Below, one piece after another: positions 1-64,000 of a stretch of 64,000 bases of DNA. Under the pieces are notes generated by a model. It was not told the origin of the DNA and made no database searches. It saw only the letters and a list, made by a program, of their open reading frames with translations. Position 1 is the first letter of the stretch, and each line of letters opens with the position of its first letter. This stretch comes from Henriciella barbarensis (GTDB taxonomy: Bacteria; Pseudomonadota; Alphaproteobacteria; Caulobacterales; Hyphomonadaceae), in assembly GCF_003576345.1 (NCBI RefSeq), contig NZ_QWGB01000008.1:62001-126000 (forward strand), written 5' to 3'. The translations under genes were made by a program, and so were the position numbers.

Positions 1-474
1 AGGGAAACCGCCGCGATGAAGGCCGACATCGATTTCAAACACGATGTCGAGATGGACAGAAAGTTCAGCAGCCAGCGCCAGATACTGATCGAGGCGTTCT
101 GGTGTATCGATCAGCCACTGCACCGCCGCGTCCGGCGGTGCATGGCGGTAAAAGGCGCGCGCCGCGGCAACCGGCATCGGCTTGCCAAGCAGTTGCTTCA
201 CATCCGGCATGGCGTGGGCAATCTCAAGCAGCATGTCGAGATTGAAGGTCATCATGCGGTCCGTGCCCGTCTTGTGCCGGATATGGGAGAGGAGCGGCAG
301 GCTGGGCAGCGACTTTGCAACGATACGATAACCCATGCCTGTCGGCAGATGGCTATTGAACGTCGCGATATTCGAGTCGAGGCGCTCACGGTCGATGATG
401 AGCGTCGGCTGGGCGATACCCGCCTCGACAAGAGCGGTCTGTAGCTTTGCGAAGTATGTGGGTGAGCCAGGCAT
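1..474 (-). CDS. Alanine racemase N-terminal / D-threonine aldolase-like PLP enzyme (C-terminus off the window)
   Basis: The reading frame is open from an ATG at 474 to the left edge, giving 158 residues. The N-terminus reads PTLIIDRERLDSNI, followed by YRIVAKSLPSLPLL and FEIDVGLHRGG. This order (substrate strand, AK PLP-lysine, EIDVG strand) is that of fold-type III PLP enzymes of the D-threonine aldolase/DSD1 group; the likely Schiff-base lysine is Lys54. The start overlaps the stop of the upstream lactone-oxidase gene (TGATG), so the two are translationally coupled. Family assignment is by motif; substrate (D-amino acid or 3-hydroxy amino acid) cannot be read from the fragment. The C-terminal metal-binding region that would separate the subfamilies is outside the window. 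Confidence 0.75.
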   Translation of the reverse strand, partial: MPGSPTYFAKLQTALVEAGIAQPTLIIDRERLDSNIATFNSHLPTGMGYRIVAKSLPSLPLLSHIRHKTGTDRMMTFNLDMLLEIAHAMPDVKQLLGKPMPVAAARAFYRHAPPDAAVQWLIDTPERLDQYLALAAELSVHLDIVFEIDVGLHRGGFP

Positions 475-1781
475 CACGCTTCCGGCTCGAACAGGGTACG
501 AAGATAGGGTGTCATGAAGCGTCCCTCCGGATCGATTTCGCGGCGAACAGCGCAGAAGCGGTCGAATTGCGGATAGAGACTTCGCAGGTCCCGGTGGCGA
601 AGATTGTGCAGCTTGCCCCAGTGAGGCCGGCCACCTGCGCGCCGGAAGATCGGCTCTATATGCGAGAAGAAGAAATCATACGCATCTTCAGCGAAAGCAT
701 GCACCGCCACCGAGATACGCCCTTCTCCGTTGAAAGGGCTCAGCCAGATGTCATCGCCGGCTGATTTGCGAACCTCAATGGGGAAGAAGACGTCAGGCCG
801 CTCACGCTCGATATAAGTGATGACCTCATCAAGCGCATCGAGCGCCGTCTCTACTGGCAGGTGGTACTCCATCTCGTTGAAGGGGACGTTCCGCTCGCTG
901 GCGAGCAGTTGCCAGCTATTGCCGATGACGTCTTCGCCGTCGAATTGCTCAAAGGCGCCGGCAAGGAATTCACGACGTGAGCTGACATTGTCCCCGGCAT
1001 AGTCACGTGCGCGCTTCAGCCCAAGGACGGCGTCGTCGTCATCGCTTTCCGGCCGGGGTGTGGCAGGCGCATCTGTCTCTTCATGCGCAATCGAGATGCC
1101 GTAGCCGGAAAACGGTACATAGAAGAACTCGTAGTTTCGAAGCGTCTGCCAGCGTGTCCCTGCCGCTGAGAGAAGGTCATCAACCGGCTCGGCCCAGGTG
1201 CGCCGGTGGAGGTTGTAAGGCGCGACCAGCTGGATTTCGGCTTCGACCAGAATTCCGATCGCGCCGAGCGATACGCGACAGGCTTCAAACACCTCCCGGT
1301 CTTTATCGCGTGAGACTGTCATGACATCGCCGCTGGCCGTCAGCAGTTTGAAAGCAAGCGTTTCGGCAGATAGGCAGGCGAGCCCTTCGCCTGTGCCATG
1401 GGTCGCGGTCGAGATCGCCCCGGCGAGCGACTGGGCGTTGATGTCCCCGAGATTCCTGAAAGCGAGGCCATGGTCTTCAAGCGCGGGAGAGAGATCCTTC
1501 AGACGCGCGCCCGCATTGACCCAGGCGGTTTTTCTCTCACTGTCGGCGGATCGGACCAGGCCCATCCTGTCCAGCCGGACCAGTGTGCCATCCGTGCAGG
1601 CAAGCGGCGTAAAGGAATGTCCCGCGCCGACTACCCGCACCGGACCGGGCGCAGTCTTCAGAAGTGTTTTCAGCTGATCCGCACCGACAGGCTCTATCAC
1701 CTTCATCGGCTTCGCGATCTGGTTGCCGGACCAGTTGGTCCAGGTATCGCCAATTTCGGCGTTTTCTTTTGTGTCCGTCAT
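474..1781 (-). CDS. FAD-linked D-arabinono-1,4-lactone oxidase family protein
   Basis: A 435-residue flavoenzyme of the VAO/PCMH superfamily. The N-terminal FAD domain shows VVGAGHSFTPLACTDG near residues 50-66, with His55 at the position that binds FAD covalently in many relatives, then HGTGEG and SLGAIGI. The C-terminal half ends with RPHWGKLH and DPEGRFMTPYLR, typical of the ALO (arabinono-lactone oxidase) domain. Known relatives oxidise sugar lactones or polyols using oxygen; the substrate here is not known. I chose ATG 1781 because GGGAGG lies about 11 bases upstream and the protein then begins at the usual place; the frame stays open much further upstream but that extension is antisense to imuA. 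It is coupled to the PLP enzyme gene by TGATG. Confidence 0.85.
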   Translation of the reverse strand: MTDTKENAEIGDTWTNWSGNQIAKPMKVIEPVGADQLKTLLKTAPGPVRVVGAGHSFTPLACTDGTLVRLDRMGLVRSADSERKTAWVNAGARLKDLSPALEDHGLAFRNLGDINAQSLAGAISTATHGTGEGLACLSAETLAFKLLTASGDVMTVSRDKDREVFEACRVSLGAIGILVEAEIQLVAPYNLHRRTWAEPVDDLLSAAGTRWQTLRNYEFFYVPFSGYGISIAHEETDAPATPRPESDDDDAVLGLKRARDYAGDNVSSRREFLAGAFEQFDGEDVIGNSWQLLASERNVPFNEMEYHLPVETALDALDEVITYIERERPDVFFPIEVRKSAGDDIWLSPFNGEGRISVAVHAFAEDAYDFFFSHIEPIFRRAGGRPHWGKLHNLRHRDLRSLYPQFDRFCAVRREIDPEGRFMTPYLRTLFEPEA

Positions 1782-1907
1782 TTGCGTGACGCCTCCCCAG
1801 GAAAAGAAGAGACCATAATTTCCGCTCGCCTGGCAACGCTTCACCCGGCGCCAGCTTCTGGCTGTCTCGAAATTCACAAGCTCTGTGCCCGACAAAGACG
1901 GCCGAGC

Positions 1908-1939
1908 TTGACTCTTTTGCTCCAGAACAAAATAAGAAC
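1908..1939 (+). promoter_or_regulatory. LexA box and putative promoter of imuA-imuB-dnaE2
   Basis: GAACAAAATAAGAAC at 1925-1939 fits the alphaproteobacterial LexA operator GAAC-N7-GAAC exactly. TTGACT at 1908-1913 is a good -35 element; 17 bases later AATAAG (1931-1936) is a possible -10 inside the operator. The box ends two bases before the imuA ATG, so there is no room for a Shine-Dalgarno sequence and the transcript may be leaderless. The operator match is seen directly; leaderless initiation is inferred. Confidence 0.8.
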
Positions 1940-1941
1940 AT

Positions 1942-2685
1942 ATGGAGTCCAGAGCCCTCGATATCCCCGGCGTCTTCCGGCTTGGTGAGACGTGCAGAAA
2001 GCCCGACCAGAGCTTTCCGCTCAACCTTGGTCGTGAGGGCGTGCATGAAATCTGCGAAGCGCGGCATGGGGACATGGCCGCGATGACAGGTTTTGCCCTC
2101 GCCGCAGCGCGCCCGCCCGCAGGCGCTATTTTCTGGATCCGCCAGTTCGGCCTTGCCCGAGAACATGGCGACCTGCTCCATGCCGGGCTTCCCAGTCTCA
2201 CCCACTGCCCGGCAGGCCTGCTTTCCGTCCAGACCCGGAAGGCCAGCGATGCCCTCTGGGCCAGTGAGGAAGCAATATCATCAGGCGCTGTCGGCCTCGT
2301 CATCGCAGAAATCGAAACGCTGGACTTTACCTCATCCCGCCGCCTGACGCTCGCCGCCAGCCGGCATGGCATCCCGCTTATCCTGCTCCTGCCCTGGCGA
2401 CGGGAGGGAACAAGCGCAGCGACCGCCCGATGGCGGATCGCCTCGCGGCCATCGGGACCTAATGCCTTTGATGCCCGCGCTCCAGGCGCCAGCCGCTGGC
2501 AGGCCGTTCTGGAGAAGTCCAGACAAGCCCCGCAAATGGCGGGGCGCGTGTTCAACATCGAGCTCGACCATGAAACGCTATCTCTCCGTGTGGTTTCCGG
2601 GCTGGCCGCTCACGCGCCTTCGCCGCGCGCGGCACCAGCCGACATCGGCCTCAGCCAGGATACGCCCCGGCGAAAAACAGGCTGA
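1942..2685 (+). CDS. imuA: ImuA, RecA/SulA-like mutagenesis factor
   Basis: A 247-residue protein in the position of imuA, first gene of the SOS mutagenesis cassette. The segment HEICEARHGDMAAMTGFALAAA resembles the RecA-like core of ImuA proteins, followed by GAIFWIRQ and SSRRLTLAASRHGIPLILL. ImuA works with ImuB and DnaE2 in damage-induced translesion synthesis. It is shorter at the N-terminus than many ImuA proteins, starting just before the core. Its last 116 bases overlap the start of imuB in another frame, as is common in this cassette. A LexA box abuts the start codon. Assignment rests mainly on the cassette context plus the core pattern. Confidence 0.85.
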   Translation: MESRALDIPGVFRLGETCRKPDQSFPLNLGREGVHEICEARHGDMAAMTGFALAAARPPAGAIFWIRQFGLAREHGDLLHAGLPSLTHCPAGLLSVQTRKASDALWASEEAISSGAVGLVIAEIETLDFTSSRRLTLAASRHGIPLILLLPWRREGTSAATARWRIASRPSGPNAFDARAPGASRWQAVLEKSRQAPQMAGRVFNIELDHETLSLRVVSGLAAHAPSPRAAPADIGLSQDTPRRKTG

Positions 2686-4294
2686 ACCGGCCCGTAAACC
2701 CTTCGTCCTCGTCGAGGATGGCGGCCACGGCTTGCGCGTCGCAGCGGCCAACGCTTCCGCACGCACACTCGGCATATCGGCAGGACTTGGCTTTACCGAC
2801 GCCCGCGCCCGCTGCCCGGACCTGTTGCACGAAGATATCGACCGGGAGGCCGACCGCGCCGCGCTGGAACGGATCGGTGACTGGATGGTGCGTCTTTCCC
2901 CTATTGTCGCTATCGACGGCGATGACGGGCTAATGATTGAGACCACGGGCTGCGACCATCTTCATGGCGGTGAAGAAGCCATGATGGAGACTGTGGCTGA
3001 CCTGCTTGAGAAGAATGCCATTCCGCACCGGCTTGGCCTTGCCAGCACACCGGGGGCCGCAAGCGCTCTTGCCCGTGATTGGCCAGGCCACATTCTTGCC
3101 GACGGCAAAGAAGCTTCAGATCTCGCTGAGCTTCCTATCAGCGCGCTGCGCCTCTCTGAAGAGGCTGAGACCCTGCTCAAGCGGTTTGGCCTTCGCCGGA
3201 TCGGCCAGCTTTATGGGATCGACCGCAAGGCGCTGGGACGGCGTTTCCAGTCACGCGCGGCAGGCGATGCAGTCCTGCTACGGCTCGATCAAGCGCTTGG
3301 TCTTCGCCGGGAACCGCTCACGCCGCTGAAAGAAGCCCCCTCGCATATCACCCGCCTGCCCTGCCCGGAGCCATTGCTGGCGACCGAAGGCGTCCAGAGC
3401 GGGCTCGAACAGCTTGCAGATGAGCTTTGTATGAAGCTGACCGGGCTTGGACAGGGCGCGCGCGCCTTTGCCTTTCACGCTTTTCGCGCCGATGGCGAGG
3501 TGAGCTCTGTGTCGGTCACGCTCGCCCGGCCCGTGCGCACCCCCAAACATATCCTGCGGCTTTTTTCGGAAAAGCTGGACCAGATCGACCCCGGCTTCGG
3601 CATTGATCTTCTGATGCTGGAGGCAAGGCGGACAGGGCCGATGGATATCAGCGCGCCCGCGCTTTCAGGTGATCTTGCCGCCAGCGATACAGACCCTGTG
3701 CTCCTTTCGGCCCTCGCAGACAGGATTACTGCCAAGCTTGGCGAAGGCACCGTCAAAGTCACTGAGGCGCATGAAAGCCATTTGCCGGAACAGGCAGAGC
3801 GCAAGGCAGGCTTTGACGGTGAGCTGCCAGCCCCTGCCATTGCTCCTCCCGATCACGGGCCAAGACCGATCCGCCTGATAGACCCGCCGGAGGAAATAAA
3901 AGTTCTCGCCGAAGTGCCCGATGGGCCGCCCTTGCGCTTTATCTGGCGCCGTGTGCCGCATGCGGTGACCCGTGCTGATGGGCCGGAACGGTTGGCACCT
4001 GAATGGTGGACATGGACGGCCCCGCCGCCGCCCTCTGCCAGCCCTGAAGGCATTGACCGCAAATGGCTGAAGCCAAAGCTCGACCCGCGCGCCGATGCAG
4101 CGCTGATTGCGAAAATCCGGGCAGAGCTGGAAGCTGCCGACCCGGGCGAACCTGTCTCCAACCTGCCGCGGGCACGGGACTATTACCGGATTGAGGATGA
4201 GGAGGGCCGCCGTTTCTGGCTGTTCAGGCAGGGCCTCTATGAAGATGGCCGGGGCGGTGCGCCGCTCTGGTTCATGCATGGGCTGTTCGCATGA
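2570..4294 (+). CDS. imuB: ImuB, catalytically inactive Y-family polymerase homologue
   Basis: A 574-residue Y-family DNA polymerase relative. It begins MKRYLSVWFPGWPLTRLRRA, the characteristic ImuB N-terminus, in which the metal-binding aspartate of active Y-family enzymes is absent. The palm continues with LVEDGGHGLRVAAANASARTLG and SPIVAIDGDDGLMIETTGC, then the helix-hairpin-helix region (RFGLRRIGQLYGIDRKALGRRF). ImuB is known to act as an adaptor that links the beta clamp and DnaE2 rather than as a polymerase. Start ATG 2570 is chosen over the longer open frame from 2366 because the conserved N-terminus begins there. It overlaps imuA upstream and dnaE2 downstream (ATGA), so the three are one operon under LexA. 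Confidence 0.93.
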   Translation: MKRYLSVWFPGWPLTRLRRARHQPTSASARIRPGEKQAEPARKPFVLVEDGGHGLRVAAANASARTLGISAGLGFTDARARCPDLLHEDIDREADRAALERIGDWMVRLSPIVAIDGDDGLMIETTGCDHLHGGEEAMMETVADLLEKNAIPHRLGLASTPGAASALARDWPGHILADGKEASDLAELPISALRLSEEAETLLKRFGLRRIGQLYGIDRKALGRRFQSRAAGDAVLLRLDQALGLRREPLTPLKEAPSHITRLPCPEPLLATEGVQSGLEQLADELCMKLTGLGQGARAFAFHAFRADGEVSSVSVTLARPVRTPKHILRLFSEKLDQIDPGFGIDLLMLEARRTGPMDISAPALSGDLAASDTDPVLLSALADRITAKLGEGTVKVTEAHESHLPEQAERKAGFDGELPAPAIAPPDHGPRPIRLIDPPEEIKVLAEVPDGPPLRFIWRRVPHAVTRADGPERLAPEWWTWTAPPPPSASPEGIDRKWLKPKLDPRADAALIAKIRAELEAADPGEPVSNLPRARDYYRIEDEEGRRFWLFRQGLYEDGRGGAPLWFMHGLFA

Positions 4295-7200
4295 ACGGAT
4301 ATGCAGAACTGGCCGTCACCACCAATTTCTCCTTCCTGCAAGGCGCCAGCCACCCGGAAGAGCTGGTTGCGCAGGCAAAAGGGCTTGGGCTTGCCGCGAT
4401 CGGCGTTGCTGACCGCAACACCCTTGCCGGTGTCGTGCGGGCCCATCTTGCAGCGAAAGACTATGAGATGCGCCTTCTGGTTGGCGCGCGCCTTATCACA
4501 ACAGACGGGTTCGACCTTATTGCCTATCCGCAGGACCGGGACGCTTATGGGCGGCTTTCGCGGCTTCTCTCCGAAGGCAAGCTGCGGGCAGAGAAAGGCG
4601 AGTGCCATATCACGCTGGAAGATGTGCTCGCCCATTCCGAAGGCCAGATTTTTATCGCCATGCCACCAGCCCGCCCTGATGAGGGTTACAGGCTGCGGCT
4701 GGAATGGCTGCACGCCCAGTGGGGGGACCGGCTCTATCTTGGCGCCCGCTATGGATTTCAGGGCCAGAACCGCGAGCGGGTCGCCCGCCTCGCAGACCTC
4801 GGATTCAAGGCTGGCGGGGTGCCGATTGTGGCGGTGAATGATGTTCTCTATCACGCTGCTGAGCGCCGCCCGCTACAGGATGTGGTGACCTGTATTCGCG
4901 GGCATTGCACCGTGGATGAGGCAGGCTTCCAGCTGGAGGCCAATGCTGAGCGTCACTTAAAGCCTGCAGAAGAAATGGCACGCCTTTTCAAGGGCTTTGA
5001 GCCAGCTCTTCGCAGGACAGTTGAGATTTCAGAACGCTGTACATTCTCGCTTGACGAGCTTGCCTATGAGTATCCGGACGAGCCTGTGCCGCCGGGAAAG
5101 ACGCCGCAAGAACATATCGAAACACTCGCCTGGGACGGTGCAGCCTGGCGGTATCCTGACGGTGTTCCAGAGGGTGTAAAAAAAGCTATCCGAAAAGAGC
5201 TCAAGCTGATCGGCGAGCTCAATTACGCGCCCTACTTCCTGACGGTCCATGACATCGTCGCCTGGGCAAAAGACAAGGGCATCCTCTGTCAGGGTCGCGG
5301 CTCTGCGGCCAACTCAGCAGTCTGTTACTGTCTTGGCATCACCAGCGTCGATCCGTCTGTGACGAGCCTGCTTTTCGAACGCTTCCTGACCAAGGAAAGA
5401 CGTGAGCCGCCAGACATTGATGTCGACTTCGAGCATGAGCGGCGCGAGGAAGTCATCCAGTATGTTTATCGCCGCTATGGCCGCCACAAGGCGGCGCTGA
5501 CCGCCACGGTGATCTCTTACCGGCCGCGCTCAGCCGTGCGTGAAGTCTGCAAAGCGCTGGGCCTGTCGCAGGATATTGCCTCTGCGCTGGCGGGCACGGT
5601 CTGGGGCAGTTTCGGGTCGGACGTAAAGGAAAAGCAGATCCGGCAGGCAGGTCTCGACCCCACCAATCCTGTGATCCGCCGTGCGGTCCAGCTGACCCGG
5701 CAGCTGATCGGCTTTCCGCGCCACCTTTCACAGCATGTCGGCGGGTTTGTCCTGACGCGCGGCCCGCTGGTCGAGACCGTGCCTATCGGCAATGCGGCGA
5801 TGGCGGAGCGCACCTTCATCGAATGGGACAAGGACGACATCAGCGCCCTGAACATCATGAAAGTAGATGTGCTGGCGCTTGGCATGCTGACCTGTATCCG
5901 CAAGGCGTTCGACCTGCTGCGCCTTCACAAGGGGCTGGATTATTCACTGGCCACCGTCCCGCAGGAGGATAAGGCGACTTATGACATGCTGTGCAAGGGC
6001 GACAGTCTGGGCGTCTTCCAGGTCGAAAGCCGGGCGCAGATGAACATGCTGCCGCGTCTTCGCCCGCGCGTTTTTTATGATCTTGTCATCGAGGTCGCCA
6101 TCGTCCGGCCTGGCCCCATACAGGGCGATATGGTCCACCCGTATCTGCGCCGCCGCAACGGACAGGAGACGGTGACCTATCCGTCCCCCTCCCCCAGGCA
6201 TGGCCCTGCCAATGAGCTGGAGACCATCCTGAAGCGAACCAATGGCGTCCCGCTTTTCCAGGAGCAGGCGATGCAGATCGCCATGGATGCGGCCAAGTTC
6301 TCTGCTGATGAAGCCAATGGCCTCCGCCGGGCCATGGCGACCTTCAGGAAGGTCGGGACGATCCAGAACTATGAAGAGCTTATGGTCGAGCGCATGGTCG
6401 CGCGCGGTTATGAACGGACATTCGCCCAACGCTGTTTCGATCAGGTGAAGGGGTTTGGCGAGTATGGCTTTCCTGAAAGCCATGCAGCCTCGTTCGCGCT
6501 TCTGGTCTATGTCTCTTCCTGGCTGAAATGCCATCACCCGGACGTCTTCTGCGCCGCGCTCCTCAACAGCCAGCCCATGGGCTTCTACGCCCCGGCCCAG
6601 ATCGTCCGCTGCGCGCGCGAGCATGGCGTTGAGGTGCGCGAAGCGGATGTGAACCTGTCGGATTGGGATAATATTTTGGAGCCTTGTGGGTTTTCTGCTC
6701 AGGGCTGTTCGCCGCCTGACGGCGGCTGCGCCTGCGCGGTCGCTTGTGAGGGGAATGATTTGAAAGGTGCGGGCGAAGCCTCTTGCCCTCCCCCGTTCAC
6801 GGGGGAGGTGAGCGGCGAAGCCGCTCGGAGGGGGGAGCCAGAAAACGCAGCGCCTACCGCTTCCCCCCTTCGACCCGCTCCGCGTGCCACTTCCCCCGCT
6901 TGCGGGGGAAGAAAGAACACGCGCCTCGCCGTACGCTTGGGCTTCAGGCAGATCGACGGGCTTCGCGAGGATGAGATGGAAGCCATGATGGAGGTGCGCG
7001 GCGGCGGCTTCGAGCAACCTGAAGATATCCGCCGCCGCACAGGTATCACCCGCCGCGCCATGGAGCTGCTGGCCGCGGCGGATGCCTTCCGGTCGATGGG
7101 ACTGGACAGACGCGAAGCGCTCTGGGCCTCACGCGGGGAGGCCGCCGGCAAGACACTGCCCCTGTTCGCCGCCGCCGACACGGCCGAACAGGGCAGAGAA

Positions 7201-7773
7201 GCGGCAACACCCCTGCCCCGGATGCCATCTTCCGAACACGTATTGCAGGATTACCAGACCACGCGCCTGTCGCTGAAGGCCCATCCTATGTCTTTCTTGC
7301 GCGATCATTATGCGTCCATGCGCACGCTGAGCACGCGTGAAGCCTCTGACCTGCCAAACGGCGCGCGGGTCCAGACCGCCGGTATCGTGCTGGTACGCCA
7401 GAGGCCCGGCTCTGCCAGCGGGGTCTGTTTCATCACGATTGAGGATGAGACCGGCATTGCCAACCTCGTCGTCTGGCCGAACGTATTCGAGCGGTTCCGG
7501 GCGGTTGTCATGGGCGCACGGATCATCCTGGTCAAAGGGCGTATCCAGCGGGCCGAAGGGGTAACCCATCTTGTGGCAGAACAGCTTATCGACCGTACCG
7601 AAGATCTGAGGCTGCTGTCCGAAAATACCCTTCGCGACCCGATGAAGGGCGTGCTCTCCAATGCCGACGAAGTGGTCAAACCCATCCCTGAAAGGCGTGG
7701 GCCGGGACGAAGAACGGTGCACACCCATCCACGTAACGTGCGCATTATTCCCAATAGCCGCGATTTCCATTGA
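4291..7773 (+). CDS. dnaE2: Error-prone DNA polymerase III alpha subunit DnaE2, with in-frame repeat insertion
   Basis: A 1160-residue C-family polymerase. The N-terminal PHP domain starts ELAVTTNFSFLQGASHPEEL; the palm has GRGSAANSAVCYCLG and the catalytic PDIDVDFEHERR near residue 375; the C-terminal OB fold reads FITIEDETGIANLVVWP. DnaE2 is the translesion polymerase of the ImuA-ImuB-DnaE2 system. Most DnaE2 proteins are about 1040-1100 residues; the excess here is explained by roughly 80 residues at 797-876, low-complexity Pro/Ala/Gly/Cys-rich, encoded by a palindromic repeat element between NLSDWDNILE and RLAVRLGFRQIDGL, two segments that are adjacent in ordinary homologues. The insert keeps the frame open. 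The ATGA overlap with imuB supports the start. Confidence 0.95.
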   Translation: MNGYAELAVTTNFSFLQGASHPEELVAQAKGLGLAAIGVADRNTLAGVVRAHLAAKDYEMRLLVGARLITTDGFDLIAYPQDRDAYGRLSRLLSEGKLRAEKGECHITLEDVLAHSEGQIFIAMPPARPDEGYRLRLEWLHAQWGDRLYLGARYGFQGQNRERVARLADLGFKAGGVPIVAVNDVLYHAAERRPLQDVVTCIRGHCTVDEAGFQLEANAERHLKPAEEMARLFKGFEPALRRTVEISERCTFSLDELAYEYPDEPVPPGKTPQEHIETLAWDGAAWRYPDGVPEGVKKAIRKELKLIGELNYAPYFLTVHDIVAWAKDKGILCQGRGSAANSAVCYCLGITSVDPSVTSLLFERFLTKERREPPDIDVDFEHERREEVIQYVYRRYGRHKAALTATVISYRPRSAVREVCKALGLSQDIASALAGTVWGSFGSDVKEKQIRQAGLDPTNPVIRRAVQLTRQLIGFPRHLSQHVGGFVLTRGPLVETVPIGNAAMAERTFIEWDKDDISALNIMKVDVLALGMLTCIRKAFDLLRLHKGLDYSLATVPQEDKATYDMLCKGDSLGVFQVESRAQMNMLPRLRPRVFYDLVIEVAIVRPGPIQGDMVHPYLRRRNGQETVTYPSPSPRHGPANELETILKRTNGVPLFQEQAMQIAMDAAKFSADEANGLRRAMATFRKVGTIQNYEELMVERMVARGYERTFAQRCFDQVKGFGEYGFPESHAASFALLVYVSSWLKCHHPDVFCAALLNSQPMGFYAPAQIVRCAREHGVEVREADVNLSDWDNILEPCGFSAQGCSPPDGGCACAVACEGNDLKGAGEASCPPPFTGEVSGEAARRGEPENAAPTASPLRPAPRATSPACGGRKNTRLAVRLGFRQIDGLREDEMEAMMEVRGGGFEQPEDIRRRTGITRRAMELLAAADAFRSMGLDRREALWASRGEAAGKTLPLFAAADTAEQGREAATPLPRMPSSEHVLQDYQTTRLSLKAHPMSFLRDHYASMRTLSTREASDLPNGARVQTAGIVLVRQRPGSASGVCFITIEDETGIANLVVWPNVFERFRAVVMGARIILVKGRIQRAEGVTHLVAEQLIDRTEDLRLLSENTLRDPMKGVLSNADEVVKPIPERRGPGRRTVHTHPRNVRIIPNSRDFH
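6680..6920 (+). repeat. Palindromic repeat element inserted in frame within dnaE2
   Basis: Within about 240 bases there are three perfect hairpins: CCTCCCCCG/CGGGGGAGG with a TTCA loop (6787-6808), AGCGGC/GCCGCT with a GAA loop (6811-6825), and CTTCCCCCGC/GCGGGGGAAG with a TT loop (6890-6911). The layout of C5/G5 hairpins separated by GC-rich arms looks like the REP/BIME-type intergenic repeats of alphaproteobacteria. Here it lies inside coding sequence and is translated without a stop. Boundaries are estimated from where DnaE2 similarity breaks and resumes. Confidence 0.75.
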
Positions 7774-7845
7774 TATGACTGTAGAATAGGTCGACCACCG
7801 TCTGGTCTTCTGGCAGAGTCGGCCTATTTCGCGGTAAGGGTGCAA

Positions 7846-7870
7846 GGCGCAGGGCGTTGCGCCGACTTTT
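7846..7870 (+). terminator. Possible terminator after dnaE2
   Basis: GGCGCA and TGCGCC (7846-7851, 7858-7863) form a 6-bp GC stem with a 6-base loop, followed by GACTTTT. The stem is short and the T run begins three bases late, so this is a weak candidate. It sits between dnaE2 and the RND adaptor gene. Confidence 0.4.
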
Positions 7871-7939
7871 GCCGTGCAAGCAAGTATCTCCGCGCGACCT
7901 CCCGGTATGGGCAGCCGCGCGGTCTACTCAGGGTCAGCC

Positions 7940-9043
7940 GTGTTCGAAAACTCGATCAGAATTACCGCTATCGCAACCATGCTCGTCCTCGGCGCGTGTC
8001 AGGGCGAAGACGCGCAGACGCCGCCTGAACGCAGAGCGCCGCAGGCCGTCAAGATTGTCCCCCATCAGGTCGGTTATGCCACGGACACGGTGCGCGTCGA
8101 AGCGGTCGGCACCGCGAGAGCGCGGGCCTCTGCGACGATACAGGCCGAGGTGGCTGGCGAAGTCATCGCGGTAAACTTCACTTCAGGCGACAAGGTCTCA
8201 CGAGGCGATGTGCTGATCCGTCTGGAGTCGCGGGCTGAACAATTGGCCGTCGAGCAGGCCGAGGTGTCACGCGCCGACGCACAGCGGCTTATCGACCGCT
8301 ACAACACTGTTTCCACTCCCGGCGTGATTGCGGGCAATGAACTCGACCGCGCTGAAGCCGCCTATGATGCCGCCGAGATCAGCCTCAGCATCGCGCGCGA
8401 TGCGCTGGGCGACCGCACAATCCGCGCACCCTTCAGCGGCTATGTCGGCCTCACCGATGTCGATCCGGGCGCGCGCATTACACCAGATACCGTCCTCACA
8501 CGCCTCGACGACCGCGACGTTCTCTATGTCGATTTTCCGGTACCCGAGCAGACATTCGGCCGGATCACGGCCGGCGATGTCTTCGAAGTCGAACCATTTT
8601 CGAATCCGGAAGCCTCTTATGAGGCGGAGGTCCTGACCATCGACAGCGCCATCGATACGCAGACGCGCGCTTATACGGTGCGGACAGCCATCGATAATTC
8701 CGAAGACCAGCTTCGCCCAGGCATGAGCTTTCGCATCGGGTTCGAATTGCCAGGCCAGCAATACCCATCGGTTCCAGAAGCTTCCATCGTCTGGGGCGGT
8801 GATGGCGCTTTTGTCTGGGCTGTACGGAATGGTGAGACCGCACGCGTTCCCGTGACCATCGTCAACCGGATGGAGGGCATGGTGCTGATTCGGGGGGATA
8901 TCCCCGAAGGTAGCTGGATCGTCGAGGAAGGTGTGCAGAAAGTGCGGCAGGGCACACCGGTCGAGATGCCTGCCTCACGCGATACCCGTCCGGTCGCAAC
9001 AAATGGGCTCGCATCTGGCGGTCAGGCCGCCGCCCAGCCATGA
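7940..9043 (+). CDS. RND efflux periplasmic adaptor (HlyD/AcrA family lipoprotein)
   Basis: Membrane fusion protein of an RND efflux pump. The lipoyl half-motif ATIQAEVAGEVIAVNFTSGDKVSRGDVLIRLE and the second half IRAPFSGYVGLTDVDPGARI flank a helical hairpin; beta-barrel and membrane-proximal domains follow. The N-terminus from GTG 7940 gives a short lipoprotein signal with lipobox LGAC, so I prefer this start (367 residues); an earlier GTG at 7874 would add 22 residues that do not look like a signal peptide. It ends in an ATGA overlap with the pump gene. No outer-membrane factor is adjacent, so the pair must use one encoded elsewhere, perhaps the NodT-type gene at 39.5 kb. Substrate unknown. 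Confidence 0.88.
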   Translation: MFENSIRITAIATMLVLGACQGEDAQTPPERRAPQAVKIVPHQVGYATDTVRVEAVGTARARASATIQAEVAGEVIAVNFTSGDKVSRGDVLIRLESRAEQLAVEQAEVSRADAQRLIDRYNTVSTPGVIAGNELDRAEAAYDAAEISLSIARDALGDRTIRAPFSGYVGLTDVDPGARITPDTVLTRLDDRDVLYVDFPVPEQTFGRITAGDVFEVEPFSNPEASYEAEVLTIDSAIDTQTRAYTVRTAIDNSEDQLRPGMSFRIGFELPGQQYPSVPEASIVWGGDGAFVWAVRNGETARVPVTIVNRMEGMVLIRGDIPEGSWIVEEGVQKVRQGTPVEMPASRDTRPVATNGLASGGQAAAQP

Positions 9044-12000
9044 CACCGCCGGGCCAGGGCCTTCCAGGACTCGCCGTCCGTCGCCCGATGATGGCGGCCG
9101 TCCTGAACCTGTTGATCGTGATTGCTGGTCTTGCCGCCATTCTAGGCGTGGAGGTGCGTGAACTGCCAGACGTCGACCGGCCAGTCGTGTCGGTCCGCGC
9201 AACACTCCCTGGCGCCGCGCCGGAGACTATCGACGCAGAAGTGACGAGCATCATTGAAGGCGCCGTCGCAACAGTGTCAGGCGTCAAGGAGATCCGCTCT
9301 TCAAGCGAGGAGAACAGCTCTCGCATGAGGATCGAGTTCAATCCGGGCGTTGATCTCGATACGGCAGCGTCTGATGTGCGCGAAGCCGTCAGCCGTGTGA
9401 CACGGGAACTGCCCGACCGGACCGAAAACCTGTTCGTGACCAAGGCCGACGATCAGGGCCAATCTGTGCTGACCGTCGCCGTCATCAGCGATGCCTATAG
9501 CGAAGAAGAACTTTCAAGGATCGTCGAGAACGATATCATGCCGGAATTCCTGGCGATTGATGGTGTCGCAACGGTGCAGCAGTTTGGCACGCGTGAACGC
9601 CAGATGCGCGTGCTTGTCGACCCGCTCCGGCTTAATCGTTTTGGCCTGACAATCGCTGATGTTGCCAACGCCCTGCGCGAGGCACCTTTCGATGTCCCTG
9701 TGGGCAGCTTCCGGTCCGATAGCCAGGAGCTGATTGTGCGTGCTGAGGCAACGGCTGCAACGCCCGAACTCATCAAGGACATCTATATTCAAGGCAATAC
9801 AAAGGTCGGCGATGTTGCTGAAGCTGTGCTAGGCCCCGCAGATGCCAACAACTTTCTGCGGCTCAACGGTGCCCCGATTATCGGGCTTGGCATTATCCGA
9901 CAGGCGTCGTCGAATACGATACAGATATCCGATGCGGCCAAAGAAAAGCTGCGCCAGCTCAATCGCCGTTTTGACGACATCGAGCTTCGCGTAACTTCCG
10001 ATGAAGCGGTCTTTATCGAAAAGTCCGTTGAGGAAGTGCTGACCAGCCTCGCGATCACGGTCCTCATCGTGGTGATCACTATCTGGGTCTTCCTCGGCTC
10101 AATGAAGGCCACCATCATACCTGCCGTCGCCATCCCGGTCTCATTGATCGGAACGGTTGCAGGCATCTGGCTGCTGGGCTTCTCGATCAATCTACTGACG
10201 CTGCTCGCGCTTGTGCTTGCCACCGGCCTCATCGTCGACGATGCCATCGTCGTTCTGGAGAATATCCAGCGACGCCAGTCAGAAGGCATACGAAGACGCG
10301 CTGCGGCGGTGCTGGGCACCCAGCAAGTCTTCTTTGCCGTTATCGCGACAACCGCCGTGCTGATCGCCGTCTTCGTGCCGATCTCGTTCCTGCCCTCGAC
10401 AACTGGCCGACTGTTTCGTGAATTCGGCTTCGTGCTGTCGGTGGCCGTGCTGATCTCGTCCTTCGTGGCGCTGACGCTTGCGCCCGCGATCGCTTCCAAG
10501 TTCCGTTTCATCCCAAGGGATCCGGCTGAACGGAAAGATAGCTGGCTCGAAAAGCGTGGACGCACGATTTCAAATGCCTATGGGGCGGCCCTCAGCGCAT
10601 GCCTTGCCCACCCGATCGTGGTCGGACTGGTTTGCCTTGGTGCGGCGGGCGCGGCCGGCATTCTCTATACATCTGTTCCTCAAGAACTGGTGCCGCCAGA
10701 AGACCGCGGTGTGGTTGAGGTGTTTGCGACCGGGCCTGATGGGGTCGGCCTTGCATTCATGGAGCAGGAAGCAGACGAGATCGAGCAAATCCTCCGACCC
10801 TACGTCGAAGACGGCACGATCGAGTCGCTCTTTACCATTGTCGGTCGCTATGACCCGAACCGTGTCGGTGTGACCGCCTGGCTCGCCCCGTGGGAAGAAC
10901 GGACGCTTAGCCAGGAAGATATAATCTCGCAGCTTCAAGGACCGATGTCGGAGATACCAGGCTCGAGGGTTTCGGTATTCGGCCGATCCAGCCTGTCCAA
11001 CCGCGGCGGCGGCCGGGGCGGCGGCCTTCAGATTGCTCTGACCGGCAGCGACTATAGCGAGATATACGCCGTCGCGCGGGAGCTTTCATCCGCGATTGAA
11101 GACAGCGAAATTCTCTCTAATCCGGAAATTTCCTACCAGCCGACCCAGCCGCAGCTTTCGATACAGGTTGACCGCAGGCGCGCCGCAGATCTCAACGTGC
11201 CGCTGGATGAGCTGTCGGTGACCCTGCGCGCCATGGTGGACGGTGAGGACCTGATCGACTTGAACGTGAATGATCAGGCCATCCCGATCATTCTGGAATC
11301 CGAAACCGGCACGATCCGCGACCCGGGTGACCTTCAGAACCTGTATGTTCGCTCTGATAATGGCGGTCTTGTACCGATCTCCACGCTGACCACCATTCGT
11401 GAGGAAGGTGTTGCCGCAGAACTCGACCGGACCGAGCAACGCCGGGCCATCGAGGTCGAGATGGATACACCGCCTGGCCTGCCGCTCGCCGATGCGATTG
11501 CGGAAATTGAACGGCTGACGGACGAGATATTGCCGCCCGGCTTCGGCATGATCCTGCAAGGCGAAGCCGCAACGCTGGAGGAGAGCAATCAGGACCTCCT
11601 TCTGACTTATGGCTTTGCCTTCGTGATCGTCTTCCTTGTCCTTGTCGCCCAATTCGAAAGCCTGACCAGCCCAGTTGTTATCCTGCTCAGCGTGCCATTC
11701 GCGCTGGCGGCCGCGATCTATGCGCTGTTTCTCACAGGCACATCGCTCAATATCTATTCGCAGATTGGCCTGATCATGCTGATCGGCCTGATGGCGAAGA
11801 ATGGCATCCTGCTCGTCGAGTTTGCGGACCAGCTGCGCGGCATGGGGCGTAGCGTACGCGAAGCTGTTTTCGAAGCGGCAACCATTCGCCTGCGCCCGAT
11901 TGCGATGACGCTCATTTCGACGGTGCTCGGTGCTGTGCCTTTGATTGTGTCGAGCGGCGCTGGCGCAGAAGCACGCAACTCCATCGGTTGGGTCGTGTTC

Positions 12001-12159
12001 GGCGGACTTGGTATCGCGGCGCTGTTCACGCTCTTCCTGACGCCGGTCATCTATCTCGGCGTGGCGCAGCTCTCCAAGGCCCGCACCGTTGAAACGCGGG
12101 CGCTCGAGGATGAGCTGGAAGAAGCGCGCGAAAAGACCAGCGGCCAGCCTGCCGAATAG
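9040..12159 (+). CDS. RND multidrug efflux pump (AcrB/HAE1 family)
   Basis: A 1039-residue inner-membrane proton-driven transporter with the usual duplicated architecture: a first transmembrane helix after VRRPMMAAVLNLLIV, a large periplasmic loop, helices 2-6, a second loop and helices 8-12. TGLIVDDAIVVLENIQRR in helix 4 carries the two aspartates of the proton relay. A Gly-rich GGGRGGG stretch lies in the second periplasmic loop. It is translationally coupled to the adaptor upstream. The stop lies one base from the stop of the convergent alpha-glucosidase gene and I see no terminator between them. Family call is firm; the exported compound cannot be deduced. Confidence 0.95.
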   Translation: MTPPGQGLPGLAVRRPMMAAVLNLLIVIAGLAAILGVEVRELPDVDRPVVSVRATLPGAAPETIDAEVTSIIEGAVATVSGVKEIRSSSEENSSRMRIEFNPGVDLDTAASDVREAVSRVTRELPDRTENLFVTKADDQGQSVLTVAVISDAYSEEELSRIVENDIMPEFLAIDGVATVQQFGTRERQMRVLVDPLRLNRFGLTIADVANALREAPFDVPVGSFRSDSQELIVRAEATAATPELIKDIYIQGNTKVGDVAEAVLGPADANNFLRLNGAPIIGLGIIRQASSNTIQISDAAKEKLRQLNRRFDDIELRVTSDEAVFIEKSVEEVLTSLAITVLIVVITIWVFLGSMKATIIPAVAIPVSLIGTVAGIWLLGFSINLLTLLALVLATGLIVDDAIVVLENIQRRQSEGIRRRAAAVLGTQQVFFAVIATTAVLIAVFVPISFLPSTTGRLFREFGFVLSVAVLISSFVALTLAPAIASKFRFIPRDPAERKDSWLEKRGRTISNAYGAALSACLAHPIVVGLVCLGAAGAAGILYTSVPQELVPPEDRGVVEVFATGPDGVGLAFMEQEADEIEQILRPYVEDGTIESLFTIVGRYDPNRVGVTAWLAPWEERTLSQEDIISQLQGPMSEIPGSRVSVFGRSSLSNRGGGRGGGLQIALTGSDYSEIYAVARELSSAIEDSEILSNPEISYQPTQPQLSIQVDRRRAADLNVPLDELSVTLRAMVDGEDLIDLNVNDQAIPIILESETGTIRDPGDLQNLYVRSDNGGLVPISTLTTIREEGVAAELDRTEQRRAIEVEMDTPPGLPLADAIAEIERLTDEILPPGFGMILQGEAATLEESNQDLLLTYGFAFVIVFLVLVAQFESLTSPVVILLSVPFALAAAIYALFLTGTSLNIYSQIGLIMLIGLMAKNGILLVEFADQLRGMGRSVREAVFEAATIRLRPIAMTLISTVLGAVPLIVSSGAGAEARNSIGWVVFGGLGIAALFTLFLTPVIYLGVAQLSKARTVETRALEDELEEAREKTSGQPAE

Positions 12160-12160
12160 G

Positions 12161-13777
12161 TCAGAAGAGCCGGGCCCAGAAGCCAGCCCACGGGCCGAGC
12201 GCGCCCGGCAGGTCATTTTCCGGATCTACCAGGTTGCACGACGCCATCAGTGTGGCGGACGCCGCAAAGAGATGATCCGGTATATCGGCTTGCGTGTCTG
12301 ACAAGTTGAACATGCAAAGGATTTCTTCGCCTTCATACCGGCGCCTGAAAGCCAGAACGGGTGCCTCGTCGTGCAGGAAGTCGATCTCTCCCCAGCGTAG
12401 CGCGGGTGAAGCTTTGCGCAGCTTTGTGAGTTTCCGGGTCAGGTTAAGACTGGAAGCCGGGTCATTGGCCTGTGTGTCGAGCGCCAGCGCCTGATGGGCG
12501 GCGTCGACAGGTAGCCATGGCCGTGCAGGAGAGAAGCCTGCATTAGGTTCAGTAGACGTCCATGGGAAAGGCGTGCGCGCACCATCCCGGCCGAGTGTAC
12601 GCGGCCAGTTGGCGATGGCTTCAGGGTCCTGCAGGTCCTCAAAGCCGACCTGCCCCTGTGGCAGGCCAAGCTCTTCGCCCTGGTACAGAAATGCGTTCCC
12701 TCGCAGCGAAAGCAGGAGGAGGAGAAGGAGGTCTGCTGCCGCCTTGCGGTGTGGTGGGCTTGCCCAGCGCGAGACGGCGCGCGGTGCGTCATGGTTGGAG
12801 AAGGCCCAGCTTGGCCAGCCTTCGCCCGCTTCACCGCTCCATTGTTCGAGCGAGCGGCGCACGCGTGCAGGGCTGATCGTCTGGGCGTAGAGGAAATCGA
12901 AATTATAGGCGGAATGAAGCCGCCCCTCCCCCTCGGTGAAGGACTTCATCTCTGGCACCGGGTTTGGGCCGACAACTTCTGCAACCGAGAACCGAGCCGG
13001 ATAGGCGTCGAGGCGCTCGCGCACGCGTTCGAGAAATGCAGGAATTTCCGGCTGGGACATGTTGTAGAGGTGGTCCTGCATGTCGAAGGGGCGGGTCACC
13101 TTTTCCATGGCCAGACCGGAAGGCGGATTATCCCGCAATTCCGCATTATGGATGGCAAAATTGATGGCATCGAGCCGGAAGCCATCAACACCCCTGTCCA
13201 GCCAGAAGGCCGCCGCATCGAGAAGCGCATCCTGGACGTCCCTGTTCCGGACATTGAGGTCCGGTTGGGAGGCGAGGAAGTTGTGCATGTAATATTGCTG
13301 GCGCCGCCCGTCCCATTCCCATGAAGGCCCGCCAAACACGGCCTGCCAGTTATTGGGCGGCGAGCCGTCCGGCATCGGGTCTGCCCAGACATACCAGTCG
13401 GATTTCTCGCCATCCCTGCTTTCCCGGCTCTGCCTGAACCAGTCATGTGCGTCGGACGTGTGCGAATACACCTGATCGATGATCACTTTGAGACCGAGGC
13501 CATGTGCCTTCGCGATCAGACGGTCGAAGTCTTCGAGCGTGCCGAAGAGCGGATCCACGCCGCAATAGTCCGCAACGTCATAGCCAAAGTCCTTCATCGG
13601 CGACGTGAAAAAGGGCGATAGCCAGATCGCATCGACACCGAGGGATGCAACATGGTCCAGCCCACCAATGATGCCTACAAGGTCACCGACGCCATCGTCA
13701 TTGCTGTCGGCAAAGCTGCGCGGATAGATCTGGTAGATCGTAGCGCCCTTCCACCAGGGCTGTCTGTCTTCGGTCAT
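12161..13777 (-). CDS. GH13 alpha-glucosidase (oligo-1,6-glucosidase type)
   Basis: A 538-residue glycoside hydrolase family 13 enzyme with the (beta/alpha)8 barrel signatures: WWKGATIYQIYPRSFADSN at the N-terminus, GLKVIIDQVYSHTSD, RGVDGFRLDAINF (nucleophile Asp), FSVAEVVG (acid/base Glu) and FSNHDAPR (transition-state Asp). It probably cleaves alpha-glucosidic bonds of maltose, isomaltose or sucrose-like sugars in the cytoplasm; there is no signal peptide. ATG 13777 is preferred because family members begin just before the WW motif; a TTG 27 codons upstream is possible. It is convergent with the RND pump gene. No sugar transporter is adjacent. Confidence 0.92.
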   Translation of the reverse strand: MTEDRQPWWKGATIYQIYPRSFADSNDDGVGDLVGIIGGLDHVASLGVDAIWLSPFFTSPMKDFGYDVADYCGVDPLFGTLEDFDRLIAKAHGLGLKVIIDQVYSHTSDAHDWFRQSRESRDGEKSDWYVWADPMPDGSPPNNWQAVFGGPSWEWDGRRQQYYMHNFLASQPDLNVRNRDVQDALLDAAAFWLDRGVDGFRLDAINFAIHNAELRDNPPSGLAMEKVTRPFDMQDHLYNMSQPEIPAFLERVRERLDAYPARFSVAEVVGPNPVPEMKSFTEGEGRLHSAYNFDFLYAQTISPARVRRSLEQWSGEAGEGWPSWAFSNHDAPRAVSRWASPPHRKAAADLLLLLLLSLRGNAFLYQGEELGLPQGQVGFEDLQDPEAIANWPRTLGRDGARTPFPWTSTEPNAGFSPARPWLPVDAAHQALALDTQANDPASSLNLTRKLTKLRKASPALRWGEIDFLHDEAPVLAFRRRYEGEEILCMFNLSDTQADIPDHLFAASATLMASCNLVDPENDLPGALGPWAGFWARLF

Positions 13778-13961
13778 GACGTAAGCGATAGCCTTTTCAT
13801 CGAGCAATGGGCGATCTCTCTCATTTCGTGCGAAATCGGCCAAGGTAAAGCCAGCCAAAAATGTCTGTCTGGTTGACGTTGGGTCCGGCCCCGATGGCGC
13901 TTCACGCGTGCGCAGAATTCTGAGACGATGAGGTTAAATATAAAATTGGGAGGACAAGGCG

Positions 13962-15296
13962 ATGCTCATCAATGTCAGCGAGACCGCGCAGGAAGAGGTT
14001 AGTGTCCACCGCGGCCACAAATTCGAGCGGGCCTATCCAGTCGCCCCGGCGGCAGACCTTACCGACCTCGATCTCTTCACCAAGGGACAACCCTTCGGGG
14101 CATTCGCCGAGATGCGCGAGAAAGCTCCTGTCTGCTGGCATGAAGAGGCCGAAGGTGCCGGCTTCTGGGCGCTGACTGGCTATCATGATATCCGCGCGAC
14201 GGAGCTGAACACCAAGGTGTTCTCCTCGCAAAAGGGCGGCATCCTGATGAATTACGGACACGCCGATGCGCGCCACCCCCTGCTGCACCGGGCATCGCTA
14301 GACGCCATGATCAACCTTGATCAACCCTATCATATGCCGCTTCGCCGCGAGCATATGCCCTTCTTCACGCCCGGCTATGTCGCAGAGTTACGTGAGCGCG
14401 TTGATACCAAAGTAGGTTCGCTTCTCGATGCGATGGAGGCGAAGGCGCGCGACACAGGTAAGCCGATCGACATGGTGGAAACCTTCTCGGCCGAGCTTCC
14501 CCTCTTTACCCTGTGCGAGATCCTTGGCGTTGCAGAAGCTGACAGGCCGAAGCTGATCAAGTGGATGCATTATCTGGAGGTTTCTGCCGATACGATGCGC
14601 AAGGGAGAAGCGATTGACCCGCAATTCTTCGGCGACTTCGTCAACAACGTGCTGGAAATGTTCGAATACGGCAAACAGGTGCTTCACGACCGCCGGAAGA
14701 ACCCGAAATCAGACCTTCTGTCCGCTATCGCGAATGCGAAGGTGGACGGCGAGCTTCTGTCTGATGAGATGCTGGACGGGTCGTGGTTGCTGATCGTGTT
14801 TGCTGGCAATGACACGACCCGAAATTCGCTGTCGGGTACGATGAAGTTGCTGAGCGAGTTTCCAGAGCAAAAACAGGCCCTGATCAAGGATTCCACAAAG
14901 ATAACGAACATGGTGCATGAGGCGATCAGGATGGTTTCGCCAGTTATCTATATGCGCCGCACAGCAACCGAGAACGCCGAGATCAATGGCCAGAAAATCG
15001 CGGAAGGCGAGAAAGTCGTTATGTACTACGGAGCGGCCAACCGTGACCCGGCTGTGTTTGCAGAGCCTGACAGGTTCGATGTCGATCGCGCCAACGCCAA
15101 GGAGCACCTCGCATTCGGCATGGGCCCACACGTCTGTCTTGGTCAGCGTGTGGCGAATATGCAGCTTGAGTCTGCCTACCGACAGATCCTCGCACGCTTT
15201 CCGGATGTGGAGTGGACAGGAGAGATCGACATCGCGCCCAATAACTTTGTCCACGCGATTTCCCGCCTCGGGGTCGACCTTGGGCTTTCCCGGTAG
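13962..15296 (+). CDS. Cytochrome P450
   Basis: A 444-residue soluble bacterial P450. The I-helix oxygen-binding motif is FAGNDTTRNS, the ExxR motif is EAIRM, and the heme-ligand loop is FGMGPHVCLGQR with Cys392 as ligand. GNDTTRNS is seen in bacterial P450s acting on alkanes, terpenes and steroids (CYP153-, CYP108-, CYP125-like groups), so a hydrophobic substrate is likely, but the subfamily is not settled. GGGAGG precedes the ATG at good spacing. No ferredoxin or ferredoxin reductase gene is adjacent, so redox partners must be elsewhere. The monocistronic gene sits between GH13 and a diguanylate cyclase. Confidence 0.93.
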   Translation: MLINVSETAQEEVSVHRGHKFERAYPVAPAADLTDLDLFTKGQPFGAFAEMREKAPVCWHEEAEGAGFWALTGYHDIRATELNTKVFSSQKGGILMNYGHADARHPLLHRASLDAMINLDQPYHMPLRREHMPFFTPGYVAELRERVDTKVGSLLDAMEAKARDTGKPIDMVETFSAELPLFTLCEILGVAEADRPKLIKWMHYLEVSADTMRKGEAIDPQFFGDFVNNVLEMFEYGKQVLHDRRKNPKSDLLSAIANAKVDGELLSDEMLDGSWLLIVFAGNDTTRNSLSGTMKLLSEFPEQKQALIKDSTKITNMVHEAIRMVSPVIYMRRTATENAEINGQKIAEGEKVVMYYGAANRDPAVFAEPDRFDVDRANAKEHLAFGMGPHVCLGQRVANMQLESAYRQILARFPDVEWTGEIDIAPNNFVHAISRLGVDLGLSR

Positions 15297-15398
15297 AGAA
15301 ACAGAACTTGTGGTAATAAAATAATTTATCTTGTTAAGATTTGATTTCCACCAAACTGATAGAAATTGAAACTTCACAGGGGTGGGGACAACCAGGTT

Positions 15399-16628
15399 TT
15401 GGACCAGGCTATTGCAATCGGCTTTACGGTGCCGGCCATCGCAACAGCGATGTGCGCAATATTTCTATGCTTCTGGCACTATAACCGCGAAGATCGGGCA
15501 GCGCTGGTTTTCGCGGCCGCTTTTGTCATGTGTGCGGTCGGTTTCCTGCTCAACCACTTTATCCTGGCCAAGGAATCTGTCGCGAATGCGATCGGTCATA
15601 ATGCCTGCTATGCGGCCGGCCTCTATCTGCTAGGCGACGGCATCCACCGTGCCTTTGAAAAGCAGCCCCCGCGCCTGGCGCTGATCACGCTGGGTGCTTT
15701 CAGCGTTATAGCTGCGGGCATCATACAGCTCAGCTTTGTCGGCTTGTCGGTCCGGATCATCACGATCAACTTTGTTCACGGCTTGATGCTGATGGTCACA
15801 GCCTGGTCTCTACGGGACATCTGGAACAGATCGTGGACCGGTACAGCTGTGCTGGCTGCCCTGGCACTTTGCATCATTAACTTCATTCTCGTCTCGCCCA
15901 TTACCGTTACGGGCAATACGATCCGGGACGAGACATTCTTCCAGTCGGCCTACTGGCAGATCATCAACCTGATCAGCATCTTTTCCGTTCTTGGCATGGG
16001 TGGCGCGTTGGTGTCAGTCTGCGTGATGCAGCGCCTCGACGCCCTGCGTGATGATGCCGAGAGCGATTTCCTGACCGGGCTGAAGAGCCGCCGCGCCTTC
16101 GAACAAGCCGCTCGTCATTATTGTGAAGCCCGCTCGGGTGATTATGCAGCAAGCGTCATCATCATCGATCTCGACCACTTCAAGAATGTGAATGACGCTT
16201 ACGGACACGCCGTTGGCGACAAAGTCATTCGGGGCGTCGGCGCGCTTCTTTCTGCCAAGACGCGGATGAGCGATATGGCTGGCCGCATGGGGGGTGAAGA
16301 GTTCTGTCTCGTTCTTCCGGGAACCGACATGTCTGGCGCGAAAACACTGGGGGAGCGTCTTCGTCGCGCCATTTCGGAACTTCCCATGGAAGGCGTTCCG
16401 GAAGGACTGAAAGTAACAGCGAGCTTTGGTGTGGCCGAGCTTGGGCGCGACATGCTCTTCGAAGATGTCTATCCAATTGCGGACGCAGCGCTTTACGCCG
16501 CCAAATCACTCGGCCGTAATCGCGTCGAATGCGCAGAACTTCCGTCCGCTATTGGCAAGCCGGTTCACCGGAAAAAGCTGAAAAGCGTTCCGGCGCAGGA
16601 CCCAAATGGACAACGGCTCGCCTCCTGA
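15399..16628 (+). CDS. Membrane-bound diguanylate cyclase (GGDEF)
   Basis: The N-terminal half has about six to seven hydrophobic helices (MASE-like, unnamed); the C-terminal half is a GGDEF domain beginning ESDFLTGLKSRRAFE. The active-site motif is intact (GRMGGEEF) and RMSD five residues before GGEEF matches the RxxD inhibitory site, so active, product-inhibited c-di-GMP synthesis is expected. The start is uncertain: TTG 15399 follows an AGGGGTGGGGA purine run about 10 bases away, while TTG 15366 would add 11 residues without a ribosome site; no ATG is available before the first helix. There is no EAL domain. The input sensed by the membrane part is unknown. Confidence 0.9.
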   Translation: MDQAIAIGFTVPAIATAMCAIFLCFWHYNREDRAALVFAAAFVMCAVGFLLNHFILAKESVANAIGHNACYAAGLYLLGDGIHRAFEKQPPRLALITLGAFSVIAAGIIQLSFVGLSVRIITINFVHGLMLMVTAWSLRDIWNRSWTGTAVLAALALCIINFILVSPITVTGNTIRDETFFQSAYWQIINLISIFSVLGMGGALVSVCVMQRLDALRDDAESDFLTGLKSRRAFEQAARHYCEARSGDYAASVIIIDLDHFKNVNDAYGHAVGDKVIRGVGALLSAKTRMSDMAGRMGGEEFCLVLPGTDMSGAKTLGERLRRAISELPMEGVPEGLKVTASFGVAELGRDMLFEDVYPIADAALYAAKSLGRNRVECAELPSAIGKPVHRKKLKSVPAQDPNGQRLAS

Positions 16629-16729
16629 CATTGGTCTGATCTGAACCGACCAGCCCTGACCCGAGGTTAGACCTGTTCAGCGCCTGCCTCCCATGCTCTT
16701 TCAGGCGAAAGACAACCGAGGAGGATATT

Positions 16730-17524
16730 ATGTCAGACAAGCCGGAAAGCGTTGGCAATGAAGTCACCTATGAGGTGAAGGACCACGTCGCCGTGGTCAC
16801 GCTGAACCGTCCCGACAAACGCAATGCGGTGAACGGCGCTGTTGCGTCCGCGCTGGGCTGGATCTGTGAAGAAACCGAGCGCGATGACGATGTGCGGGCC
16901 TGTATACTGACCTCGTCGCTGGAATCGACCTTCTGCGCAGGCGCGGACCTTTCTGAAATTTCCAAAGGCAATGCTGGCGCGCTGTCGACCAAGAAGGGCG
17001 GCTTTGCCGGCTTTGTGAAGTTCCCGCGCACCAAGCCATGGATTGCGGCAGTTCGCGGCAATGCGCTCGCAGGTGGCTGTGAACTTCCGCTCTCCTGCGA
17101 CATGATCGTGGCTGCAGACAATTCGCGCTTCGGCCTGCCAGAGGTAAAGCGCGGCATCTTTGCCGGTGCAGGCGGCGTGTTCCGCTTGCCGCGTGCCCTG
17201 CCCCGCAATATCGCACTGGAGATCGTCGCGACGGGTGACCCGCTTCCGGCAGAACGGCTTTACCAGCTCGGCCTGGTCAATCGGATGGTGACTTCTGACA
17301 AGGTTCTGGACGAAGCAAAATCGCTGGCGGCGCAGATTGGCGTGAATGCGCCACTGGCTGTCCGCAAAAGCCTGGAAGTTGCCCGCCAGGCCTATGACGG
17401 CACTGAAAGCGATCTATGGAAAGCTTCCAATGAGGCCTCGGCCATCGTGTTCTCCAGCGAAGACGCCAAGGAAGGTCCGCGCGCCTTTCTTGAGAAACGC
17501 GCACCTGTCTGGAAAGGCAAATAA
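16730..17524 (+). CDS. Enoyl-CoA hydratase/isomerase family protein
   Basis: A 264-residue crotonase-fold protein. VVTLNRPDKRNAVNG, FCAGADLSEI (oxyanion hole) and RGNALAGGCELPLSCD followed by GLPEVKRGIFAGAGG place catalytic glutamates at both positions used by true hydratases. It likely hydrates 2-enoyl-CoA thioesters in beta-oxidation or a related catabolic route. GAGGAGG sits about 7 bases before the ATG. It stands alone between the diguanylate cyclase and a strong terminator. A second family member is at 54 kb. Confidence 0.92.
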   Translation: MSDKPESVGNEVTYEVKDHVAVVTLNRPDKRNAVNGAVASALGWICEETERDDDVRACILTSSLESTFCAGADLSEISKGNAGALSTKKGGFAGFVKFPRTKPWIAAVRGNALAGGCELPLSCDMIVAADNSRFGLPEVKRGIFAGAGGVFRLPRALPRNIALEIVATGDPLPAERLYQLGLVNRMVTSDKVLDEAKSLAAQIGVNAPLAVRKSLEVARQAYDGTESDLWKASNEASAIVFSSEDAKEGPRAFLEKRAPVWKGK

Positions 17525-17554
17525 GCGCCAAGGCCTCACCGGCGCTGTAAACAA

Positions 17555-17587
17555 AAACCCCCGCACCACCGATGCGGGGGTTTCTTC
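17555..17587 (+). terminator. Rho-independent terminator after enoyl-CoA hydratase
   Basis: CCCCCGCA (17558-17565) and TGCGGGGG (17573-17580) form an 8-bp stem with a 7-base loop, extended by AAA/TTT pairing and followed by TTTCTTC. It lies between convergent genes (hydratase, adhesin) and may serve both strands since the opposite side is AAAAA. Confidence 0.88.
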
Positions 17588-17618
17588 GTGGCTGGGCGTA
17601 TAAAGGCCGCCTATAAAG

Positions 17619-19100
17619 CTACCAGGCGGCCTGGAAGCCGACGCGGGCACCCGTGCCACCGCGGTCCACACCTTTGGCAACACCGGCATTTAGTTGCCAG
17701 GTCGGATTGAGGCGGAAAGCCGCCGCCATGGAGAGCGCGCCTTCGTCTTCATAGTGGCCATAGCCACCGCTGAGGGCGAACTGCTTGCCTTCCGGCACGA
17801 ACGGCGTATCGAGCGCGATCGCCGCGGCGATACCGCCGCGATTCTCGCGGATGTCGTCGCTGTTGCGGCCGATCAGGCGGGTATTGGCGGCGATGAGGCC
17901 CGTGTTCTGCGCCAGACCAGACGACAGGCTATAATCTGCTGCGAGGTTGCCATTACGGTCGGTCGTCACGACGCCAACTTCGCCCGATTGAGCGGCAGTG
18001 CTGGCAGCGGAGTTCAGGCCAGCCAAATTATAGGTGGCATCAGATCCGCCAATCGCGACCTGGTTGTCGGCCATCGCCGTTGCGCCGTTACCGATGGCGA
18101 TGGAGTTCGCGCCTATAGCAGATGTCTGGTTGCCGAGAGCAACCGAACCCGCGCCGCTAGCCGTAGCAGCTTCACCGACCGCCGTGGAGCGAACACCAGA
18201 TGCGGTGGCGAGGTGACCGAAAGCATGCGCGCGTTCTGCCGTGGCGGCGGAGCGCCAGCCATAAGCGGTTGCTGCAGTCGCATTCGCGATAGATTCGCCG
18301 CCAACGGCCGTTGAGGATGTACCGCTAGCAATCGCCTCGGTGCCCATGGCAACCGCGTCTTGCCCGGATGCGACGGCAAGGTTGCCCTGCGCGATGCTTT
18401 CCAGACCTGATGCTGTCGCCGCTTCACCAACGGCGAGCGAGCGAACCCCAGATGCATTTGCAAGGTGGCCAAAGGCCTGGGCACGTTCTGCGGTGGCCTC
18501 TGAACGCCAGCCATAGGCGCTTGCACCTGGGCCCATTGCGACAGCCTGGCCTCCAACGGAGGTCGTGGACGGACCGCTCGCGACAGTTGCGCGGCCTGTG
18601 GCACCGTCGCGGTTCCCACCGATGGCAATTGCGTCGCCGCCATTCGCCTCAGCGGCGTTACCAATGGCGATCGCGTTCGTATCAGTGGCCGAAGCGAGAT
18701 TGCCAACAGCTATGGACTGCTGACCAGATGCCGTAGCGGCTTCACCCACAGCGGTCGATCTGACGCCCGAAGCGGTCGCCAGATGTCCGATCGCGTGTGC
18801 GCGTTCTGCGGTGGCAGAGGCCTGCCAGCCGAATGCCGTGGCCGCCGTACCCGTAGCATTAGATTCTCCACCGACAGCCGTGCTCGATGTGCCGTCTGCG
18901 TTTGCTTCGGTGCCTACTGCAAGGGCGTCGGAGCCGTCTGCGTCGGCATCGACGCCGCATTCGAGAGACGTCGCATCGACGGCACCCGCGTTACAATCTG
19001 GCGTTGCATCTGCTGAAGCTGTGGAAATTGGCAGCACCGCCCAGCTTGCACCTGCAAGCGTTAGTGCACTGACGGTTTTTTTTAGATTGGAGAGTCGCAT
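17619..19100 (-). CDS. YadA-like trimeric autotransporter adhesin
   Basis: A 493-residue secreted surface protein. A signal peptide (MRLSNLKKTVSALTLAG... ending near STASA) is followed by many 14-residue YadA/Hia head repeats of the AxAxGxxSxA type (for example SIAVGNLASATD, AMGTEAIASGTSSTAVG), and the C-terminus is a short YadA anchor (RENRGGIAAAIAL to RVGFQAAW) that trimerises into an outer-membrane barrel. The stalk is very short, so the head sits close to the membrane. Three higher-order modules built on ATAERA-AxGHLATASGVRS-AVGEAATASG are nearly identical (about 18160-18320, 18410-18560, 18720-18890). ATG 19100 follows AGGGAAGG. It is divergent from the ECF sigma gene. Confidence 0.92.
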   Translation of the reverse strand: MRLSNLKKTVSALTLAGASWAVLPISTASADATPDCNAGAVDATSLECGVDADADGSDALAVGTEANADGTSSTAVGGESNATGTAATAFGWQASATAERAHAIGHLATASGVRSTAVGEAATASGQQSIAVGNLASATDTNAIAIGNAAEANGGDAIAIGGNRDGATGRATVASGPSTTSVGGQAVAMGPGASAYGWRSEATAERAQAFGHLANASGVRSLAVGEAATASGLESIAQGNLAVASGQDAVAMGTEAIASGTSSTAVGGESIANATAATAYGWRSAATAERAHAFGHLATASGVRSTAVGEAATASGAGSVALGNQTSAIGANSIAIGNGATAMADNQVAIGGSDATYNLAGLNSAASTAAQSGEVGVVTTDRNGNLAADYSLSSGLAQNTGLIAANTRLIGRNSDDIRENRGGIAAAIALDTPFVPEGKQFALSGGYGHYEDEGALSMAAAFRLNPTWQLNAGVAKGVDRGGTGARVGFQAAW

Positions 19101-19381
19101 GAATTGCCTTCCCTGTTTCCTCTTTGGCCCGGCATGGTCGAGGTAACATGCCGGCTTCAGGCGCGCGCCTGACGCAACAGCTACGAACCTTCGATGTGTC
19201 AGGGTGCAGGCAGTTGAGAAAACTTGGGCTCTTCTCAAGGTTGCAACAGCCCGGGATATAGTCATGAAGGTTGTAGAAAACCGGAGGTGCACGAACCAGC
19301 ACCACCTCACCCGAACGTGATCGTTTGCGGGTTTACTTTTCACGCAACGAACTAAATCACTGGACAACATCAGGGGTGTGC
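19101..19381. promoter_or_regulatory. Divergent intergenic region between adhesin and ECF sigma factor
   Basis: The 281 bases hold the promoters of both genes. A perfect 16-base palindrome, TCAGGCGCGCGCCTGA, lies at 19157-19172, in the leader of the adhesin gene, and could be an operator or an RNA hairpin. I could not assign -35/-10 elements with confidence. Confidence 0.4.
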
Positions 19382-19963
19382 ATGAGTAAACCAGAGTTCG
19401 TGAAGCTTAATATGGACCTGAGGGCGGCGCTGGCGGCCTGTGCAGTAGGTGACTCTGCCGCGTTCAAAGAAGTTTATCGGCTTACCGCCCCGAAGTTCTT
19501 CGCCATTCTGAAAAACCAGTTGAAGGATGCCGAGGCCGCCAAGGACGTGCTTCAGGAGGCCTATGTATCCATCTGGAAGAATGCCCATCGGTTTGATGCC
19601 TACAAGGGCAACGCCTTTACCTGGATGCTGGTTATCATGCGCAACCGCGGGCTTGATCGGCTTCGATCAAAAGCGCGTACGCCCGTGACGGAAGAGATCG
19701 CGGAAACAATTCCGGACGACGCTGCGCGCCCGGAACAGGAAGCACGCACCCGCAATCTTGGACGTATTCTCGACACCCATCTGGCAAAATTGCCTGAGCA
19801 GGTCTCGCTTTCGATTTCGCTGAATGTTGTCCAAGGCATGACGTGCCGTGAGATCGGCCACATTCTGGAAGTGTCACCCAATACGGTGAAAGCCTGGGTC
19901 CGGCGCGGCCTGAAGAAGCTGCGCGCGGACATGCCAGTCGATAGCGTCAGCGCGGTCCTCTAA
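19382..19963 (+). CDS. ECF-type RNA polymerase sigma factor
   Basis: A 193-residue sigma-70 family group IV factor. Region 2 reads DAEAAKDVLQEAYVSIWKNA then TWMLVIMRNRGLDRLRS; region 4 is LSISLNVVQGMTCREIGHIL followed by SPNTVKAWVRRGLKKLR, a complete helix-turn-helix. ATG 19382 is preferred (AGGGG about 8 bases upstream) over an in-frame start 19 codons earlier. It is convergent with an RskA-type anti-sigma gene 21 bases away, so the anti-sigma factor is a plausible partner although the two are not co-transcribed. It diverges from the adhesin gene, a possible target. Confidence 0.92.
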   Translation: MSKPEFVKLNMDLRAALAACAVGDSAAFKEVYRLTAPKFFAILKNQLKDAEAAKDVLQEAYVSIWKNAHRFDAYKGNAFTWMLVIMRNRGLDRLRSKARTPVTEEIAETIPDDAARPEQEARTRNLGRILDTHLAKLPEQVSLSISLNVVQGMTCREIGHILEVSPNTVKAWVRRGLKKLRADMPVDSVSAVL

Positions 19964-19984
19964 AAACTTCAAAAATTGCAGAGA

Positions 19985-20773
19985 TCAGATCGGGCTGACA
20001 GCGCCGGTGAACACGACCGGTCCGGTCGGCCCTGCCTCCGGCGAACCGCCTTCCGGCTCCACACTTATTGCCAGCGTGTCAGACCCGGCTGCAAGCTCAG
20101 TCGCGATGGAGAGGTTGATAACGCCATCGTCCGAGAGATCGGTCAAAAGCCCGAGTGATTGTGGCGCATCCAGCCCGTCTCGCAACAGCCAGAGCTGCCA
20201 GACGCCATCTGCCGGCGGCTGAGCATTCGTAAGTCTGCCCGTGATCTGGTTGCTGTCCTTGTCATAGAGAAGCACCACGACTGTGGGCGCCTCCCCGCCT
20301 GACGTCATCAGGGTCAACAATTCTTCCTGCACGCTAGCAACTTCAACGGGCGCTGGGGCCGGTGTTTCCGCGTCCGGGATCGAGTGCACCGCGAGCGAAC
20401 CAACGGCCAGGATCATCGAGGCGGCTGTCGCATATTGCCAGGGCCGCTCTGGATGGCGGCGGGATTTGGAGCTGCTGCGTCGCCTTACGCGCTGGGGCGC
20501 CTCTGGAGCGGGGGTCGGAGCGACAGCTTTTGTGCTGGGTTCCGGGCCTGAAATCTGAACCATGATGTCGTCGAGAACACCTTCCGGCGGCTCGGCATCC
20601 TCGCTTATCGTGCTGAGCGGCGACAGGAATTCTTCCATTTCCGCAACAAGCGTCTGGAAACTCTGATCCTCGGCGTAGAGGCGCTTGAACTGTGCGAGCT
20701 CGGCTTCGTCCGCATGGCCGAGAATGACAGCGCTCGCCAGTTCCTGCCGCTTATTCGGGGTCGTATCGCTCAT
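19985..20773 (-). CDS. RskA-type anti-sigma factor (anti-sigma-K family)
   Basis: A 262-residue membrane protein. The cytoplasmic N-terminus (NKRQELASAVILGHADEAE) resembles an anti-sigma domain, a Ser/Arg-rich linker follows, one transmembrane helix lies at YATAASMILAVGSLAVHS (about 115-132), and the periplasmic C-terminus has the RskA signature (YDKDSNQITGRLTN, VWQLWLLRDG, LAISVEPEGGSPEAGPTGPV). RskA proteins hold an ECF sigma factor at the membrane and release it by proteolysis. The gene overlaps the upstream sigma-like gene by ATGA. Which of the two neighbouring sigma proteins it binds is open. Confidence 0.9.
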   Translation of the reverse strand: MSDTTPNKRQELASAVILGHADEAELAQFKRLYAEDQSFQTLVAEMEEFLSPLSTISEDAEPPEGVLDDIMVQISGPEPSTKAVAPTPAPEAPQRVRRRSSSKSRRHPERPWQYATAASMILAVGSLAVHSIPDAETPAPAPVEVASVQEELLTLMTSGGEAPTVVVLLYDKDSNQITGRLTNAQPPADGVWQLWLLRDGLDAPQSLGLLTDLSDDGVINLSIATELAAGSDTLAISVEPEGGSPEAGPTGPVVFTGAVSPI

Positions 20774-21282
20774 TGTGCGCCCCCCGATCTAATAGATACG
20801 ATTTGGGTAAGCCGGGCGCGCACGTCTGAAGCTGATACACCTGTCCTGCTGGCGATCTGTTCGATGTTCTCGAATTTCAGATACGCTGCAGTCAGCATGT
20901 CTCGGTCGGCCTCGCTCAATTCGTTCAGGGCTGACGAGCCCATGAGCCCCGCCGCATCCGAAGGCGGATTTGGCACATGGGGCAAGAGTTCGCCATTGCT
21001 TGTATCACTGAAACGAATATCGATCGCTGCCTGGTGCGCCATAGCCGCAATAAAATGCATGTAATCGCAGCCGGTGGGCGGTATCGATGCGTGGTTTTTC
21101 CATAGTTTCAAATAGGTGGCGGATAGAGCGCGTTGCGCAAGTTCCGGCGTTTTCAGGAGTGCGACGACCTTTCCATAGATCTTAGGCGAGGTCAGGGCGA
21201 ACACCTGCCTCATGGCTTCGCCATGGCCTTCGCCCAACGCCCGCATGGCGTCATTCAGCTGCTGGCGCTCTCCAGAATTCAT
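20770..21282 (-). CDS. Degenerate ECF sigma factor-like protein
   Basis: A 170-residue protein with the outline of an ECF sigma factor: a region-2-like stretch AMRQVFALTSPKIYGKVVALL to SATYLKLWKNHASI, then MHFIAAMAHQAAIDIRFSD, and a region-4-like end LSEADRDMLTAAYLKFENIEQIASRTGVSASDVRARLTQI. The region 4 recognition helix is poorly conserved and lacks the usual basic residues. Position directly before an RskA gene, with ATGA overlap, is where the cognate sigma gene normally sits. It may be a functional divergent sigma factor or a decoy that occupies the anti-sigma factor. Family call is moderate. Confidence 0.75.
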   Translation of the reverse strand: MNSGERQQLNDAMRALGEGHGEAMRQVFALTSPKIYGKVVALLKTPELAQRALSATYLKLWKNHASIPPTGCDYMHFIAAMAHQAAIDIRFSDTSNGELLPHVPNPPSDAAGLMGSSALNELSEADRDMLTAAYLKFENIEQIASRTGVSASDVRARLTQIVSIRSGGAQ

Positions 21283-21457
21283 AAACCTACCGCTATTAAG
21301 GTCATGCGTCTCAACTATGGCGGCCGCATCGCCGATCCAGTTCGAATGAAACTGATGTGGCTAAAGCTTTGTTCCACCTTTCATTTTGCATCGCCCGGCC
21401 GCTTACATTTCCAGACAGCACAGCGTATTTTCACCGGACTGGATTCGGGAAGTTCAC

Positions 21458-23191
21458 TTACGATACCGGTACGCGAATTTTCTGAACAAGCTCCAGAATT
21501 TCTTTCGGCGGCGGCTTGGTGGCGAGCGTGATGACAACGCCTACACCTGCTGCAAGCCACATGAACACGAACCCTATACCTTCCGGCGAGACACCAAATA
21601 GCCAGTTCTTCGGGTCTGTATCGACGAACTTGAACCAGTAAATATAGCCAAATGTCGTGATCAGGCCGGTCAGCATGGACGCGACAGCACCTTCCTTGTT
21701 CATCCGCTTCCAGAAAATTCCGAGAAAGATGACCGGGAACAGAGAGGCCGCCGCGAGCCCGAAGGCGAACGCGACCACCTGCGCGACAAAGCCGAGGCTA
21801 TTGGAGAATATGCCAAGCAGACCCGCGGCAAACACGGCGCCGGCAGCCGCCCCGCGGGCAACCCGAAGCTCTGTCTTGTCGTCCATCGATTTGAACAGTG
21901 TCCGGCGGCACAGGTCATGGCTGACGGCAGAACTGATCACCATGAGCAGGCCGGCTGCGGTCGACAGGGCCGCGGCGAGACCGCCCGCGACAACAAGGCC
22001 GATCACCCAGCCCGGCAGATTGGCGATCTGCGGATTAGCGAGAACGAAGATGTCATTGTTCGGGCTGACTTCATTCTCAATACCATCCGGAGCGTTCGGC
22101 CCACGATACTGCATGACACCGTCGCCATTCTTGTCTTCGAAGGCGACAAGGCCGGTCGGCTCCCAGTCCTTATACCATTGAGGCACCGGCTTCCCGCCTG
22201 CAGCCTCGATCTCGGCTGAGCGGGCTTCATAATCCTCATCGTCGGCGATATAGGTCGCCTCATTCACAGTATCGATGAAATTGATCCGCGCGAACGCGCC
22301 GACCGCTGGAGCCGTGGTATACAGGATAGCGATAAAGATCAGCGCCCACCCGGCCGAAACACGTGCCGCATCGGCGCTTTTCACGGTGAAGAAGCGGATG
22401 ATGACGTGCGGCAGCCCCGCCGTCCCAAACATCAGCGCGGCGGTAATGCAGAACACGTCGATCATCGACTTGTTGGTTTCTGTGTATTCCAGAAAGCCGA
22501 GATCGGTGATCACGGTGTTCAGCTTCGCGAGCATGGAAACGCCCTCGCCTTTCGCTTCGCCAATGAAGCCAAGCTGAGGCACAGGGTTTCCCGTGATAAT
22601 CAGCGACATGAAGATCGCAGGCACGGTGAAAGCGAAGATCAGCACGCAATACTGCGCAACCTGCGTGTAGGTGACGCCCTTCATTCCGCCGAGCACCGCG
22701 TAGAAGAAAACGATCACCATGCCGATAATGATGCCCCACTCGAACGGCACACCGAGGAAACCGGAGAAGGCAACGCCAACGCCTTTCATCTGACCGGCGA
22801 TATAGGTGAATGATACGAACAGCGCGCAGACTACGGCAATCACGCGAGCGGTCGTAGAGTAATACCGGTCGCCGACGAAGTCCGGCACGGTGAACTTCCC
22901 GAATTCTCTCAGGAATGGCGCAAGCAAAAGCGCGAGCAGCACATAGCCACCCGTCCAGCCCATAAGGTAGACAGAGCCGCCATAGCCCATGAAGGCGATA
23001 AGTCCTGCCATGGAGAGGAAGCTTGCCGCCGACATCCAGTCAGCTGCCGTCGCCATGCCGTTTACCGTTGGATGAACGTCATGGCCCGCGACGTAGAAGT
23101 CATCGGTTGAGCCGGCGCGTGCCCAGATCGCAATGCCGATATAAAGGGCAAAAGTCGTGACGACGAAAAAGAGTGTCCACGGATCAAGCAT
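21458..23191 (-). CDS. Sodium:solute symporter (acetate/monocarboxylate type, SSS family)
   Basis: A 577-residue SSS family transporter with about 13 transmembrane helices. Signatures include STDDFYVAGHDVHPTVNGMATAADWMSAASFLSMAGLIAF and GWVIGLVVAGGLAAALSTAAGLLMVISSAVSHDL, matching ActP-like carriers. A hydrophilic insert of about 80 residues (around 295-375, including EDKNGDGVMQYRG) in a periplasmic loop separates it from plain ActP and fits the VC_2705-type subfamily that works with a small subunit. The small-subunit gene ends one base upstream, so the two form an operon. Substrate is likely acetate or another short carboxylate; no acs gene is adjacent. Confidence 0.92.
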   Translation of the reverse strand: MLDPWTLFFVVTTFALYIGIAIWARAGSTDDFYVAGHDVHPTVNGMATAADWMSAASFLSMAGLIAFMGYGGSVYLMGWTGGYVLLALLLAPFLREFGKFTVPDFVGDRYYSTTARVIAVVCALFVSFTYIAGQMKGVGVAFSGFLGVPFEWGIIIGMVIVFFYAVLGGMKGVTYTQVAQYCVLIFAFTVPAIFMSLIITGNPVPQLGFIGEAKGEGVSMLAKLNTVITDLGFLEYTETNKSMIDVFCITAALMFGTAGLPHVIIRFFTVKSADAARVSAGWALIFIAILYTTAPAVGAFARINFIDTVNEATYIADDEDYEARSAEIEAAGGKPVPQWYKDWEPTGLVAFEDKNGDGVMQYRGPNAPDGIENEVSPNNDIFVLANPQIANLPGWVIGLVVAGGLAAALSTAAGLLMVISSAVSHDLCRRTLFKSMDDKTELRVARGAAAGAVFAAGLLGIFSNSLGFVAQVVAFAFGLAAASLFPVIFLGIFWKRMNKEGAVASMLTGLITTFGYIYWFKFVDTDPKNWLFGVSPEGIGFVFMWLAAGVGVVITLATKPPPKEILELVQKIRVPVS

Positions 23192-23192
23192 A

Positions 23193-23459
23193 TCAGGCCC
23201 TCACCCCATGCTTTTTCTCTATCCGTCGCATCGCCCAGCAATACACGAAAATGAGAACCACGAAGACGTAGATTGCCCCCTGCTGGGCGAACCAGAAACC
23301 GAGTGGCGCGCCGCCGAGCGACCATTGATCAAGAAAGTCGCGAAGCAGGATACCCGCGCCGAACGAAACGGCGAACCATATGACCAGCAGACCTATAGTC
23401 AGCCTGATCGTTGCCTGCCAGTAGGCGCGGCCTTCATCTGCGCTCGACTTCTCCTGCAC
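23193..23459 (-). CDS. DUF4212 small subunit of the sodium:solute symporter
   Basis: An 88-residue membrane protein with two hydrophobic helices (IRLTIGLLVIWFAVSFGAGI and FWFAQQGAIYVFVVLIFVYCW) and the end MRRIEKKHG, matching the DUF4212 proteins found directly upstream of VC_2705-type SSS symporters. It starts at GTG with GAGGGAGGG just upstream and ends one base before the transporter ATG ribosome site region, so both are made from one message. The role is thought to be accessory to the transporter. Confidence 0.9.
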   Translation of the reverse strand: MQEKSSADEGRAYWQATIRLTIGLLVIWFAVSFGAGILLRDFLDQWSLGGAPLGFWFAQQGAIYVFVVLIFVYCWAMRRIEKKHGVRA

Positions 23460-23566
23460 GGCGCCCTCCCTCTTTTATTTTGGATGAGCCTGCCGCCTTA
23501 GGCGCCGCTTTGCAATCATTATGGCGAAAGCTTTCGCGAGGTTTATTACTACGGCGCGAAATGAAA

Positions 23567-23595
23567 ACGGCGAGGCCAAAGCCTCGCCGTCTCTT
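23567..23595 (-). terminator. Terminator after the lipoprotein gene
   Basis: ACGGCGAGGC (23567-23576) and GCCTCGCCGT (23581-23590) form a 10-bp stem with a CAAA loop. Read on the minus strand it is followed by TTTT; on the plus strand by CTCTTTT. It ends the DUF4331/lipoprotein unit. Confidence 0.9.
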
Positions 23596-23618
23596 TTCCG
23601 GTCAACCAGCCGAACGTT

Positions 23619-23954
23619 CTAATTATTTGGAACGTCGAGGGGGTCGCTGGTCCGATCGATCGGTGTGATCGTGATCGTGTCCGGATCAATTGGCGCGCCG
23701 AAGCGGGCCGTACTGAATGCCGCGCCAAAACCTGCTCCAAAGCTCGACGCTGGGTCCACCTGACCTCCGGGTGGAGGCGGCGGCGGAGGAGGTGGTGGTG
23801 GTGGTGGTGGCGGTGGAGGCGGCGGAGGTGGTGCTGGGGGAGGCACGGTCGAGCCGCCACCACCATTATCGCCCCCACCGCAAGCGCTGATGCCCATGGC
23901 GGCAACGCCAGCGAGCAAGGCAAGCTTCAGATAGGAGTGTCTATGGGTTCTCAT
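23619..23954 (-). CDS. Small lipoprotein with a 21-residue proline run
   Basis: An 111-residue protein. The N-terminus is a lipoprotein signal with lipobox ISAC (residues 22-25), followed by a Gly-rich spacer, VPPPA and then 21 consecutive prolines, and a C-terminal stretch FGAGFGAAFSTARFGAPIDPD. Such short C-terminal modules behind proline linkers recur in alphaproteobacterial lipoproteins of unknown function. The proline run is built from mixed CCN codons, so it is not a pure trinucleotide repeat; translation should need EF-P. It lies 12 bases downstream of the DUF4331 gene and is followed by a strong terminator, so the two share a message. No function is assigned. Confidence 0.8.
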   Translation of the reverse strand: MRTHRHSYLKLALLAGVAAMGISACGGGDNGGGGSTVPPPAPPPPPPPPPPPPPPPPPPPPPGGQVDPASSFGAGFGAAFSTARFGAPIDPDTITITPIDRTSDPLDVPNN

Positions 23955-23966
23955 TATCTCGCCTCC

Positions 23967-25523
23967 CTAATTGTTCGGTGAGCCGGCGATCGGCGTATTG
24001 AGGTATGGGAACTGGTTCTGCAGTTCGAGCGCGGTAATTGGAGCGCCATCGGTAAACGCAGCCGTCCCCACATTGGCGTCAGAAGGATCGCAGAAGCCAA
24101 GATCAGTTGACTGACCGCCAATCGTCACTGGATGGCAGAGTCGGCCCATGGTCACACGAAGCGCGATGTCGACAGTATCGTCGCCCGGCCTGCGACCGTT
24201 CGGGAAACCTGCGAGGTCATCGGCAAGCACACCGAGATTGCTCTGCGCATTTCGAGGCGTTGGCGAAATACCCATATTGAGGCGCATCATTTCCGACGGC
24301 GTGACACCAGCTGGCTGGTTGAGCCCTTCTATACCCGTCAGGAAGGCAGCGACGAGGTCCTGGCGAGGCAGATTGGTTGGTGCGATTGTGTCGAAATCAG
24401 TGCCCAGTGTGCCGTTCACCGCATCACGAAACAGAATATCGAGCAGAACCGGCAGCGTCGGGTTCGTTACGTAGTCGGCAAGCGCGGAATCCTGGGTCGG
24501 CTCAGCTGCGTTGAAAAGGTCCTTGTCCGGCAGGCCGATGACAACTTCATTCACCAGCGGTGCAGACAGGCGCGACTGTTGAACGAACGCGCCTCCGTAA
24601 AGCGATGTCTGCTTATAGGTCGGGGAGGGATCTTCGATCTCGGCCTGTGGCAGGCTGGCCGTCGTCCAACCGCCGATGATGCCATCGCCGTCATCATCAA
24701 GGCAGCTGATCGGCACTTCAAGCGCAAGCGACGTTACGTTCGCCTTGCCGACAAGATCGTCATTGGCGCGGTCCTGGGTAATGCCGCCTGGAAAGCCATT
24801 GCCATCGCCGTTGCCGGCGCTGCTGTCGCCATCGATTGGCACAAGGTTCACGAGGTCGAACACTTCGCCAAGGTTGACCGCGAAGGCTTCGGCTCGCTGG
24901 CCTGCAAAGACGCGCCCTGTACCACAGCCCGGAAAGTCGACTGTAGAAATGAAGCTGTTCGCGTAGCCAGCATAGTCCGGTAAGGTCTTGTTGCCGATAT
25001 TGTCGACAGGCTTTGTGAATCTGCCAAGCTCAGTGCGTGTGCCCTCACGGCGGTCGCCGGTCACAAGAGAAAGCTCATAGGTCTCCAGTTCCCCGAGCGC
25101 GCCTTGGTTGCCTGCACCAATCTGTCCGGCCTGACGAAGCGGGATCGCAAGCTCCTTATCGCCAACTGGGACGGTAATGCCCGTGCCATCGCGCAGCGTG
25201 TTCTCGAAGTCGAACTGGAAGGTCAGGTCCTCTACGGCATCCCCGTCGACGTCAACGTGGATCTCGTAGATCGCGTCCGGGTCCATCGTAAAATAGTTCG
25301 GCCCGCCATATGGCGCCTGCAGCGGCTGATAGTTGGCGATGAAGGTAACATAATCCGAACGGCCATTTTCGTAGCTTCGGAACATATAGAAATCGGTGCC
25401 GTCGACTTTCGGCTGCTCGGTGATGCCTGGCGCTTCACGGTGGCTGGAGGCCAGCGCAGGCGCAAGCAACGCCCCGGCCGCAGCGATCGTGAGCGCTGCT
25501 ATGGAGACATGGGTCAGTTTCAT
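23967..25523 (-). CDS. Secreted DUF4331 family protein
   Basis: A 518-residue exported protein. A cleavable signal peptide (MKLTHVSIAALTIAAAG... ending ALA) is followed by SSHREAPGITEQPKVDGTDFYMFRSYE, the hallmark N-terminus of DUF4331, and repeated acidic segments such as HVDVDGDAVEDLTFQFDFEN and CLDDDGDGIIGGW that could bind calcium. ATG 25523 follows GAGAGGGAA; the open frame extends 32 codons further but without a signal peptide at its start. It is followed by the polyproline lipoprotein gene. A GTAACT-N16-CGAA element upstream may be its promoter. Biological role is unknown; DUF4331 proteins are often seen with ECF sigma factors. Confidence 0.88.
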   Translation of the reverse strand: MKLTHVSIAALTIAAAGALLAPALASSHREAPGITEQPKVDGTDFYMFRSYENGRSDYVTFIANYQPLQAPYGGPNYFTMDPDAIYEIHVDVDGDAVEDLTFQFDFENTLRDGTGITVPVGDKELAIPLRQAGQIGAGNQGALGELETYELSLVTGDRREGTRTELGRFTKPVDNIGNKTLPDYAGYANSFISTVDFPGCGTGRVFAGQRAEAFAVNLGEVFDLVNLVPIDGDSSAGNGDGNGFPGGITQDRANDDLVGKANVTSLALEVPISCLDDDGDGIIGGWTTASLPQAEIEDPSPTYKQTSLYGGAFVQQSRLSAPLVNEVVIGLPDKDLFNAAEPTQDSALADYVTNPTLPVLLDILFRDAVNGTLGTDFDTIAPTNLPRQDLVAAFLTGIEGLNQPAGVTPSEMMRLNMGISPTPRNAQSNLGVLADDLAGFPNGRRPGDDTVDIALRVTMGRLCHPVTIGGQSTDLGFCDPSDANVGTAAFTDGAPITALELQNQFPYLNTPIAGSPNN

Positions 25524-25560
25524 TTTGGCGTTCCCTCTCAAGAAGAATGTCTGGCGTCGT

Positions 25561-25586
25561 TTCGTGTCAGACGCGGGGACAGTTAC
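25561..25586 (-). promoter_or_regulatory. Candidate ECF (sigma-F-like) promoter of the DUF4331 gene
   Basis: On the minus strand GTAACT (25586-25581) is followed after exactly 16 bases by CGAA (25564-25561). This matches, as I recall it, the GTAACC-N16-CGAA motif reported for Caulobacter sigma-F. It lies 38 bases before the start codon, a sensible leader length. Recognition by the ECF factor at 19.4 kb is a guess. Confidence 0.4.
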
Positions 25587-25719
25587 GAACTGGACAGAAT
25601 TGGGGGTGCGCCCACGCAAAAAAACTTTTCATCCGTGCCGTTCGGACCAGAGTTAATAGCGGCTGCACCCATTCCGCCCCGCCAGCCGTAACTGTTTTGA
25701 ATTTTGGAGGAGGACGATT

Positions 25720-26544
25720 ATGAACCGCATGATTTCACTGTCGATTTTAGCTGCTGCCTTGACCGCAGGCACCGCGCACGCACACGACTTCTGGGTTCAG
25801 CCAGATACATTCACGCCTGAGGACAGCGGCGCTCTGCTAGTCAGTCTTTTTGTCGGGCACGGCTCTGACAAGTCGGACTGGCCCCTGCGTCCGCACCGGA
25901 TCGTGGGATTTCAGAGCTTCGGACCTGAAGGTCAGAACAATCAGGCACGTGGGGCAGAAAGCCTGTCAGGCGACCTGTCTGTCGTGCTCGACGAGATCGG
26001 TACGCATCTCATCCTTGTCGAAACAACCAATAGTTTCAGCGAACTCGATGCTGACAAGTTTACTTCTTACGTCGAGGATGAAGGCATTCGTCCAATCATG
26101 CTGGACCGCGCGGCAAATCGCGCTGAAGACCATCCGGGCAAGGAGCTCTACTCGCGACGCGGCAAAGCATTGGTTCAGGTCGGTTGCCCCGATGAAGCTT
26201 CAGACAACTGGGGCAAGGAGCTCGGTCTAACGCTTGAGATCGTCCCTGGCGCAAACCCAATCGACTGGAATGTCGGCGCCACCATGCCAATCAATGTGCA
26301 CTATCACGGTGTTCCGGTTTCCGGCGCGACACTTCACATCACCAATCTCGACGATGATACGGTGCATTTCAGCGCCGAAACGGATGTCGATGGAGTTGTC
26401 GATATCTCATCTTCGCTGACTGAAGGCCGCTGGTTAGTGCACACTGTCTGGGCCGAAGCCGCAGACGGTTTGCTTGAAGGTGCTGACTATCAGACGATCT
26501 TTTCCAGTCTGACATTCGACACTGAAAGCCCCTGCCCCCGTTAA
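25720..26544 (+). CDS. Periplasmic DUF4198 domain protein
   Basis: A 274-residue exported protein. The signal peptide ends at AHA, and the mature protein begins HDFWVQPDTF, the conserved opening of DUF4198 proteins, with later FVGHGSDKSDWPL and a C-terminal Ig-like part (PVSGATLHITNLDDDTVHF). Family members are predicted periplasmic parts of nickel/cobalt uptake, often beside transporters or TonB receptors; that role is only inferred. GGAGGAGG precedes the ATG. The gene diverges from DUF4331 and is not in an operon with other metal genes here. Confidence 0.85.
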   Translation: MNRMISLSILAAALTAGTAHAHDFWVQPDTFTPEDSGALLVSLFVGHGSDKSDWPLRPHRIVGFQSFGPEGQNNQARGAESLSGDLSVVLDEIGTHLILVETTNSFSELDADKFTSYVEDEGIRPIMLDRAANRAEDHPGKELYSRRGKALVQVGCPDEASDNWGKELGLTLEIVPGANPIDWNVGATMPINVHYHGVPVSGATLHITNLDDDTVHFSAETDVDGVVDISSSLTEGRWLVHTVWAEAADGLLEGADYQTIFSSLTFDTESPCPR

Positions 26545-26552
26545 GGGGCAGG
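26531..26552. terminator. Hairpin between DUF4198 and BCCT genes
   Basis: CCTGCCCC (26531-26538) and GGGGCAGG (26545-26552) form an 8-bp stem with a 6-base loop that contains the stop codon of the DUF4198 gene. There is no T run on either side, so termination is uncertain. Confidence 0.4.
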
Positions 26553-26559
26553 CCGCCGG

Positions 26560-28155
26560 CTAGGCGTCGATATCTTCCAGACCCTTCATCGCCCGGTGTT
26601 CATGTCGCATGCCCAGGAACAGGCTGATGCAGCTTGCCAGCAATATAGACGTGAATGGCAGCGCGGCCGTGATCGTGCCTGCTTGCAATGAATTCAGTGT
26701 GTCACGTCCCCCGCCATAGAGCAGCATTGAAGCCGTAACGCCGAGCATACATGCCCAGAAGACCCGTTGAGGGACTGGCGCGTCGGTCTTTCCGCCTGAG
26801 GTGATGCTGTCAATGACAAGCGCGCCTGAGTCGGCGGACGTCACGATAAATACGACGAGCAGGAAGATCGCTGCGCAGGACGTGATAATCGAGAATGGAA
26901 GGCTGTCCAGCATATGGAAAAGCGTCAGCGCGGCAGTCGTCATGCCTTCACCAAGTTCGCCCTGACCATTTTCGTATTGCTGGATCGCGGTTTCACCAAA
27001 AGTCGTGAACCAGAGCACGCAGATCGCGACCGGCGCCAGCAGGACCACAGAGAAATACTCCCGGACCGTGCGACCTTTGGAAATACGCGCGATGAACATG
27101 CCTACGAAAGGCGACCAGGAAATCCACCAAGCCCAATAGAATATGGTCCAGTCGTGGAACCAGGCAGTATCCTCGCGCCCGAACCAGTTGGTGAGAGCTG
27201 GAGTGTCGGTCAGATAGGCCAGGAAATTTTCGCCAAGCCCCATTACGATGGCCAGTGTTGGCCCAGCGATCAGAACGAAAAGCATCAATATGACGGCGAT
27301 GGTCATGTTGATGTCCGATAGAAGCTTTACGCCGCCGTCGAGCCCCCGCAGGACCGAGATGACGGCGAGGCCCGTGATCGCTGCAATCAAGAGGGTCTGA
27401 AGACCAACGCTCACCTGAACGCCGGTCAGGAAACCGATACCGCTGCTGGCCTGGGCTGCACCAATTCCTATCGTCGTGGCCAGGCCGAAGACGGTCGAGA
27501 TGACAGCGAAGGTGTCGATCACATGCCCCCAGAAGCCCCATACGCGATCACCGAGAATTGGGTAGAAGGCCGACCGGATCGTAAGTGGCAGGCCCTTATT
27601 GTAGGCGAAGAAGCCGAGGGCCAGACCGACCACGGCATACACGCCCCATGGCGCCACGCCCCAGTGAAACAATGTGGCACTGAATGCGAGCTTCCGGGCC
27701 ACTTCGGTGTCGGCCTCAACGTTGAGCGGCGTGCCGAACCAATCAGAATAATAAGCAAGCGGCTCTGCCGAGCCATAGAACATAAAACCGATCCCGACAC
27801 CGGCCGCGAAAAGCATGGCGATCCACGAAGGTATGCTGAATTCAGGTTTCGCATCCGGTCCGCCAAGCCGGATTTTTCCGAGAGGCGAGAAGGCGAGCGC
27901 AAGGCAGAACAAAAGTATGAGCGGGGGCGTTAAAGCAAAGAGCCAGTCAAAGGTCTCCAGCGTCCAGGTTCTCGAAGCTTGCAGGGCAAATCCGGTTGCT
28001 TGCGGAAACACGAGTGATGTGACGGCGAACACAAGAACAAGGCCGGCGCTGAGAAAGAATACAGGGTTGTGAATATCGAGGCCGAGCCATTCGACATTGT
28101 CTTGACCGACTTCATAGTCAGTCGTGTACTCAGCATCACCCTCAGGTTCGCTCAT
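26560..28155 (-). CDS. BCCT family transporter (betaine/choline/carnitine type)
   Basis: A 531-residue secondary transporter with 12 predicted helices. Family motifs are FSATLFHWGVAPWGVYAVVGL and FYWAWWISWSPFVGMFIARISKGRT, containing the Trp/aromatic box that holds quaternary ammonium groups. It probably imports glycine betaine or related compatible solutes, suiting a saline habitat. ATG 28155 follows GGAGAAG; a TTG two codons upstream is less likely. The N-terminal 30 residues are acidic and cytoplasmic; the long basic C-terminal osmosensor of BetP is missing. The gene stands alone. Confidence 0.93.
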   Translation of the reverse strand: MSEPEGDAEYTTDYEVGQDNVEWLGLDIHNPVFFLSAGLVLVFAVTSLVFPQATGFALQASRTWTLETFDWLFALTPPLILLFCLALAFSPLGKIRLGGPDAKPEFSIPSWIAMLFAAGVGIGFMFYGSAEPLAYYSDWFGTPLNVEADTEVARKLAFSATLFHWGVAPWGVYAVVGLALGFFAYNKGLPLTIRSAFYPILGDRVWGFWGHVIDTFAVISTVFGLATTIGIGAAQASSGIGFLTGVQVSVGLQTLLIAAITGLAVISVLRGLDGGVKLLSDINMTIAVILMLFVLIAGPTLAIVMGLGENFLAYLTDTPALTNWFGREDTAWFHDWTIFYWAWWISWSPFVGMFIARISKGRTVREYFSVVLLAPVAICVLWFTTFGETAIQQYENGQGELGEGMTTAALTLFHMLDSLPFSIITSCAAIFLLVVFIVTSADSGALVIDSITSGGKTDAPVPQRVFWACMLGVTASMLLYGGGRDTLNSLQAGTITAALPFTSILLASCISLFLGMRHEHRAMKGLEDIDA

Positions 28156-28497
28156 ATTCAACTTCTCCGTAGCGGCAAATCCCGCTGATTGTTTGCAGAT
28201 CGAATGGTTAAGTCATCTTTGATCTTCATACTCAGGGATAACTTTCAAGGTTTGAACAAATTTGCAAACATGTTGCAAAGCTGCAACCATGGTAAAACAC
28301 ACTGTAAATATTACGTTTTTTTGTGTATTAGCGTCGGCGCGGGCCTCAGCCGTGTCAAAAGTTTGACTATTTTATTTTATTTGCCGAACTATCGCCTTAT
28401 GTGAGGTCGGTGCCCGGGCGCGATCTGGCTTCTGCCTGAAGCTCGCGATGGGGCCTTTCGCATGATCACACGCGACCACATAAAGATGGGGAAATTC
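28156..28497. promoter_or_regulatory. AT-rich divergent intergenic region (BCCT / TonB receptor)
   Basis: These 342 bases contain no convincing gene; a 71-codon open frame has no ribosome site or coding character. The stretch 28190-28400 is markedly AT-rich. It holds TTTGCAAA (28261-28268) and TTGCAAAG (28273-28280) in near-repeat, and GTCAAA-AG-TTTGAC (28354-28367), an inverted repeat containing a TTGAC that could be a -35 element. These are likely operator and promoter sequences for the TonB receptor. Confidence 0.5.
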
Positions 28498-31077
28498 ATG
28501 AACAAGCTTTTCGGCGGAGCTTCGCTGCTCGCCATCGGCGCTATTGTAGCTGCCACTCCGGCAATGGCGCAGTCTCAGGAAGAGACTGCCCAGGACAATA
28601 GACGTCTTTCAACCGTAACGGTGACGGCCACCAAACGTTCCGAAAGCGCGCAGGACATTCCTGTGACGGTGAACGCGCTGGGCGAGCAGGAACTTGACCA
28701 GCTCGGCGTCAAGAACTTCAGCGACTACCTGGTTCAGCTGCCAGGCGTCACCGCTGGCGGTTCCGGCCCAGGCCAGAACACGATCTATATTCGCGGCCTC
28801 GCGTCCACGACACCAAACCTGACGGTTGCCGGTGTGGCGGGCCTCGCACCGAACGTTTCCTTCTATCTCGACGAACAACCACTGGCGCAGCCAGGCCGTA
28901 ACCTCGACGTATACGCAGCCGACCTTGAGCGCGTAGAGGTTCTTTCAGGCCCGCAGGGCACGCTTTTCGGTGCAAGCTCCCAGGCTGGTACGGTTCGTCT
29001 CATCACCAACAAGCCATCGCTGTCCGGCTTTGATGCTGGTTTCAAGGCATCGACCGCGTTCACGGATGGCGGCGAGATGAGCAATAGCGTTGAAGCGATG
29101 CTCAACCTTCCAGTCACCGACAAGCTCGCGCTTCGCGGTGTCGTCTACACCGACACGCAGGGTGGCTACATCGACAATGTCGGCGGCACGCTTTCGGTTC
29201 GCGAGTCGGCTCGCTTCCGCGCGCAAGGCACAGTCCGTGACAATGGCGTACCGGTGAATGCTGCCCGCGCTGGCTTTCAGGCCGGCGCTGACCTTTCCGG
29301 CGTGACCTTCATCGACGCAAACAATGGCACGATCGTCGAGAACGATATCAACGACGTCACCTATCAGGGCTTCCGCCTGAGCGGTTATTACGAATTCAAC
29401 GAAGATTGGGACCTGCTGGTCCAGCATTCCCAACAAGGAATTGAATCCGACGGCGTTTTCTTTGCCGACCCTGAGCTCGACGATTATGACATCGTTCGCT
29501 TCACGCCTGAGGAGATCGAAGACGATTTCCACTCCACCGCGTGGACGCTCGAAGGCCGCCTCGGCATGCTTGAGGCCGTTTACACGGGTGCATACACCGA
29601 ACGGACCACCGACCAGGTCGTCGATTACTCTGACTACCTCTTCGTCGGCCAGTACCTGCCTTATTACATCTGTGACTATGACGTGACCTATCCGACGGGC
29701 GCTGCGCCTGCCGGTACGTGTTACGCGCCGAACCTTTCGGTAAAATCGCATTCGGAAACGAAGGTTCAGACGCACGAGCTGCGCTTCAACACGCCGGATG
29801 AGTATCGCTGGCGCGCAACCTTCGGTGCGTTCTACAGCGACCTCGAACTCGCAGAGCGCAATGACTTCATCTATCCAGGCTCGACGCAGGTCGTTTACAC
29901 AGACGGCTCTGTCGGATTTGCCCCGAACTTCCCGCTGACCAATGGCGCGGCAACGCCGGGTGACGTCGGGAATGAAAGTCAGGGCTATTTCAGCCAGCCG
30001 GGTCCGTTCCCGCCAGGCGTGATCTTCCGCAATGACGTGCTTCGCACGGACGAGCAGATCGGCATCTTCGGTGAGACGACTTTCGACCTCACCGACCAGT
30101 TCGCTATCACGCTCGGCGCGCGCTACTATGACGTCGAAGTCGATCTTGAAGGTTCAGCGAACTCGTCGTTCTTCAACCTCTTTGCTGATACTGACCAGCA
30201 GGTTTTCGGCACGAACATCTCGCAGCTTTATGGACCGAACGGCCCAGCAGAGGCCCCGGACACGGCAGCGACCGATGGCGTCATTCTGAAAGCAACTGGT
30301 GAGTGGACGCCGACAGAGAACACGCTGTTCTATGCGACCTATTCTGAAGGTTACCGTGCCGGGCTTCTGAACCGTCCAGGCGGCGCATCAGGCCCGAACA
30401 ACTACACGGTGCCCTATGCTGTCGATACAGACGAAATTCAGAACTACGAACTCGGTTGGAAAACCGAGCTGTTCGACAATTCGCTCCGCTTCAACGGCGC
30501 GGCTTTCTTCGTCGACATTGAAGGTCTTCAGACGACGATCTTCGACCCGTCCATCGTGAACCTGTTCTTCTCCGATAATGCTGCAAATGCAGAGCTTAAA
30601 GGTATCGAAGGCGACTTCACCTGGCTGCCGGAGAGCATTGATGGTCTGACGATTGCTGGTGCATTCTCGCTCCTGGATTCGGAGATCACCGATGTCCTCG
30701 TCCCGACGGATGACGTTTTGGTCGGCTCGGAACTGGCATTCGCGCCAGCATATCAGGGCAATCTGCGCGTGCGTTACGAATGGGATCTCGAGCAGGAGAT
30801 CGCTGGACAGCGCGTGCGAGCTCACATCATGCCGCAAATGGTCTTCTCTGATGAGTCTGTCACCGACGTGGTAGAGATCAACAAGATGGACCTTGATGGT
30901 TACGTAACCTTCGGTGCTACCGCTGGCATCACGGGCGACAATTGGGGCGCAGAACTCTTCGCCACCAACCTGACGAATGAATATGCCGAGCTTAGCGGTA
31001 GCTTCGTCTTCGACCGTGAGCGGGTCACCCCGATCCGTCCGCGTACGATCGGCATTCGTCTGAAGTACGACTACTAG
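28498..31077 (+). CDS. TonB-dependent outer-membrane receptor
   Basis: An 859-residue receptor. The signal peptide runs to PAMAQ, the plug domain starts STVTVTATKRSESAQDIPVTV and contains IYIRGLA and RVEVLSGPQGTLFGASS, and the 22-stranded barrel ends with the aromatic terminus LKYDY. It imports an unknown ligand (sugar, lipid-like compound or chelate) using TonB energy. ATG 28498 is chosen because GGGGA lies 6 bases upstream and a standard signal peptide follows; an upstream in-frame start would add 12 residues. The next gene is a TPR-sulfotransferase, a frequent neighbour of such receptors in marine alphaproteobacteria. Confidence 0.95.
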   Translation: MNKLFGGASLLAIGAIVAATPAMAQSQEETAQDNRRLSTVTVTATKRSESAQDIPVTVNALGEQELDQLGVKNFSDYLVQLPGVTAGGSGPGQNTIYIRGLASTTPNLTVAGVAGLAPNVSFYLDEQPLAQPGRNLDVYAADLERVEVLSGPQGTLFGASSQAGTVRLITNKPSLSGFDAGFKASTAFTDGGEMSNSVEAMLNLPVTDKLALRGVVYTDTQGGYIDNVGGTLSVRESARFRAQGTVRDNGVPVNAARAGFQAGADLSGVTFIDANNGTIVENDINDVTYQGFRLSGYYEFNEDWDLLVQHSQQGIESDGVFFADPELDDYDIVRFTPEEIEDDFHSTAWTLEGRLGMLEAVYTGAYTERTTDQVVDYSDYLFVGQYLPYYICDYDVTYPTGAAPAGTCYAPNLSVKSHSETKVQTHELRFNTPDEYRWRATFGAFYSDLELAERNDFIYPGSTQVVYTDGSVGFAPNFPLTNGAATPGDVGNESQGYFSQPGPFPPGVIFRNDVLRTDEQIGIFGETTFDLTDQFAITLGARYYDVEVDLEGSANSSFFNLFADTDQQVFGTNISQLYGPNGPAEAPDTAATDGVILKATGEWTPTENTLFYATYSEGYRAGLLNRPGGASGPNNYTVPYAVDTDEIQNYELGWKTELFDNSLRFNGAAFFVDIEGLQTTIFDPSIVNLFFSDNAANAELKGIEGDFTWLPESIDGLTIAGAFSLLDSEITDVLVPTDDVLVGSELAFAPAYQGNLRVRYEWDLEQEIAGQRVRAHIMPQMVFSDESVTDVVEINKMDLDGYVTFGATAGITGDNWGAELFATNLTNEYAELSGSFVFDRERVTPIRPRTIGIRLKYDY

Positions 31078-31106
31078 TCGATACCGAAGACAAACTTGCT
31101 TCTATC

Positions 31107-31143
31107 GCAGCGTCCCGGTTATTCGGGACGCTGCACTAGTTTT
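31107..31143 (+). terminator. Hairpin/terminator between TonB receptor and sulfotransferase
   Basis: GCAGCGTCCCG (31107-31117) and CGGGACGCTGC (31124-31134) form an 11-bp perfect stem with loop GTTATT, followed by ACTAGTTTT. It ends three bases before the next start codon, so it may be a terminator, an attenuator, or a structure that limits translation of the downstream gene. Confidence 0.8.
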
Positions 31144-31145
31144 GA

Positions 31146-33146
31146 ATGGATGAAATGACTGAAGCCGAGACGACTGCCGATCAGCTGAAACAGGTTCGCG
31201 CCTTGATGCAGCGAGGGCAGTTCAAGGCGGCTTCGGATGCATTGGATATCATCCTCAAAAACACACCGGACCATCAGGACGCCGTTTATATGGCTGCGGC
31301 TTGTGCACGGTATCTCGGCGAGACCGCCACCGCTTTCCGTCATCTTGACCACCTCAAACGCCTGGCACCTGATTTTGGACGCGCCTATCAGGAGGAAGGC
31401 CACCTTCATCGCAAGAGGGGCAATCTTGATGCCGCCGTCACGGCCTATCAGCGCGCCGTTCGGTACAATCCCGCGCTGGTCGCAAGCTGGACAGCGCAAG
31501 CTGAAATGCTCTCGGCTTCCGGGCGCGCAGAGGATGCGGCCCACGCACGGGCACAGGCCGACCGGCTGAAGCGATTGCCACCAGAGCTTCTGGCCGTGAC
31601 GAATTATATTCATGAAGGTCGCGTCATTCATGCAGAGCGTATCGCGAGAGCTTTTCTGCAAAAGAACCCGCGCCACATCGAGGGTATGCGTCTTCTCGCC
31701 GATATCGGTACACGGCTTGGCGTGCACGAGGATGCAGACTTCCTGCTCGAAACGGCCATTGAACTCGATCCAGACAATCCGCAGCTGCGCATTGATCATG
31801 TTCAAGTGCTTCGAAAACGCCAGAAATACGAAGCGGCTCTCGCGCAGGCGGAAACGCTTCTGAAGCATGACCCTGACAGCCCGGTCTTCAAATCAATCTA
31901 TGCGATCGAAGCCATGCAGGCGGGAAATTATGACGAAGCGCTCGAAATTTTCGAGGAGGTCCTTCGCACCCTGCCAGACGATCTTGCGACCCTGACGTCA
32001 CAGGGGCACGCTTTGAAGACTGCGGGTCGCACCGAAGAAGCGATCAAGTCCTACCGCCGCGCGGTCGAGGTGAACCCGCTGCATGGCGATGCCTGGTACG
32101 CGCTCGCAAATCTCAAGACCTACAAGTTCAGCGCTGCCGATATCGAAATTATGCGAAAGGCGCTCGATAATCCGAACTTGCATTTCATGGGGCGCGTGCA
32201 CCTTGCCTTTGCGCTCGGCAAGGCGCTGGAGGACACCAAATCATTTGATGAAGCCTTTGAGGCCTATAGCGGCGGAAATGCGCTGAAGAAGTCGCAGATC
32301 CGGTACACGACAGAGCAGATGCGAGCTGAAGCCGATGGCCAGATCGAGCATTGCACGCGTGATTTGTTTGAGAAGCGGGCTGGCGCTGGCCACGACGACC
32401 CTGCCCCGATCTTCATCGTCGGTCTACCGCGCGCGGGCTCCACGCTGATCGAGCAGATCCTTGCTTCCCACAGTCAGGTCGATGGCACGCTGGAGCTACC
32501 AAATATCCTGTCACTGGCGCACCGGCTGCGCGGACGTAAGCAGATTTCTGATCGCGAACGCTATCCGCGTATCCTGCATGAATTGCCAGATGAGGAACTC
32601 GCCGCGCTTGGACAGGACTATATCGCAAATACCGCGATCCACCGTCAGGGCGCACCATTCTTTACCGACAAGATGCCCAACAATTTCAGGCATATCGGAC
32701 TGATCCACCTGATCCTGCCGAACGCGAAAATCATCGACGCCCGCCGTGAGCCGATGGCCTGCTGCTTTTCCGGCTTCAAGCAGCTCTTCGCGGAAGGTCA
32801 GGAGTTCAGCTACAGCCTCGAAGATATCGGTAATTACTACCGCATCTATATCGAGATGATGGCCCACTGGGACAGTGTGTTTCCCGGCAAGGTTCTACGC
32901 GTACAGCACGAGGACGTCGTTGACGATCTGGAAGGCCAGGTCCGCCGGATCCTCAATCACTGCGAATTGCCATTCGAGCAATCTTGCGTCGACTTCCACA
33001 AGACCGAGCGCGCGGTTCGTACGGCAAGCTCTGAACAAGTGCGGCAGCCGATCAGCCGCTCCGGTGTTGATCAGTGGCGCAATTTCGAAGCCCATCTCGG
33101 ACCGCTCCAGGACGCTCTCGGCCCTGCCCTGAAAGATTATCGCTAG
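31146..33146 (+). CDS. TPR-repeat sulfotransferase family protein
   Basis: A 666-residue two-part protein. Residues about 10-400 form tandem TPR helices (for example AYQEEGHLHRKRGNLDAAVTAYQRAV, NYDEALEIFEEVL). Residues about 415-660 are a sulfotransferase: IFIVGLPRAGSTLIEQILASH is the 5'-phosphosulfate (PAPS) loop and DKMPNNFRHIGLIHLILPNAKIID with RREP is the 3'-phosphate site. It may transfer sulfate to a sugar, peptide or envelope component; the acceptor is unknown. No Shine-Dalgarno precedes the ATG, because a terminator-like hairpin ends three bases before it; an ATG at 31155 is an alternative start. Pairing with a TonB receptor is common in the group. Confidence 0.9.
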   Translation: MDEMTEAETTADQLKQVRALMQRGQFKAASDALDIILKNTPDHQDAVYMAAACARYLGETATAFRHLDHLKRLAPDFGRAYQEEGHLHRKRGNLDAAVTAYQRAVRYNPALVASWTAQAEMLSASGRAEDAAHARAQADRLKRLPPELLAVTNYIHEGRVIHAERIARAFLQKNPRHIEGMRLLADIGTRLGVHEDADFLLETAIELDPDNPQLRIDHVQVLRKRQKYEAALAQAETLLKHDPDSPVFKSIYAIEAMQAGNYDEALEIFEEVLRTLPDDLATLTSQGHALKTAGRTEEAIKSYRRAVEVNPLHGDAWYALANLKTYKFSAADIEIMRKALDNPNLHFMGRVHLAFALGKALEDTKSFDEAFEAYSGGNALKKSQIRYTTEQMRAEADGQIEHCTRDLFEKRAGAGHDDPAPIFIVGLPRAGSTLIEQILASHSQVDGTLELPNILSLAHRLRGRKQISDRERYPRILHELPDEELAALGQDYIANTAIHRQGAPFFTDKMPNNFRHIGLIHLILPNAKIIDARREPMACCFSGFKQLFAEGQEFSYSLEDIGNYYRIYIEMMAHWDSVFPGKVLRVQHEDVVDDLEGQVRRILNHCELPFEQSCVDFHKTERAVRTASSEQVRQPISRSGVDQWRNFEAHLGPLQDALGPALKDYR

Positions 33147-33149
33147 CCA

Positions 33150-34367
33150 TCAGGCGAAATGAAGCCGGCGGTACTTGCCCTTGAAATAGAGGAGCGGGTC
33201 GCGCCGAGGCTCGTATTTTGCGCGCTCTACCTTACCGATGAGGATGACATGATCGCCGCCATCGTGGAGATCAGACTTGATGCATTCAAAATTCGCGAGC
33301 GCACCTGAGATCAGCGGTGAGCCATACTGGCCTTCCTCCCATGGCGTCTGCGAGAACCTGTCCTCGCCCGGCATGGCGAAAGTATTCGAGACTGGCTGTT
33401 GGCCGATGTGAAGGACATTGACGGCAAAGCGTTCAGAGGCCTCGAGCGCCTCAAGGCTCGAAGAGCTTTTGGCGATACAGACGAGCAGCAGCGGTGGATC
33501 GAGCGAGACAGAGGTGAAAGAGTTCGCTGTCAAGCCAACAGGTTCCCCTTGCGCTGACATGGTGGTCACAACCGTTACCCCAGTCGCAAAGCAACCAAGC
33601 GCATCGCGCAGCGTGCGTGCATCTGACCCCTGTTTGTAATCGGGCATCATGCGCGGAACCCGGCGCTCGAGAAAGTCGAGCAGGACCGCGCTGAACGCGT
33701 CGGAGCGATCGAATACTGCCAGATGACCGGCGTCTTCAATCTCGGCGAATTCCGCGGTCGCAACCTTCTCGACGAAACGGTTGGCCGCATCCCGGTTACC
33801 AAAGCTGCTGAGCGCACCTCGGACGAAAAGAACGGGGACCTTCAGGCCTGACGCAGCGACCGAAATGCGCTCGCTCGACTTCTCGACATCGATCACCTCT
33901 CCGAAGACCGGGTCGACATGTTCTGTCTGGGCGGGCGCCGACCGGATTGAGGCAGCAAGCGCGGCTGCTGTACGCAAATCGATTTCAGGCGGCGCATCAG
34001 CGAGGACGAGACCGGATGCAAGATGGGCGCCCTCCTCGCCTATTGCCGTCAGCGCGATCCAGCCACCAAGCCCTGCCCCGACGACGACAGGGCGTGAGGC
34101 AAGCTGCGCCAGAACCGCACGCAGGTCTTCAACGCAGGCATCAAATTCATAGCGGCTATCCTCTGAGCGCGCGCTGCGGCCATGACCGCGCAAGTCGAGG
34201 CTGATGACGTGACGCCCTGCCTTCACGAGTGCCTCGGCCGTCTCCTGCCAGACGTGGCGGGTCTGTCCACCGCCATGAAGCAACAGGACGGACGGATCTT
34301 CTTCAGCACCGCGTACATCTGCGCTGAGGAGTAGACCGCCGAAGCCTTTGAATTTGCGTTCTGCCAT
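33150..34367 (-). CDS. Alpha/beta-hydrolase fused to a flavin reductase domain, hydrolase nucleophile lost
   Basis: A 405-residue fusion. Residues 1-235 are an alpha/beta-hydrolase fold (LLLHGGGQTRHVW oxyanion region, SLDLRGHGRSA, EDAGHLAVFD with the catalytic-type His). The nucleophile elbow reads GAGLGG: residue 99 is Gly (codon at 34071-34073, GGG) where Ser is expected, so ordinary serine hydrolysis is unlikely. Residues about 243-405 are a flavin reductase-like FMN-binding domain (RDALGCFATGVTVVTT, GLTANSFTSVSLDPPLLLVCI, FAVNVLH, DHVILIGKVE), typical of the reductase partner of two-component flavin monooxygenases. The frame is continuous through the linker. An internal ATG pair before PDYKQGSDA might also start a free reductase. 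Function of the fusion is unknown. Confidence 0.85.
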   Translation of the reverse strand: MAERKFKGFGGLLLSADVRGAEEDPSVLLLHGGGQTRHVWQETAEALVKAGRHVISLDLRGHGRSARSEDSRYEFDACVEDLRAVLAQLASRPVVVGAGLGGWIALTAIGEEGAHLASGLVLADAPPEIDLRTAAALAASIRSAPAQTEHVDPVFGEVIDVEKSSERISVAASGLKVPVLFVRGALSSFGNRDAANRFVEKVATAEFAEIEDAGHLAVFDRSDAFSAVLLDFLERRVPRMMPDYKQGSDARTLRDALGCFATGVTVVTTMSAQGEPVGLTANSFTSVSLDPPLLLVCIAKSSSSLEALEASERFAVNVLHIGQQPVSNTFAMPGEDRFSQTPWEEGQYGSPLISGALANFECIKSDLHDGGDHVILIGKVERAKYEPRRDPLLYFKGKYRRLHFA

Positions 34368-34525
34368 CTGTCCTGCCCGTTACCGCTTGAGAGGTTGGTC
34401 ACTGCCTCATTTAGGGCGCTTTACCAATCCGCGAAGGGTAGAAACATTGGCGGAAACAGTCGACTGCCCCGAAGAGGCGCCCCCCGGGATATTCGCTTAA
34501 TCGGCGACATGCATCGACGCCCCCG

Positions 34526-34559
34526 GCAAGTTTGGTTACAAACTTGCGCAGGGCTGCGC
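34526..34559 (+). other. Two adjacent hairpins in the leader of the small membrane protein gene
   Basis: GCAAGTTTG and CAAACTTGC (34526-34534, 34539-34547) form a perfect 9-bp stem with a GTTA loop. GCGCA-GGGC-TGCGC (34546-34559) forms a second stem that shares two bases with the first, so the two are mutually exclusive at the junction. There is no T run. They lie 30-65 bases before the start codon and could be an operator or a leader RNA structure. Confidence 0.5.
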
Positions 34560-34590
34560 ATGAGACGCCGTTACTGGAAAGGATATCAGA

Positions 34591-35085
34591 ATGAGCGATC
34601 AAACAGGATCACGCAGATCCCGGCCAAAAATGGGGACTTTCAGACGGATCGAGACGATCACACCGCTGCTCGTTTTTCCACTGATTGCCTATGTCATCAT
34701 CGCCGTTATTGCTGGCGGTCAGCACATGGATGAGACACCAGCAATTGCTGGCAACCTCAATGCAACGCTGTTTTCTGTGCCAATGGTATCAGGAGTCAGC
34801 TGGAAGATGAGGTTGGGCGATGTGCTGCTACTGGTCTCGCTGGTACTGCTGTCGATTGAAATCATCAAGGCCACCAGTTCGCGCTCCAGCGCCATGGTCA
34901 ATCACATGGCGTCCATGGCCGTACTCCTGACCTGCATCGTGTGCTTCATCCTGTTCGCCAATTTCGCGACAGCAACCTTCTTCCTCTTTACCTGCATCGC
35001 GCTGATCGACGTGATGGTGGGCGTCATCGTGAGCATCGTCTCGGCGCGCCGCGACTTCGGCGTGGGCGACGGCTTCGGCAGCTAG
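34591..35085 (+). CDS. Four-helix integral membrane protein of unknown function
   Basis: A 164-residue protein I do not recognise. A basic N-terminus (SRRSRPKMGTFRR) precedes four hydrophobic helices: LLVFPLIAYVIIAVIAGG, LGDVLLLVSLVLLSIEII, MASMAVLLTCIVCFILFANF and FFLFTCIALIDVMVGVIVSI. The short loop between helices 2 and 3 is Ser-rich (ATSSRSS). GAAAGGA lies upstream of the ATG. The layout resembles conserved hypothetical membrane proteins of alphaproteobacteria with no named domain. It has its own leader with hairpins and its own terminator, and converges on the RND pump gene. Confidence 0.8.
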   Translation: MSDQTGSRRSRPKMGTFRRIETITPLLVFPLIAYVIIAVIAGGQHMDETPAIAGNLNATLFSVPMVSGVSWKMRLGDVLLLVSLVLLSIEIIKATSSRSSAMVNHMASMAVLLTCIVCFILFANFATATFFLFTCIALIDVMVGVIVSIVSARRDFGVGDGFGS

Positions 35086-35101
35086 GTTCTCAGACCTCAG
35101 A

Positions 35102-38100
35102 TCATGATGTGGGCGCAGCGTTTTCGCTGCGCCCCTTTTTGTTGTCAGTGCGCATGTCAGGCACACCAAATATCCGCAGGTGGACCATCAGAAGAGCCGG
35201 CAGCATGAAGACCAGAAGGAAGGTCCCGATCAGGATGCCGAAGCCAAGCGAAATTGCTGTCGGGATCAGGAACTGGGCCTGAATGCTCGTCTCAAGAATG
35301 ATTGGCGTCACACCCAGGAAGGTCGTGAGCGTCGTTAGCAGGATGGCCCTGAATCGATCCAGCATTGCCGACACGACAGCCTCTACGGGCGCTTCGCCAT
35401 TTTCGAGCCGCTCATTCAGGAAGTCTGTCACCATCAGGGACGCGTTGATGATGACGCCTGAGAGACCGATGATACCGAAGAAGGACAGGAGTGTCAGATC
35501 TGCGCCCAGCAGGCCATGGCCGATCAGGGCACCGACATAGCCAAACGGGATCGCGCCCATGATGACGAGTGGCTGGCTATATGACCGGAAATTGAGCGCC
35601 AGCAAGCTGTAGATCACGATGAGTGCCAGCATGAAGTTACGAGCCAGAACGGGCTGCGCTTCTGCCTGATCCTCCTGATCGCCAGAAACCTGCATGGTGA
35701 GGTTTTCGTACTCCTGCTGGAGCTCTGGCAAGGCCTGCTCGAACATGTAGGCGGAAACCGTGTCTGCCGTTGCGATATCCTCATCAACAAACGCATTCAG
35801 TGAGTAGATCCGACGTCCATTCACGCGGTTGATAGAAGCAGGCGCTGGCGCAATTGTCAGATCGGCGAGTGCATCCATGGGGATGTACCCGTCTCTGACT
35901 TTTACCCGCAGGCTCTTCAGTGTCTCGAGCGAGGCCCGTTCGTTCTCTGGAAGACGCACGCGAACTGGAATTTCCTCCCGGTCACGCTGAATACGGACAG
36001 CCTCAGCGCCAAAAAATGCCGCGCGGACCTCTCTGGCGAGGTCGTTCTGCGTCAGGCCGTAATTGCGTGCGAGCGGCTTTAGCTGGATGCGGACTTCCTC
36101 TGTCGTACGGAAGCGGTCGTCACGCACATCGTATACGCCGGGACGGCTCTCCAGCGCGCGCCGAAGCTCCAGTACTGCTTCGCGTGTTTTCTCATCCGTT
36201 CGCGCAGATATCTGAAGCTGTATAGGCGCGCCGGGGCTGACAAGGTCAGATGTGAAGGTCAGCTTTTCGGCACCTGGTATGCGACCAACCCGGTCACGCC
36301 AGGCACGCTCGAAATCGCGCGCAGCAAAATCGCGGCTGCTGGACTCCTTGAGTTGTGCGACGACAAAGGCACGGTTTCCAGAAGCAGCCCCTGCCCCCCC
36401 GCCGGTCGCGTTTGCTTCGTTCCCACCAAGCGGTTCTGCGATCTGCCAGAGAACGCCGAGCAAACCATCCTCCGCCCCGATAACATCCTTCATGGCGGCA
36501 GAAGCGGCCTCTTCGATCTGCATTGCAAATCGGCGCGTTTGCTCTTCCGAACTGCCCTCCGCAAGCTCAAGTTCTGCGGTGACGTAGTCACCCTCCACGG
36601 CCGGAAAGAAGATGAATTTGACATAGCCGCTGGCCGTCAGCGCCTGCGTGGCGAACAGGATGCCGAACCCCATCATCAGAACCATGGCCGGGCGCAGCAC
36701 CACGAACTGGATCGCTTTCTTGAGCGGACCGGCAGAAAACTTGCGCAGCGCTCCGGCAACGCGGTCACGAACCGGGTCAGCAAGGCGCCGGGGAGAGTAA
36801 CGGCCCGGCGGCTCATCACTGAGGTGAGAGAGGTGACGCGGCAGGACGAAGAGGCTTTCCACCAGCGAAATGAACAGCAGCACAATCACGACAGCCGATA
36901 CCTGGCCGAGAAACTGACCGAAAAGCCCCGGCACGAGCAGGATCGGGACAAAGGCCGTCATGGTCGTGGAAACCGAGAACAATACGGGCCGCGCGACACG
37001 CGTCACGCCGAGCCGCGCCGCCTCCATTTGCCCTGCCCCGGCGCGCCAGTTGGCATGGATGTTTTCACCCACCACGATTGCGTCATCGACAATTATACCG
37101 ATGGCCAGAATGAAGCCGAAAAGCGAGAGCTGGTTGATGGTGATGCCGAAGATGAGCATCGGGAAAAACGCCCCGACGAAACTGACGCCCACCCCAAGCG
37201 CCACCCAGAACGCGATCCGGATATCGAGAAACAGAAGCAGCAACAGCGTTACCAGGATTAGACCGAGCACCGCATTTCGCACCAGAAGGTCAATTCGCGA
37301 GCGAAGGTTTACCGCCTCATCTCGCCAGAGAACATACTGCACGTTCCCGGGCAGCGCGGCGTCAATTTCCGTTTCGATATAGTTGCGGACGATGCGCGCA
37401 TTATCGAGCGTCTTCTCGCGTCCAACACGGAAGACGGAGACAGTAACGGCAGGCTCTCCGGCATAATTCGCCTCGACCGGATCGTCTGACAGACCATCAT
37501 GGATGACTGCGATGTCTGAGAGATAGATGGGGCCGCCATTGACCCCTGCGCCCACCACAATGTTCTCAAACTCCGCGCCCGTGCGGCGTTCTCCAACTGC
37601 TCGCACCCTCAGAAGTTGACGATCGTTTTCGATCTCGCCCGCCGAAAGGTCGACGCTTTGCTGGGAGATGATCTGGGCAATCGACGTCAGGCTGAGATTT
37701 CGCGCGCGAAGCTCTTCCTCAGGTATGGCGATTTCGATCAGGTAATCTGCGACGCCGCCAATCTCGACGAGGGAGAGACCATCCTTCGCGGCGAGTTCGC
37801 GCCTGACCCGGTCGGCAGCCTGCTTAAGTGTCTGGCGATCAACTTCACCGTGCAGAATGATCTGAGAGACAAGCTCATCCGGCTCAACCTCGCTTATTTG
37901 CGGGGCTTCTGCAGCTTGCGGAAAAACAGTGATGCGCCCGATCTCGTTCTTCACCTCATCGAGCATTTCCGACAAGTCCTCGCTTTCGGGAATGTCGACG
38001 ACGACATTGCCAACGCCGGAAGCCGCAAGGCTTGTGATCTTGTCGATCCCCTCGAGACCTTCCAGTCTCTCTTCGATCGGTCTGACGATCGAGGTTTCGA

Positions 38101-38278
38101 CATCTTCGGGCGTCGCGCCCGGATACGGCACGGTGATCGAAATATTATAGGTCTCGATAGGGGGAAAGACGCGCACATTGAGCGCCGACAGCGATGCAAT
38201 GCCGGAGATGACAAGGAATACCATCAGGAGGTTTGCAGCCACCCGGTTGGCAAGAACGCCTTCAATCATCCGGATCAA
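35102..38278 (-). CDS. RND efflux pump (HAE/AcrB-like), second system
   Basis: A 1058-residue RND permease. N-terminal helix IEGVLANRVAANLLMVFLVISGIASL is followed by FPPIETYNISITVPYPGATPEDVE; helix 4 has AIGIIVDDAIVVGENIHANW with the proton-relay aspartates; the second half repeats the layout (LTLLSFFGIIGLSGVIINASLMVTDFLNERL). The sequence is of the less characterised HAE branch that pairs with HlyD adaptors rather than classic AcrB. It overlaps the adaptor gene by ATGA. Its last residues are encoded across the terminator of the convergent gene. With the adaptor and the NodT-type channel nearby it forms a full tripartite exporter; substrate unknown. Confidence 0.95.
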   Translation of the reverse strand: MIRMIEGVLANRVAANLLMVFLVISGIASLSALNVRVFPPIETYNISITVPYPGATPEDVETSIVRPIEERLEGLEGIDKITSLAASGVGNVVVDIPESEDLSEMLDEVKNEIGRITVFPQAAEAPQISEVEPDELVSQIILHGEVDRQTLKQAADRVRRELAAKDGLSLVEIGGVADYLIEIAIPEEELRARNLSLTSIAQIISQQSVDLSAGEIENDRQLLRVRAVGERRTGAEFENIVVGAGVNGGPIYLSDIAVIHDGLSDDPVEANYAGEPAVTVSVFRVGREKTLDNARIVRNYIETEIDAALPGNVQYVLWRDEAVNLRSRIDLLVRNAVLGLILVTLLLLLFLDIRIAFWVALGVGVSFVGAFFPMLIFGITINQLSLFGFILAIGIIVDDAIVVGENIHANWRAGAGQMEAARLGVTRVARPVLFSVSTTMTAFVPILLVPGLFGQFLGQVSAVVIVLLFISLVESLFVLPRHLSHLSDEPPGRYSPRRLADPVRDRVAGALRKFSAGPLKKAIQFVVLRPAMVLMMGFGILFATQALTASGYVKFIFFPAVEGDYVTAELELAEGSSEEQTRRFAMQIEEAASAAMKDVIGAEDGLLGVLWQIAEPLGGNEANATGGGAGAASGNRAFVVAQLKESSSRDFAARDFERAWRDRVGRIPGAEKLTFTSDLVSPGAPIQLQISARTDEKTREAVLELRRALESRPGVYDVRDDRFRTTEEVRIQLKPLARNYGLTQNDLAREVRAAFFGAEAVRIQRDREEIPVRVRLPENERASLETLKSLRVKVRDGYIPMDALADLTIAPAPASINRVNGRRIYSLNAFVDEDIATADTVSAYMFEQALPELQQEYENLTMQVSGDQEDQAEAQPVLARNFMLALIVIYSLLALNFRSYSQPLVIMGAIPFGYVGALIGHGLLGADLTLLSFFGIIGLSGVIINASLMVTDFLNERLENGEAPVEAVVSAMLDRFRAILLTTLTTFLGVTPIILETSIQAQFLIPTAISLGFGILIGTFLLVFMLPALLMVHLRIFGVPDMRTDNKKGRSENAAPTS
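35111..35140 (+). terminator. Rho-independent terminator after the small membrane protein gene
   Basis: GGGCGCAGCG (35111-35120) and CGCTGCGCCC (35125-35134) form a 10-bp stem with a TTTT loop, followed by CTTTTT. It lies inside the last codons of the convergent RND pump gene, which therefore encodes its hydrophilic C-terminal tail from the terminator sequence. Confidence 0.88.
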
Positions 38279-39465
38279 GGCTGGGACTCCGCAAGATGCA
38301 CCCGCATCCCTTCGATTTCTTCAGCGAGGACTGTCAGCATTAACCTGTCGCCGGATGACAATTGCGGTGCGCGTAGAAGAACACCGCCTTCGACGCGATC
38401 GACAGTCTCGACATCAATACGGCGCAGTTGTTCATTGCCGGTAACGACCCACACGAAGGCGTCCTGTCGGACGGCGCCGTCCGGTACGCGCCACATCGGT
38501 GTATCTGAACGGCCCTCGATCAGCAGGTCCATATAATCACCTGCGAAGATGTCTCCCTGGTTCTCTGGTGCAAAGGCATCGGGGAACACGGCAATCACCG
38601 TCGCGGTGCGCGACTGCTGGTCTATTTCTGGTGAGAATTCAGCGAGGTAGCCCTCTATATCTGTGGCACCAAGTGAACTTGAGTTTGTCACTGCCCTAAC
38701 CGGCAGACGCCCGTCTTCCCGCGCTGCCAATGCACCGCGCACAGCCCTGACATCCTTGGCAGGCAAGCCAGCCTGTATCTCGCCCTCGCCGGCGCTAATC
38801 AGTCTGGCGAGGGGCTGGCCCGGCGAGACAAAAGTGCCTGGCGCGACCGTTTCAGATACAACAATGGCATCAAATGGGGATTCAATCGCGGATTTCTGTA
38901 GGTTCCGGCGCGCGATTGCGAGCTGTGACCGAGCCTGCCTGACACCTGCTTCGGCGTCTTCGTAGGCAGCGATAGCCTGCTCAGCGGCCTTTTCAGGCGA
39001 TGCACCGATATCTGCCAAATTGATCTGTCGATCACGCTCTGCTTCGGCCTGGCTTCGGCGCGCTTCCGCCGTGGCGAGCTGCGCCTGTGCTCGCTCCAGA
39101 TTGGCGCGAAGATCGCCATCATCAATCTGCAGGATCGTTTCACCCTTACCGATCCGCCCTCCGGCCTGAAGATCCGGATTGATGTTTGTTACTTTGCCCG
39201 ACACTTCACCGACGAGGTCAAGTCGCTCCCGTGGCTGGATGCGACCCGGAGCCCTCACGACGAACGTTGAGCCAGCCTGCTCAGCCTGAACTGTCTCCAC
39301 GTAGGGAATGCTGTCTTCCCGCGCGACCGCGCCTTCTTGAGGAGCGTTCGCGGCGCCTGCCAATGTCATGATTACAAAGCCAAGAACGAGTACTCCAAGG
39401 CCAGCGATAATCCATATCCAGCTCGGGCGTTTGCTGGATTCCTGTGATCGATATTCATCAGACAT
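38275..39465 (-). CDS. RND efflux periplasmic adaptor (HlyD family), second system
   Basis: A 396-residue membrane fusion protein anchored by one N-terminal helix (WIWIIAGLGVLVLGFVIMTLAG) rather than a lipobox. LDLVGEVSGKVTNINPDLQAGGRIGKGETILQID and KSAIESPFDAIVVSETVAPGTFVSPGQPL are the two lipoyl halves around a coiled coil rich in Glu, Ala and Arg (RAQAQLATAEARRSQAEAERD). It bridges the RND pump to the outer-membrane factor. The gene overlaps the pump gene by ATGA and diverges from the outer-membrane factor gene with 71 bases between start codons, so one control region probably serves the whole exporter. Confidence 0.92.
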   Translation of the reverse strand: MSDEYRSQESSKRPSWIWIIAGLGVLVLGFVIMTLAGAANAPQEGAVAREDSIPYVETVQAEQAGSTFVVRAPGRIQPRERLDLVGEVSGKVTNINPDLQAGGRIGKGETILQIDDGDLRANLERAQAQLATAEARRSQAEAERDRQINLADIGASPEKAAEQAIAAYEDAEAGVRQARSQLAIARRNLQKSAIESPFDAIVVSETVAPGTFVSPGQPLARLISAGEGEIQAGLPAKDVRAVRGALAAREDGRLPVRAVTNSSSLGATDIEGYLAEFSPEIDQQSRTATVIAVFPDAFAPENQGDIFAGDYMDLLIEGRSDTPMWRVPDGAVRQDAFVWVVTGNEQLRRIDVETVDRVEGGVLLRAPQLSSGDRLMLTVLAEEIEGMRVHLAESQP

Positions 39466-39536
39466 GGAGGTTTTGATCTCGCTGGGGCATTAGGTGTCTT
39501 GTTCGATTGGATATAGATCGACAGGGTAAGGGCAAG

Positions 39537-40994
39537 ATGTCAGCCAACCGCAGAACAGTGATCATGAAAAACCTGCTTCAGATGTCGGCGGTTGCCGCTT
39601 GCGTACTCTCCCTCTCCGCATGCCTGACCGTTGGATCCGAATATGAACCACCAGAGACAGAAGTCTATCAGGATAGTTGGATCGCCGGAGAATTGGCCGT
39701 TCTTGCGCCCGGCGAGGTCCCACGTTCAGACTGGTGGACCTCATTCGACGATGCTCTGCTGACCGCGCTGATCGAGGATGCAAGAGCGCGCAATCCCAGC
39801 ATCGATGAGGCGGCGGCGAACGTTGCAAATGCTCAGGCAGCTCTCGGTGCGGCGAGAGCTGCCAGGCTGCCAATGGGCGCGCTTAATGCATCTGTGGTGC
39901 GCCAGAAACAGTCCGCGGCGAGCCTGGGCGCCAATGTACCGTTCGAGTTTGAAGCGCAGACGCTGTATTCGGCGGGCAGCGAACTAAGCTGGCAGGCTGA
40001 CCTGTTTGGTCGCACTGCGAATAGTATCGCACAGGCCGATGCCGCGCTCGGTGGCCGAGAGGCGATTGCAGCCGACGCGGCACGCGCCATTCTCGCGGAA
40101 ACGGCTCGGGCCTACCTCACCCTTCGAGAGCTCGACGCCCGCATTCTGGTGAATGACAGCAATGTTGAGCGTCAGGAAGATGTTCTTGCCCTGACGGTGC
40201 GCCTCCGCGAAGCAGGCGAGGTGGCGGACATCGATGTAGAACGCCAGACCAATCTCGTTCAGACAACGAAAGCAGCGATCAGCGCGCTGAAAGCTGCCCG
40301 CGCGCAAACCGTCACGGGACTCGCCCGTCTGACAGGCCGCACGCTGCCTGACTTCTACGAAGCATACCCAGCACTTCAGCCAGGTGGCACCGAAACACTC
40401 GACGCGGTTCAGGCTTTTGGGCCTATAGAAATCGGAGAACCAAAAGACCTGCTTCGTCGACGGCCAGACATTCGCGCCGCTGAACGCCAGCTGGCGGCTG
40501 CCACCTACAGGGTCGGCATCGAAACAGCTGATCTCTATCCCAGCCTGAAGGTTTCGGGGCAAGCGAACTATCAGGCCGGAGAAGTCGGAGAGCTCTTCAG
40601 CGCTGACGCCCTCGGCTATAACTTCGGTCCGCGGCTGAGCTGGGGCATTTTCAATCTGCCGCTTACCCGCGCGCAGATTGAACAGGCCGAGGCGGATGTG
40701 GAAGCTGCGCGCGCAAACTTCGAAGGTACTGTCCTCGATGCACTTACCGAAGCAGATGCTGCGCTGCTTGCCTACAACTATGCGGTTGAGGAAACCGCCT
40801 TCCGCACAGGCGCCTTCAACGCAGCAAAGCGGGCCCGCGACCTCACCGAGATCCGTTATCGCGAAGGCGCTGAAAGCCTGCTCAGTCTCATAGACGCTCA
40901 ACGCCAGACGCTATCGGCCGAGGATGCGGAAATCCAGGCACGCTATGAGGCGCTTCGCCGCCGGGTCGGTATCTACGCTGCCTTCGGAGGCTGA
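39537..40994 (+). CDS. NodT/OprM-type outer-membrane efflux lipoprotein
   Basis: A 485-residue outer-membrane factor. The lipoprotein signal ends with lipobox LSAC, followed by LTVGSEYEPPE and SDWWTSFDDALLTALIEDA, characteristic of the NodT family, and two OEP repeats of long helices (ARNPSIDEAAANVANAQAALGAARA; TRAQIEQAEADVEAARANFEG). It forms the trimeric exit duct of a tripartite pump. ATG 39537 is preferred: AAGGG lies just upstream and the signal peptide follows; a TTG at 39507 would add ten residues. It diverges from the adaptor/pump pair. The RND pair at 8-12 kb lacks its own channel and could share this one. Confidence 0.92.
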   Translation: MSANRRTVIMKNLLQMSAVAACVLSLSACLTVGSEYEPPETEVYQDSWIAGELAVLAPGEVPRSDWWTSFDDALLTALIEDARARNPSIDEAAANVANAQAALGAARAARLPMGALNASVVRQKQSAASLGANVPFEFEAQTLYSAGSELSWQADLFGRTANSIAQADAALGGREAIAADAARAILAETARAYLTLRELDARILVNDSNVERQEDVLALTVRLREAGEVADIDVERQTNLVQTTKAAISALKAARAQTVTGLARLTGRTLPDFYEAYPALQPGGTETLDAVQAFGPIEIGEPKDLLRRRPDIRAAERQLAAATYRVGIETADLYPSLKVSGQANYQAGEVGELFSADALGYNFGPRLSWGIFNLPLTRAQIEQAEADVEAARANFEGTVLDALTEADAALLAYNYAVEETAFRTGAFNAAKRARDLTEIRYREGAESLLSLIDAQRQTLSAEDAEIQARYEALRRRVGIYAAFGG

Positions 40995-41065
40995 CGCCGC
41001 GTCCGGTGTTTTCGAGTCTGCAACTCAGTGTAAGAGTGGCGAAAACAGCGAACACAGGGCGGAAA

Positions 41066-42757
41066 ATGTATTACGCGGAACTGAAGCGGGCCAATAATGA
41101 GCTCACCGGCCCCGGCGGCGACTTCGAGATTGTCGAGCAGGAAATCCTTGGCAACAGGATCCGGGCCTGGAAAAACGCACCGCCCAGCGTGCGCGAAGTC
41201 TGGCTTGCGACGCTTGAATTCGCTGACCGCGATTATCTTGTCTACCATGATGAGAAGCTCACCTACGGCGAGACACACGCACTCACCAACTCAGTTGCGA
41301 ACTGGCTATTTCAGCAGGGCGTCAAACCCGGAGACCGCGTCGCGATCTCTATGCGCAATTACCCCGAGTGGATGATCATCTACTGGGCTTGTTGCGCCGT
41401 CGGCATCACTGTCGTTGGGATGAACGCCTGGTGGACAGCCGAAGAAATGGCCTACGCGCTGGAAGATTCCGATCCGGCTATCCTGTTTCTCGATGCTGAG
41501 CGCCTCGCCCGCGTCCGTCAGAAGCCAGACATGGTGAAAGGCACAAAACTCGTCGGTGTACGCCTTGATGACGTGCCTGAAGATGTCATCGACTGGAAAG
41601 ATGTAATTGCAACAGGCGGCGACCTGCCAGATATCGCCGTCGATCCTGATAGCGATGCCTGCATTTTCTACACGTCCGGCACGACCGGCTTTCCGAAAGG
41701 CGCCCAGCTTACCCATCGCGGCTGTGTGTCGAACCTTTTCAACATGCTCTATGCACGCGCATCATCAGCGCTTGCGGTCATGTATGCGACGGGTGAAGTG
41801 CCGCCCGATCCGGCACCTGTCCCCGTCACGCTGATCAATACGCCGCTCTTCCACGTGACGGCGAACAATTGCGCGGCCTATGCCGTGACCGCCGCTGGCG
41901 GGACTATGGTGCTGATGTACAAATGGGAGGCGGGCGAAGCGCTGCGCCTTATCGAAAAGCATCGCGTAATGACAGTGAGCGGCGTGCCCGTCATGGCGCG
42001 CGAGCTGATCAACCATCCTGACTTCGAGAAGACAGACACGTCGAGCCTCCTGGCGCTTGGCGGGGGCGGTGCGCAGGTGCCCCCGGACCTTGTTCTGGCC
42101 ATCGAGGAGAAAGTGTCCACTGCGCGGCCGAACACCGGATATGGCATGACGGAAACCTGCGGGATCATCACCTCCGTCGCTGCCGATTTCTATGTCGACA
42201 GGCCAGATAGCGTTGGCCCGGCCATGCCGAGCTATGAGGCCAAATGCGTCGATCCCGACGGCAATGATGTGCCATTGGGCGAGCGCGGTGAGCTTTGGGT
42301 GCGTGGCTCATCGGTCATCAAAGGATATATCAACCGCCCTGACGCGACTGCTGAATCCATTACAGATGGCGGTTGGCTGCACACCGGCGACATCGCCAAG
42401 ATCGATGAGGATGGCTTCATCTATATCGTCGACCGCAAGAAGGACATGGTTCTGCGAGGCGGCGAGAACATCTACTGCGCCGAAGTTGAGGCCGCGCTCT
42501 ATCGTCACAATGACGTTGCAGAATGCTCGGTATTCGGCATTCCCGATGAGCGGCTGGGCGAGGAAGTCGGCGCAGCGATTGTCGCAAAACCAGGCAAGCA
42601 GGTCAGCGAAGACACGATCCGCGAACATTGCGGAGCTATCATGGCGAAGCATAAAGTGCCCCGCTACATCTGGATCCTGGATGAGCCCCTGCCCCGTAAT
42701 GCGAGCGGCAAATTCCTCAAACGCGAGCTTCGCGACCGGCTTAGCGCCAAGGTCTGA
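41066..42757 (+). CDS. Acyl-CoA synthetase (AMP-forming, class I adenylate-forming)
   Basis: A 563-residue ANL-superfamily ligase. Motifs in order: IFYTSGTTGFPKGAQLTH (P-loop), NTGYGMTETCG (A5), GGWLHTGDIAKIDEDGF (A7), VDRKKDMVLRGGENIYCAEVE (hinge, A8) and LPRNASGKFLKREL with the A10 lysine. It activates a carboxylic acid, probably a medium or long fatty acid or a cyclic/aromatic acid, to its CoA thioester. ATG 41066 is preferred over an in-frame start 20 codons earlier because AGGGCGG lies just upstream. It is followed by a shared terminator and a convergent LuxR gene, in a region with acyl-CoA dehydrogenase and enoyl-CoA hydratase genes. Confidence 0.93.
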   Translation: MYYAELKRANNELTGPGGDFEIVEQEILGNRIRAWKNAPPSVREVWLATLEFADRDYLVYHDEKLTYGETHALTNSVANWLFQQGVKPGDRVAISMRNYPEWMIIYWACCAVGITVVGMNAWWTAEEMAYALEDSDPAILFLDAERLARVRQKPDMVKGTKLVGVRLDDVPEDVIDWKDVIATGGDLPDIAVDPDSDACIFYTSGTTGFPKGAQLTHRGCVSNLFNMLYARASSALAVMYATGEVPPDPAPVPVTLINTPLFHVTANNCAAYAVTAAGGTMVLMYKWEAGEALRLIEKHRVMTVSGVPVMARELINHPDFEKTDTSSLLALGGGGAQVPPDLVLAIEEKVSTARPNTGYGMTETCGIITSVAADFYVDRPDSVGPAMPSYEAKCVDPDGNDVPLGERGELWVRGSSVIKGYINRPDATAESITDGGWLHTGDIAKIDEDGFIYIVDRKKDMVLRGGENIYCAEVEAALYRHNDVAECSVFGIPDERLGEEVGAAIVAKPGKQVSEDTIREHCGAIMAKHKVPRYIWILDEPLPRNASGKFLKRELRDRLSAKV

Positions 42758-42769
42758 GTTATTTGACCA

Positions 42770-42792
42770 GGCCGGACCTTCCAGGTCCGGCC
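42770..42792. terminator. Bidirectional hairpin terminator
   Basis: GGCCGGACCT (42770-42779) and AGGTCCGGCC (42783-42792) form a perfect 10-bp stem with a 3-base loop between two convergent genes. Flanks are AGTCTATT on the plus side and TGGTCAAAT on the minus side, so the T runs are poor. Confidence 0.65.
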
Positions 42793-42795
42793 AGT

Positions 42796-43542
42796 CTATT
42801 CGTGCCCGATATATCCCAGCGTGGAGGCGCGCTGGATTGCTCTCGCCTTGCCGGCCACACCGAGCTTCGTCGCACTATTGGTGATGTGAAACCGAACGGT
42901 TGGCACTGAAATATGCATAATGGTGGCGATCTCTGCATCCGTCTTGCCGGCAGCAGCCCATTTCAGGCACTGAATTTCGCGCCGCGTCAGATAGACGGCA
43001 GGCCCCTGCGGGCCGAGGTCCCGGGCATCATGATAGGTTGCCACGAACCGGAGTGCGAGCGCGTGAAGATTTGCTGCGTTGGCAGCGAAGGTGTCGGAGA
43101 GGTCGATTTTCTCGTCTGATGCCCAAACAACCGCACCGATTGATCCGCCGGGCAGGTGCACCGGAGAAATGATGGCCGCACCGATGTTCGCCGCAGCATA
43201 CTGTTCAGGCTTGGTTGCAGCGATCAGCGCCTCATTTCGGCGCCAGCTCATCACCTTGCCCCTGGAATAATAGAATGGTTCCGCACACGTCCGAGTCGCG
43301 TGGACCAAGGTGGAGCGGAGCGCGAACATCCGATCTTTCCAGTATTCGAAACTCGGATCAATCCAGCGAAAGATTGTTTCAGCGAACGGCCTGCCCGCTG
43401 TGTCGCACATGGGCAGAGGGCTGGAGATGTCCGCGCTTACGGCGTTGAATGGCAGCCCTATCTGCTTGCCGGCTTCGGCAACGGATCTGGCAAGCTTGAG
43501 CACATCGTCTTCAAGCGACTGGGAGGAGCAATTTTTGGGCAT
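42796..43542 (-). CDS. LuxR family transcriptional regulator
   Basis: A 248-residue regulator. The C-terminal helix-turn-helix is clear: LTRREIQCLKWAAAGKTDAEIATIMHISVPTVRFHITNSATKLGV. The N-terminal 170 residues resemble the autoinducer-binding/GAF-like domain of LuxR-type proteins (RGKVMSWRRNEAL, GGSIGAVVWASDE), but the ligand is unknown and no luxI is visible, so it would be a LuxR solo. ATG 43542 is chosen for AGGTCAG upstream; the longer open frame runs into the divergent acyl-CoA dehydrogenase gene. It diverges from that gene with 104 bases between, suggesting it controls acyl-CoA metabolism here. Confidence 0.88.
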   Translation of the reverse strand: MPKNCSSQSLEDDVLKLARSVAEAGKQIGLPFNAVSADISSPLPMCDTAGRPFAETIFRWIDPSFEYWKDRMFALRSTLVHATRTCAEPFYYSRGKVMSWRRNEALIAATKPEQYAAANIGAAIISPVHLPGGSIGAVVWASDEKIDLSDTFAANAANLHALALRFVATYHDARDLGPQGPAVYLTRREIQCLKWAAAGKTDAEIATIMHISVPTVRFHITNSATKLGVAGKARAIQRASTLGYIGHE

Positions 43543-43646
43543 GATCTGACCTATTATTAGTATTAGCTTGTCGCTCACCGAATGAGTCTGCAAGCTTGCC
43601 GCAGAGACAGGTCGACACCTGCAAACAGAAGAGAAGGGTACGAGGG
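43543..43646. promoter_or_regulatory. Divergent control region of luxR-type gene and acyl-CoA dehydrogenase
   Basis: Two palindromes stand out: GCAAGCTTGC (43590-43599) and CAGGT-CGAC-ACCTG (43608-43621). The second has ACCTG/CAGGT half-sites reminiscent of lux-type boxes but in the opposite order and spacing. TATTATTAGTATTAG near 43552-43566 is an AT-rich segment likely to hold a -10 element of the regulator gene. Confidence 0.45.
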
Positions 43647-44849
43647 ATGAAGCTGGCACTGGAAAAGAAACACGAGCTATTTCGTGAAGAAGTCCGCACC
43701 TTTCTTGCTGAAAAGCTTCCACCAGAGCTCGCCGAGGCGGGCCGCCTGACCACGAGTTCATTCAGCGAACCCCAGCATAACCTGCCATGGCTCAAAATCC
43801 TGAATGAGAAGGGCTGGGCGGCGCCGCATTGGCCGAAAGAATATGGTGGCCCCGGTTGGGACGAGATGCAGAAGTACATCTTCGCATCCGAGTGCGCCAA
43901 GGCGGGCACACCGCCCCTCTCTCCGATGGGCCTGCAAATGGTCGGGCCCTGCATCATGGGCTACGGCACCGAAGAGCAGAAAGCCTACTACCTCCCCCGC
44001 ATCCTGAATGGTGAGGATTATTGGTGCCAGGGCTACTCAGAGCCAGGTTCAGGGTCTGACCTTGCGAGCCTGCAGATGCGCGCCGTCTCCGACGGCGATG
44101 ACTATGTCCTCAACGGTTCGAAAATCTGGACGACGCAAGCCCACCACGCCAACAAGATGTTCTGCCTCGTCCGGACGTCGACAGACGGTAAGCCGCAACA
44201 GGGCATCACCTTCCTCCTGCTGGACATGAATACGCCGGGTATTCGAGTCGAACCCATTATTACCATCGCTGGTGAGCATGAAGTGAACCAGGTTTTCTTC
44301 GATGATGTCCGCGTGCCTAAATCCGGGCGTCTTGGCGAAGAAAATGACGGATGGACAGTTGCGAAGTACCTTCTTGAGTTTGAACGTGGCGGTGGCTCAT
44401 CAGCCGGAATCGAAGCGGCCCTCGAACGCGTCCGTGTGATGGCCCATGCCGAGGCCGGTACGGATGGAAAGCCGCTTGCGAGCGATCCGGCGTTCAAGCG
44501 CCGTTTCTCCGATACCAAAATTGCGCTGGAAGCCATCACCGTCACCGAGCAGCGGGTCGCCTCTGCGCTCGCAGGGGGCCAAAATCCAGGCGCAGCCTCA
44601 TCGATGCTCAAGACAGCCCGAACCGAGATGATGCAGAGAATTGATACGCTCGGCATTGAGGCGGCCGGTTTCTACGGCAATGTCGACCAGATGGCAGCAC
44701 GTCAGCCCGGCTCAAATGTTGAACCTGTCGGGCCTGCGCATAGCCTGACAGCCATGCCGCGTTATCTCAACAATCGCGCCGCTTCCATTTATGGCGGTTC
44801 GAACGAAGTGCAGAGGAACGTCATGGCGAAGCTGCTTCTGAACCTTTAG
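43647..44849 (+). CDS. Acyl-CoA dehydrogenase
   Basis: A 400-residue FAD-dependent dehydrogenase. It has GYSEPGSGSDLASLQMRAV (FAD/substrate loop), NGSKIWTTQAHHANKMFCLVRT, FFDDVRVPKSGRLGEENDGW and the C-terminal YLNNRAASIYGGSNEVQRNVMAKLLLNL. The pattern resembles the long-chain or steroid side-chain type enzymes rather than short-chain ones, but the substrate is not settled. ATG 43647 is preferred, with GAGAAGGGTACGAGGG upstream; the earlier in-frame start lies in the promoter region. It diverges from the LuxR-type gene. The catalytic base position was not assigned with confidence. Confidence 0.92.
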   Translation: MKLALEKKHELFREEVRTFLAEKLPPELAEAGRLTTSSFSEPQHNLPWLKILNEKGWAAPHWPKEYGGPGWDEMQKYIFASECAKAGTPPLSPMGLQMVGPCIMGYGTEEQKAYYLPRILNGEDYWCQGYSEPGSGSDLASLQMRAVSDGDDYVLNGSKIWTTQAHHANKMFCLVRTSTDGKPQQGITFLLLDMNTPGIRVEPIITIAGEHEVNQVFFDDVRVPKSGRLGEENDGWTVAKYLLEFERGGGSSAGIEAALERVRVMAHAEAGTDGKPLASDPAFKRRFSDTKIALEAITVTEQRVASALAGGQNPGAASSMLKTARTEMMQRIDTLGIEAAGFYGNVDQMAARQPGSNVEPVGPAHSLTAMPRYLNNRAASIYGGSNEVQRNVMAKLLLNL

Positions 44850-44967
44850 GGCGTGTTGCAGATTTGCATCCCCTGTCACTTTCGATAGCTTGTTTGGGAA
44901 TGGCAGTTTGACGACCCTCTCTGGGTAAAAACAACCGGTCAGAAGCCGGAATCCCAGGGAGGAAAAT

Positions 44968-45131
44968 TTGATCCAACGAGCAACCTTACGCCACACCCTC
45001 ATCTCGAGCACAGCCATCGCGCTCGAGCGGGTCTGTCACCAGCCTTTGCGCAGGACACTGCGACCGATGAGGCGGTAACGACCACACAGCCTGCGCCGGA
45101 GGAATCGCAGCGCCGCCTCACCTCCATCCAG
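44968..45131 (+). pseudogene. Frameshifted signal-peptide segment of the second TonB receptor
   Basis: GGGAGG (44957-44962) precedes TTG 44968, which starts IQRATLRHTLISSTAIAL, a normal signal peptide h-region; the frame then meets a stop at about 45076. One base shifted, AGLSPAFAQDTATDEAVTT follows and runs in frame into the receptor. A single missing base between about 45018 and 45032 (CTCGAGCGG instead of a CTCGnAGCGG-like sequence) explains both. Either the gene is damaged or the read has an error. Confidence 0.75.
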
Positions 45132-47603
45132 GTGACGGCGCAGCGGCGCGAAGAATCTGTGCTCGATGTTCCGATGTCGATCCAGGCGTTTGGCGAAGAC
45201 CAGATTGAAGACCTTCGGGTCGACAGCGTCGATGACCTGCAATCGGTTATCCCGAGTTTCTCTGTCTCCCAATCCTATCAGGGCGTGCCGACCTACACGC
45301 TTCGCGGCATTGGTTTTAACACGATCAATGTGTCGGCGACCTCCACCGTTGGTACCTATGTCGACGAAGTCGCCTATCCGTTTCCGTTCATGAACTCCGG
45401 CCCGGTCTTCGACGTGAACCGCGTCGAAGTTCTCAAAGGTCCGCAAGGCACCCTCTTCGGTCGCAACACCACGGCTGGCCTGATCAACGTCGTCACCAAC
45501 AAGCCGTCCGATGAGTTTGAAGCCTTTGCTGTGGCCGATGTCGGCAATTACGAGACCTTCAACTATGAAGGCATGATCAACCTGCCAATCGCTGACACGC
45601 TCCAGTTCCGTCTGGCCGCCCGTCAGGAAACGAGCGACGAGGGCTGGCAGCGTTCGGACACTCGCCCGAATGAAGAGCGCGGCAAGATCGACAAGCTAGG
45701 CTTCCGCGCCGCTCTCGCCTGGCAGCCTACGAGCAATCTCGATGTGGACCTTTCATGGAATGGCTGGACGAACCAGTCCGACACGATTGGCGGCCAGGCT
45801 ATCGGTCTGACCCCGGCCACCAATCCCTTCAGCCCGTTTGCAGGTGGCGGCGCGGGTGCGAACGCCCCTGGCGTAGTCGACTATGTGCTGAACAATAATC
45901 CAACCTCTGCCGAGCAGGCGGACTGGGCCCCGCTTGGTGCCCGCGCCAATAGCGAGTTTGGTATCTCCGGTCTCAATGGGCCGCTTGAGGAAGACTCGAC
46001 CTTCAATGCCTACAAACTTGGCATCGACTGGGGTCTTGATAACGGCATGCGCATCGTTTCGCTGACCGGATACAATGAACTGGAACGTGAAGCACTTCTG
46101 GACTGGTCCGGCGCGCCTGCTGCGGTCCTGCTGCAGGACATCGAAGCTGAAATCGAATCGTTCAGCCAGGAAATCCGCCTCGAAGGATCGAACGGAATCG
46201 CGGACTGGATGGTGGGCGCATACTACTCCAAGGACGAAATCACCGACTCGAACCAGACTCTGTTGCGGGATAACGCCAACAGTAACTTCATCAGTTCTGT
46301 TGCGACAGGCCTCGCCTACGATACAGAGAACACGCTGCGGCTTCTCAACCCTGCCCTTATTCAGCTTGAACAGGCAAACCCTGCGGCCTATGCGGCAGCG
46401 ATTGCGCAACAGACTGCGTTTATAAACTCCCTCAACGTTGATCCGGAAACTGGCCTGCCATACTCGCCGGGCGAAATCCTTGGCTCGTTCCAGAAGTACC
46501 GCGACATCGGCCAGTTCGAGTCGACGAGTGCGAGCATTTTCGCCAATGCCAACTGGCGCCTGACCAATGAGTGGGAGCTCATTACCGGCATCCGCTACAC
46601 AGAGGATGAGCAGGACTATATCGGCTGCTCCGCTGATATTGACGGCTCAATGCAGCCGAACGTGAATATCTTCAACCGGTTCTTCTTTGTCGGTTTCTAT
46701 CCGGATGTGAACACGCCGCCAGCGCCGCTGCTGGAGAATGGCTGTAACACCTACAGCAACATCCAGAACACTTTCGGCCCGGTCGACTCAAATGTGAAAG
46801 AAGACAATGTCTCCTGGCGCGTCGTGGCAAACTACACGCCAGAGCGTTTTGAGGACCTCCTGCTCTTCGCGTCTGTTTCGAAAGGCTACAAGTCGGCTGC
46901 GACGCCTGTAAACGCCGCCTCCAAGGCAGAGCAGAACTTTCCTGCCACGCAGGAGAGCCTGCTGGCCTATGAAGTCGGCATGAAGGCAGGTCTTCTCGAC
47001 GGCCGCATGCAGGCAAACGCTGCCCTGTTCTACTATGACTACACGGACAAGCAGGGCGCCCAGTTCTTCCCGGATCCAATCTACACGGCGCTTTCTCAGC
47101 TCCAGAACGCCCCGGAAGCTGAAGCCTATGGCCTTGATGCTGAAATCACATGGTTGCTGACAGATGATCTGACGGCAATTGGTGGCCTGACCCTACTCAA
47201 CACGGAGTATGGCAGCTTCGAAACGTTCGATTTTGCGGGGCGTCCAACTAACGTCCAAGGCGACCCATTCCTGTACAGCCCCGAAACGGCGGCCAGCCTG
47301 ACCTTCCTGTATGATCGTCCGCTGAATGACAGCCTCGGCTTCTCAGCGGCGCTCAACGGCCGCTGGCAGAGCGACTCTACGGCAGGCGACCCGGACAATG
47401 AGCTCTACAACATCGACTCCTATGGCGTGCTCAATGGCTCCATCGCCCTTTATTCCATCAATGATGGCTGGGAAGTCTCGCTCTGGGGCAAGAACCTCAC
47501 CGACGAGTATTACTGGCAACAGATCACCTCAAATGCGAACGTGATCATGCGCTTTGCCGGCAAGCCGCGGACCTATGGTGCGAGCCTATCTTACCGGTTC
47601 TAA
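45132..47603 (+). CDS. TonB-dependent receptor with frameshifted 5' end
   Basis: From the first in-frame start codon (GTG 45132) 823 residues remain: plug domain QVTAQRREESVLDVPMSIQAFG, LRGIGFNTINVSATSTVGTYVDEVAYPF, RVEVLKGPQGTLFGRNTTAGLINVV, and a full barrel ending AYGASL-type strands with terminal SYRF. The GTG is inside the plug motif and lacks both a ribosome site and a signal peptide; the true start is TTG 44968, separated by a one-base deletion. As read here the protein would not reach the outer membrane. It lies 118 bases after the acyl-CoA dehydrogenase and was presumably an importer for a substrate of that pathway. Confidence 0.88.
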   Translation: MTAQRREESVLDVPMSIQAFGEDQIEDLRVDSVDDLQSVIPSFSVSQSYQGVPTYTLRGIGFNTINVSATSTVGTYVDEVAYPFPFMNSGPVFDVNRVEVLKGPQGTLFGRNTTAGLINVVTNKPSDEFEAFAVADVGNYETFNYEGMINLPIADTLQFRLAARQETSDEGWQRSDTRPNEERGKIDKLGFRAALAWQPTSNLDVDLSWNGWTNQSDTIGGQAIGLTPATNPFSPFAGGGAGANAPGVVDYVLNNNPTSAEQADWAPLGARANSEFGISGLNGPLEEDSTFNAYKLGIDWGLDNGMRIVSLTGYNELEREALLDWSGAPAAVLLQDIEAEIESFSQEIRLEGSNGIADWMVGAYYSKDEITDSNQTLLRDNANSNFISSVATGLAYDTENTLRLLNPALIQLEQANPAAYAAAIAQQTAFINSLNVDPETGLPYSPGEILGSFQKYRDIGQFESTSASIFANANWRLTNEWELITGIRYTEDEQDYIGCSADIDGSMQPNVNIFNRFFFVGFYPDVNTPPAPLLENGCNTYSNIQNTFGPVDSNVKEDNVSWRVVANYTPERFEDLLLFASVSKGYKSAATPVNAASKAEQNFPATQESLLAYEVGMKAGLLDGRMQANAALFYYDYTDKQGAQFFPDPIYTALSQLQNAPEAEAYGLDAEITWLLTDDLTAIGGLTLLNTEYGSFETFDFAGRPTNVQGDPFLYSPETAASLTFLYDRPLNDSLGFSAALNGRWQSDSTAGDPDNELYNIDSYGVLNGSIALYSINDGWEVSLWGKNLTDEYYWQQITSNANVIMRFAGKPRTYGASLSYRF

Positions 47604-47634
47604 ACCAGTAGCGTTTCAACTACTCACAAACGAG

Positions 47635-47665
47635 AAGTGCCGACCTCACGAGGTCGGCACTTTTG
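47635..47665 (+). terminator. Rho-independent terminator after the second TonB receptor
   Basis: AAGTGCCGACCT (47635-47646) pairs with AGGTCGGCACTT (47651-47662) around a CACG loop, followed by TTG and a T-rich run. The strong 12-bp stem ends the receptor message. Confidence 0.9.
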
Positions 47666-47717
47666 TATTGATCTAATGAAAAATGAACGCACGACGCCGG
47701 CTCAAGAGCTGACTAGC

Positions 47718-47966
47718 TTAATGCCTGGTCTTTTCGATAATCTCGTCGGCGCGGACGCGAACCGTCATGCTCGCGCGAATTGAATCGCTCATTTCGGAAG
47801 CAGCCTGCTCGATCGCATCGGCTTCACAGGCATTTGCAAGCAGCACGAGCGCTTCGCTCAAAAGCATCATCGATGTCGCCCGGTCACGTTCAGTTCCCGG
47901 CAGATCAACGCGATGATCTTCGAGATTAAGCAGGACGGTCTCACCGTCCATAATACAGAGCTTCAT
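47718..47966 (-). CDS. Small hypothetical protein, 82 residues
   Basis: A short acidic, largely helical protein I do not recognise. It begins MKLCIMDGETVLLNLEDHRVDL and has a helix SMMLLSEALVLLANACEADAI and ends MTVRVRADEIIEKTRH. There is no signal peptide or membrane segment. GGGGGGAG lies at good spacing before the ATG, which supports a real gene. It follows the MFS gene on the same strand with about 97 bases between them but is upstream in neither sense, being downstream of no obvious partner; it may have its own promoter. Function unknown. Confidence 0.65.
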   Translation of the reverse strand: MKLCIMDGETVLLNLEDHRVDLPGTERDRATSMMLLSEALVLLANACEADAIEQAASEMSDSIRASMTVRVRADEIIEKTRH

Positions 47967-48063
47967 TGAACTCCCCCCTTCCCCACATGTACGCTAACCA
48001 GTGGTTTGAGGCCTTGTCCAGTCCTGTTCTCCCGTCGCGCGAAATGTCCGTGTCCGGAACAGC

Positions 48064-49365
48064 TCAAGTGTCGATGCTCGCTTTCATCGCTCGCGCGGCG
48101 TCGTCGCGATAATAGCGCGCGGCGAGCAAAAGGCAGATAACACTCGCCGCGTTGAATCCGAGGATCACCTTCAGCGCGCTTGCGAGCGGGCTTTCATGCC
48201 CAGTAGCGGCGAAATAATCACTGATTGTACCTGCGATCAGCGGTCCGCCGCCAATACCGATAAGGGTCAGGCAGAAAAGCGTAAACGCCGCCCCGACCGA
48301 GCGCATCCGTACGCGCACCAGTTCCTGCGTCGCTGTATAAGCGATAGACGCGTAGATAAGGCCGACTAAGCTCGGCACGATGTTCCAGACATAGGCCATC
48401 TCGACAGTACGGGCGCTCAGGAACATCCACGCGAACGGCAGCGCAATCGCACTCGTTGCGGCAATTATCCAGGGCCGCCAGCGTAAATCTTTGGTAGAGA
48501 GGCGGTCGCAGGCTGCCCCGATGATCATGGCCCCCGCACCGCCAACACCGCCAATCAGAAGACCTAGCGGCAGCGAAACATCCTGAGGCTGCAAGTCGAA
48601 TGTGCGTTGCAGATAGCTGGATGTGAATGCGACGAACGCATTCGCCGAAATGCAGATGAGAAGGCAGCCGAGCAGGATCAGCATGTAGCTGCGCTGGCTC
48701 AGCATGAATTTCACCGTCTCGCCGAAACCCGGCGCGTCCTCTGTCGGCTGGCTCGCGTCGGAAAATCCACGGACTGGTTCTCTGACCGTAAACCGAACCA
48801 GAAGCGCGAGCAGAAGGCCCGGAATCCCGGCCGCGAAGAATGCCGCACGCCAGCCGAAGTGTGCGTAGACATAAGCACCGAGGATGTAGCCAATCATGAT
48901 CCCGAAGCCGATACCACACGTGTATACGCCAAGTGCGAAGGCCCGTTGTTGAGGCGGATATAGGTCGGCGATCATGCTCGTGGCTGGTGGTGTGCCACCG
49001 GACTCCCCTATGCCCACCCCCATACGCGCGAAGAAAAGATGCCAGAAGTTTTGCGCAAAACCCGAAAGCGCCGTCATGCCTGACCATATGGTGAGCGCCA
49101 GAGCGATGATATTTCGCCGGTTGCCCCTATCCGCCCACATGGCAACCGGAATGCCGAGCGTTGCATAGAGGGCGGCAAACGCAAGGCCCGTGAGCCAGCC
49201 GATCTGGCCATCAGAGAAGCCGAACTCGGCTTTGATCGGCTCGATCACGGTGATGAGGATTTGCCGGTCGACATGGTTGAATGTGTAGACAAGAGTCAGG
49301 ACAGCAAGCACCCAGGCTCGCCCGGGAACAGATCTGGTGCTCGGGGCGGCTGCTTGCTGGTTCAT
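48064..49365 (-). CDS. MFS transporter (spinster-like)
   Basis: A 433-residue, 12-helix major facilitator. It shows the family's NHVDRQILITVIEPIKAEFGFSDGQIGWLTG opening, GIPVAMWADRGNRRNIIALALTIWSGMTALSG (motif A) and RMGVGIGESGGTPPATSMIADLYPPQQRAFALG. These features match the spinster-like MFS proteins that are widespread beside catabolic genes in alphaproteobacteria. It is coupled to the upstream hydrolase gene by TGATG at 49365; a GTG one codon earlier is also possible. As the last gene of the receptor-hydrolase-MFS unit it may carry the hydrolysis product across the inner membrane. Confidence 0.92.
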   Translation of the reverse strand: MNQQAAAPSTRSVPGRAWVLAVLTLVYTFNHVDRQILITVIEPIKAEFGFSDGQIGWLTGLAFAALYATLGIPVAMWADRGNRRNIIALALTIWSGMTALSGFAQNFWHLFFARMGVGIGESGGTPPATSMIADLYPPQQRAFALGVYTCGIGFGIMIGYILGAYVYAHFGWRAAFFAAGIPGLLLALLVRFTVREPVRGFSDASQPTEDAPGFGETVKFMLSQRSYMLILLGCLLICISANAFVAFTSSYLQRTFDLQPQDVSLPLGLLIGGVGGAGAMIIGAACDRLSTKDLRWRPWIIAATSAIALPFAWMFLSARTVEMAYVWNIVPSLVGLIYASIAYTATQELVRVRMRSVGAAFTLFCLTLIGIGGGPLIAGTISDYFAATGHESPLASALKVILGFNAASVICLLLAARYYRDDAARAMKASIDT

Positions 49366-50225
49366 CACTTTGATTCCAATAGCTGAAGGAAGGTGGAAAT
49401 GGCGCTGACGGAGGTCGGCTCATCAAGGATCGGTGTGTGACCGCGGTTCGGGATCGTCACCAATTCGCTGGCAGGATGCCTGCGCGCCATCCGCCGGGCC
49501 GTTGATTTAGAAAGAATGTCTGAGGTTTCACCGCGAAGGATCAGCAGCGGCACCGATCTAAGCGATCCGAACATTCGCCACATCGCGAACTTTGTCAGCG
49601 GCCCTGCCTTCGCCTCACCGAGCGATCGCGTGATGGCCGGGTCGTAGTCTGCGCGCACGGAGCCATCCTCTTGCTCGCGCCAGGTCCGCTTTGCAAATGC
49701 CATCCAGTCTTTACCGGTGAAGTCCGGAAAAGCGTCGGCTTGCGCGGCTTTCACCTTTTCGGCTGCTGCCTGCCATGTTGGGACTGGCTTTGGGTCCTGC
49801 GAATAGGCTGCAATGCGTGCAAGTCCCGCTGGATTTACCACGGGGCCGACATCGTTGAGAACCATGCCAGAAACGCGCTCGGGCGCAACCTTCGCCATGA
49901 TCATGGCCATCAAGCCGCCCATGGAAGTTCCGATCAGCGCCATGCGGGAAAGCTGAAGCTGGTCAGCAAGCGCGAACATGTCCTGGGCGTAAATTTGCGG
50001 CGAGTAGGTGTCGGGATTTGTGGTCCAGTCGGACTGGCCCCGGCCTCGAACGTCGACTGCGATGAACCGGTAGCGATCACCGAGCCGCTCAATCATCGGC
50101 TCGAAATCCTTATGGTTGCGGGTTAGCCCATGCATGCAAAGCACGCTGAGCGGCGCATCCTCAGGGCCATAGGATTTCGCAAACAGGTCGAGACCGTCAG
50201 CAGACTTGTAATGAATATCGCTCAA
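49365..50225 (-). CDS. Alpha/beta-hydrolase
   Basis: A 286-residue serine hydrolase. Motifs are MHGLTRNHKDFEP (oxyanion region), VDVRGRGQSDW, GTSMGGLMAM with the nucleophile Ser, and PNRGHTPILDE with the catalytic His. It has no signal peptide, so it acts in the cytoplasm on an ester, lactone or C-C bond substrate. TTG 50225 with CAGGGA upstream is preferred since the family begins SDIHYKSADGL; GTG 50264 would add 13 residues. It lies 79 bases after a TonB receptor gene and overlaps the MFS gene, so import, cleavage and transport appear linked. Confidence 0.9.
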   Translation of the reverse strand: MSDIHYKSADGLDLFAKSYGPEDAPLSVLCMHGLTRNHKDFEPMIERLGDRYRFIAVDVRGRGQSDWTTNPDTYSPQIYAQDMFALADQLQLSRMALIGTSMGGLMAMIMAKVAPERVSGMVLNDVGPVVNPAGLARIAAYSQDPKPVPTWQAAAEKVKAAQADAFPDFTGKDWMAFAKRTWREQEDGSVRADYDPAITRSLGEAKAGPLTKFAMWRMFGSLRSVPLLILRGETSDILSKSTARRMARRHPASELVTIPNRGHTPILDEPTSVSAISTFLQLLESK

Positions 50226-50304
50226 AGCGCATCCCTGCCGTAAAAATCGGGGTACGGCCGGCACGAAACAGCGCCCGCCGCACCCCTTGGGAGGAGAGAT
50301 CTGG

Positions 50305-52659
50305 CTAGAACCGGTAGTCGATACCGGCCGTTACCGTACGCGGGTCGCCATAGAAGGCCGTCAGCGTGCCTTCGAGACCAAGCGTCGGCGTGAACGTGCC
50401 GTTCGGGTTCACCGTCACGAAGTTGTAGCCTGCAACAATGTACTCTTCATCGGTAAGGTTCTTGCCAGTCAGGCTGAAACCCCAGCGGCCATCCTCCGTT
50501 TCCCAGCGAATGCTGGCATCCCAGAGCGTGAAGGCTTCCTGGTCGAGGAATGGGTTTGGCACTTCGAACTGGCTCGACTCACCGCGATAGGAGAGCTGCG
50601 TGTTAAGAAGCAGATTGCCCCCGGCAAACGGCGTGTCGTAGGAAATCCGGCCGTTCGCGGTCCAGTCTGGCGTGTTCTGAATAACGCGCTGGTCAGAGAC
50701 ATCGTTGCCGAAAGCGTCAATGAACTCGTCATACTGTGCGTCGAGATAGCCGACAGACCAGCCCAGGTTCAGAAGGTCGCCCGGGCGGGCCATGTCTTCA
50801 GCCAGCGTGGCGGTGCCCTCAAATTCGACGCCCCAGATTGTCGCTGCACCGGCATTGGTCGTCACACCGGAGAAGGAGTCGTTGACCCCATCGCCATCGG
50901 TATCGACACCGATTGAGCCCGGCACCTGCACGTCCTTATAATCGGAATAGAAACCGGCGAGGCTGTAGTTTACGCGGCCGTCAAGCTGGCTTGCCTTGTA
51001 GCCGACTTCGTAAGAGTCGACCTCTTCCGGGTCGAACTGCATGAAGGTGTAGATTTCGTCCTGCGAAACGACACCGTCTTGGTTGAGGTCGGGCGCTGCC
51101 GTTGTCTGGCCGCGTGGATCGAAGGAGCCGCCTTTGAACCCTTGCGAATAGGTCGCGTAGACGTTGGACTCCGGCGTCACCGCATAGCTTAGCGAGACGC
51201 GCGGGCTGAAGTCGTCGAAGGTTGCTTCGCCTTCAAAGTCCGACGTGGTCGCAATCGGAATGCCGGCGCCGCCGAAGAATTCGGAGAAGCCACCGATATA
51301 GGTGCGACGCTGTATGAGAGAGGTCCGTGTATCCTCAGTGTAGCGACCGCCGAGCGAGAGCGACCAGCGGTCCGTCAGGTCGTAGGTGAAGTCACCGAAA
51401 ATCGACCAGGTTTCCGTCCCAACATCGCCAAAGGTCTGTGCATTGAGACCCGGCAGGCTGAGCAGATCACCAGTCGTTGCCAGCAGCACGTCAAAGACGG
51501 TCGAGGCGTTTGCGTCGAGATAGTAGACACCGATCAGGCCGTTCAGCCGATCACCCGAATAGAGGAACTGAAGCTCTTCGGAGAACTGGTCATTCTCATA
51601 GATTGCCGGCACGTCGACATCGGCTTCAGGCAGAGAATCGAAGTCAATCGGCGAAGTGCTCTCGTCCTCGCGATAAGCCAGGATGTTCTTGATGGTCCAG
51701 TTATCGTTGAGATTCCATTCAGCGACGAGCGAACCGCCATAAGCTTCTACGCGCTGGTCGACCGCATTCAGGCCGGCGCGCGTGTCAAACACATCACCGA
51801 GCACGGGATAGGTGAATGGCGGGAACTGGTCGGGGATAAGGCGATGGCCCTGGCGGGCGTTTGATTTGTCGAGGGAATAATCAGCTGCGGCGCGAAGCTG
51901 AAAATTCTCTGCAAGGTCGAGCTCAGCCGACACTCGGGCGCCGAAGAGTTCCTTGTTATAGTTCTCTTCGCCGGTGATCCGGTTCTCACCGAAGCCATCC
52001 CGGTTGAAGCTGGCGATCGCCGCGCCGACACGGAAACTGTCAGTCACTGGCAGCGACGTTGTCAGCGTACCGTCTAGCCGGCTGTAGCTACCGACTTTCA
52101 CATTGGCTTCGAAGGTCGGCTCATCGGTCAGGCCGCGCGTAACGTACTTGATCGCGCCGCCGATCGTGTTGCGACCATAAAGCGTGCCTTGGGGACCGCG
52201 AAGGACCTCAACGCGCTCTACATCATAGACGTCAAGAACGGCACCCTGCGGGCGATTGAGATAGACATCATCAACGTAGAGGCCGACGCCGGCTTCAAAG
52301 CCTGCAACCGGGTCCTGCTGTCCGACACCGCGGATAAATGCAGACAATGTGGTGTTCGTGCCGCGGGAAACCTCCAGCGTCACGTTCGGCGAAATTTTGG
52401 CAACTTCAGTCAGGTCGGCAACGCCGAGATCTGCCAGAAGATCACCGTCGAAAGCCGAAACAGAAAGCGGCACATCGACGAGGCTCTGCTCGCGGCGTTG
52501 GGCGGTGACCGTGACCGTGTTGAAGCGGCGCTGGTCCTGTGCCTTTTCAGGCGTATCGGAAGCGACCGCGTCGGTCTGGGCATTTGCTGCCATCCCAGCC
52601 GTCAGTGCAATGACCGAGGCAAGTGCCAGGCGAGCGGTATGCGGGGTACAAAGTTTCAT
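50305..52659 (-). CDS. TonB-dependent receptor with EF-hand-like loops
   Basis: A 784-residue receptor: signal peptide to AANA, plug TVTVTAQRREQSLVDVPLSVSAF, FIRGVGQQDPVAGFEAGVGLYVDDVYLNR, RVEVLRGPQGTLYGRNTIGGAIKYV, and a barrel ending DYRF. Two acidic insertions are unusual: DLNQDGVVSQDE (51055-51090) fits a canonical 12-residue EF-hand loop, and DTDGDGVND (50878-50904) fits a thrombospondin type 3 or dockerin-like calcium loop. Both fall in the second half of the barrel, likely on external loops. GGGAGGA lies before the ATG. It leads a minus-strand unit with a hydrolase and an MFS transporter, with an AraC-type gene 115 bases upstream. Ligand unknown. Confidence 0.94.
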   Translation of the reverse strand: MKLCTPHTARLALASVIALTAGMAANAQTDAVASDTPEKAQDQRRFNTVTVTAQRREQSLVDVPLSVSAFDGDLLADLGVADLTEVAKISPNVTLEVSRGTNTTLSAFIRGVGQQDPVAGFEAGVGLYVDDVYLNRPQGAVLDVYDVERVEVLRGPQGTLYGRNTIGGAIKYVTRGLTDEPTFEANVKVGSYSRLDGTLTTSLPVTDSFRVGAAIASFNRDGFGENRITGEENYNKELFGARVSAELDLAENFQLRAAADYSLDKSNARQGHRLIPDQFPPFTYPVLGDVFDTRAGLNAVDQRVEAYGGSLVAEWNLNDNWTIKNILAYREDESTSPIDFDSLPEADVDVPAIYENDQFSEELQFLYSGDRLNGLIGVYYLDANASTVFDVLLATTGDLLSLPGLNAQTFGDVGTETWSIFGDFTYDLTDRWSLSLGGRYTEDTRTSLIQRRTYIGGFSEFFGGAGIPIATTSDFEGEATFDDFSPRVSLSYAVTPESNVYATYSQGFKGGSFDPRGQTTAAPDLNQDGVVSQDEIYTFMQFDPEEVDSYEVGYKASQLDGRVNYSLAGFYSDYKDVQVPGSIGVDTDGDGVNDSFSGVTTNAGAATIWGVEFEGTATLAEDMARPGDLLNLGWSVGYLDAQYDEFIDAFGNDVSDQRVIQNTPDWTANGRISYDTPFAGGNLLLNTQLSYRGESSQFEVPNPFLDQEAFTLWDASIRWETEDGRWGFSLTGKNLTDEEYIVAGYNFVTVNPNGTFTPTLGLEGTLTAFYGDPRTVTAGIDYRF

Positions 52660-52773
52660 GATATCCTCCCTTCATGCATCTTCGCGCATTGCAGGCAGGT
52701 GTCTCACTTTACGGAAAGGCCGCCATGACACTTAACGTCAAGGCCAGTGAACACTTTCGCTCAGACCGGGCCT

Positions 52774-53796
52774 TCAGGACTGAAATTCCTGCGCAAAAGC
52801 AGCAGGCGTCTTGCCCTTCCAGCGCTTGAAAGCGCGGTTGAAGGCGCGGACATCGGAATAGTCCAGCGCCTCTGTCGCCTGGGCTACCGACGCCCCGCGC
52901 TTCAGCATGCCTTCTGCACGCTGAAGGCGCGTCTCCAGAAGAAGATCACGAAACTGCAGCCCTTCTTCCGCCAGTCGGCGGCGCAGGGTTGCTACACTGA
53001 TATCAAGCTTGCGAGCCACGTCTGACTGGCGCGAAAGCCCGTCTTCGAGCAGGTCGCGTGTACGTGCGCCGATGCTGATCTCCCCGTCCGAAACATCGTT
53101 CGCATCAAGATGGCCGATAACCCGGGAGAAGACCCCGTCGGTGCTCATGTCTACGGTTTGCCGTATCTGTAGCGGCGCACAGGCAAGATCGAAATCGTAG
53201 ATAAGTTCATAGGCTGGCGCGCCATACTCCAGCGGCACGGACCAGAATGCATTTTGCGGCCGGCGCGTCTCCCCCCTCTTTCGCTTAAGCTTGATGCGCC
53301 GCAAAGCTTCGCTAGCCGCGCCCTCCGTCAGACTATCGAGCAGGCAATGTATCTTGATGGTGAGGCAGTCGCCGACCAGTTCGACAAAGTCGGTATTCTC
53401 CCGTGAGCGATACGGAAAGTGGCTGTCATCGACAACGAGCGCCAGCCGATTCTCGCCATATCTGACCGAATTGTAGGTGTCGCCATGCATCATATTCATA
53501 TGCTCGGCGAGGATCTCGATCGTCGCCATAAGCGAAGTCGCATTCTGCATCTGAGCAATTAGGAATTGCCCCGTCTTGAAAGTCAGCTTCCGGCTGGAGA
53601 TGACGGCTGTGAGGTCATCGGACGCCAGAGCCAGCGATCTCTGCACACGGAAATAGTCAGCAATGGCGATGGATGGGGTGCCCACCTCCTCGACCTCAAC
53701 AGGCGTGCTCAGGAAAGGCGCCAGGTCAACGCCGTGCTCCACCGCTGCATCAACAAGCGGCTGAATGTCCCTGATTTTTACGAATGCCCTGGCCAT
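52774..53796 (-). CDS. AraC family transcriptional regulator
   Basis: A 340-residue regulator of the ArgR/OruR-like AraC branch. The N-terminal two thirds are the Arabinose_bd-type domain (DYFRVQRSLALASDDL, FKTGQFLIAQMQNATSL). The C-terminus holds two helix-turn-helix units: LSRQSDVARKLDISVATLRRRLAEEGLQFRDLL and KRGASVAQATEALDYSDVRAFNRAFKRWKGKTPAAF. It lies upstream of, and on the same strand as, the TonB receptor-hydrolase-MFS unit and is its likely activator. It also diverges from the enoyl-CoA hydratase gene 248 bases away. Confidence 0.92.
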   Translation of the reverse strand: MARAFVKIRDIQPLVDAAVEHGVDLAPFLSTPVEVEEVGTPSIAIADYFRVQRSLALASDDLTAVISSRKLTFKTGQFLIAQMQNATSLMATIEILAEHMNMMHGDTYNSVRYGENRLALVVDDSHFPYRSRENTDFVELVGDCLTIKIHCLLDSLTEGAASEALRRIKLKRKRGETRRPQNAFWSVPLEYGAPAYELIYDFDLACAPLQIRQTVDMSTDGVFSRVIGHLDANDVSDGEISIGARTRDLLEDGLSRQSDVARKLDISVATLRRRLAEEGLQFRDLLLETRLQRAEGMLKRGASVAQATEALDYSDVRAFNRAFKRWKGKTPAAFAQEFQS

Positions 53797-54044
53797 ACGC
53801 CTGAAATTCTTTGCTCAACTCAGTGGATTGCCCGTCGAAGCGCGCCCGAAAACGTATAGCATAGTTTGCGCCAACCCACGCCATACCGGTAGAGGTTCAA
53901 CTCGCTGGCTGAAAATCTGAAGCGCAGCGCGTAGCCCATTCCGGCGAAGAAGCGCTTGACCCTCCCATGCGTCAGCCCGCTAGCGCTAAAGCCTGAACGC
54001 CGCCGCAAGAGCTGGCGTCTGCCATATTTTAGGGAGAAACCAAC

Positions 54045-54851
54045 ATGTCAGAAGCAGAGACCAGCGCTAGCATCCTCTATGAAGTCGAGCGTCATATTGC
54101 GACCATCACTCTGAACCGGCCAGATCGGCGAAATGCACTGAATTTTGACGCCTATGACAGGCTGGAGCGCGCCCTGCGCCGCGCGGTGATTGATGACGAT
54201 GTTCGGTGTGTCATCGTTACAGGTACCGATCCGGCTTTTTGCTCTGGCGACGATGTCCGCGAGATCATGGCGGCGCCGAAGCCAAAAGAGACTGCGCCGA
54301 AGTCGCCAACGGTTCGTCACCAGCCGACCCCTGCTGCAATGGCTGCGCTCGAATGTGACAAGCCACTCATCGCGGCGATCAATGGTGCGGCTATTGGCTG
54401 GGGCATGGAGCTTGCGCTGTATGCCGACATCCGCCTCGCGTCGGACAAGGCAAAGTTCTCAGAGATGTTCATCAAGCGCGGTCTCGTCTGCGATGTGGGC
54501 GGGTTTTACCGCCTGCCTTCGATTGTCGGTCCCGCCAAGGCGGCCGAACTACTATTTACCGGAGATGTCATTGATGCCGGCGAAGCCGAACGCATTGGTT
54601 TGGTGTCTCGTACTGTTCCTCATGCGAAGCTGATGGATGAGGCCAGAGACTTAGCCAGCCGCATTGCAGAAAATCCGCCGCTGGCCCTTCGCTACATGAA
54701 GGAAGGCATCCGCAAGGGGACCTATGGCGACCCGCGCGAGCTTGGCAGCTGGGCCATCGAGACAATCCGCGCGCTGATGAAAACCGAGGACCACAAGGAA
54801 GGCGTGGCGAGCTTTCTCGAGAAACGCCCGCCCGATTTCAGAGGCCGCTAG
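54045..54851 (+). CDS. Enoyl-CoA hydratase/isomerase family protein
   Basis: A 268-residue crotonase-fold protein. ATITLNRPDRRNALNFDAY, DPAFCSGDDVREIMAAP (oxyanion hole) and NGAAIGWGMELALYADIRLASDKAKFSEMFIKRGLVCDVGGFYRLP define the family. The second acidic residue aligned in classic hydratases is not obvious (GLVCDVGG), so an isomerase or another crotonase reaction is as likely as hydration. GGGAGAA precedes the ATG. Its stop codon overlaps that of the convergent YeeE gene within the same CTAG. It probably belongs to the acyl-CoA catabolism of this region. Confidence 0.9.
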   Translation: MSEAETSASILYEVERHIATITLNRPDRRNALNFDAYDRLERALRRAVIDDDVRCVIVTGTDPAFCSGDDVREIMAAPKPKETAPKSPTVRHQPTPAAMAALECDKPLIAAINGAAIGWGMELALYADIRLASDKAKFSEMFIKRGLVCDVGGFYRLPSIVGPAKAAELLFTGDVIDAGEAERIGLVSRTVPHAKLMDEARDLASRIAENPPLALRYMKEGIRKGTYGDPRELGSWAIETIRALMKTEDHKEGVASFLEKRPPDFRGR

Positions 54852-55282
54852 GCAGGCTTCGCTGCGCGCCGGTCGACCAGTTCGAAGGCTAGCATGCCCA
54901 CCGCCATCGCAGCCAGGAAACCAAGCGCAGGTCCGCCGCCAATCGTAAGCGCTGCAATAGCTGGCCCCGGGCAAAGACCGACAAGTCCCCAGCCGATGCC
55001 GAACAGGACCGCACCGGTTGCGAGCTTTGCGTCCACCTTGCGGTTTCCCGGCACCTGAAAGCTGTCTGCCAGCACTGGGCGTTGGCGCAGCCAGACCAGC
55101 CTATAACCAATTGCTGTCACGATCAGCGCTGCGCCCATAACGAAGGCGAGCGAAGGATCCCAGTTTCCGAATAGGTCGAGGAAAGCAATCACCTTTGCCG
55201 GATTGACCATCTGCGAGATGACGAGGCCGAGGCCAAAGGTAAGGCCCGCCAGTAGGGCCATGAGATTACGTGCCATGAGCAT
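54848..55282 (-). CDS. YeeE/YedE family membrane protein (second of pair)
   Basis: A 144-residue protein with four to five hydrophobic helices. [40 protein letters not shown] and [22 protein letters not shown] are the signature of the C-terminal-type half of YeeE/YedE sulfur transporters, with a conserved Cys in LCPGP. Together with the next gene it makes a split YeeE transporter (PmpA/PmpB layout), thought to move thiosulfate or sulfane sulfur. It is coupled to its partner by TGATG. It belongs to the reactive-sulfur locus. Confidence 0.9.
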
Positions 55283-55707
55283 CAGGCTCCAATCAGGGGT
55301 TTGATGAGGGCGACGGTCACCATGCCGGCAGCCATGAAAAGCAGGACCGACACCATGGAACGCGGCGACAGGCGTGAGAGGCCGCAGACGCCATGCCCGC
55401 TCGTACAGCCCGAACCGAGCCGCGTGCCGAAGCCGACCAGCAAGCCGCCAGCGATGATGAGCGGCCAGCCTGCCTGTAACTCAAACGCAGGCTTCTCAGC
55501 AGCCGCGAGCCAGTAAACGAGCGGCGCCGCCACTAACCCAAGCACAAAGAAGACCCGCCAACTCCGGTCGCCTTTCGCCGCGAAGACTGTGCCGGAGAAC
55601 AAGCCGCTAATCCCGGCAATCCGACCATGAAATGCCATGAGCAAAACAGCGGAGAGGCCAATGAGGGCTCCACCGATGCTGGCGCTGACAGGTGTAAAGT
55701 TTTCCAT
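55282..55707 (-). CDS. YeeE/YedE family membrane protein (first of pair)
   Basis: A 141-residue membrane protein. [37 protein letters not shown] carries the hallmark [11 protein letters not shown] with two cysteines that handle sulfur during transport. ATG 55707 is chosen because AGGA lies 8 bases upstream; an ATG three codons earlier directly abuts that site. It is divergent from the peroxiredoxin-ArsR-hydrolase operon and shares an 83-base control region with it, the arrangement seen for BigR-regulated loci. Confidence 0.92.
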
Positions 55708-55728
55708 TCGACCCATTCCTGAGCTATA

Positions 55729-55757
55729 TCAATTGACGTTTTTGTAAATCGTATAAT
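55729..55757. promoter_or_regulatory. AT-rich divergent promoter/operator of the reactive-sulfur locus
   Basis: A perfect -10 TATAAT lies at 55752-55757 on the plus strand. TTGACG (55733-55738) precedes it by only 13 bases, so the -35 assignment is unsure. TCAATTGA (55729-55736) is a palindrome and the whole stretch is AT-rich. The ArsR-type repressor two genes downstream probably binds here, controlling both directions. Confidence 0.55.
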
Positions 55758-55790
55758 ATGTATGGGCAAGTGAATTTGGAAGGACTGATT

Positions 55791-56438
55791 ATGCTGGACA
55801 CCGCCTCAACCAATCAGGTCGCGCAGATCGGCTCAGCCGCACCGGATTTTGATGCCCGCACGACCGAAGGTCTTGTCCGCCTGTCTGATTATAGAGGCCG
55901 GTGGCTCATCTTCTTTTCCCACCCGGCAGATTTCACGCCGGTCTGCACATCAGAATTTATCGCCTTCGAAAAACAGATTGAGGCCTTCAATCGTCGCGAA
56001 TGCGACCTGCTGGGCCTGTCGGTCGACAGCCTCTATTCGCATCTCGCCTGGGTGAAGGACATCGAGACCAGATTTGACGTGCGGATTTCCTTTCCAATCG
56101 TTGAAGACATCTCCATGGCGATTGCTCGCGCCTACGGCATGATCCACGCCGCCTCCGACTCAACGGCATCGGTACGGTCGGTCTATTTCATTGATCCTGA
56201 AGGCATTATCCGGGCGCTCATTCATTATCCGCTTGCCGTCGGCCGGTCAGTTGATGAAATTTTCCGGGTCCTGGCGGCCCTGCAAACATCTGAGACCGCT
56301 GGCGTTTCGACACCGGAAGGCTGGCGCCCGGGCGAAGATACTGTGCTTCCCGCTCCAACAGATATGCGTCAGGTCGACGAGCGCGCCGCAAGGTCGGGCC
56401 AGGCCTGGTACCTGACGTCGAAAGGCGGCCGACAATGA
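55791..56438 (+). CDS. Peroxiredoxin (1-Cys/Prx6 type)
   Basis: A 215-residue thiol peroxidase. FFSHPADFTPVCTSEFIAFEK contains the peroxidatic cysteine (Cys52) in the PVCT motif; VDSLYSHLAWVKDIE and ISFPIVEDISMAIARAYGMIH are typical of the Prx6 group. It reduces peroxides and possibly persulfides. ATG 55791 follows GGAAGGA; an upstream start would add 11 residues. It heads an operon with an ArsR-type repressor (ATGA overlap), a persulfide dioxygenase-like enzyme and a SulP permease, placing it in reactive-sulfur and oxidant defence. Confidence 0.92.
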   Translation: MLDTASTNQVAQIGSAAPDFDARTTEGLVRLSDYRGRWLIFFSHPADFTPVCTSEFIAFEKQIEAFNRRECDLLGLSVDSLYSHLAWVKDIETRFDVRISFPIVEDISMAIARAYGMIHAASDSTASVRSVYFIDPEGIIRALIHYPLAVGRSVDEIFRVLAALQTSETAGVSTPEGWRPGEDTVLPAPTDMRQVDERAARSGQAWYLTSKGGRQ

Positions 56439-56839
56439 CCCAGCCCTTTGAGACCATGGAGCCGCTGGCCGACGAAGCCGCCAGCCTGCTGAAAGCGTTG
56501 TCCCATCCGGCGCGGTTGATGATCTGCTGCCAGTTGCGTGACCGCGAAATGTCCGTCAGCGAAATTGAAAACGCGCTGGACATACGCCAGCCGAGACTGT
56601 CGCGCGAACTGGCAAAGCTTCGAGAAGAAGGCCTGGTCGAAACCCGACGAGAAGCAAAGTCCATCTTCTATAGCCTCGCTGACAATTCACGGGTTGGCGC
56701 GATGGTAGACGCGCTTTGCGTCGTCATGCTGGACAAGGTGGTGCCGGGCTCACGTCCGCTCTCACGCGTCGCGCGCAACGCCTTCCTGCAGAAGAACCTG
56801 ACCGAGGGTGCCGGACAATTTGCCCGCATTCTCGATTGA
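56435..56839 (+). CDS. ArsR-type repressor, BigR/SqrR-like
   Basis: A 134-residue winged-helix regulator: LLKALSHPARLMICCQLRDREMSVSEIENALDIRQPRLSRELAKLREEGLVETRREAKSIFYSL in several short motifs. It has Cys31/Cys32 in the first helical region and Cys95 near the C-terminal helix, about 63 residues apart, similar to the pair that forms a disulfide or tetrasulfide bridge in SqrR/BigR, while metal-binding ArsR motifs such as ELCVCDL are absent. It likely senses persulfides and derepresses both divergent operons. It overlaps the peroxiredoxin gene by ATGA. Confidence 0.88.
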   Translation: MTQPFETMEPLADEAASLLKALSHPARLMICCQLRDREMSVSEIENALDIRQPRLSRELAKLREEGLVETRREAKSIFYSLADNSRVGAMVDALCVVMLDKVVPGSRPLSRVARNAFLQKNLTEGAGQFARILD

Positions 56840-56857
56840 TTGAACGGAGACGAGACT

Positions 56858-57724
56858 ATGCAAAAGCCAGAAGTGAAAGCCTTCTTTGACGAAGCCACCA
56901 ATACGATCAGCTATGTCGTCTGGGATAGCACCACGAACCAGGCAGCAATCGTCGACTCGTTGCTGGACTTCGATCAGGCATCGGGCCGTACAATGACGAA
57001 ATCAGCCGACCTCATGATCGCTTTCGTCAAGGAGGCCGGGCTCAAAATTGACTGGATCATCGACACCCACGTCCATGCCGATCACCTGACGGCTGCCCCC
57101 TACATCAAGAGCCAGCTTGGCGGACGCACTGGCATCGGGGAGCATATCGCCACCGTCCAAAAGGTCTTCGGCGAAATCTTCAATGAGGGTCAGGAGTTCC
57201 ACACGGATGGCAGCCAGTTCGACCACCTCTTCAAGGATGGCGAAACCTACAAGGTCGGCAACATTGATGCCCGTGCTATCCACACCCCCGGACACACGCC
57301 GGCCTGTATGAGCCACCTGATCGGTGATGCACTTTTCGTGGGTGACACGATTTTCATGCCTGACTTTGGCACCGCGCGTTGCGACTTCCCGGGCGGTGAT
57401 GCCGGCACGCTCTACGATTCCATACAGAAGCTATTCGCCCTGCCGGACGACACGCGCGCCTTTCTCTGCCATGACTACAAGGCGCCCGGGCGTGACGAAT
57501 ATGTGTGGGAGACGACCATCGCTGAGGAAAAGGCGCACAACAAGCACGTTCATACCGGCATCTCGAAGGAAGAGTTCGTCAAAATGCGGACGGAGCGCGA
57601 TGCGACCCTCGACATGCCGAAGCTGATCCTGCCCTCCGTCCAGATCAATATGCGCGCTGGCCAGATGCCACCTGCCGAAGAAAACGGCAAACGCTACATG
57701 AAGATCCCGATCAACGCGCTTTAA
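56858..57724 (+). CDS. blh: Metallo-beta-lactamase fold persulfide dioxygenase-like enzyme (Blh/ETHE1 type)
   Basis: A 288-residue MBL-fold protein. DTHVHADHLTAAPYIKSQLGG is the metal motif HxHxDH, HTPGHTPACMSHLIGDALFVGDTIFMPDFGTARCDFPGG and FLCHDYKAPGRDEYVWETT follow; the last two are diagnostic of ETHE1-type sulfur dioxygenases. It oxidises glutathione or other persulfides to sulfite. ATG 56858 has GGAGACGAG upstream. It corresponds to the beta-lactamase-like hydrolase (blh) gene of bigR operons. No rhodanese domain is fused and no sulfide:quinone oxidoreductase gene is visible in the window. Confidence 0.9.
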   Translation: MQKPEVKAFFDEATNTISYVVWDSTTNQAAIVDSLLDFDQASGRTMTKSADLMIAFVKEAGLKIDWIIDTHVHADHLTAAPYIKSQLGGRTGIGEHIATVQKVFGEIFNEGQEFHTDGSQFDHLFKDGETYKVGNIDARAIHTPGHTPACMSHLIGDALFVGDTIFMPDFGTARCDFPGGDAGTLYDSIQKLFALPDDTRAFLCHDYKAPGRDEYVWETTIAEEKAHNKHVHTGISKEEFVKMRTERDATLDMPKLILPSVQINMRAGQMPPAEENGKRYMKIPINAL

Positions 57725-57742
57725 CCCGCAAGGACGCCGAAC

Positions 57743-59551
57743 ATGGCATTCCGGCCCGCCCGATACTTTCCCATCCTCGAATGGGGCCGCGAATATCGCC
57801 GCGATACACTGGTCAACGACTTGATCGCGGCGGTCATCGTGACGATCATGCTGATCCCTCAATCGCTCGCCTATGCAATGCTGGCGGGCCTGCCGCCTCA
57901 GATCGGGCTATATGCGTCCATTCTGCCGCTGATTGCCTACGCTATTTTCGGCACCAGCCGCACACTGGCCGTTGGGCCAGTTGCAATCCTCTCCCTGATG
58001 ACGGCAGCGGCCGCCAGCAAGATCGCGCCGCAGGGTAGCGAAGCCTACATACAGGCCGCACTGATCCTTGCTTTCCTCTCAGGCGCAATTCTCCTGGTGA
58101 TGGGCCTTCTGCGCGCAGGGTTCCTTGCCAACTTTCTCAGCCACCCTGTTGTTTCCGGCTTTATCACAGCATCGGGCATCATAATCGCAGCCTCCCAGCT
58201 CAAACACATTCTGGGTGTAGATGCGGGCGGCGGTAACTTGCTGGAGATCGCCGTGTCGCTCATCGCCAGCGTTGGCGAAACCAACTGGCCGACCTTTATT
58301 ATTGGCGCTGCGTCGCTCATCTTCCTGTTTGGGTCGCGCAAATTCCTGAAGCCTACCCTCGTGCAACTCGGCCTTCCCGAAAAGGCCGCGGCGATCCTGA
58401 CACGCACCGGCCCGGTCTTTGCGGTGGTCGCAAGTATTCTCGCTGTGGCGTTTCTGGCGCTCGACGATGCCGGCGTTCGCATATTGGGAGAGGTGCCGCG
58501 CAACTTGCCAGACATTGGCCTGCCGGCATTCGATCGTGAGATCTGGATGCAGCTTCTTGGCTCGGCCGCCCTGATCAGCCTCATCGGCTTCGTTGAATCG
58601 GTCTCCGTAGCCCAGACGCTAGCTGCCAAGCGGCGCCAGCGGGTGGACCCGGATCAGGAGCTGGTCGGCCTTGGTGTCTCAAGCCTCGCAGCAGGTATAT
58701 CGAGCGGCTACCCCGTCACGGGCGGCCTCGCCCGGTCAGCGGTAAACTTTGATGCTGGCGCGGAGACCCCGGCCGCAGGCGCCTTCACGGCTGTCGGAAT
58801 CGGGCTCGCGACACTGTTTCTGACGCCTTACCTATTCTTCCTGCCACAGGCGGTGCTGGCGGCGACCATCATCGTTGCGGTTCTGTCGCTTGTTGATCTT
58901 AAGGCGCTCCGTCAGGTCTGGTCTTATTCCAAGTCAGATTTCAGCGCGATGGCGGCCACCATCCTCGTCACGCTGTTCGCCGGCGTCGAACTGGGAGTAA
59001 CAACGGGGGTCGGCCTTTCGCTCTTCCTCCACCTCTACAACACCAGCCGCCCGCACTTTGCGCTCGTCGGCCAAGTGCCGGGCACGCATCACTTCCGGAA
59101 TGTGAATCGCCACCGCGTCGTAATTTCCGATACCGTCCTCACCATCAGGATCGACGAGAGCCTCTACTTTGCCAACGCGCGTTTTCTCGAAGACACGGTC
59201 TACTGCGTCGTTAGCAACAGGCCTGACCTCAAACATCTTGTCCTGATGTGCTCAGCGGTAAACCGGATCGATGCGAGCGGGCTGGAAAGCCTTGAGGCAA
59301 TCAACCTCCGTCTCCGGGATGCCGGCATCAGCCTTCACCTGTCAGAGGTTAAAGGGCCCGTCATGGACAGGCTGAAACGCTCACATTTCCTCGATGAGCT
59401 GACCGGGAACGTCTATTTGAACACATACGACGCGATGGAAGACCTCGATCTCGATTGCGTCCAGAACGCCTTCAGCAAGGATGTAAAAACAACAACCCCA
59501 GATGCCATCCCCTGCCCTTCTCTAACCCTCGCAGGCCTGGAGCGGGTGTGA
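57743..59551 (+). CDS. SulP family anion permease with STAS domain
   Basis: A 602-residue transporter. About twelve helices (AAVIVTIMLIPQSLAYAMLAGLPPQIGLYASILPLIAYAIFGTSRTLAVGPVAI marks the SulP N-terminus in parts) are followed by a cytoplasmic STAS domain (IDESLYFANARFLEDTVY, LVLMCSAVNRIDASGLESLEAINLRLRDAG). SulP proteins carry sulfate, sulfite-like anions, bicarbonate or other anions. Eighteen bases after the persulfide dioxygenase gene, it may remove sulfite or sulfate produced there, or bring in sulfate; direction is not known. AAGGA precedes the ATG. It ends the operon. Confidence 0.93.
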   Translation: MAFRPARYFPILEWGREYRRDTLVNDLIAAVIVTIMLIPQSLAYAMLAGLPPQIGLYASILPLIAYAIFGTSRTLAVGPVAILSLMTAAAASKIAPQGSEAYIQAALILAFLSGAILLVMGLLRAGFLANFLSHPVVSGFITASGIIIAASQLKHILGVDAGGGNLLEIAVSLIASVGETNWPTFIIGAASLIFLFGSRKFLKPTLVQLGLPEKAAAILTRTGPVFAVVASILAVAFLALDDAGVRILGEVPRNLPDIGLPAFDREIWMQLLGSAALISLIGFVESVSVAQTLAAKRRQRVDPDQELVGLGVSSLAAGISSGYPVTGGLARSAVNFDAGAETPAAGAFTAVGIGLATLFLTPYLFFLPQAVLAATIIVAVLSLVDLKALRQVWSYSKSDFSAMAATILVTLFAGVELGVTTGVGLSLFLHLYNTSRPHFALVGQVPGTHHFRNVNRHRVVISDTVLTIRIDESLYFANARFLEDTVYCVVSNRPDLKHLVLMCSAVNRIDASGLESLEAINLRLRDAGISLHLSEVKGPVMDRLKRSHFLDELTGNVYLNTYDAMEDLDLDCVQNAFSKDVKTTTPDAIPCPSLTLAGLERV

Positions 59552-59599
59552 GCCAAAATCTAGGAGCGCCAGTTTCAATCATGCGAACCCGACAAACGG

Positions 59600-62266
59600 C
59601 TATTCAGGTGGGTGCCCCAAAAGCGAAGTGTCGCGGAAGCTAAGCCTGTGCAATTTGGACGGAGGGACTAGATCCTCCCAGCCTTCTCGTATCGCAACTT
59701 CGGCTACTGGTTCCAGCGTCTTCAGAACGAGTTCGAATGCATCTCCCGGCGCGACTGCAAAAGCATATAGAGCCGCAGTGCTATTTTCTGTCTGCGGTAC
59801 TAATTCGCCATCCTGCATTGCTTCCGATCCGGTCAGGTTTGCCGATATATGTGGCCAAGGAATACGGATCGTCGCACGTGTTTCGGTGGACGAATAATTT
59901 TGCGCCAGAACTCTGATCTCGTTTTTCGTACGGGCCACTGTTTCGACGACAATCGTATCTGAAACTTCAATACCGCGCCTCAAGCGGCCTGTTTCCATAA
60001 GCGGATAGACCCCTTCTTTCGCGGCCCGCGCGGACCGGGCAACATCCTCTCCGGTGGACGCAATGATGGCATAGTTGAAAGTACGCTCTGGCATCCCCGA
60101 ATAGAGTTCGTTTTCTTTTCCGCGATAATGCGGTTGGGCGTTCATGAGGAAGTGATCAACGAAGGTTTCGCCCCATTCGCGGCCAGAAAGCCCTTGGTCG
60201 AGAAGCACAATACCGCGGTCGTTTTCGAGGTGATGACTGGACCAAAGCGACGCTGGCGCAATTGTCTCGTTGAGCCCCAGGTAAAGGTGGTCGTGCGAGG
60301 CTCGGACATCTTCCATACCGCGGCCAGTTCTCGGGCGATCGCGGTCGTAACCGAAAGGTGTTCCGCGAATCGATTTTTCTATCGGCTCTTCCAGGTCGTG
60401 CCTTGCGACCAGCATGCGACCGTACGGGACATTTTTTGAAACTGTCTGAAAGCGTAACTGGTCACCCGTATGCGGTATGAACACAAATCGCTCGAAGTGG
60501 CTTCCGTCATCAGCAACGCTGGTAACTTGCACCATCGTGTAGACGTTGCCCCGGTACTGCTTGAATTCGGCTTCGATTTCTGAGGTGCGCCCGATCACTT
60601 CACGCCCCGTCCGGGGCGCCAGAAGGTCTGTTGGACTAAAATTCTGCTCCGGCGTCTGATGATCGGCATACCAGACCAGTTCATTCAGGCGCCCTTCTAT
60701 CAGCTTTACCATTCCATCACTCTGAAGTGAGACAATATCGCCAGAGCGTAGATCGAACTCGACTTTCAGGCTGTCTGTTTCAACGGTACCGTCGAAGGGC
60801 TCTTCCATTGGCAGCTCATGCGCCGCGCTTTCCAGTTCGACAGTTCCCATTGCTTCGAGCTTGCCTTGACACCAGACGCCGTCTTCCAGCATCGACGCTT
60901 CGCACACCGAATTGGCAGGCCGAGTCTGCGTCGCTGCCCAGAAAAACGGATATTCGCGCCGCCATGCTACAGGATCGAATGCGTAGCCATGTCCAAAATA
61001 ATCATGCATCTCGTCAAGACGCTCGTTCGCCGATCTGTCTCGGTCCGTATAATTCCAGTCGCCGTCGCCCTGGAAGGCGTCACCGGCGCCCGCGCCCCAC
61101 TGCAAAGCCCGGTCGGCATTAAGGAGCAGCAGCCACCAAATGTCGTCCAGACGCTGAGCCGGATAGTTATCGGCCCTCTCCAGCGACTGAAGCGAGGCCG
61201 CTATTTCAGTCGCCACAAGCCGGGACTCCGTTGCACGGAATCCCTGTTTGACTTGCGGCAGGTTTCCCCAGAACGCATTGTAGGCAAACAGACTTGGGGT
61301 CGTGATAGTCTCCAGCTCATCCTGATCGAGATCGCTAGAGAAAACGCTGTCCCAATAGTCATTCAGCGTGCCGAGGCAGGAGGCCCTGCTGGTCTGATCA
61401 GTTACCTCTCGGGTCATTTCCTGTAGGCGCTGGGGGTCTTCAGGTTTTGCTGAATAGTCGCCGGCACCAATCGGCCAAACAAACGGTATCTCAGGCTGGT
61501 ACGGGATCTCGGGATAGAGTTCCCGCATCATGTGTTCTCGCCAATGCTGCGGCAACGGACCCGTTTCGCGATAGCTGATCCGCCATTGCGCATAATTGTT
61601 CATCGACGCGACAGTGATCCTCGCACCGCTGATAGCCTGCAGATAATAGAGCTGATCTCTGGTCTCTGCATTTCGCACGTGCATCATCGTGCGGATGTCC
61701 AGAAGATCGAGATATTCTGCCATATTGGGCGTGACGCCTAGAACGTCGATAAACCAGGCATTGTCGGGCCTTATGCCGAGCACGTCCTCAAACCACCCGG
61801 CCCCGCTACGCCCCATTCTCATGATTGTTGCCGCCTGAACCAAAGACGGCTCAAACTCAAGCATGAAAGCGTTGGCAATAGAGACCTTGCCGGTGCCAAG
61901 TGCGGCTCGGAAGCGTTTAAAGTCGGCTGGCGCCAGCTCTTTCATGGCGATGGCCGTTGGAACTTCGGAGAAGCTGAAAGGGTATCCAACATTCTCCTGC
62001 GCTTCCAGAAGCGAGCCATAGTTATTGACCATGTAGTTTCGCTCGTGAGCAAACCCCGTCAGCCAGCCGGTCGCAGTGCCGTGCGAGTTTGGAACGATCC
62101 AGACAGGGTTTGCCGCCGCCTCGCACGACTGCGTCTCGAACAAATCGATCGCCTGGTCGCTATTGGCCGCTTGTGGCTGAACTTCCGCAGAAACGGCGGC
62201 GCTCAAAACACTGATGAATGCGCCTAACCAGCCAATGCAACGTGCGAGCCGTCTATGTTGCATCAT
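59600..62266 (-). CDS. Secreted GH38-like (alpha-mannosidase family) protein with altered metal site
   Basis: An 888-residue exported protein with signal peptide (MMQHRRLARCIGWLGAF... ending SAVSA). The N-terminal domain follows the GH38 outline: VPNSHGTATGWLT aligns with the metal-binding SHxDxGW, FSEVPTAI with the E-strand, GKVSIANAFMLEF with the GRLEIxxGxxVxxDE strand, and WFIDVLGVTPNMAEYL with the WxxDxFGHS nucleophile segment, where Asp is kept. The zinc-ligand Asp of SHxD is Thr here. The C-terminal half (PNSHGT aside) is beta-rich like GH38 barrels. It may be a divergent glycosidase or an inactive binding protein. AAGG lies 9 bases before the ATG. It is convergent with the SulP gene; no sugar genes adjoin. 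Confidence 0.6.
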   Translation of the reverse strand: MMQHRRLARCIGWLGAFISVLSAAVSAEVQPQAANSDQAIDLFETQSCEAAANPVWIVPNSHGTATGWLTGFAHERNYMVNNYGSLLEAQENVGYPFSFSEVPTAIAMKELAPADFKRFRAALGTGKVSIANAFMLEFEPSLVQAATIMRMGRSGAGWFEDVLGIRPDNAWFIDVLGVTPNMAEYLDLLDIRTMMHVRNAETRDQLYYLQAISGARITVASMNNYAQWRISYRETGPLPQHWREHMMRELYPEIPYQPEIPFVWPIGAGDYSAKPEDPQRLQEMTREVTDQTSRASCLGTLNDYWDSVFSSDLDQDELETITTPSLFAYNAFWGNLPQVKQGFRATESRLVATEIAASLQSLERADNYPAQRLDDIWWLLLLNADRALQWGAGAGDAFQGDGDWNYTDRDRSANERLDEMHDYFGHGYAFDPVAWRREYPFFWAATQTRPANSVCEASMLEDGVWCQGKLEAMGTVELESAAHELPMEEPFDGTVETDSLKVEFDLRSGDIVSLQSDGMVKLIEGRLNELVWYADHQTPEQNFSPTDLLAPRTGREVIGRTSEIEAEFKQYRGNVYTMVQVTSVADDGSHFERFVFIPHTGDQLRFQTVSKNVPYGRMLVARHDLEEPIEKSIRGTPFGYDRDRPRTGRGMEDVRASHDHLYLGLNETIAPASLWSSHHLENDRGIVLLDQGLSGREWGETFVDHFLMNAQPHYRGKENELYSGMPERTFNYAIIASTGEDVARSARAAKEGVYPLMETGRLRRGIEVSDTIVVETVARTKNEIRVLAQNYSSTETRATIRIPWPHISANLTGSEAMQDGELVPQTENSTAALYAFAVAPGDAFELVLKTLEPVAEVAIREGWEDLVPPSKLHRLSFRDTSLLGHPPE

Positions 62267-62432
62267 ACCGAAAAACCTTCAAAGACGGGCAATATACGCA
62301 CTGTGATTGCGGCAAGTACCCGCGCCGAGGCGTAATATCAACGAACCGCAAGGTTGTGCAAAACCTCATAACAGCGCAAAACTTTTAGAGGCTTATCGCG
62401 GTTGTCGGGCAGACGTCGCCGAAATGTGCGTT

Positions 62433-62442
62433 GGGGGGGGGG
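62433..62442 (+). repeat. G10 homopolymer before the histidine kinase start
   Basis: Ten consecutive G residues run from 62433 to 62442, ending 7 bases before ATG 62450 and one base before ATG 62444. The run itself provides the Shine-Dalgarno function. Homopolymers of this length are prone to slippage, so its length could tune or switch translation. Confidence 0.85.
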
Positions 62443-62449
62443 CATGCGG

Positions 62450-64000
62450 ATGCCAGAGCAGAAAGACGCACTACGCATTCAGTTTGAACAGGCCCGCCTC
62501 TTGCGCGACAATGTCGTGCGGTCCTGTTTGTTCGTCGAGGCAGTGATTATCTATCTGACGATCATGATCGTCGCTTTCGGCAAACCCGAATTTGCGGCGC
62601 TCTGGTTCGGCGTTGCCTCAGCCATGGTGGGCGTCACCTATGCGCATGCCAAGCTCAATCCGCGCGGCGCGCTCACGGCGGCGAACTACAAGCAGTATCT
62701 TCGTGGTCACATTGTCATTTGCAGTCTGACCGGGCTGATATGGGCGTTCTTTGCCTGCCTGCAGGTCGACGGGAATGACCTTCTGTCCCTGTTCGTCGCC
62801 AGCAATATAGTTTTCGCTATTACTGTGGGTGGCATGCTGCCGGGTTCAGAATACCGCCCAGGCTTTATTGCCCTTTCGTCCTGCACAATCCTGCCATTCG
62901 CCGCTTACTGGATCTACGCGCTTGATGGCGGCACGCAAATGGCGGCGATCGGCATCATTCTATACTACCTGTTCGGTATAATGGTGAGCGGCCAGACAGA
63001 CCGGGATACGCGCGACGGCATCATCGCACGCAGGAACCAGGCGCTGACCGACCAGCTTGTCGAACGCAACCGGCAGATTGAAAAGGTCAGCGAGGAACGT
63101 ACGCGTTTTCTCGCTGCGACTAGCCACGACCTTTCACAACCGCTGCACGCGCAAGGCTTCTTCATCGAAACGCTGCGCAAAGAATTGACGAGCGAACGGC
63201 AGAAAGAGCTGCTCGATCAGATTGATTCAACCCGGCAGGGATTGAGCGACCTGCTGCGCGGCATCGTGGACATCACAAGGATCGATAGCGGCGCCGTCGT
63301 TCCCGACGTTCAGACGGTGGATCTTGCAACTGTGCTGGCACCGCTGATTCAACAGATTTCAACGCAGGCTGAGATAGGGGGATTAACATTCGAGACCGTG
63401 ACCGAGTCCGTTTTCGCCAAAACGGACCCTGTGTTGCTCTGCCGGATTATCAGCAATCTTCTCTCGAATGCGCTTCGCTACACGCCGCCCCCAGGGCAGG
63501 TTAGCTTGAGGCTGGGATCGTCCGACGGCACGCCAATGATCGAGATCACAGACACCGGACCCGGTATCCCCGAAGATCAGCAGGACAGCGTTTTCGAGGA
63601 ATATGTTCGGCTCAGCCCTTCCGGACAAGCGGCGAAGCCCGGCCTCGGCCTCGGGCTCTCCATTGTTCGGCGGTTGGCCGATTTACTCGATATTGAACTG
63701 ACGATGGACTCTGCTCCGGGGCGCGGGACGCGCTGGGCGCTCACTTTGCCTGCCGGACATGAGACGGCTGCCAATACTGTTGACCGGCCTCGGGACACCG
63801 CATCTTTCGACGCGGCCCCTTTCTGCATCATTGTCGATGATATGAAACCCGTGCGCGATGGGATGAATGCACTCCTGACCAGTTGGGGCTGCAGAACCTA
63901 CACCGCCGCCAATGGTATGCAGGCAACCCGTCTATTGAGCGCAAGTGCGCAAACGCCCGATATCCTTCTGATCGACAGGCGCCTCGGTCCAGGCCTGGAC
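62450..64000 (+). CDS. Hybrid sensor histidine kinase (C-terminus beyond the window)
   Basis: The frame is open to the right edge, giving 517 residues. Six hydrophobic helices in residues about 20-190 form the membrane sensor, a short coiled coil (RNQALTDQLVERNRQIEKVSEERT) follows, then the HisKA box FLAATSHDLSQPLHAQGFF with His226, and the ATPase with N-box NLLSNALRYTPP, DTGPGIP and GLGLGLSIV. From residue about 460 a receiver domain begins (CIIVDDMKPVRDG, DILLIDRRL) and is cut off, so phosphorelay to an internal Asp is expected. SHDLxQPLHA is typical of hybrid kinases that pair with LuxR-type regulators. ATG 62450 suits the G10 ribosome site; ATG 62444 is possible. Signal unknown. Confidence 0.92.
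   Translation, partial: MPEQKDALRIQFEQARLLRDNVVRSCLFVEAVIIYLTIMIVAFGKPEFAALWFGVASAMVGVTYAHAKLNPRGALTAANYKQYLRGHIVICSLTGLIWAFFACLQVDGNDLLSLFVASNIVFAITVGGMLPGSEYRPGFIALSSCTILPFAAYWIYALDGGTQMAAIGIILYYLFGIMVSGQTDRDTRDGIIARRNQALTDQLVERNRQIEKVSEERTRFLAATSHDLSQPLHAQGFFIETLRKELTSERQKELLDQIDSTRQGLSDLLRGIVDITRIDSGAVVPDVQTVDLATVLAPLIQQISTQAEIGGLTFETVTESVFAKTDPVLLCRIISNLLSNALRYTPPPGQVSLRLGSSDGTPMIEITDTGPGIPEDQQDSVFEEYVRLSPSGQAAKPGLGLGLSIVRRLADLLDIELTMDSAPGRGTRWALTLPAGHETAANTVDRPRDTASFDAAPFCIIVDDMKPVRDGMNALLTSWGCRTYTAANGMQATRLLSASAQTPDILLIDRRLGPGLD

Follow-up and report, generated by a model that had tools for sequence, protein, structure and literature searches.

The dnaE2 locus and its insert

We analysed a stretch of 64,000 nucleotides from Henriciella barbarensis (the window; genome G000), in which a gene for the error-prone DNA polymerase DnaE2 carries a translated insert. 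Other genomes are denoted by G numbers, contigs by C numbers, and loci by L numbers. The features concerned are as follows.

1942..2685, plus strand: ImuA-like gene (ImuA NF033429, E 9.6e-9; score 35 bits, cut-off 150)
2567..4294, plus strand: ImuB-like Y-family polymerase gene, immediately 5' of dnaE2 (putative start)
4291..7773, plus strand: dnaE2, encoding the 1160-aa error-prone DNA polymerase that carries the insert (ORF, Pfam, NCBIfam)
6685..6924, plus strand: whole translated insert, residues 799-878 (comparison with insert-free orthologues; AlphaFold2)
6685..6786, plus strand: other insert segment, with hairpin GCCGCC/GGCGGC (74-84% identity to dnaE2 of G005, G016, G010, and G006)
6787..6835, plus strand: REP unit 1, with hairpin 1 (6787-6808), hairpin 2 (6811-6825), and tail CGGAGGGGGG (6826-6835)
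6836..6862, no strand: spacer separating the REP units (sequence reading)
6863..6911, minus strand: REP unit 2, inverted, with tail (6863-6872), imperfect hairpin 2 (6873-6887), and hairpin 1 (6890-6911)

The dnaE2 frame (4291-7773, plus strand) was read as open over all 1160 codons, insert included. NCBIfam NF004225 (error-prone DNA polymerase) matches the product with 1460 bits, and its Pfam domains are PHP, DNA_pol3_alpha, DNA_pol3_finger, HHH_6, and tRNA_anti-codon. Named DnaE2 proteins from other organisms are about 50-68% identical to it, and the DnaE2 tree mixes orders. The gene at 2567..4294 has weak matches to DNA polymerase IV families, all below the curated cut-off; its position next to dnaE2 suggests that it is ImuB-like. 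Together with the ImuA-like gene, these genes presumably form an imuA-imuB-dnaE2 cassette.

The insert begins after Pro798 and ends before Leu879 (6685-6924, about 240 bases). From NLSDWD to RLGFR, the gene spans 297 nt in G000 and 72 nt in the insert-free G004, a net gain of 225 nt or 75 codons. The initial annotation had described an in-frame interruption of dnaE2 with three perfect hairpins, and we confirmed both the open 1160-codon frame and the hairpins, which lie at 6787-6808 (arms CCTCCCCCG/CGGGGGAGG), 6811-6825 (AGCGGC/GCCGCT), and 6890-6911 (CTTCCCCCG/CGGGGGAAG). Each unit of about 49 bp consists of a hairpin C[C/T]TCCCCCGnnnnCGGGGGA[G/A]G, a TG, a second hairpin, and the tail CG[G/A]AGGGGG; the second hairpin of unit 2 (6873-6887) is imperfect. 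The same annotation had taken all of the roughly 240 bases for a palindromic element. This holds for 6787-6911 and fails for 6685-6786, a different segment that matches 8 of the 29 genomes of the genus at E<=0.01. Its matches in dnaE2 are its own and those of G005, G016, G010, and G006; one 74% match in G002 is located elsewhere. The insert is a composite of a REP pair (6787-6911) and a separate segment (6685-6786).

A stretch of 128 nt (6788-6915) folded at -80.9 kcal/mol, compared to -55.7 +/- 3.9 kcal/mol for 200 dinucleotide shuffles, none of which was as stable (z -6.5). A repeat-finding program reported no inverted pair in 6600-7000 and one unrelated pair across the window; because this search missed the inverted pair, the hairpin calls rest on sequence reading and folding. 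Rfam at the gathering threshold gave no match anywhere in the 64-kb window.

We estimated dN/dS by a simple counting method. The core (1080 codons) gave 0.053, 0.039, 0.066, and 0.056 against G005, G001, G003, and G004, respectively, and the insert, whose alignment is uncertain, gave 0.70, 0.51, and 0.49 in three comparable pairs. Purifying selection is thus strong on the DnaE2 core and much weaker on the insert. AlphaFold2 (35 sequences) modelled DnaE2 with a mean pLDDT of 80; residues 802-875 fell below 50 and were flanked by beta strands at 795-798 and 879-882. The insert is predicted to be a disordered loop at a surface beta-hairpin turn of a confidently predicted core. Polymerase III alpha chain 2hpi aligns up to its residue 879, equivalent to residue 793 of the query, and Pfam HHH_6 begins at DnaE2 residue 880. 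Therefore, the insert site lies just N-terminal to the helix-hairpin-helix region.

A dispersed REP family and a variable site in DnaE2

By BLAST (E <= 0.001), the REP pair matched 14 of the 29 genus genomes, the other 15 giving no match at that threshold; the most pieces matched in a single genome was 38, a number that includes both strands and sub-pieces. G000 has two further clear loci, C7:23610-23708 and C10:74748-74843. Its closest other copies, C7:23655-23708 (89%) and C10:74793-74843 (88%), both match REP unit 2.

From the fetched loci, we gathered 65 distinct REP units by pattern. These loci cover most of the BLAST list, and those left out include G010 C143, G017 C24:126378, and G025 C22:5-53. 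Because that pattern predetermines much of hairpin 1, the information comes from the loop pair, the tail, and hairpin 2. Hairpin 1 has a six-base loop in 62 units, 31 of which close it with C-G and 28 with T-A. In 60 of the 65 units, a C-G or T-A pair in the lower stem is accompanied by the tail GGAGGGGG or GAAGGGGG. Among 34 distinct second hairpins, 168 of 170 cells are paired, compared to an average of 137 (sd 4.4) after shuffling, and 0 of 2,000 shuffles reached 168; kinship among the units inflates these covariation counts. The second hairpin of the REP unit covaries, and its changes keep the stems. The family thus has the general character of REPs, a short palindrome in many dispersed copies with compensatory stem changes. 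In a class-wide search, the exact C-type unit, a pattern that misses variants, was found in 3 of 385 genomes, including G000.

The initial annotation had proposed a dispersed REP-like element, to be checked by searching for copies elsewhere in the genome and by aligning the DnaE2 of relatives. Both checks bore it out: copies were present in 14 of 29 genus genomes and at the two other G000 loci, and the genus alignment (27 rows, 25 spanning the site) contained no conserved linker. Eight of the 25 rows have 33-109 extra residues (G000, G005, G016, G003, G001, G010, G006, and G011), and 17 have 0-1. Four of the eight carriers, G000, G005, G001, and G003, match the dnaE2 REP family at the site; the sister of G001, G016, has no match. 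In a three-protein tree in which some branches are weak (0.66-0.70), the eight carriers and G004 form one clade, which suggests that the first insertion probably predates the clade and that G004 lost its insert. No clean target-site duplication was readable on comparing REP alleles, because the flanks vary among them. As side observations, the dnaE2 of G011 is split across two frames, and G002 has two dnaE2 genes (L039 and L044), the product of the L039 copy having 93 residues rich in Asp and His at another position.

As a control, we examined the replicative paralogue DnaE1 in the 17 genus genomes with both flanking segments listed. It has no comparable insert there, because each DnaE1 stretch is shorter than the corresponding G000 DnaE2 stretch. 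The distance between the segments is 54-102 nt in 16 genomes and 363 nt, covering 186 query residues, in G022.

The search for a mobilising enzyme identified RAYTs in 3 of the 29 genus genomes by Pfam and in 11 by similarity. None was found in G000, G001, G016, or G026, a search that a divergent RAYT could escape, and across 12 RAYT loci no match to the dnaE2 element was better than E 0.2. Three of five RAYT flanks examined (G002, G007, and G017; L248-L250) contain a GTAG-type repeat (GTAGGGCGGG-type), which belongs to a GTAG-like family other than that of the dnaE2 element. With no linked RAYT or matching flank, a RAYT as mobiliser of the dnaE2 REP family was rejected as unsupported.

The same turn in other DnaE2 proteins

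We measured the turn in 79 of 80 DnaE2 loci from other, mostly alphaproteobacterial contigs, the best 80 of 593. It is 1-31 aa long in 65 genes, and at least 44 residues are present in the region in 14. Ten of these were retained, and 10/79 is a biased rate, the query itself being insert-bearing. The other four, Bradyrhizobium L046, L047, L048, and L087, were dropped as turn inserts, their extra, repeat-like sequence lying about 25 residues downstream; these downstream stretches are structured in L047 and L087 (z -11.1 and -10.2) and unstructured in L046 and L048 (z -1.5 and -0.1). The retained loci belong to Jiella, Caulobacter, Novosphingobium, Sphingomonas, Erythrobacter, Roseomonas, a Caulobacteraceae, a Pirellulales, and two alphaproteobacterial contigs. 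Several are metagenome bins.

All ten retained inserts were more stably folded than their shuffled versions (z from -3.8 to -11.9), and 49 of 50 upstream control stretches were at z -2.2 to +1.7. The exception, at z -4.4, is a stretch of L050 with as much structure as the L050 insert itself. Searches of their own genomes gave 92 matching pieces for the Jiella insert and 83 for that of Roseomonas (the insert itself, both strands, and sub-pieces counted), and both are dispersed palindromes different from the G000 dnaE2 element. Therefore, at least three lineages have distinct dispersed palindromes at the same turn. Folding suggests that the other eight inserts are repeats as well.

In-frame copies in other genes

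Comparison of the element with the fetched loci by BLAST gave 91 places, 89 of them distinct (two are duplicated through the overlap of L186 and L191). Thirteen of the 89 lie in frame within three recognised genes; the count covers recognised genes, and the remaining 76 places fall outside it. The element is in frame in dnaE2 of G000, G005, G003, and G001. In a ligase-associated DNA damage response DEXH helicase (TIGR04121, Lhr-like), it occupies a first site in G001, G016, G004, and G007, a second in G007, and a third in G026 and G024. In glyS, which encodes the glycyl-tRNA synthetase beta subunit, it is found in G001 and G026. Thus, as with RPEs, in-frame insertion affects several unrelated genes (dnaE2, the Lhr-like helicase, and glyS). 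We discarded the idea that the PPPxxGEV frame is always preferred, since one REP unit in G001 glyS is read in a different frame. Other long ORFs over REP copies, such as those at L224, L208, L202, L214, and L216, look antisense or spurious and were left uncounted. In G017 (L247), a CysG-like gene has a putative C-terminal extension at a REP copy. Two allele types, WLDVR... and WLPKR..., exist at the first helicase site and are scattered on the tree (L286-L298, L197), a distribution that may reflect interspecies recombination.

The glyS gene of G000 (L320 2760-2847, C10) contains an in-frame CGTC-like REP dimer, CGTCATCCCGGA...TCCGGGATGACG, at the place that holds the dnaE2-type element in other species. 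Peptides resembling this insert are present there in G004, G007, G013, and G017, and other species have different palindromes. In the 28 species measured (L316-L344), GlyRS beta has a hypervariable segment of 19-135 aa, bounded by N-x-VRL and FFADRL. When seven closely related species are compared, identity is 82-98% in the 60-aa flanks, and similarity within the segment is at the shuffled level in 21 of 21 pairs. The segment is common to G005 and G023 (76%), and short forms of 19-20 aa in some further species are mutually similar. This pattern in glyS, a gene for an essential enzyme, resembles the replacement of cassettes.

Origin of the insert

We consider it quite probable that the insert, a REP dimer plus another segment, results from selfish insertion tolerated at a permissive DnaE2 loop. 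It would comprise a REPIN-like inverted pair of units from a lineage-specific REP family, beside the other segment. Selfish REP dimers would insert widely, and within genes the stop-free, in-frame cases at permissive loops would persist. The units are read without stops in the frame PPPFTGEV...SPLR...TSP..GGG, and the model suggests that the peptide forms a protruding, disordered loop rich in Pro, Gly, and Arg. Such a loop would leave the polymerase working, so that its insertion would be only weakly selected against. Among related species, sequences at the site have been gained, replaced, and lost. We infer that the insert arrived by transposition and is nearly neutral; the insert-bearing DnaE2 is presumably made and active. 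That two of the three gene targets are repair enzymes (DnaE2 and the DEXH helicase) counts against this reading, as chance does not obviously predict it; so do the failure to tie a RAYT to the REP family among the loci compared and the failure to read a clean target-site duplication. The beta-hairpin turn between the fingers and the helix-hairpin-helix might instead be a class-wide hot spot for in-frame insertion of unrelated REP families, the hits in mutagenic and repair enzymes reflecting targeting or mutation-rate selection beyond tolerance; we regard this as doubtful.

It is unlikely that the insert is adaptive, with a loop that tunes the contacts of DnaE2 with the clamp, ImuB, or DNA, shifts SOS mutagenesis up or down, and is selected in repair genes. 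Different palindromes do recur at one DnaE2 turn in other genera, and repair genes are prominent both here and in the available portions of PMC3733652, whose authors speculate on mutator effects. However, dN/dS is 0.5-0.7 in the insert, which is replaced among close species, disordered by prediction, and apparently lost from G004, and unlike sequences at one site argue against a specific contact. We think it quite unlikely that the nucleic acid itself has the role, a strong hairpin in mRNA or DNA lowering dnaE2 translation or stability with the peptide as a by-product. The 128-nt fold (-80.9 kcal/mol, z -6.5) and the covariation of the structure throughout the REP family would suit such a role, but several close relatives have no element at the DnaE2 site, and copies outside dnaE2 retain the structure too, which therefore is no pointer to a dnaE2-specific role. 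An ordinary, old low-complexity linker with no tie to mobile repeats is very improbable: the site tolerates many lengths (1-31 aa in 65 of 79 measured genes), but copies elsewhere in G000 and the genus contradict it, the same element is in other genes, and close relatives have no such linker in DnaE2. An assembly or frameshift artefact, suggested by nothing more than the oddity of the insert, is scarcely credible, given that the independent genome G005 has an insert at the same place, with a repeat part 81% identical and an open 1160-codon frame.

The DnaE2 site provides a natural series (with, without, and with different inserts) for testing loop effects on an error-prone polymerase. The insert is also a warning that Pro/Gly-rich segments in such proteins may derive from repeats.

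Comparison with known systems

A 2011 study of REPINs and RAYTs in PLoS Genetics reportedly described pairs of inverted REP units that fold into one longer hairpin. The dnaE2 insert shares the inverted pair and differs in that no cognate RAYT flanked by the dnaE2-type REP was found among the RAYT loci compared. The 2013 BMC Genomics study of intragenic GTAG and CGTC REPs is said to be the work of Di Nocera et al. In its available portions, that paper (PMC3733652) reports intragenic REPs in several bacteria, many in DNA synthesis and repair genes, and names DnaE2, other repair genes, and tRNA synthetases as REP-bearing; therefore, the phenomenon is known. Its authors proposed altered activity and mutator effects, with no test in the portions covered. 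Like the dnaE2 element, GTAG and CGTC REPs are described there as short palindromes, often inverted dimers, translated in frame. The dnaE2 element has neither design, having two hairpins per unit and the CG[G/A]AGGGGG tail. GTAG REPs have this tetranucleotide at the foot of the stem and are associated with RAYT genes; GTAG occurs in 0 of the 65 listed units, and no RAYT association was found in the 12 RAYT loci compared. According to the same portions, CGTC REPs have a CGTC tag and an 8-9 bp stem beginning AT, whereas dnaE2-type units begin C[C/T]TCCCCC; unlike these, the separate G000 glyS insert does show a CGTC-like CGTCATCCCGGA...TCCGGGATGACG. Same-site insertion is given there for recB and otherwise differing sites, whereas here the DnaE2 turn recurs across genera. 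A literature search on in-frame palindromes and a 12-mer of the element, with subscription journals mostly outside its scope, returned no description of the dnaE2 REP family. The family and the recurrence of palindromes at one site of DnaE2 appear to be new here, and individual cases may overlap the supplementary list of PMC3733652.

The initial annotation had regarded palindromes within genes as known mainly from Rickettsia, a view not supported by what is available of PMC3733652 (several bacteria) and of PMC4224334, which reports in-frame WPE-like inserts in addA, addB, and priA of Wolbachia. RPEs and Wolbachia palindromic elements are likewise palindromes in frame within protein genes; the host group is different and the element GC-rich here, and the comparison is one of behaviour. 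In the accessible part of PMC10969869, RPEs are about 150 bp long, and nearly half are in frame in genes in R. conorii, compared to 13 of 89 places in frame in a recognised gene here. In-frame REP insertion, best known from Rickettsia, is now seen in free alphaproteobacterial-type genomes, where it affects repair genes and the gene for an essential tRNA synthetase.
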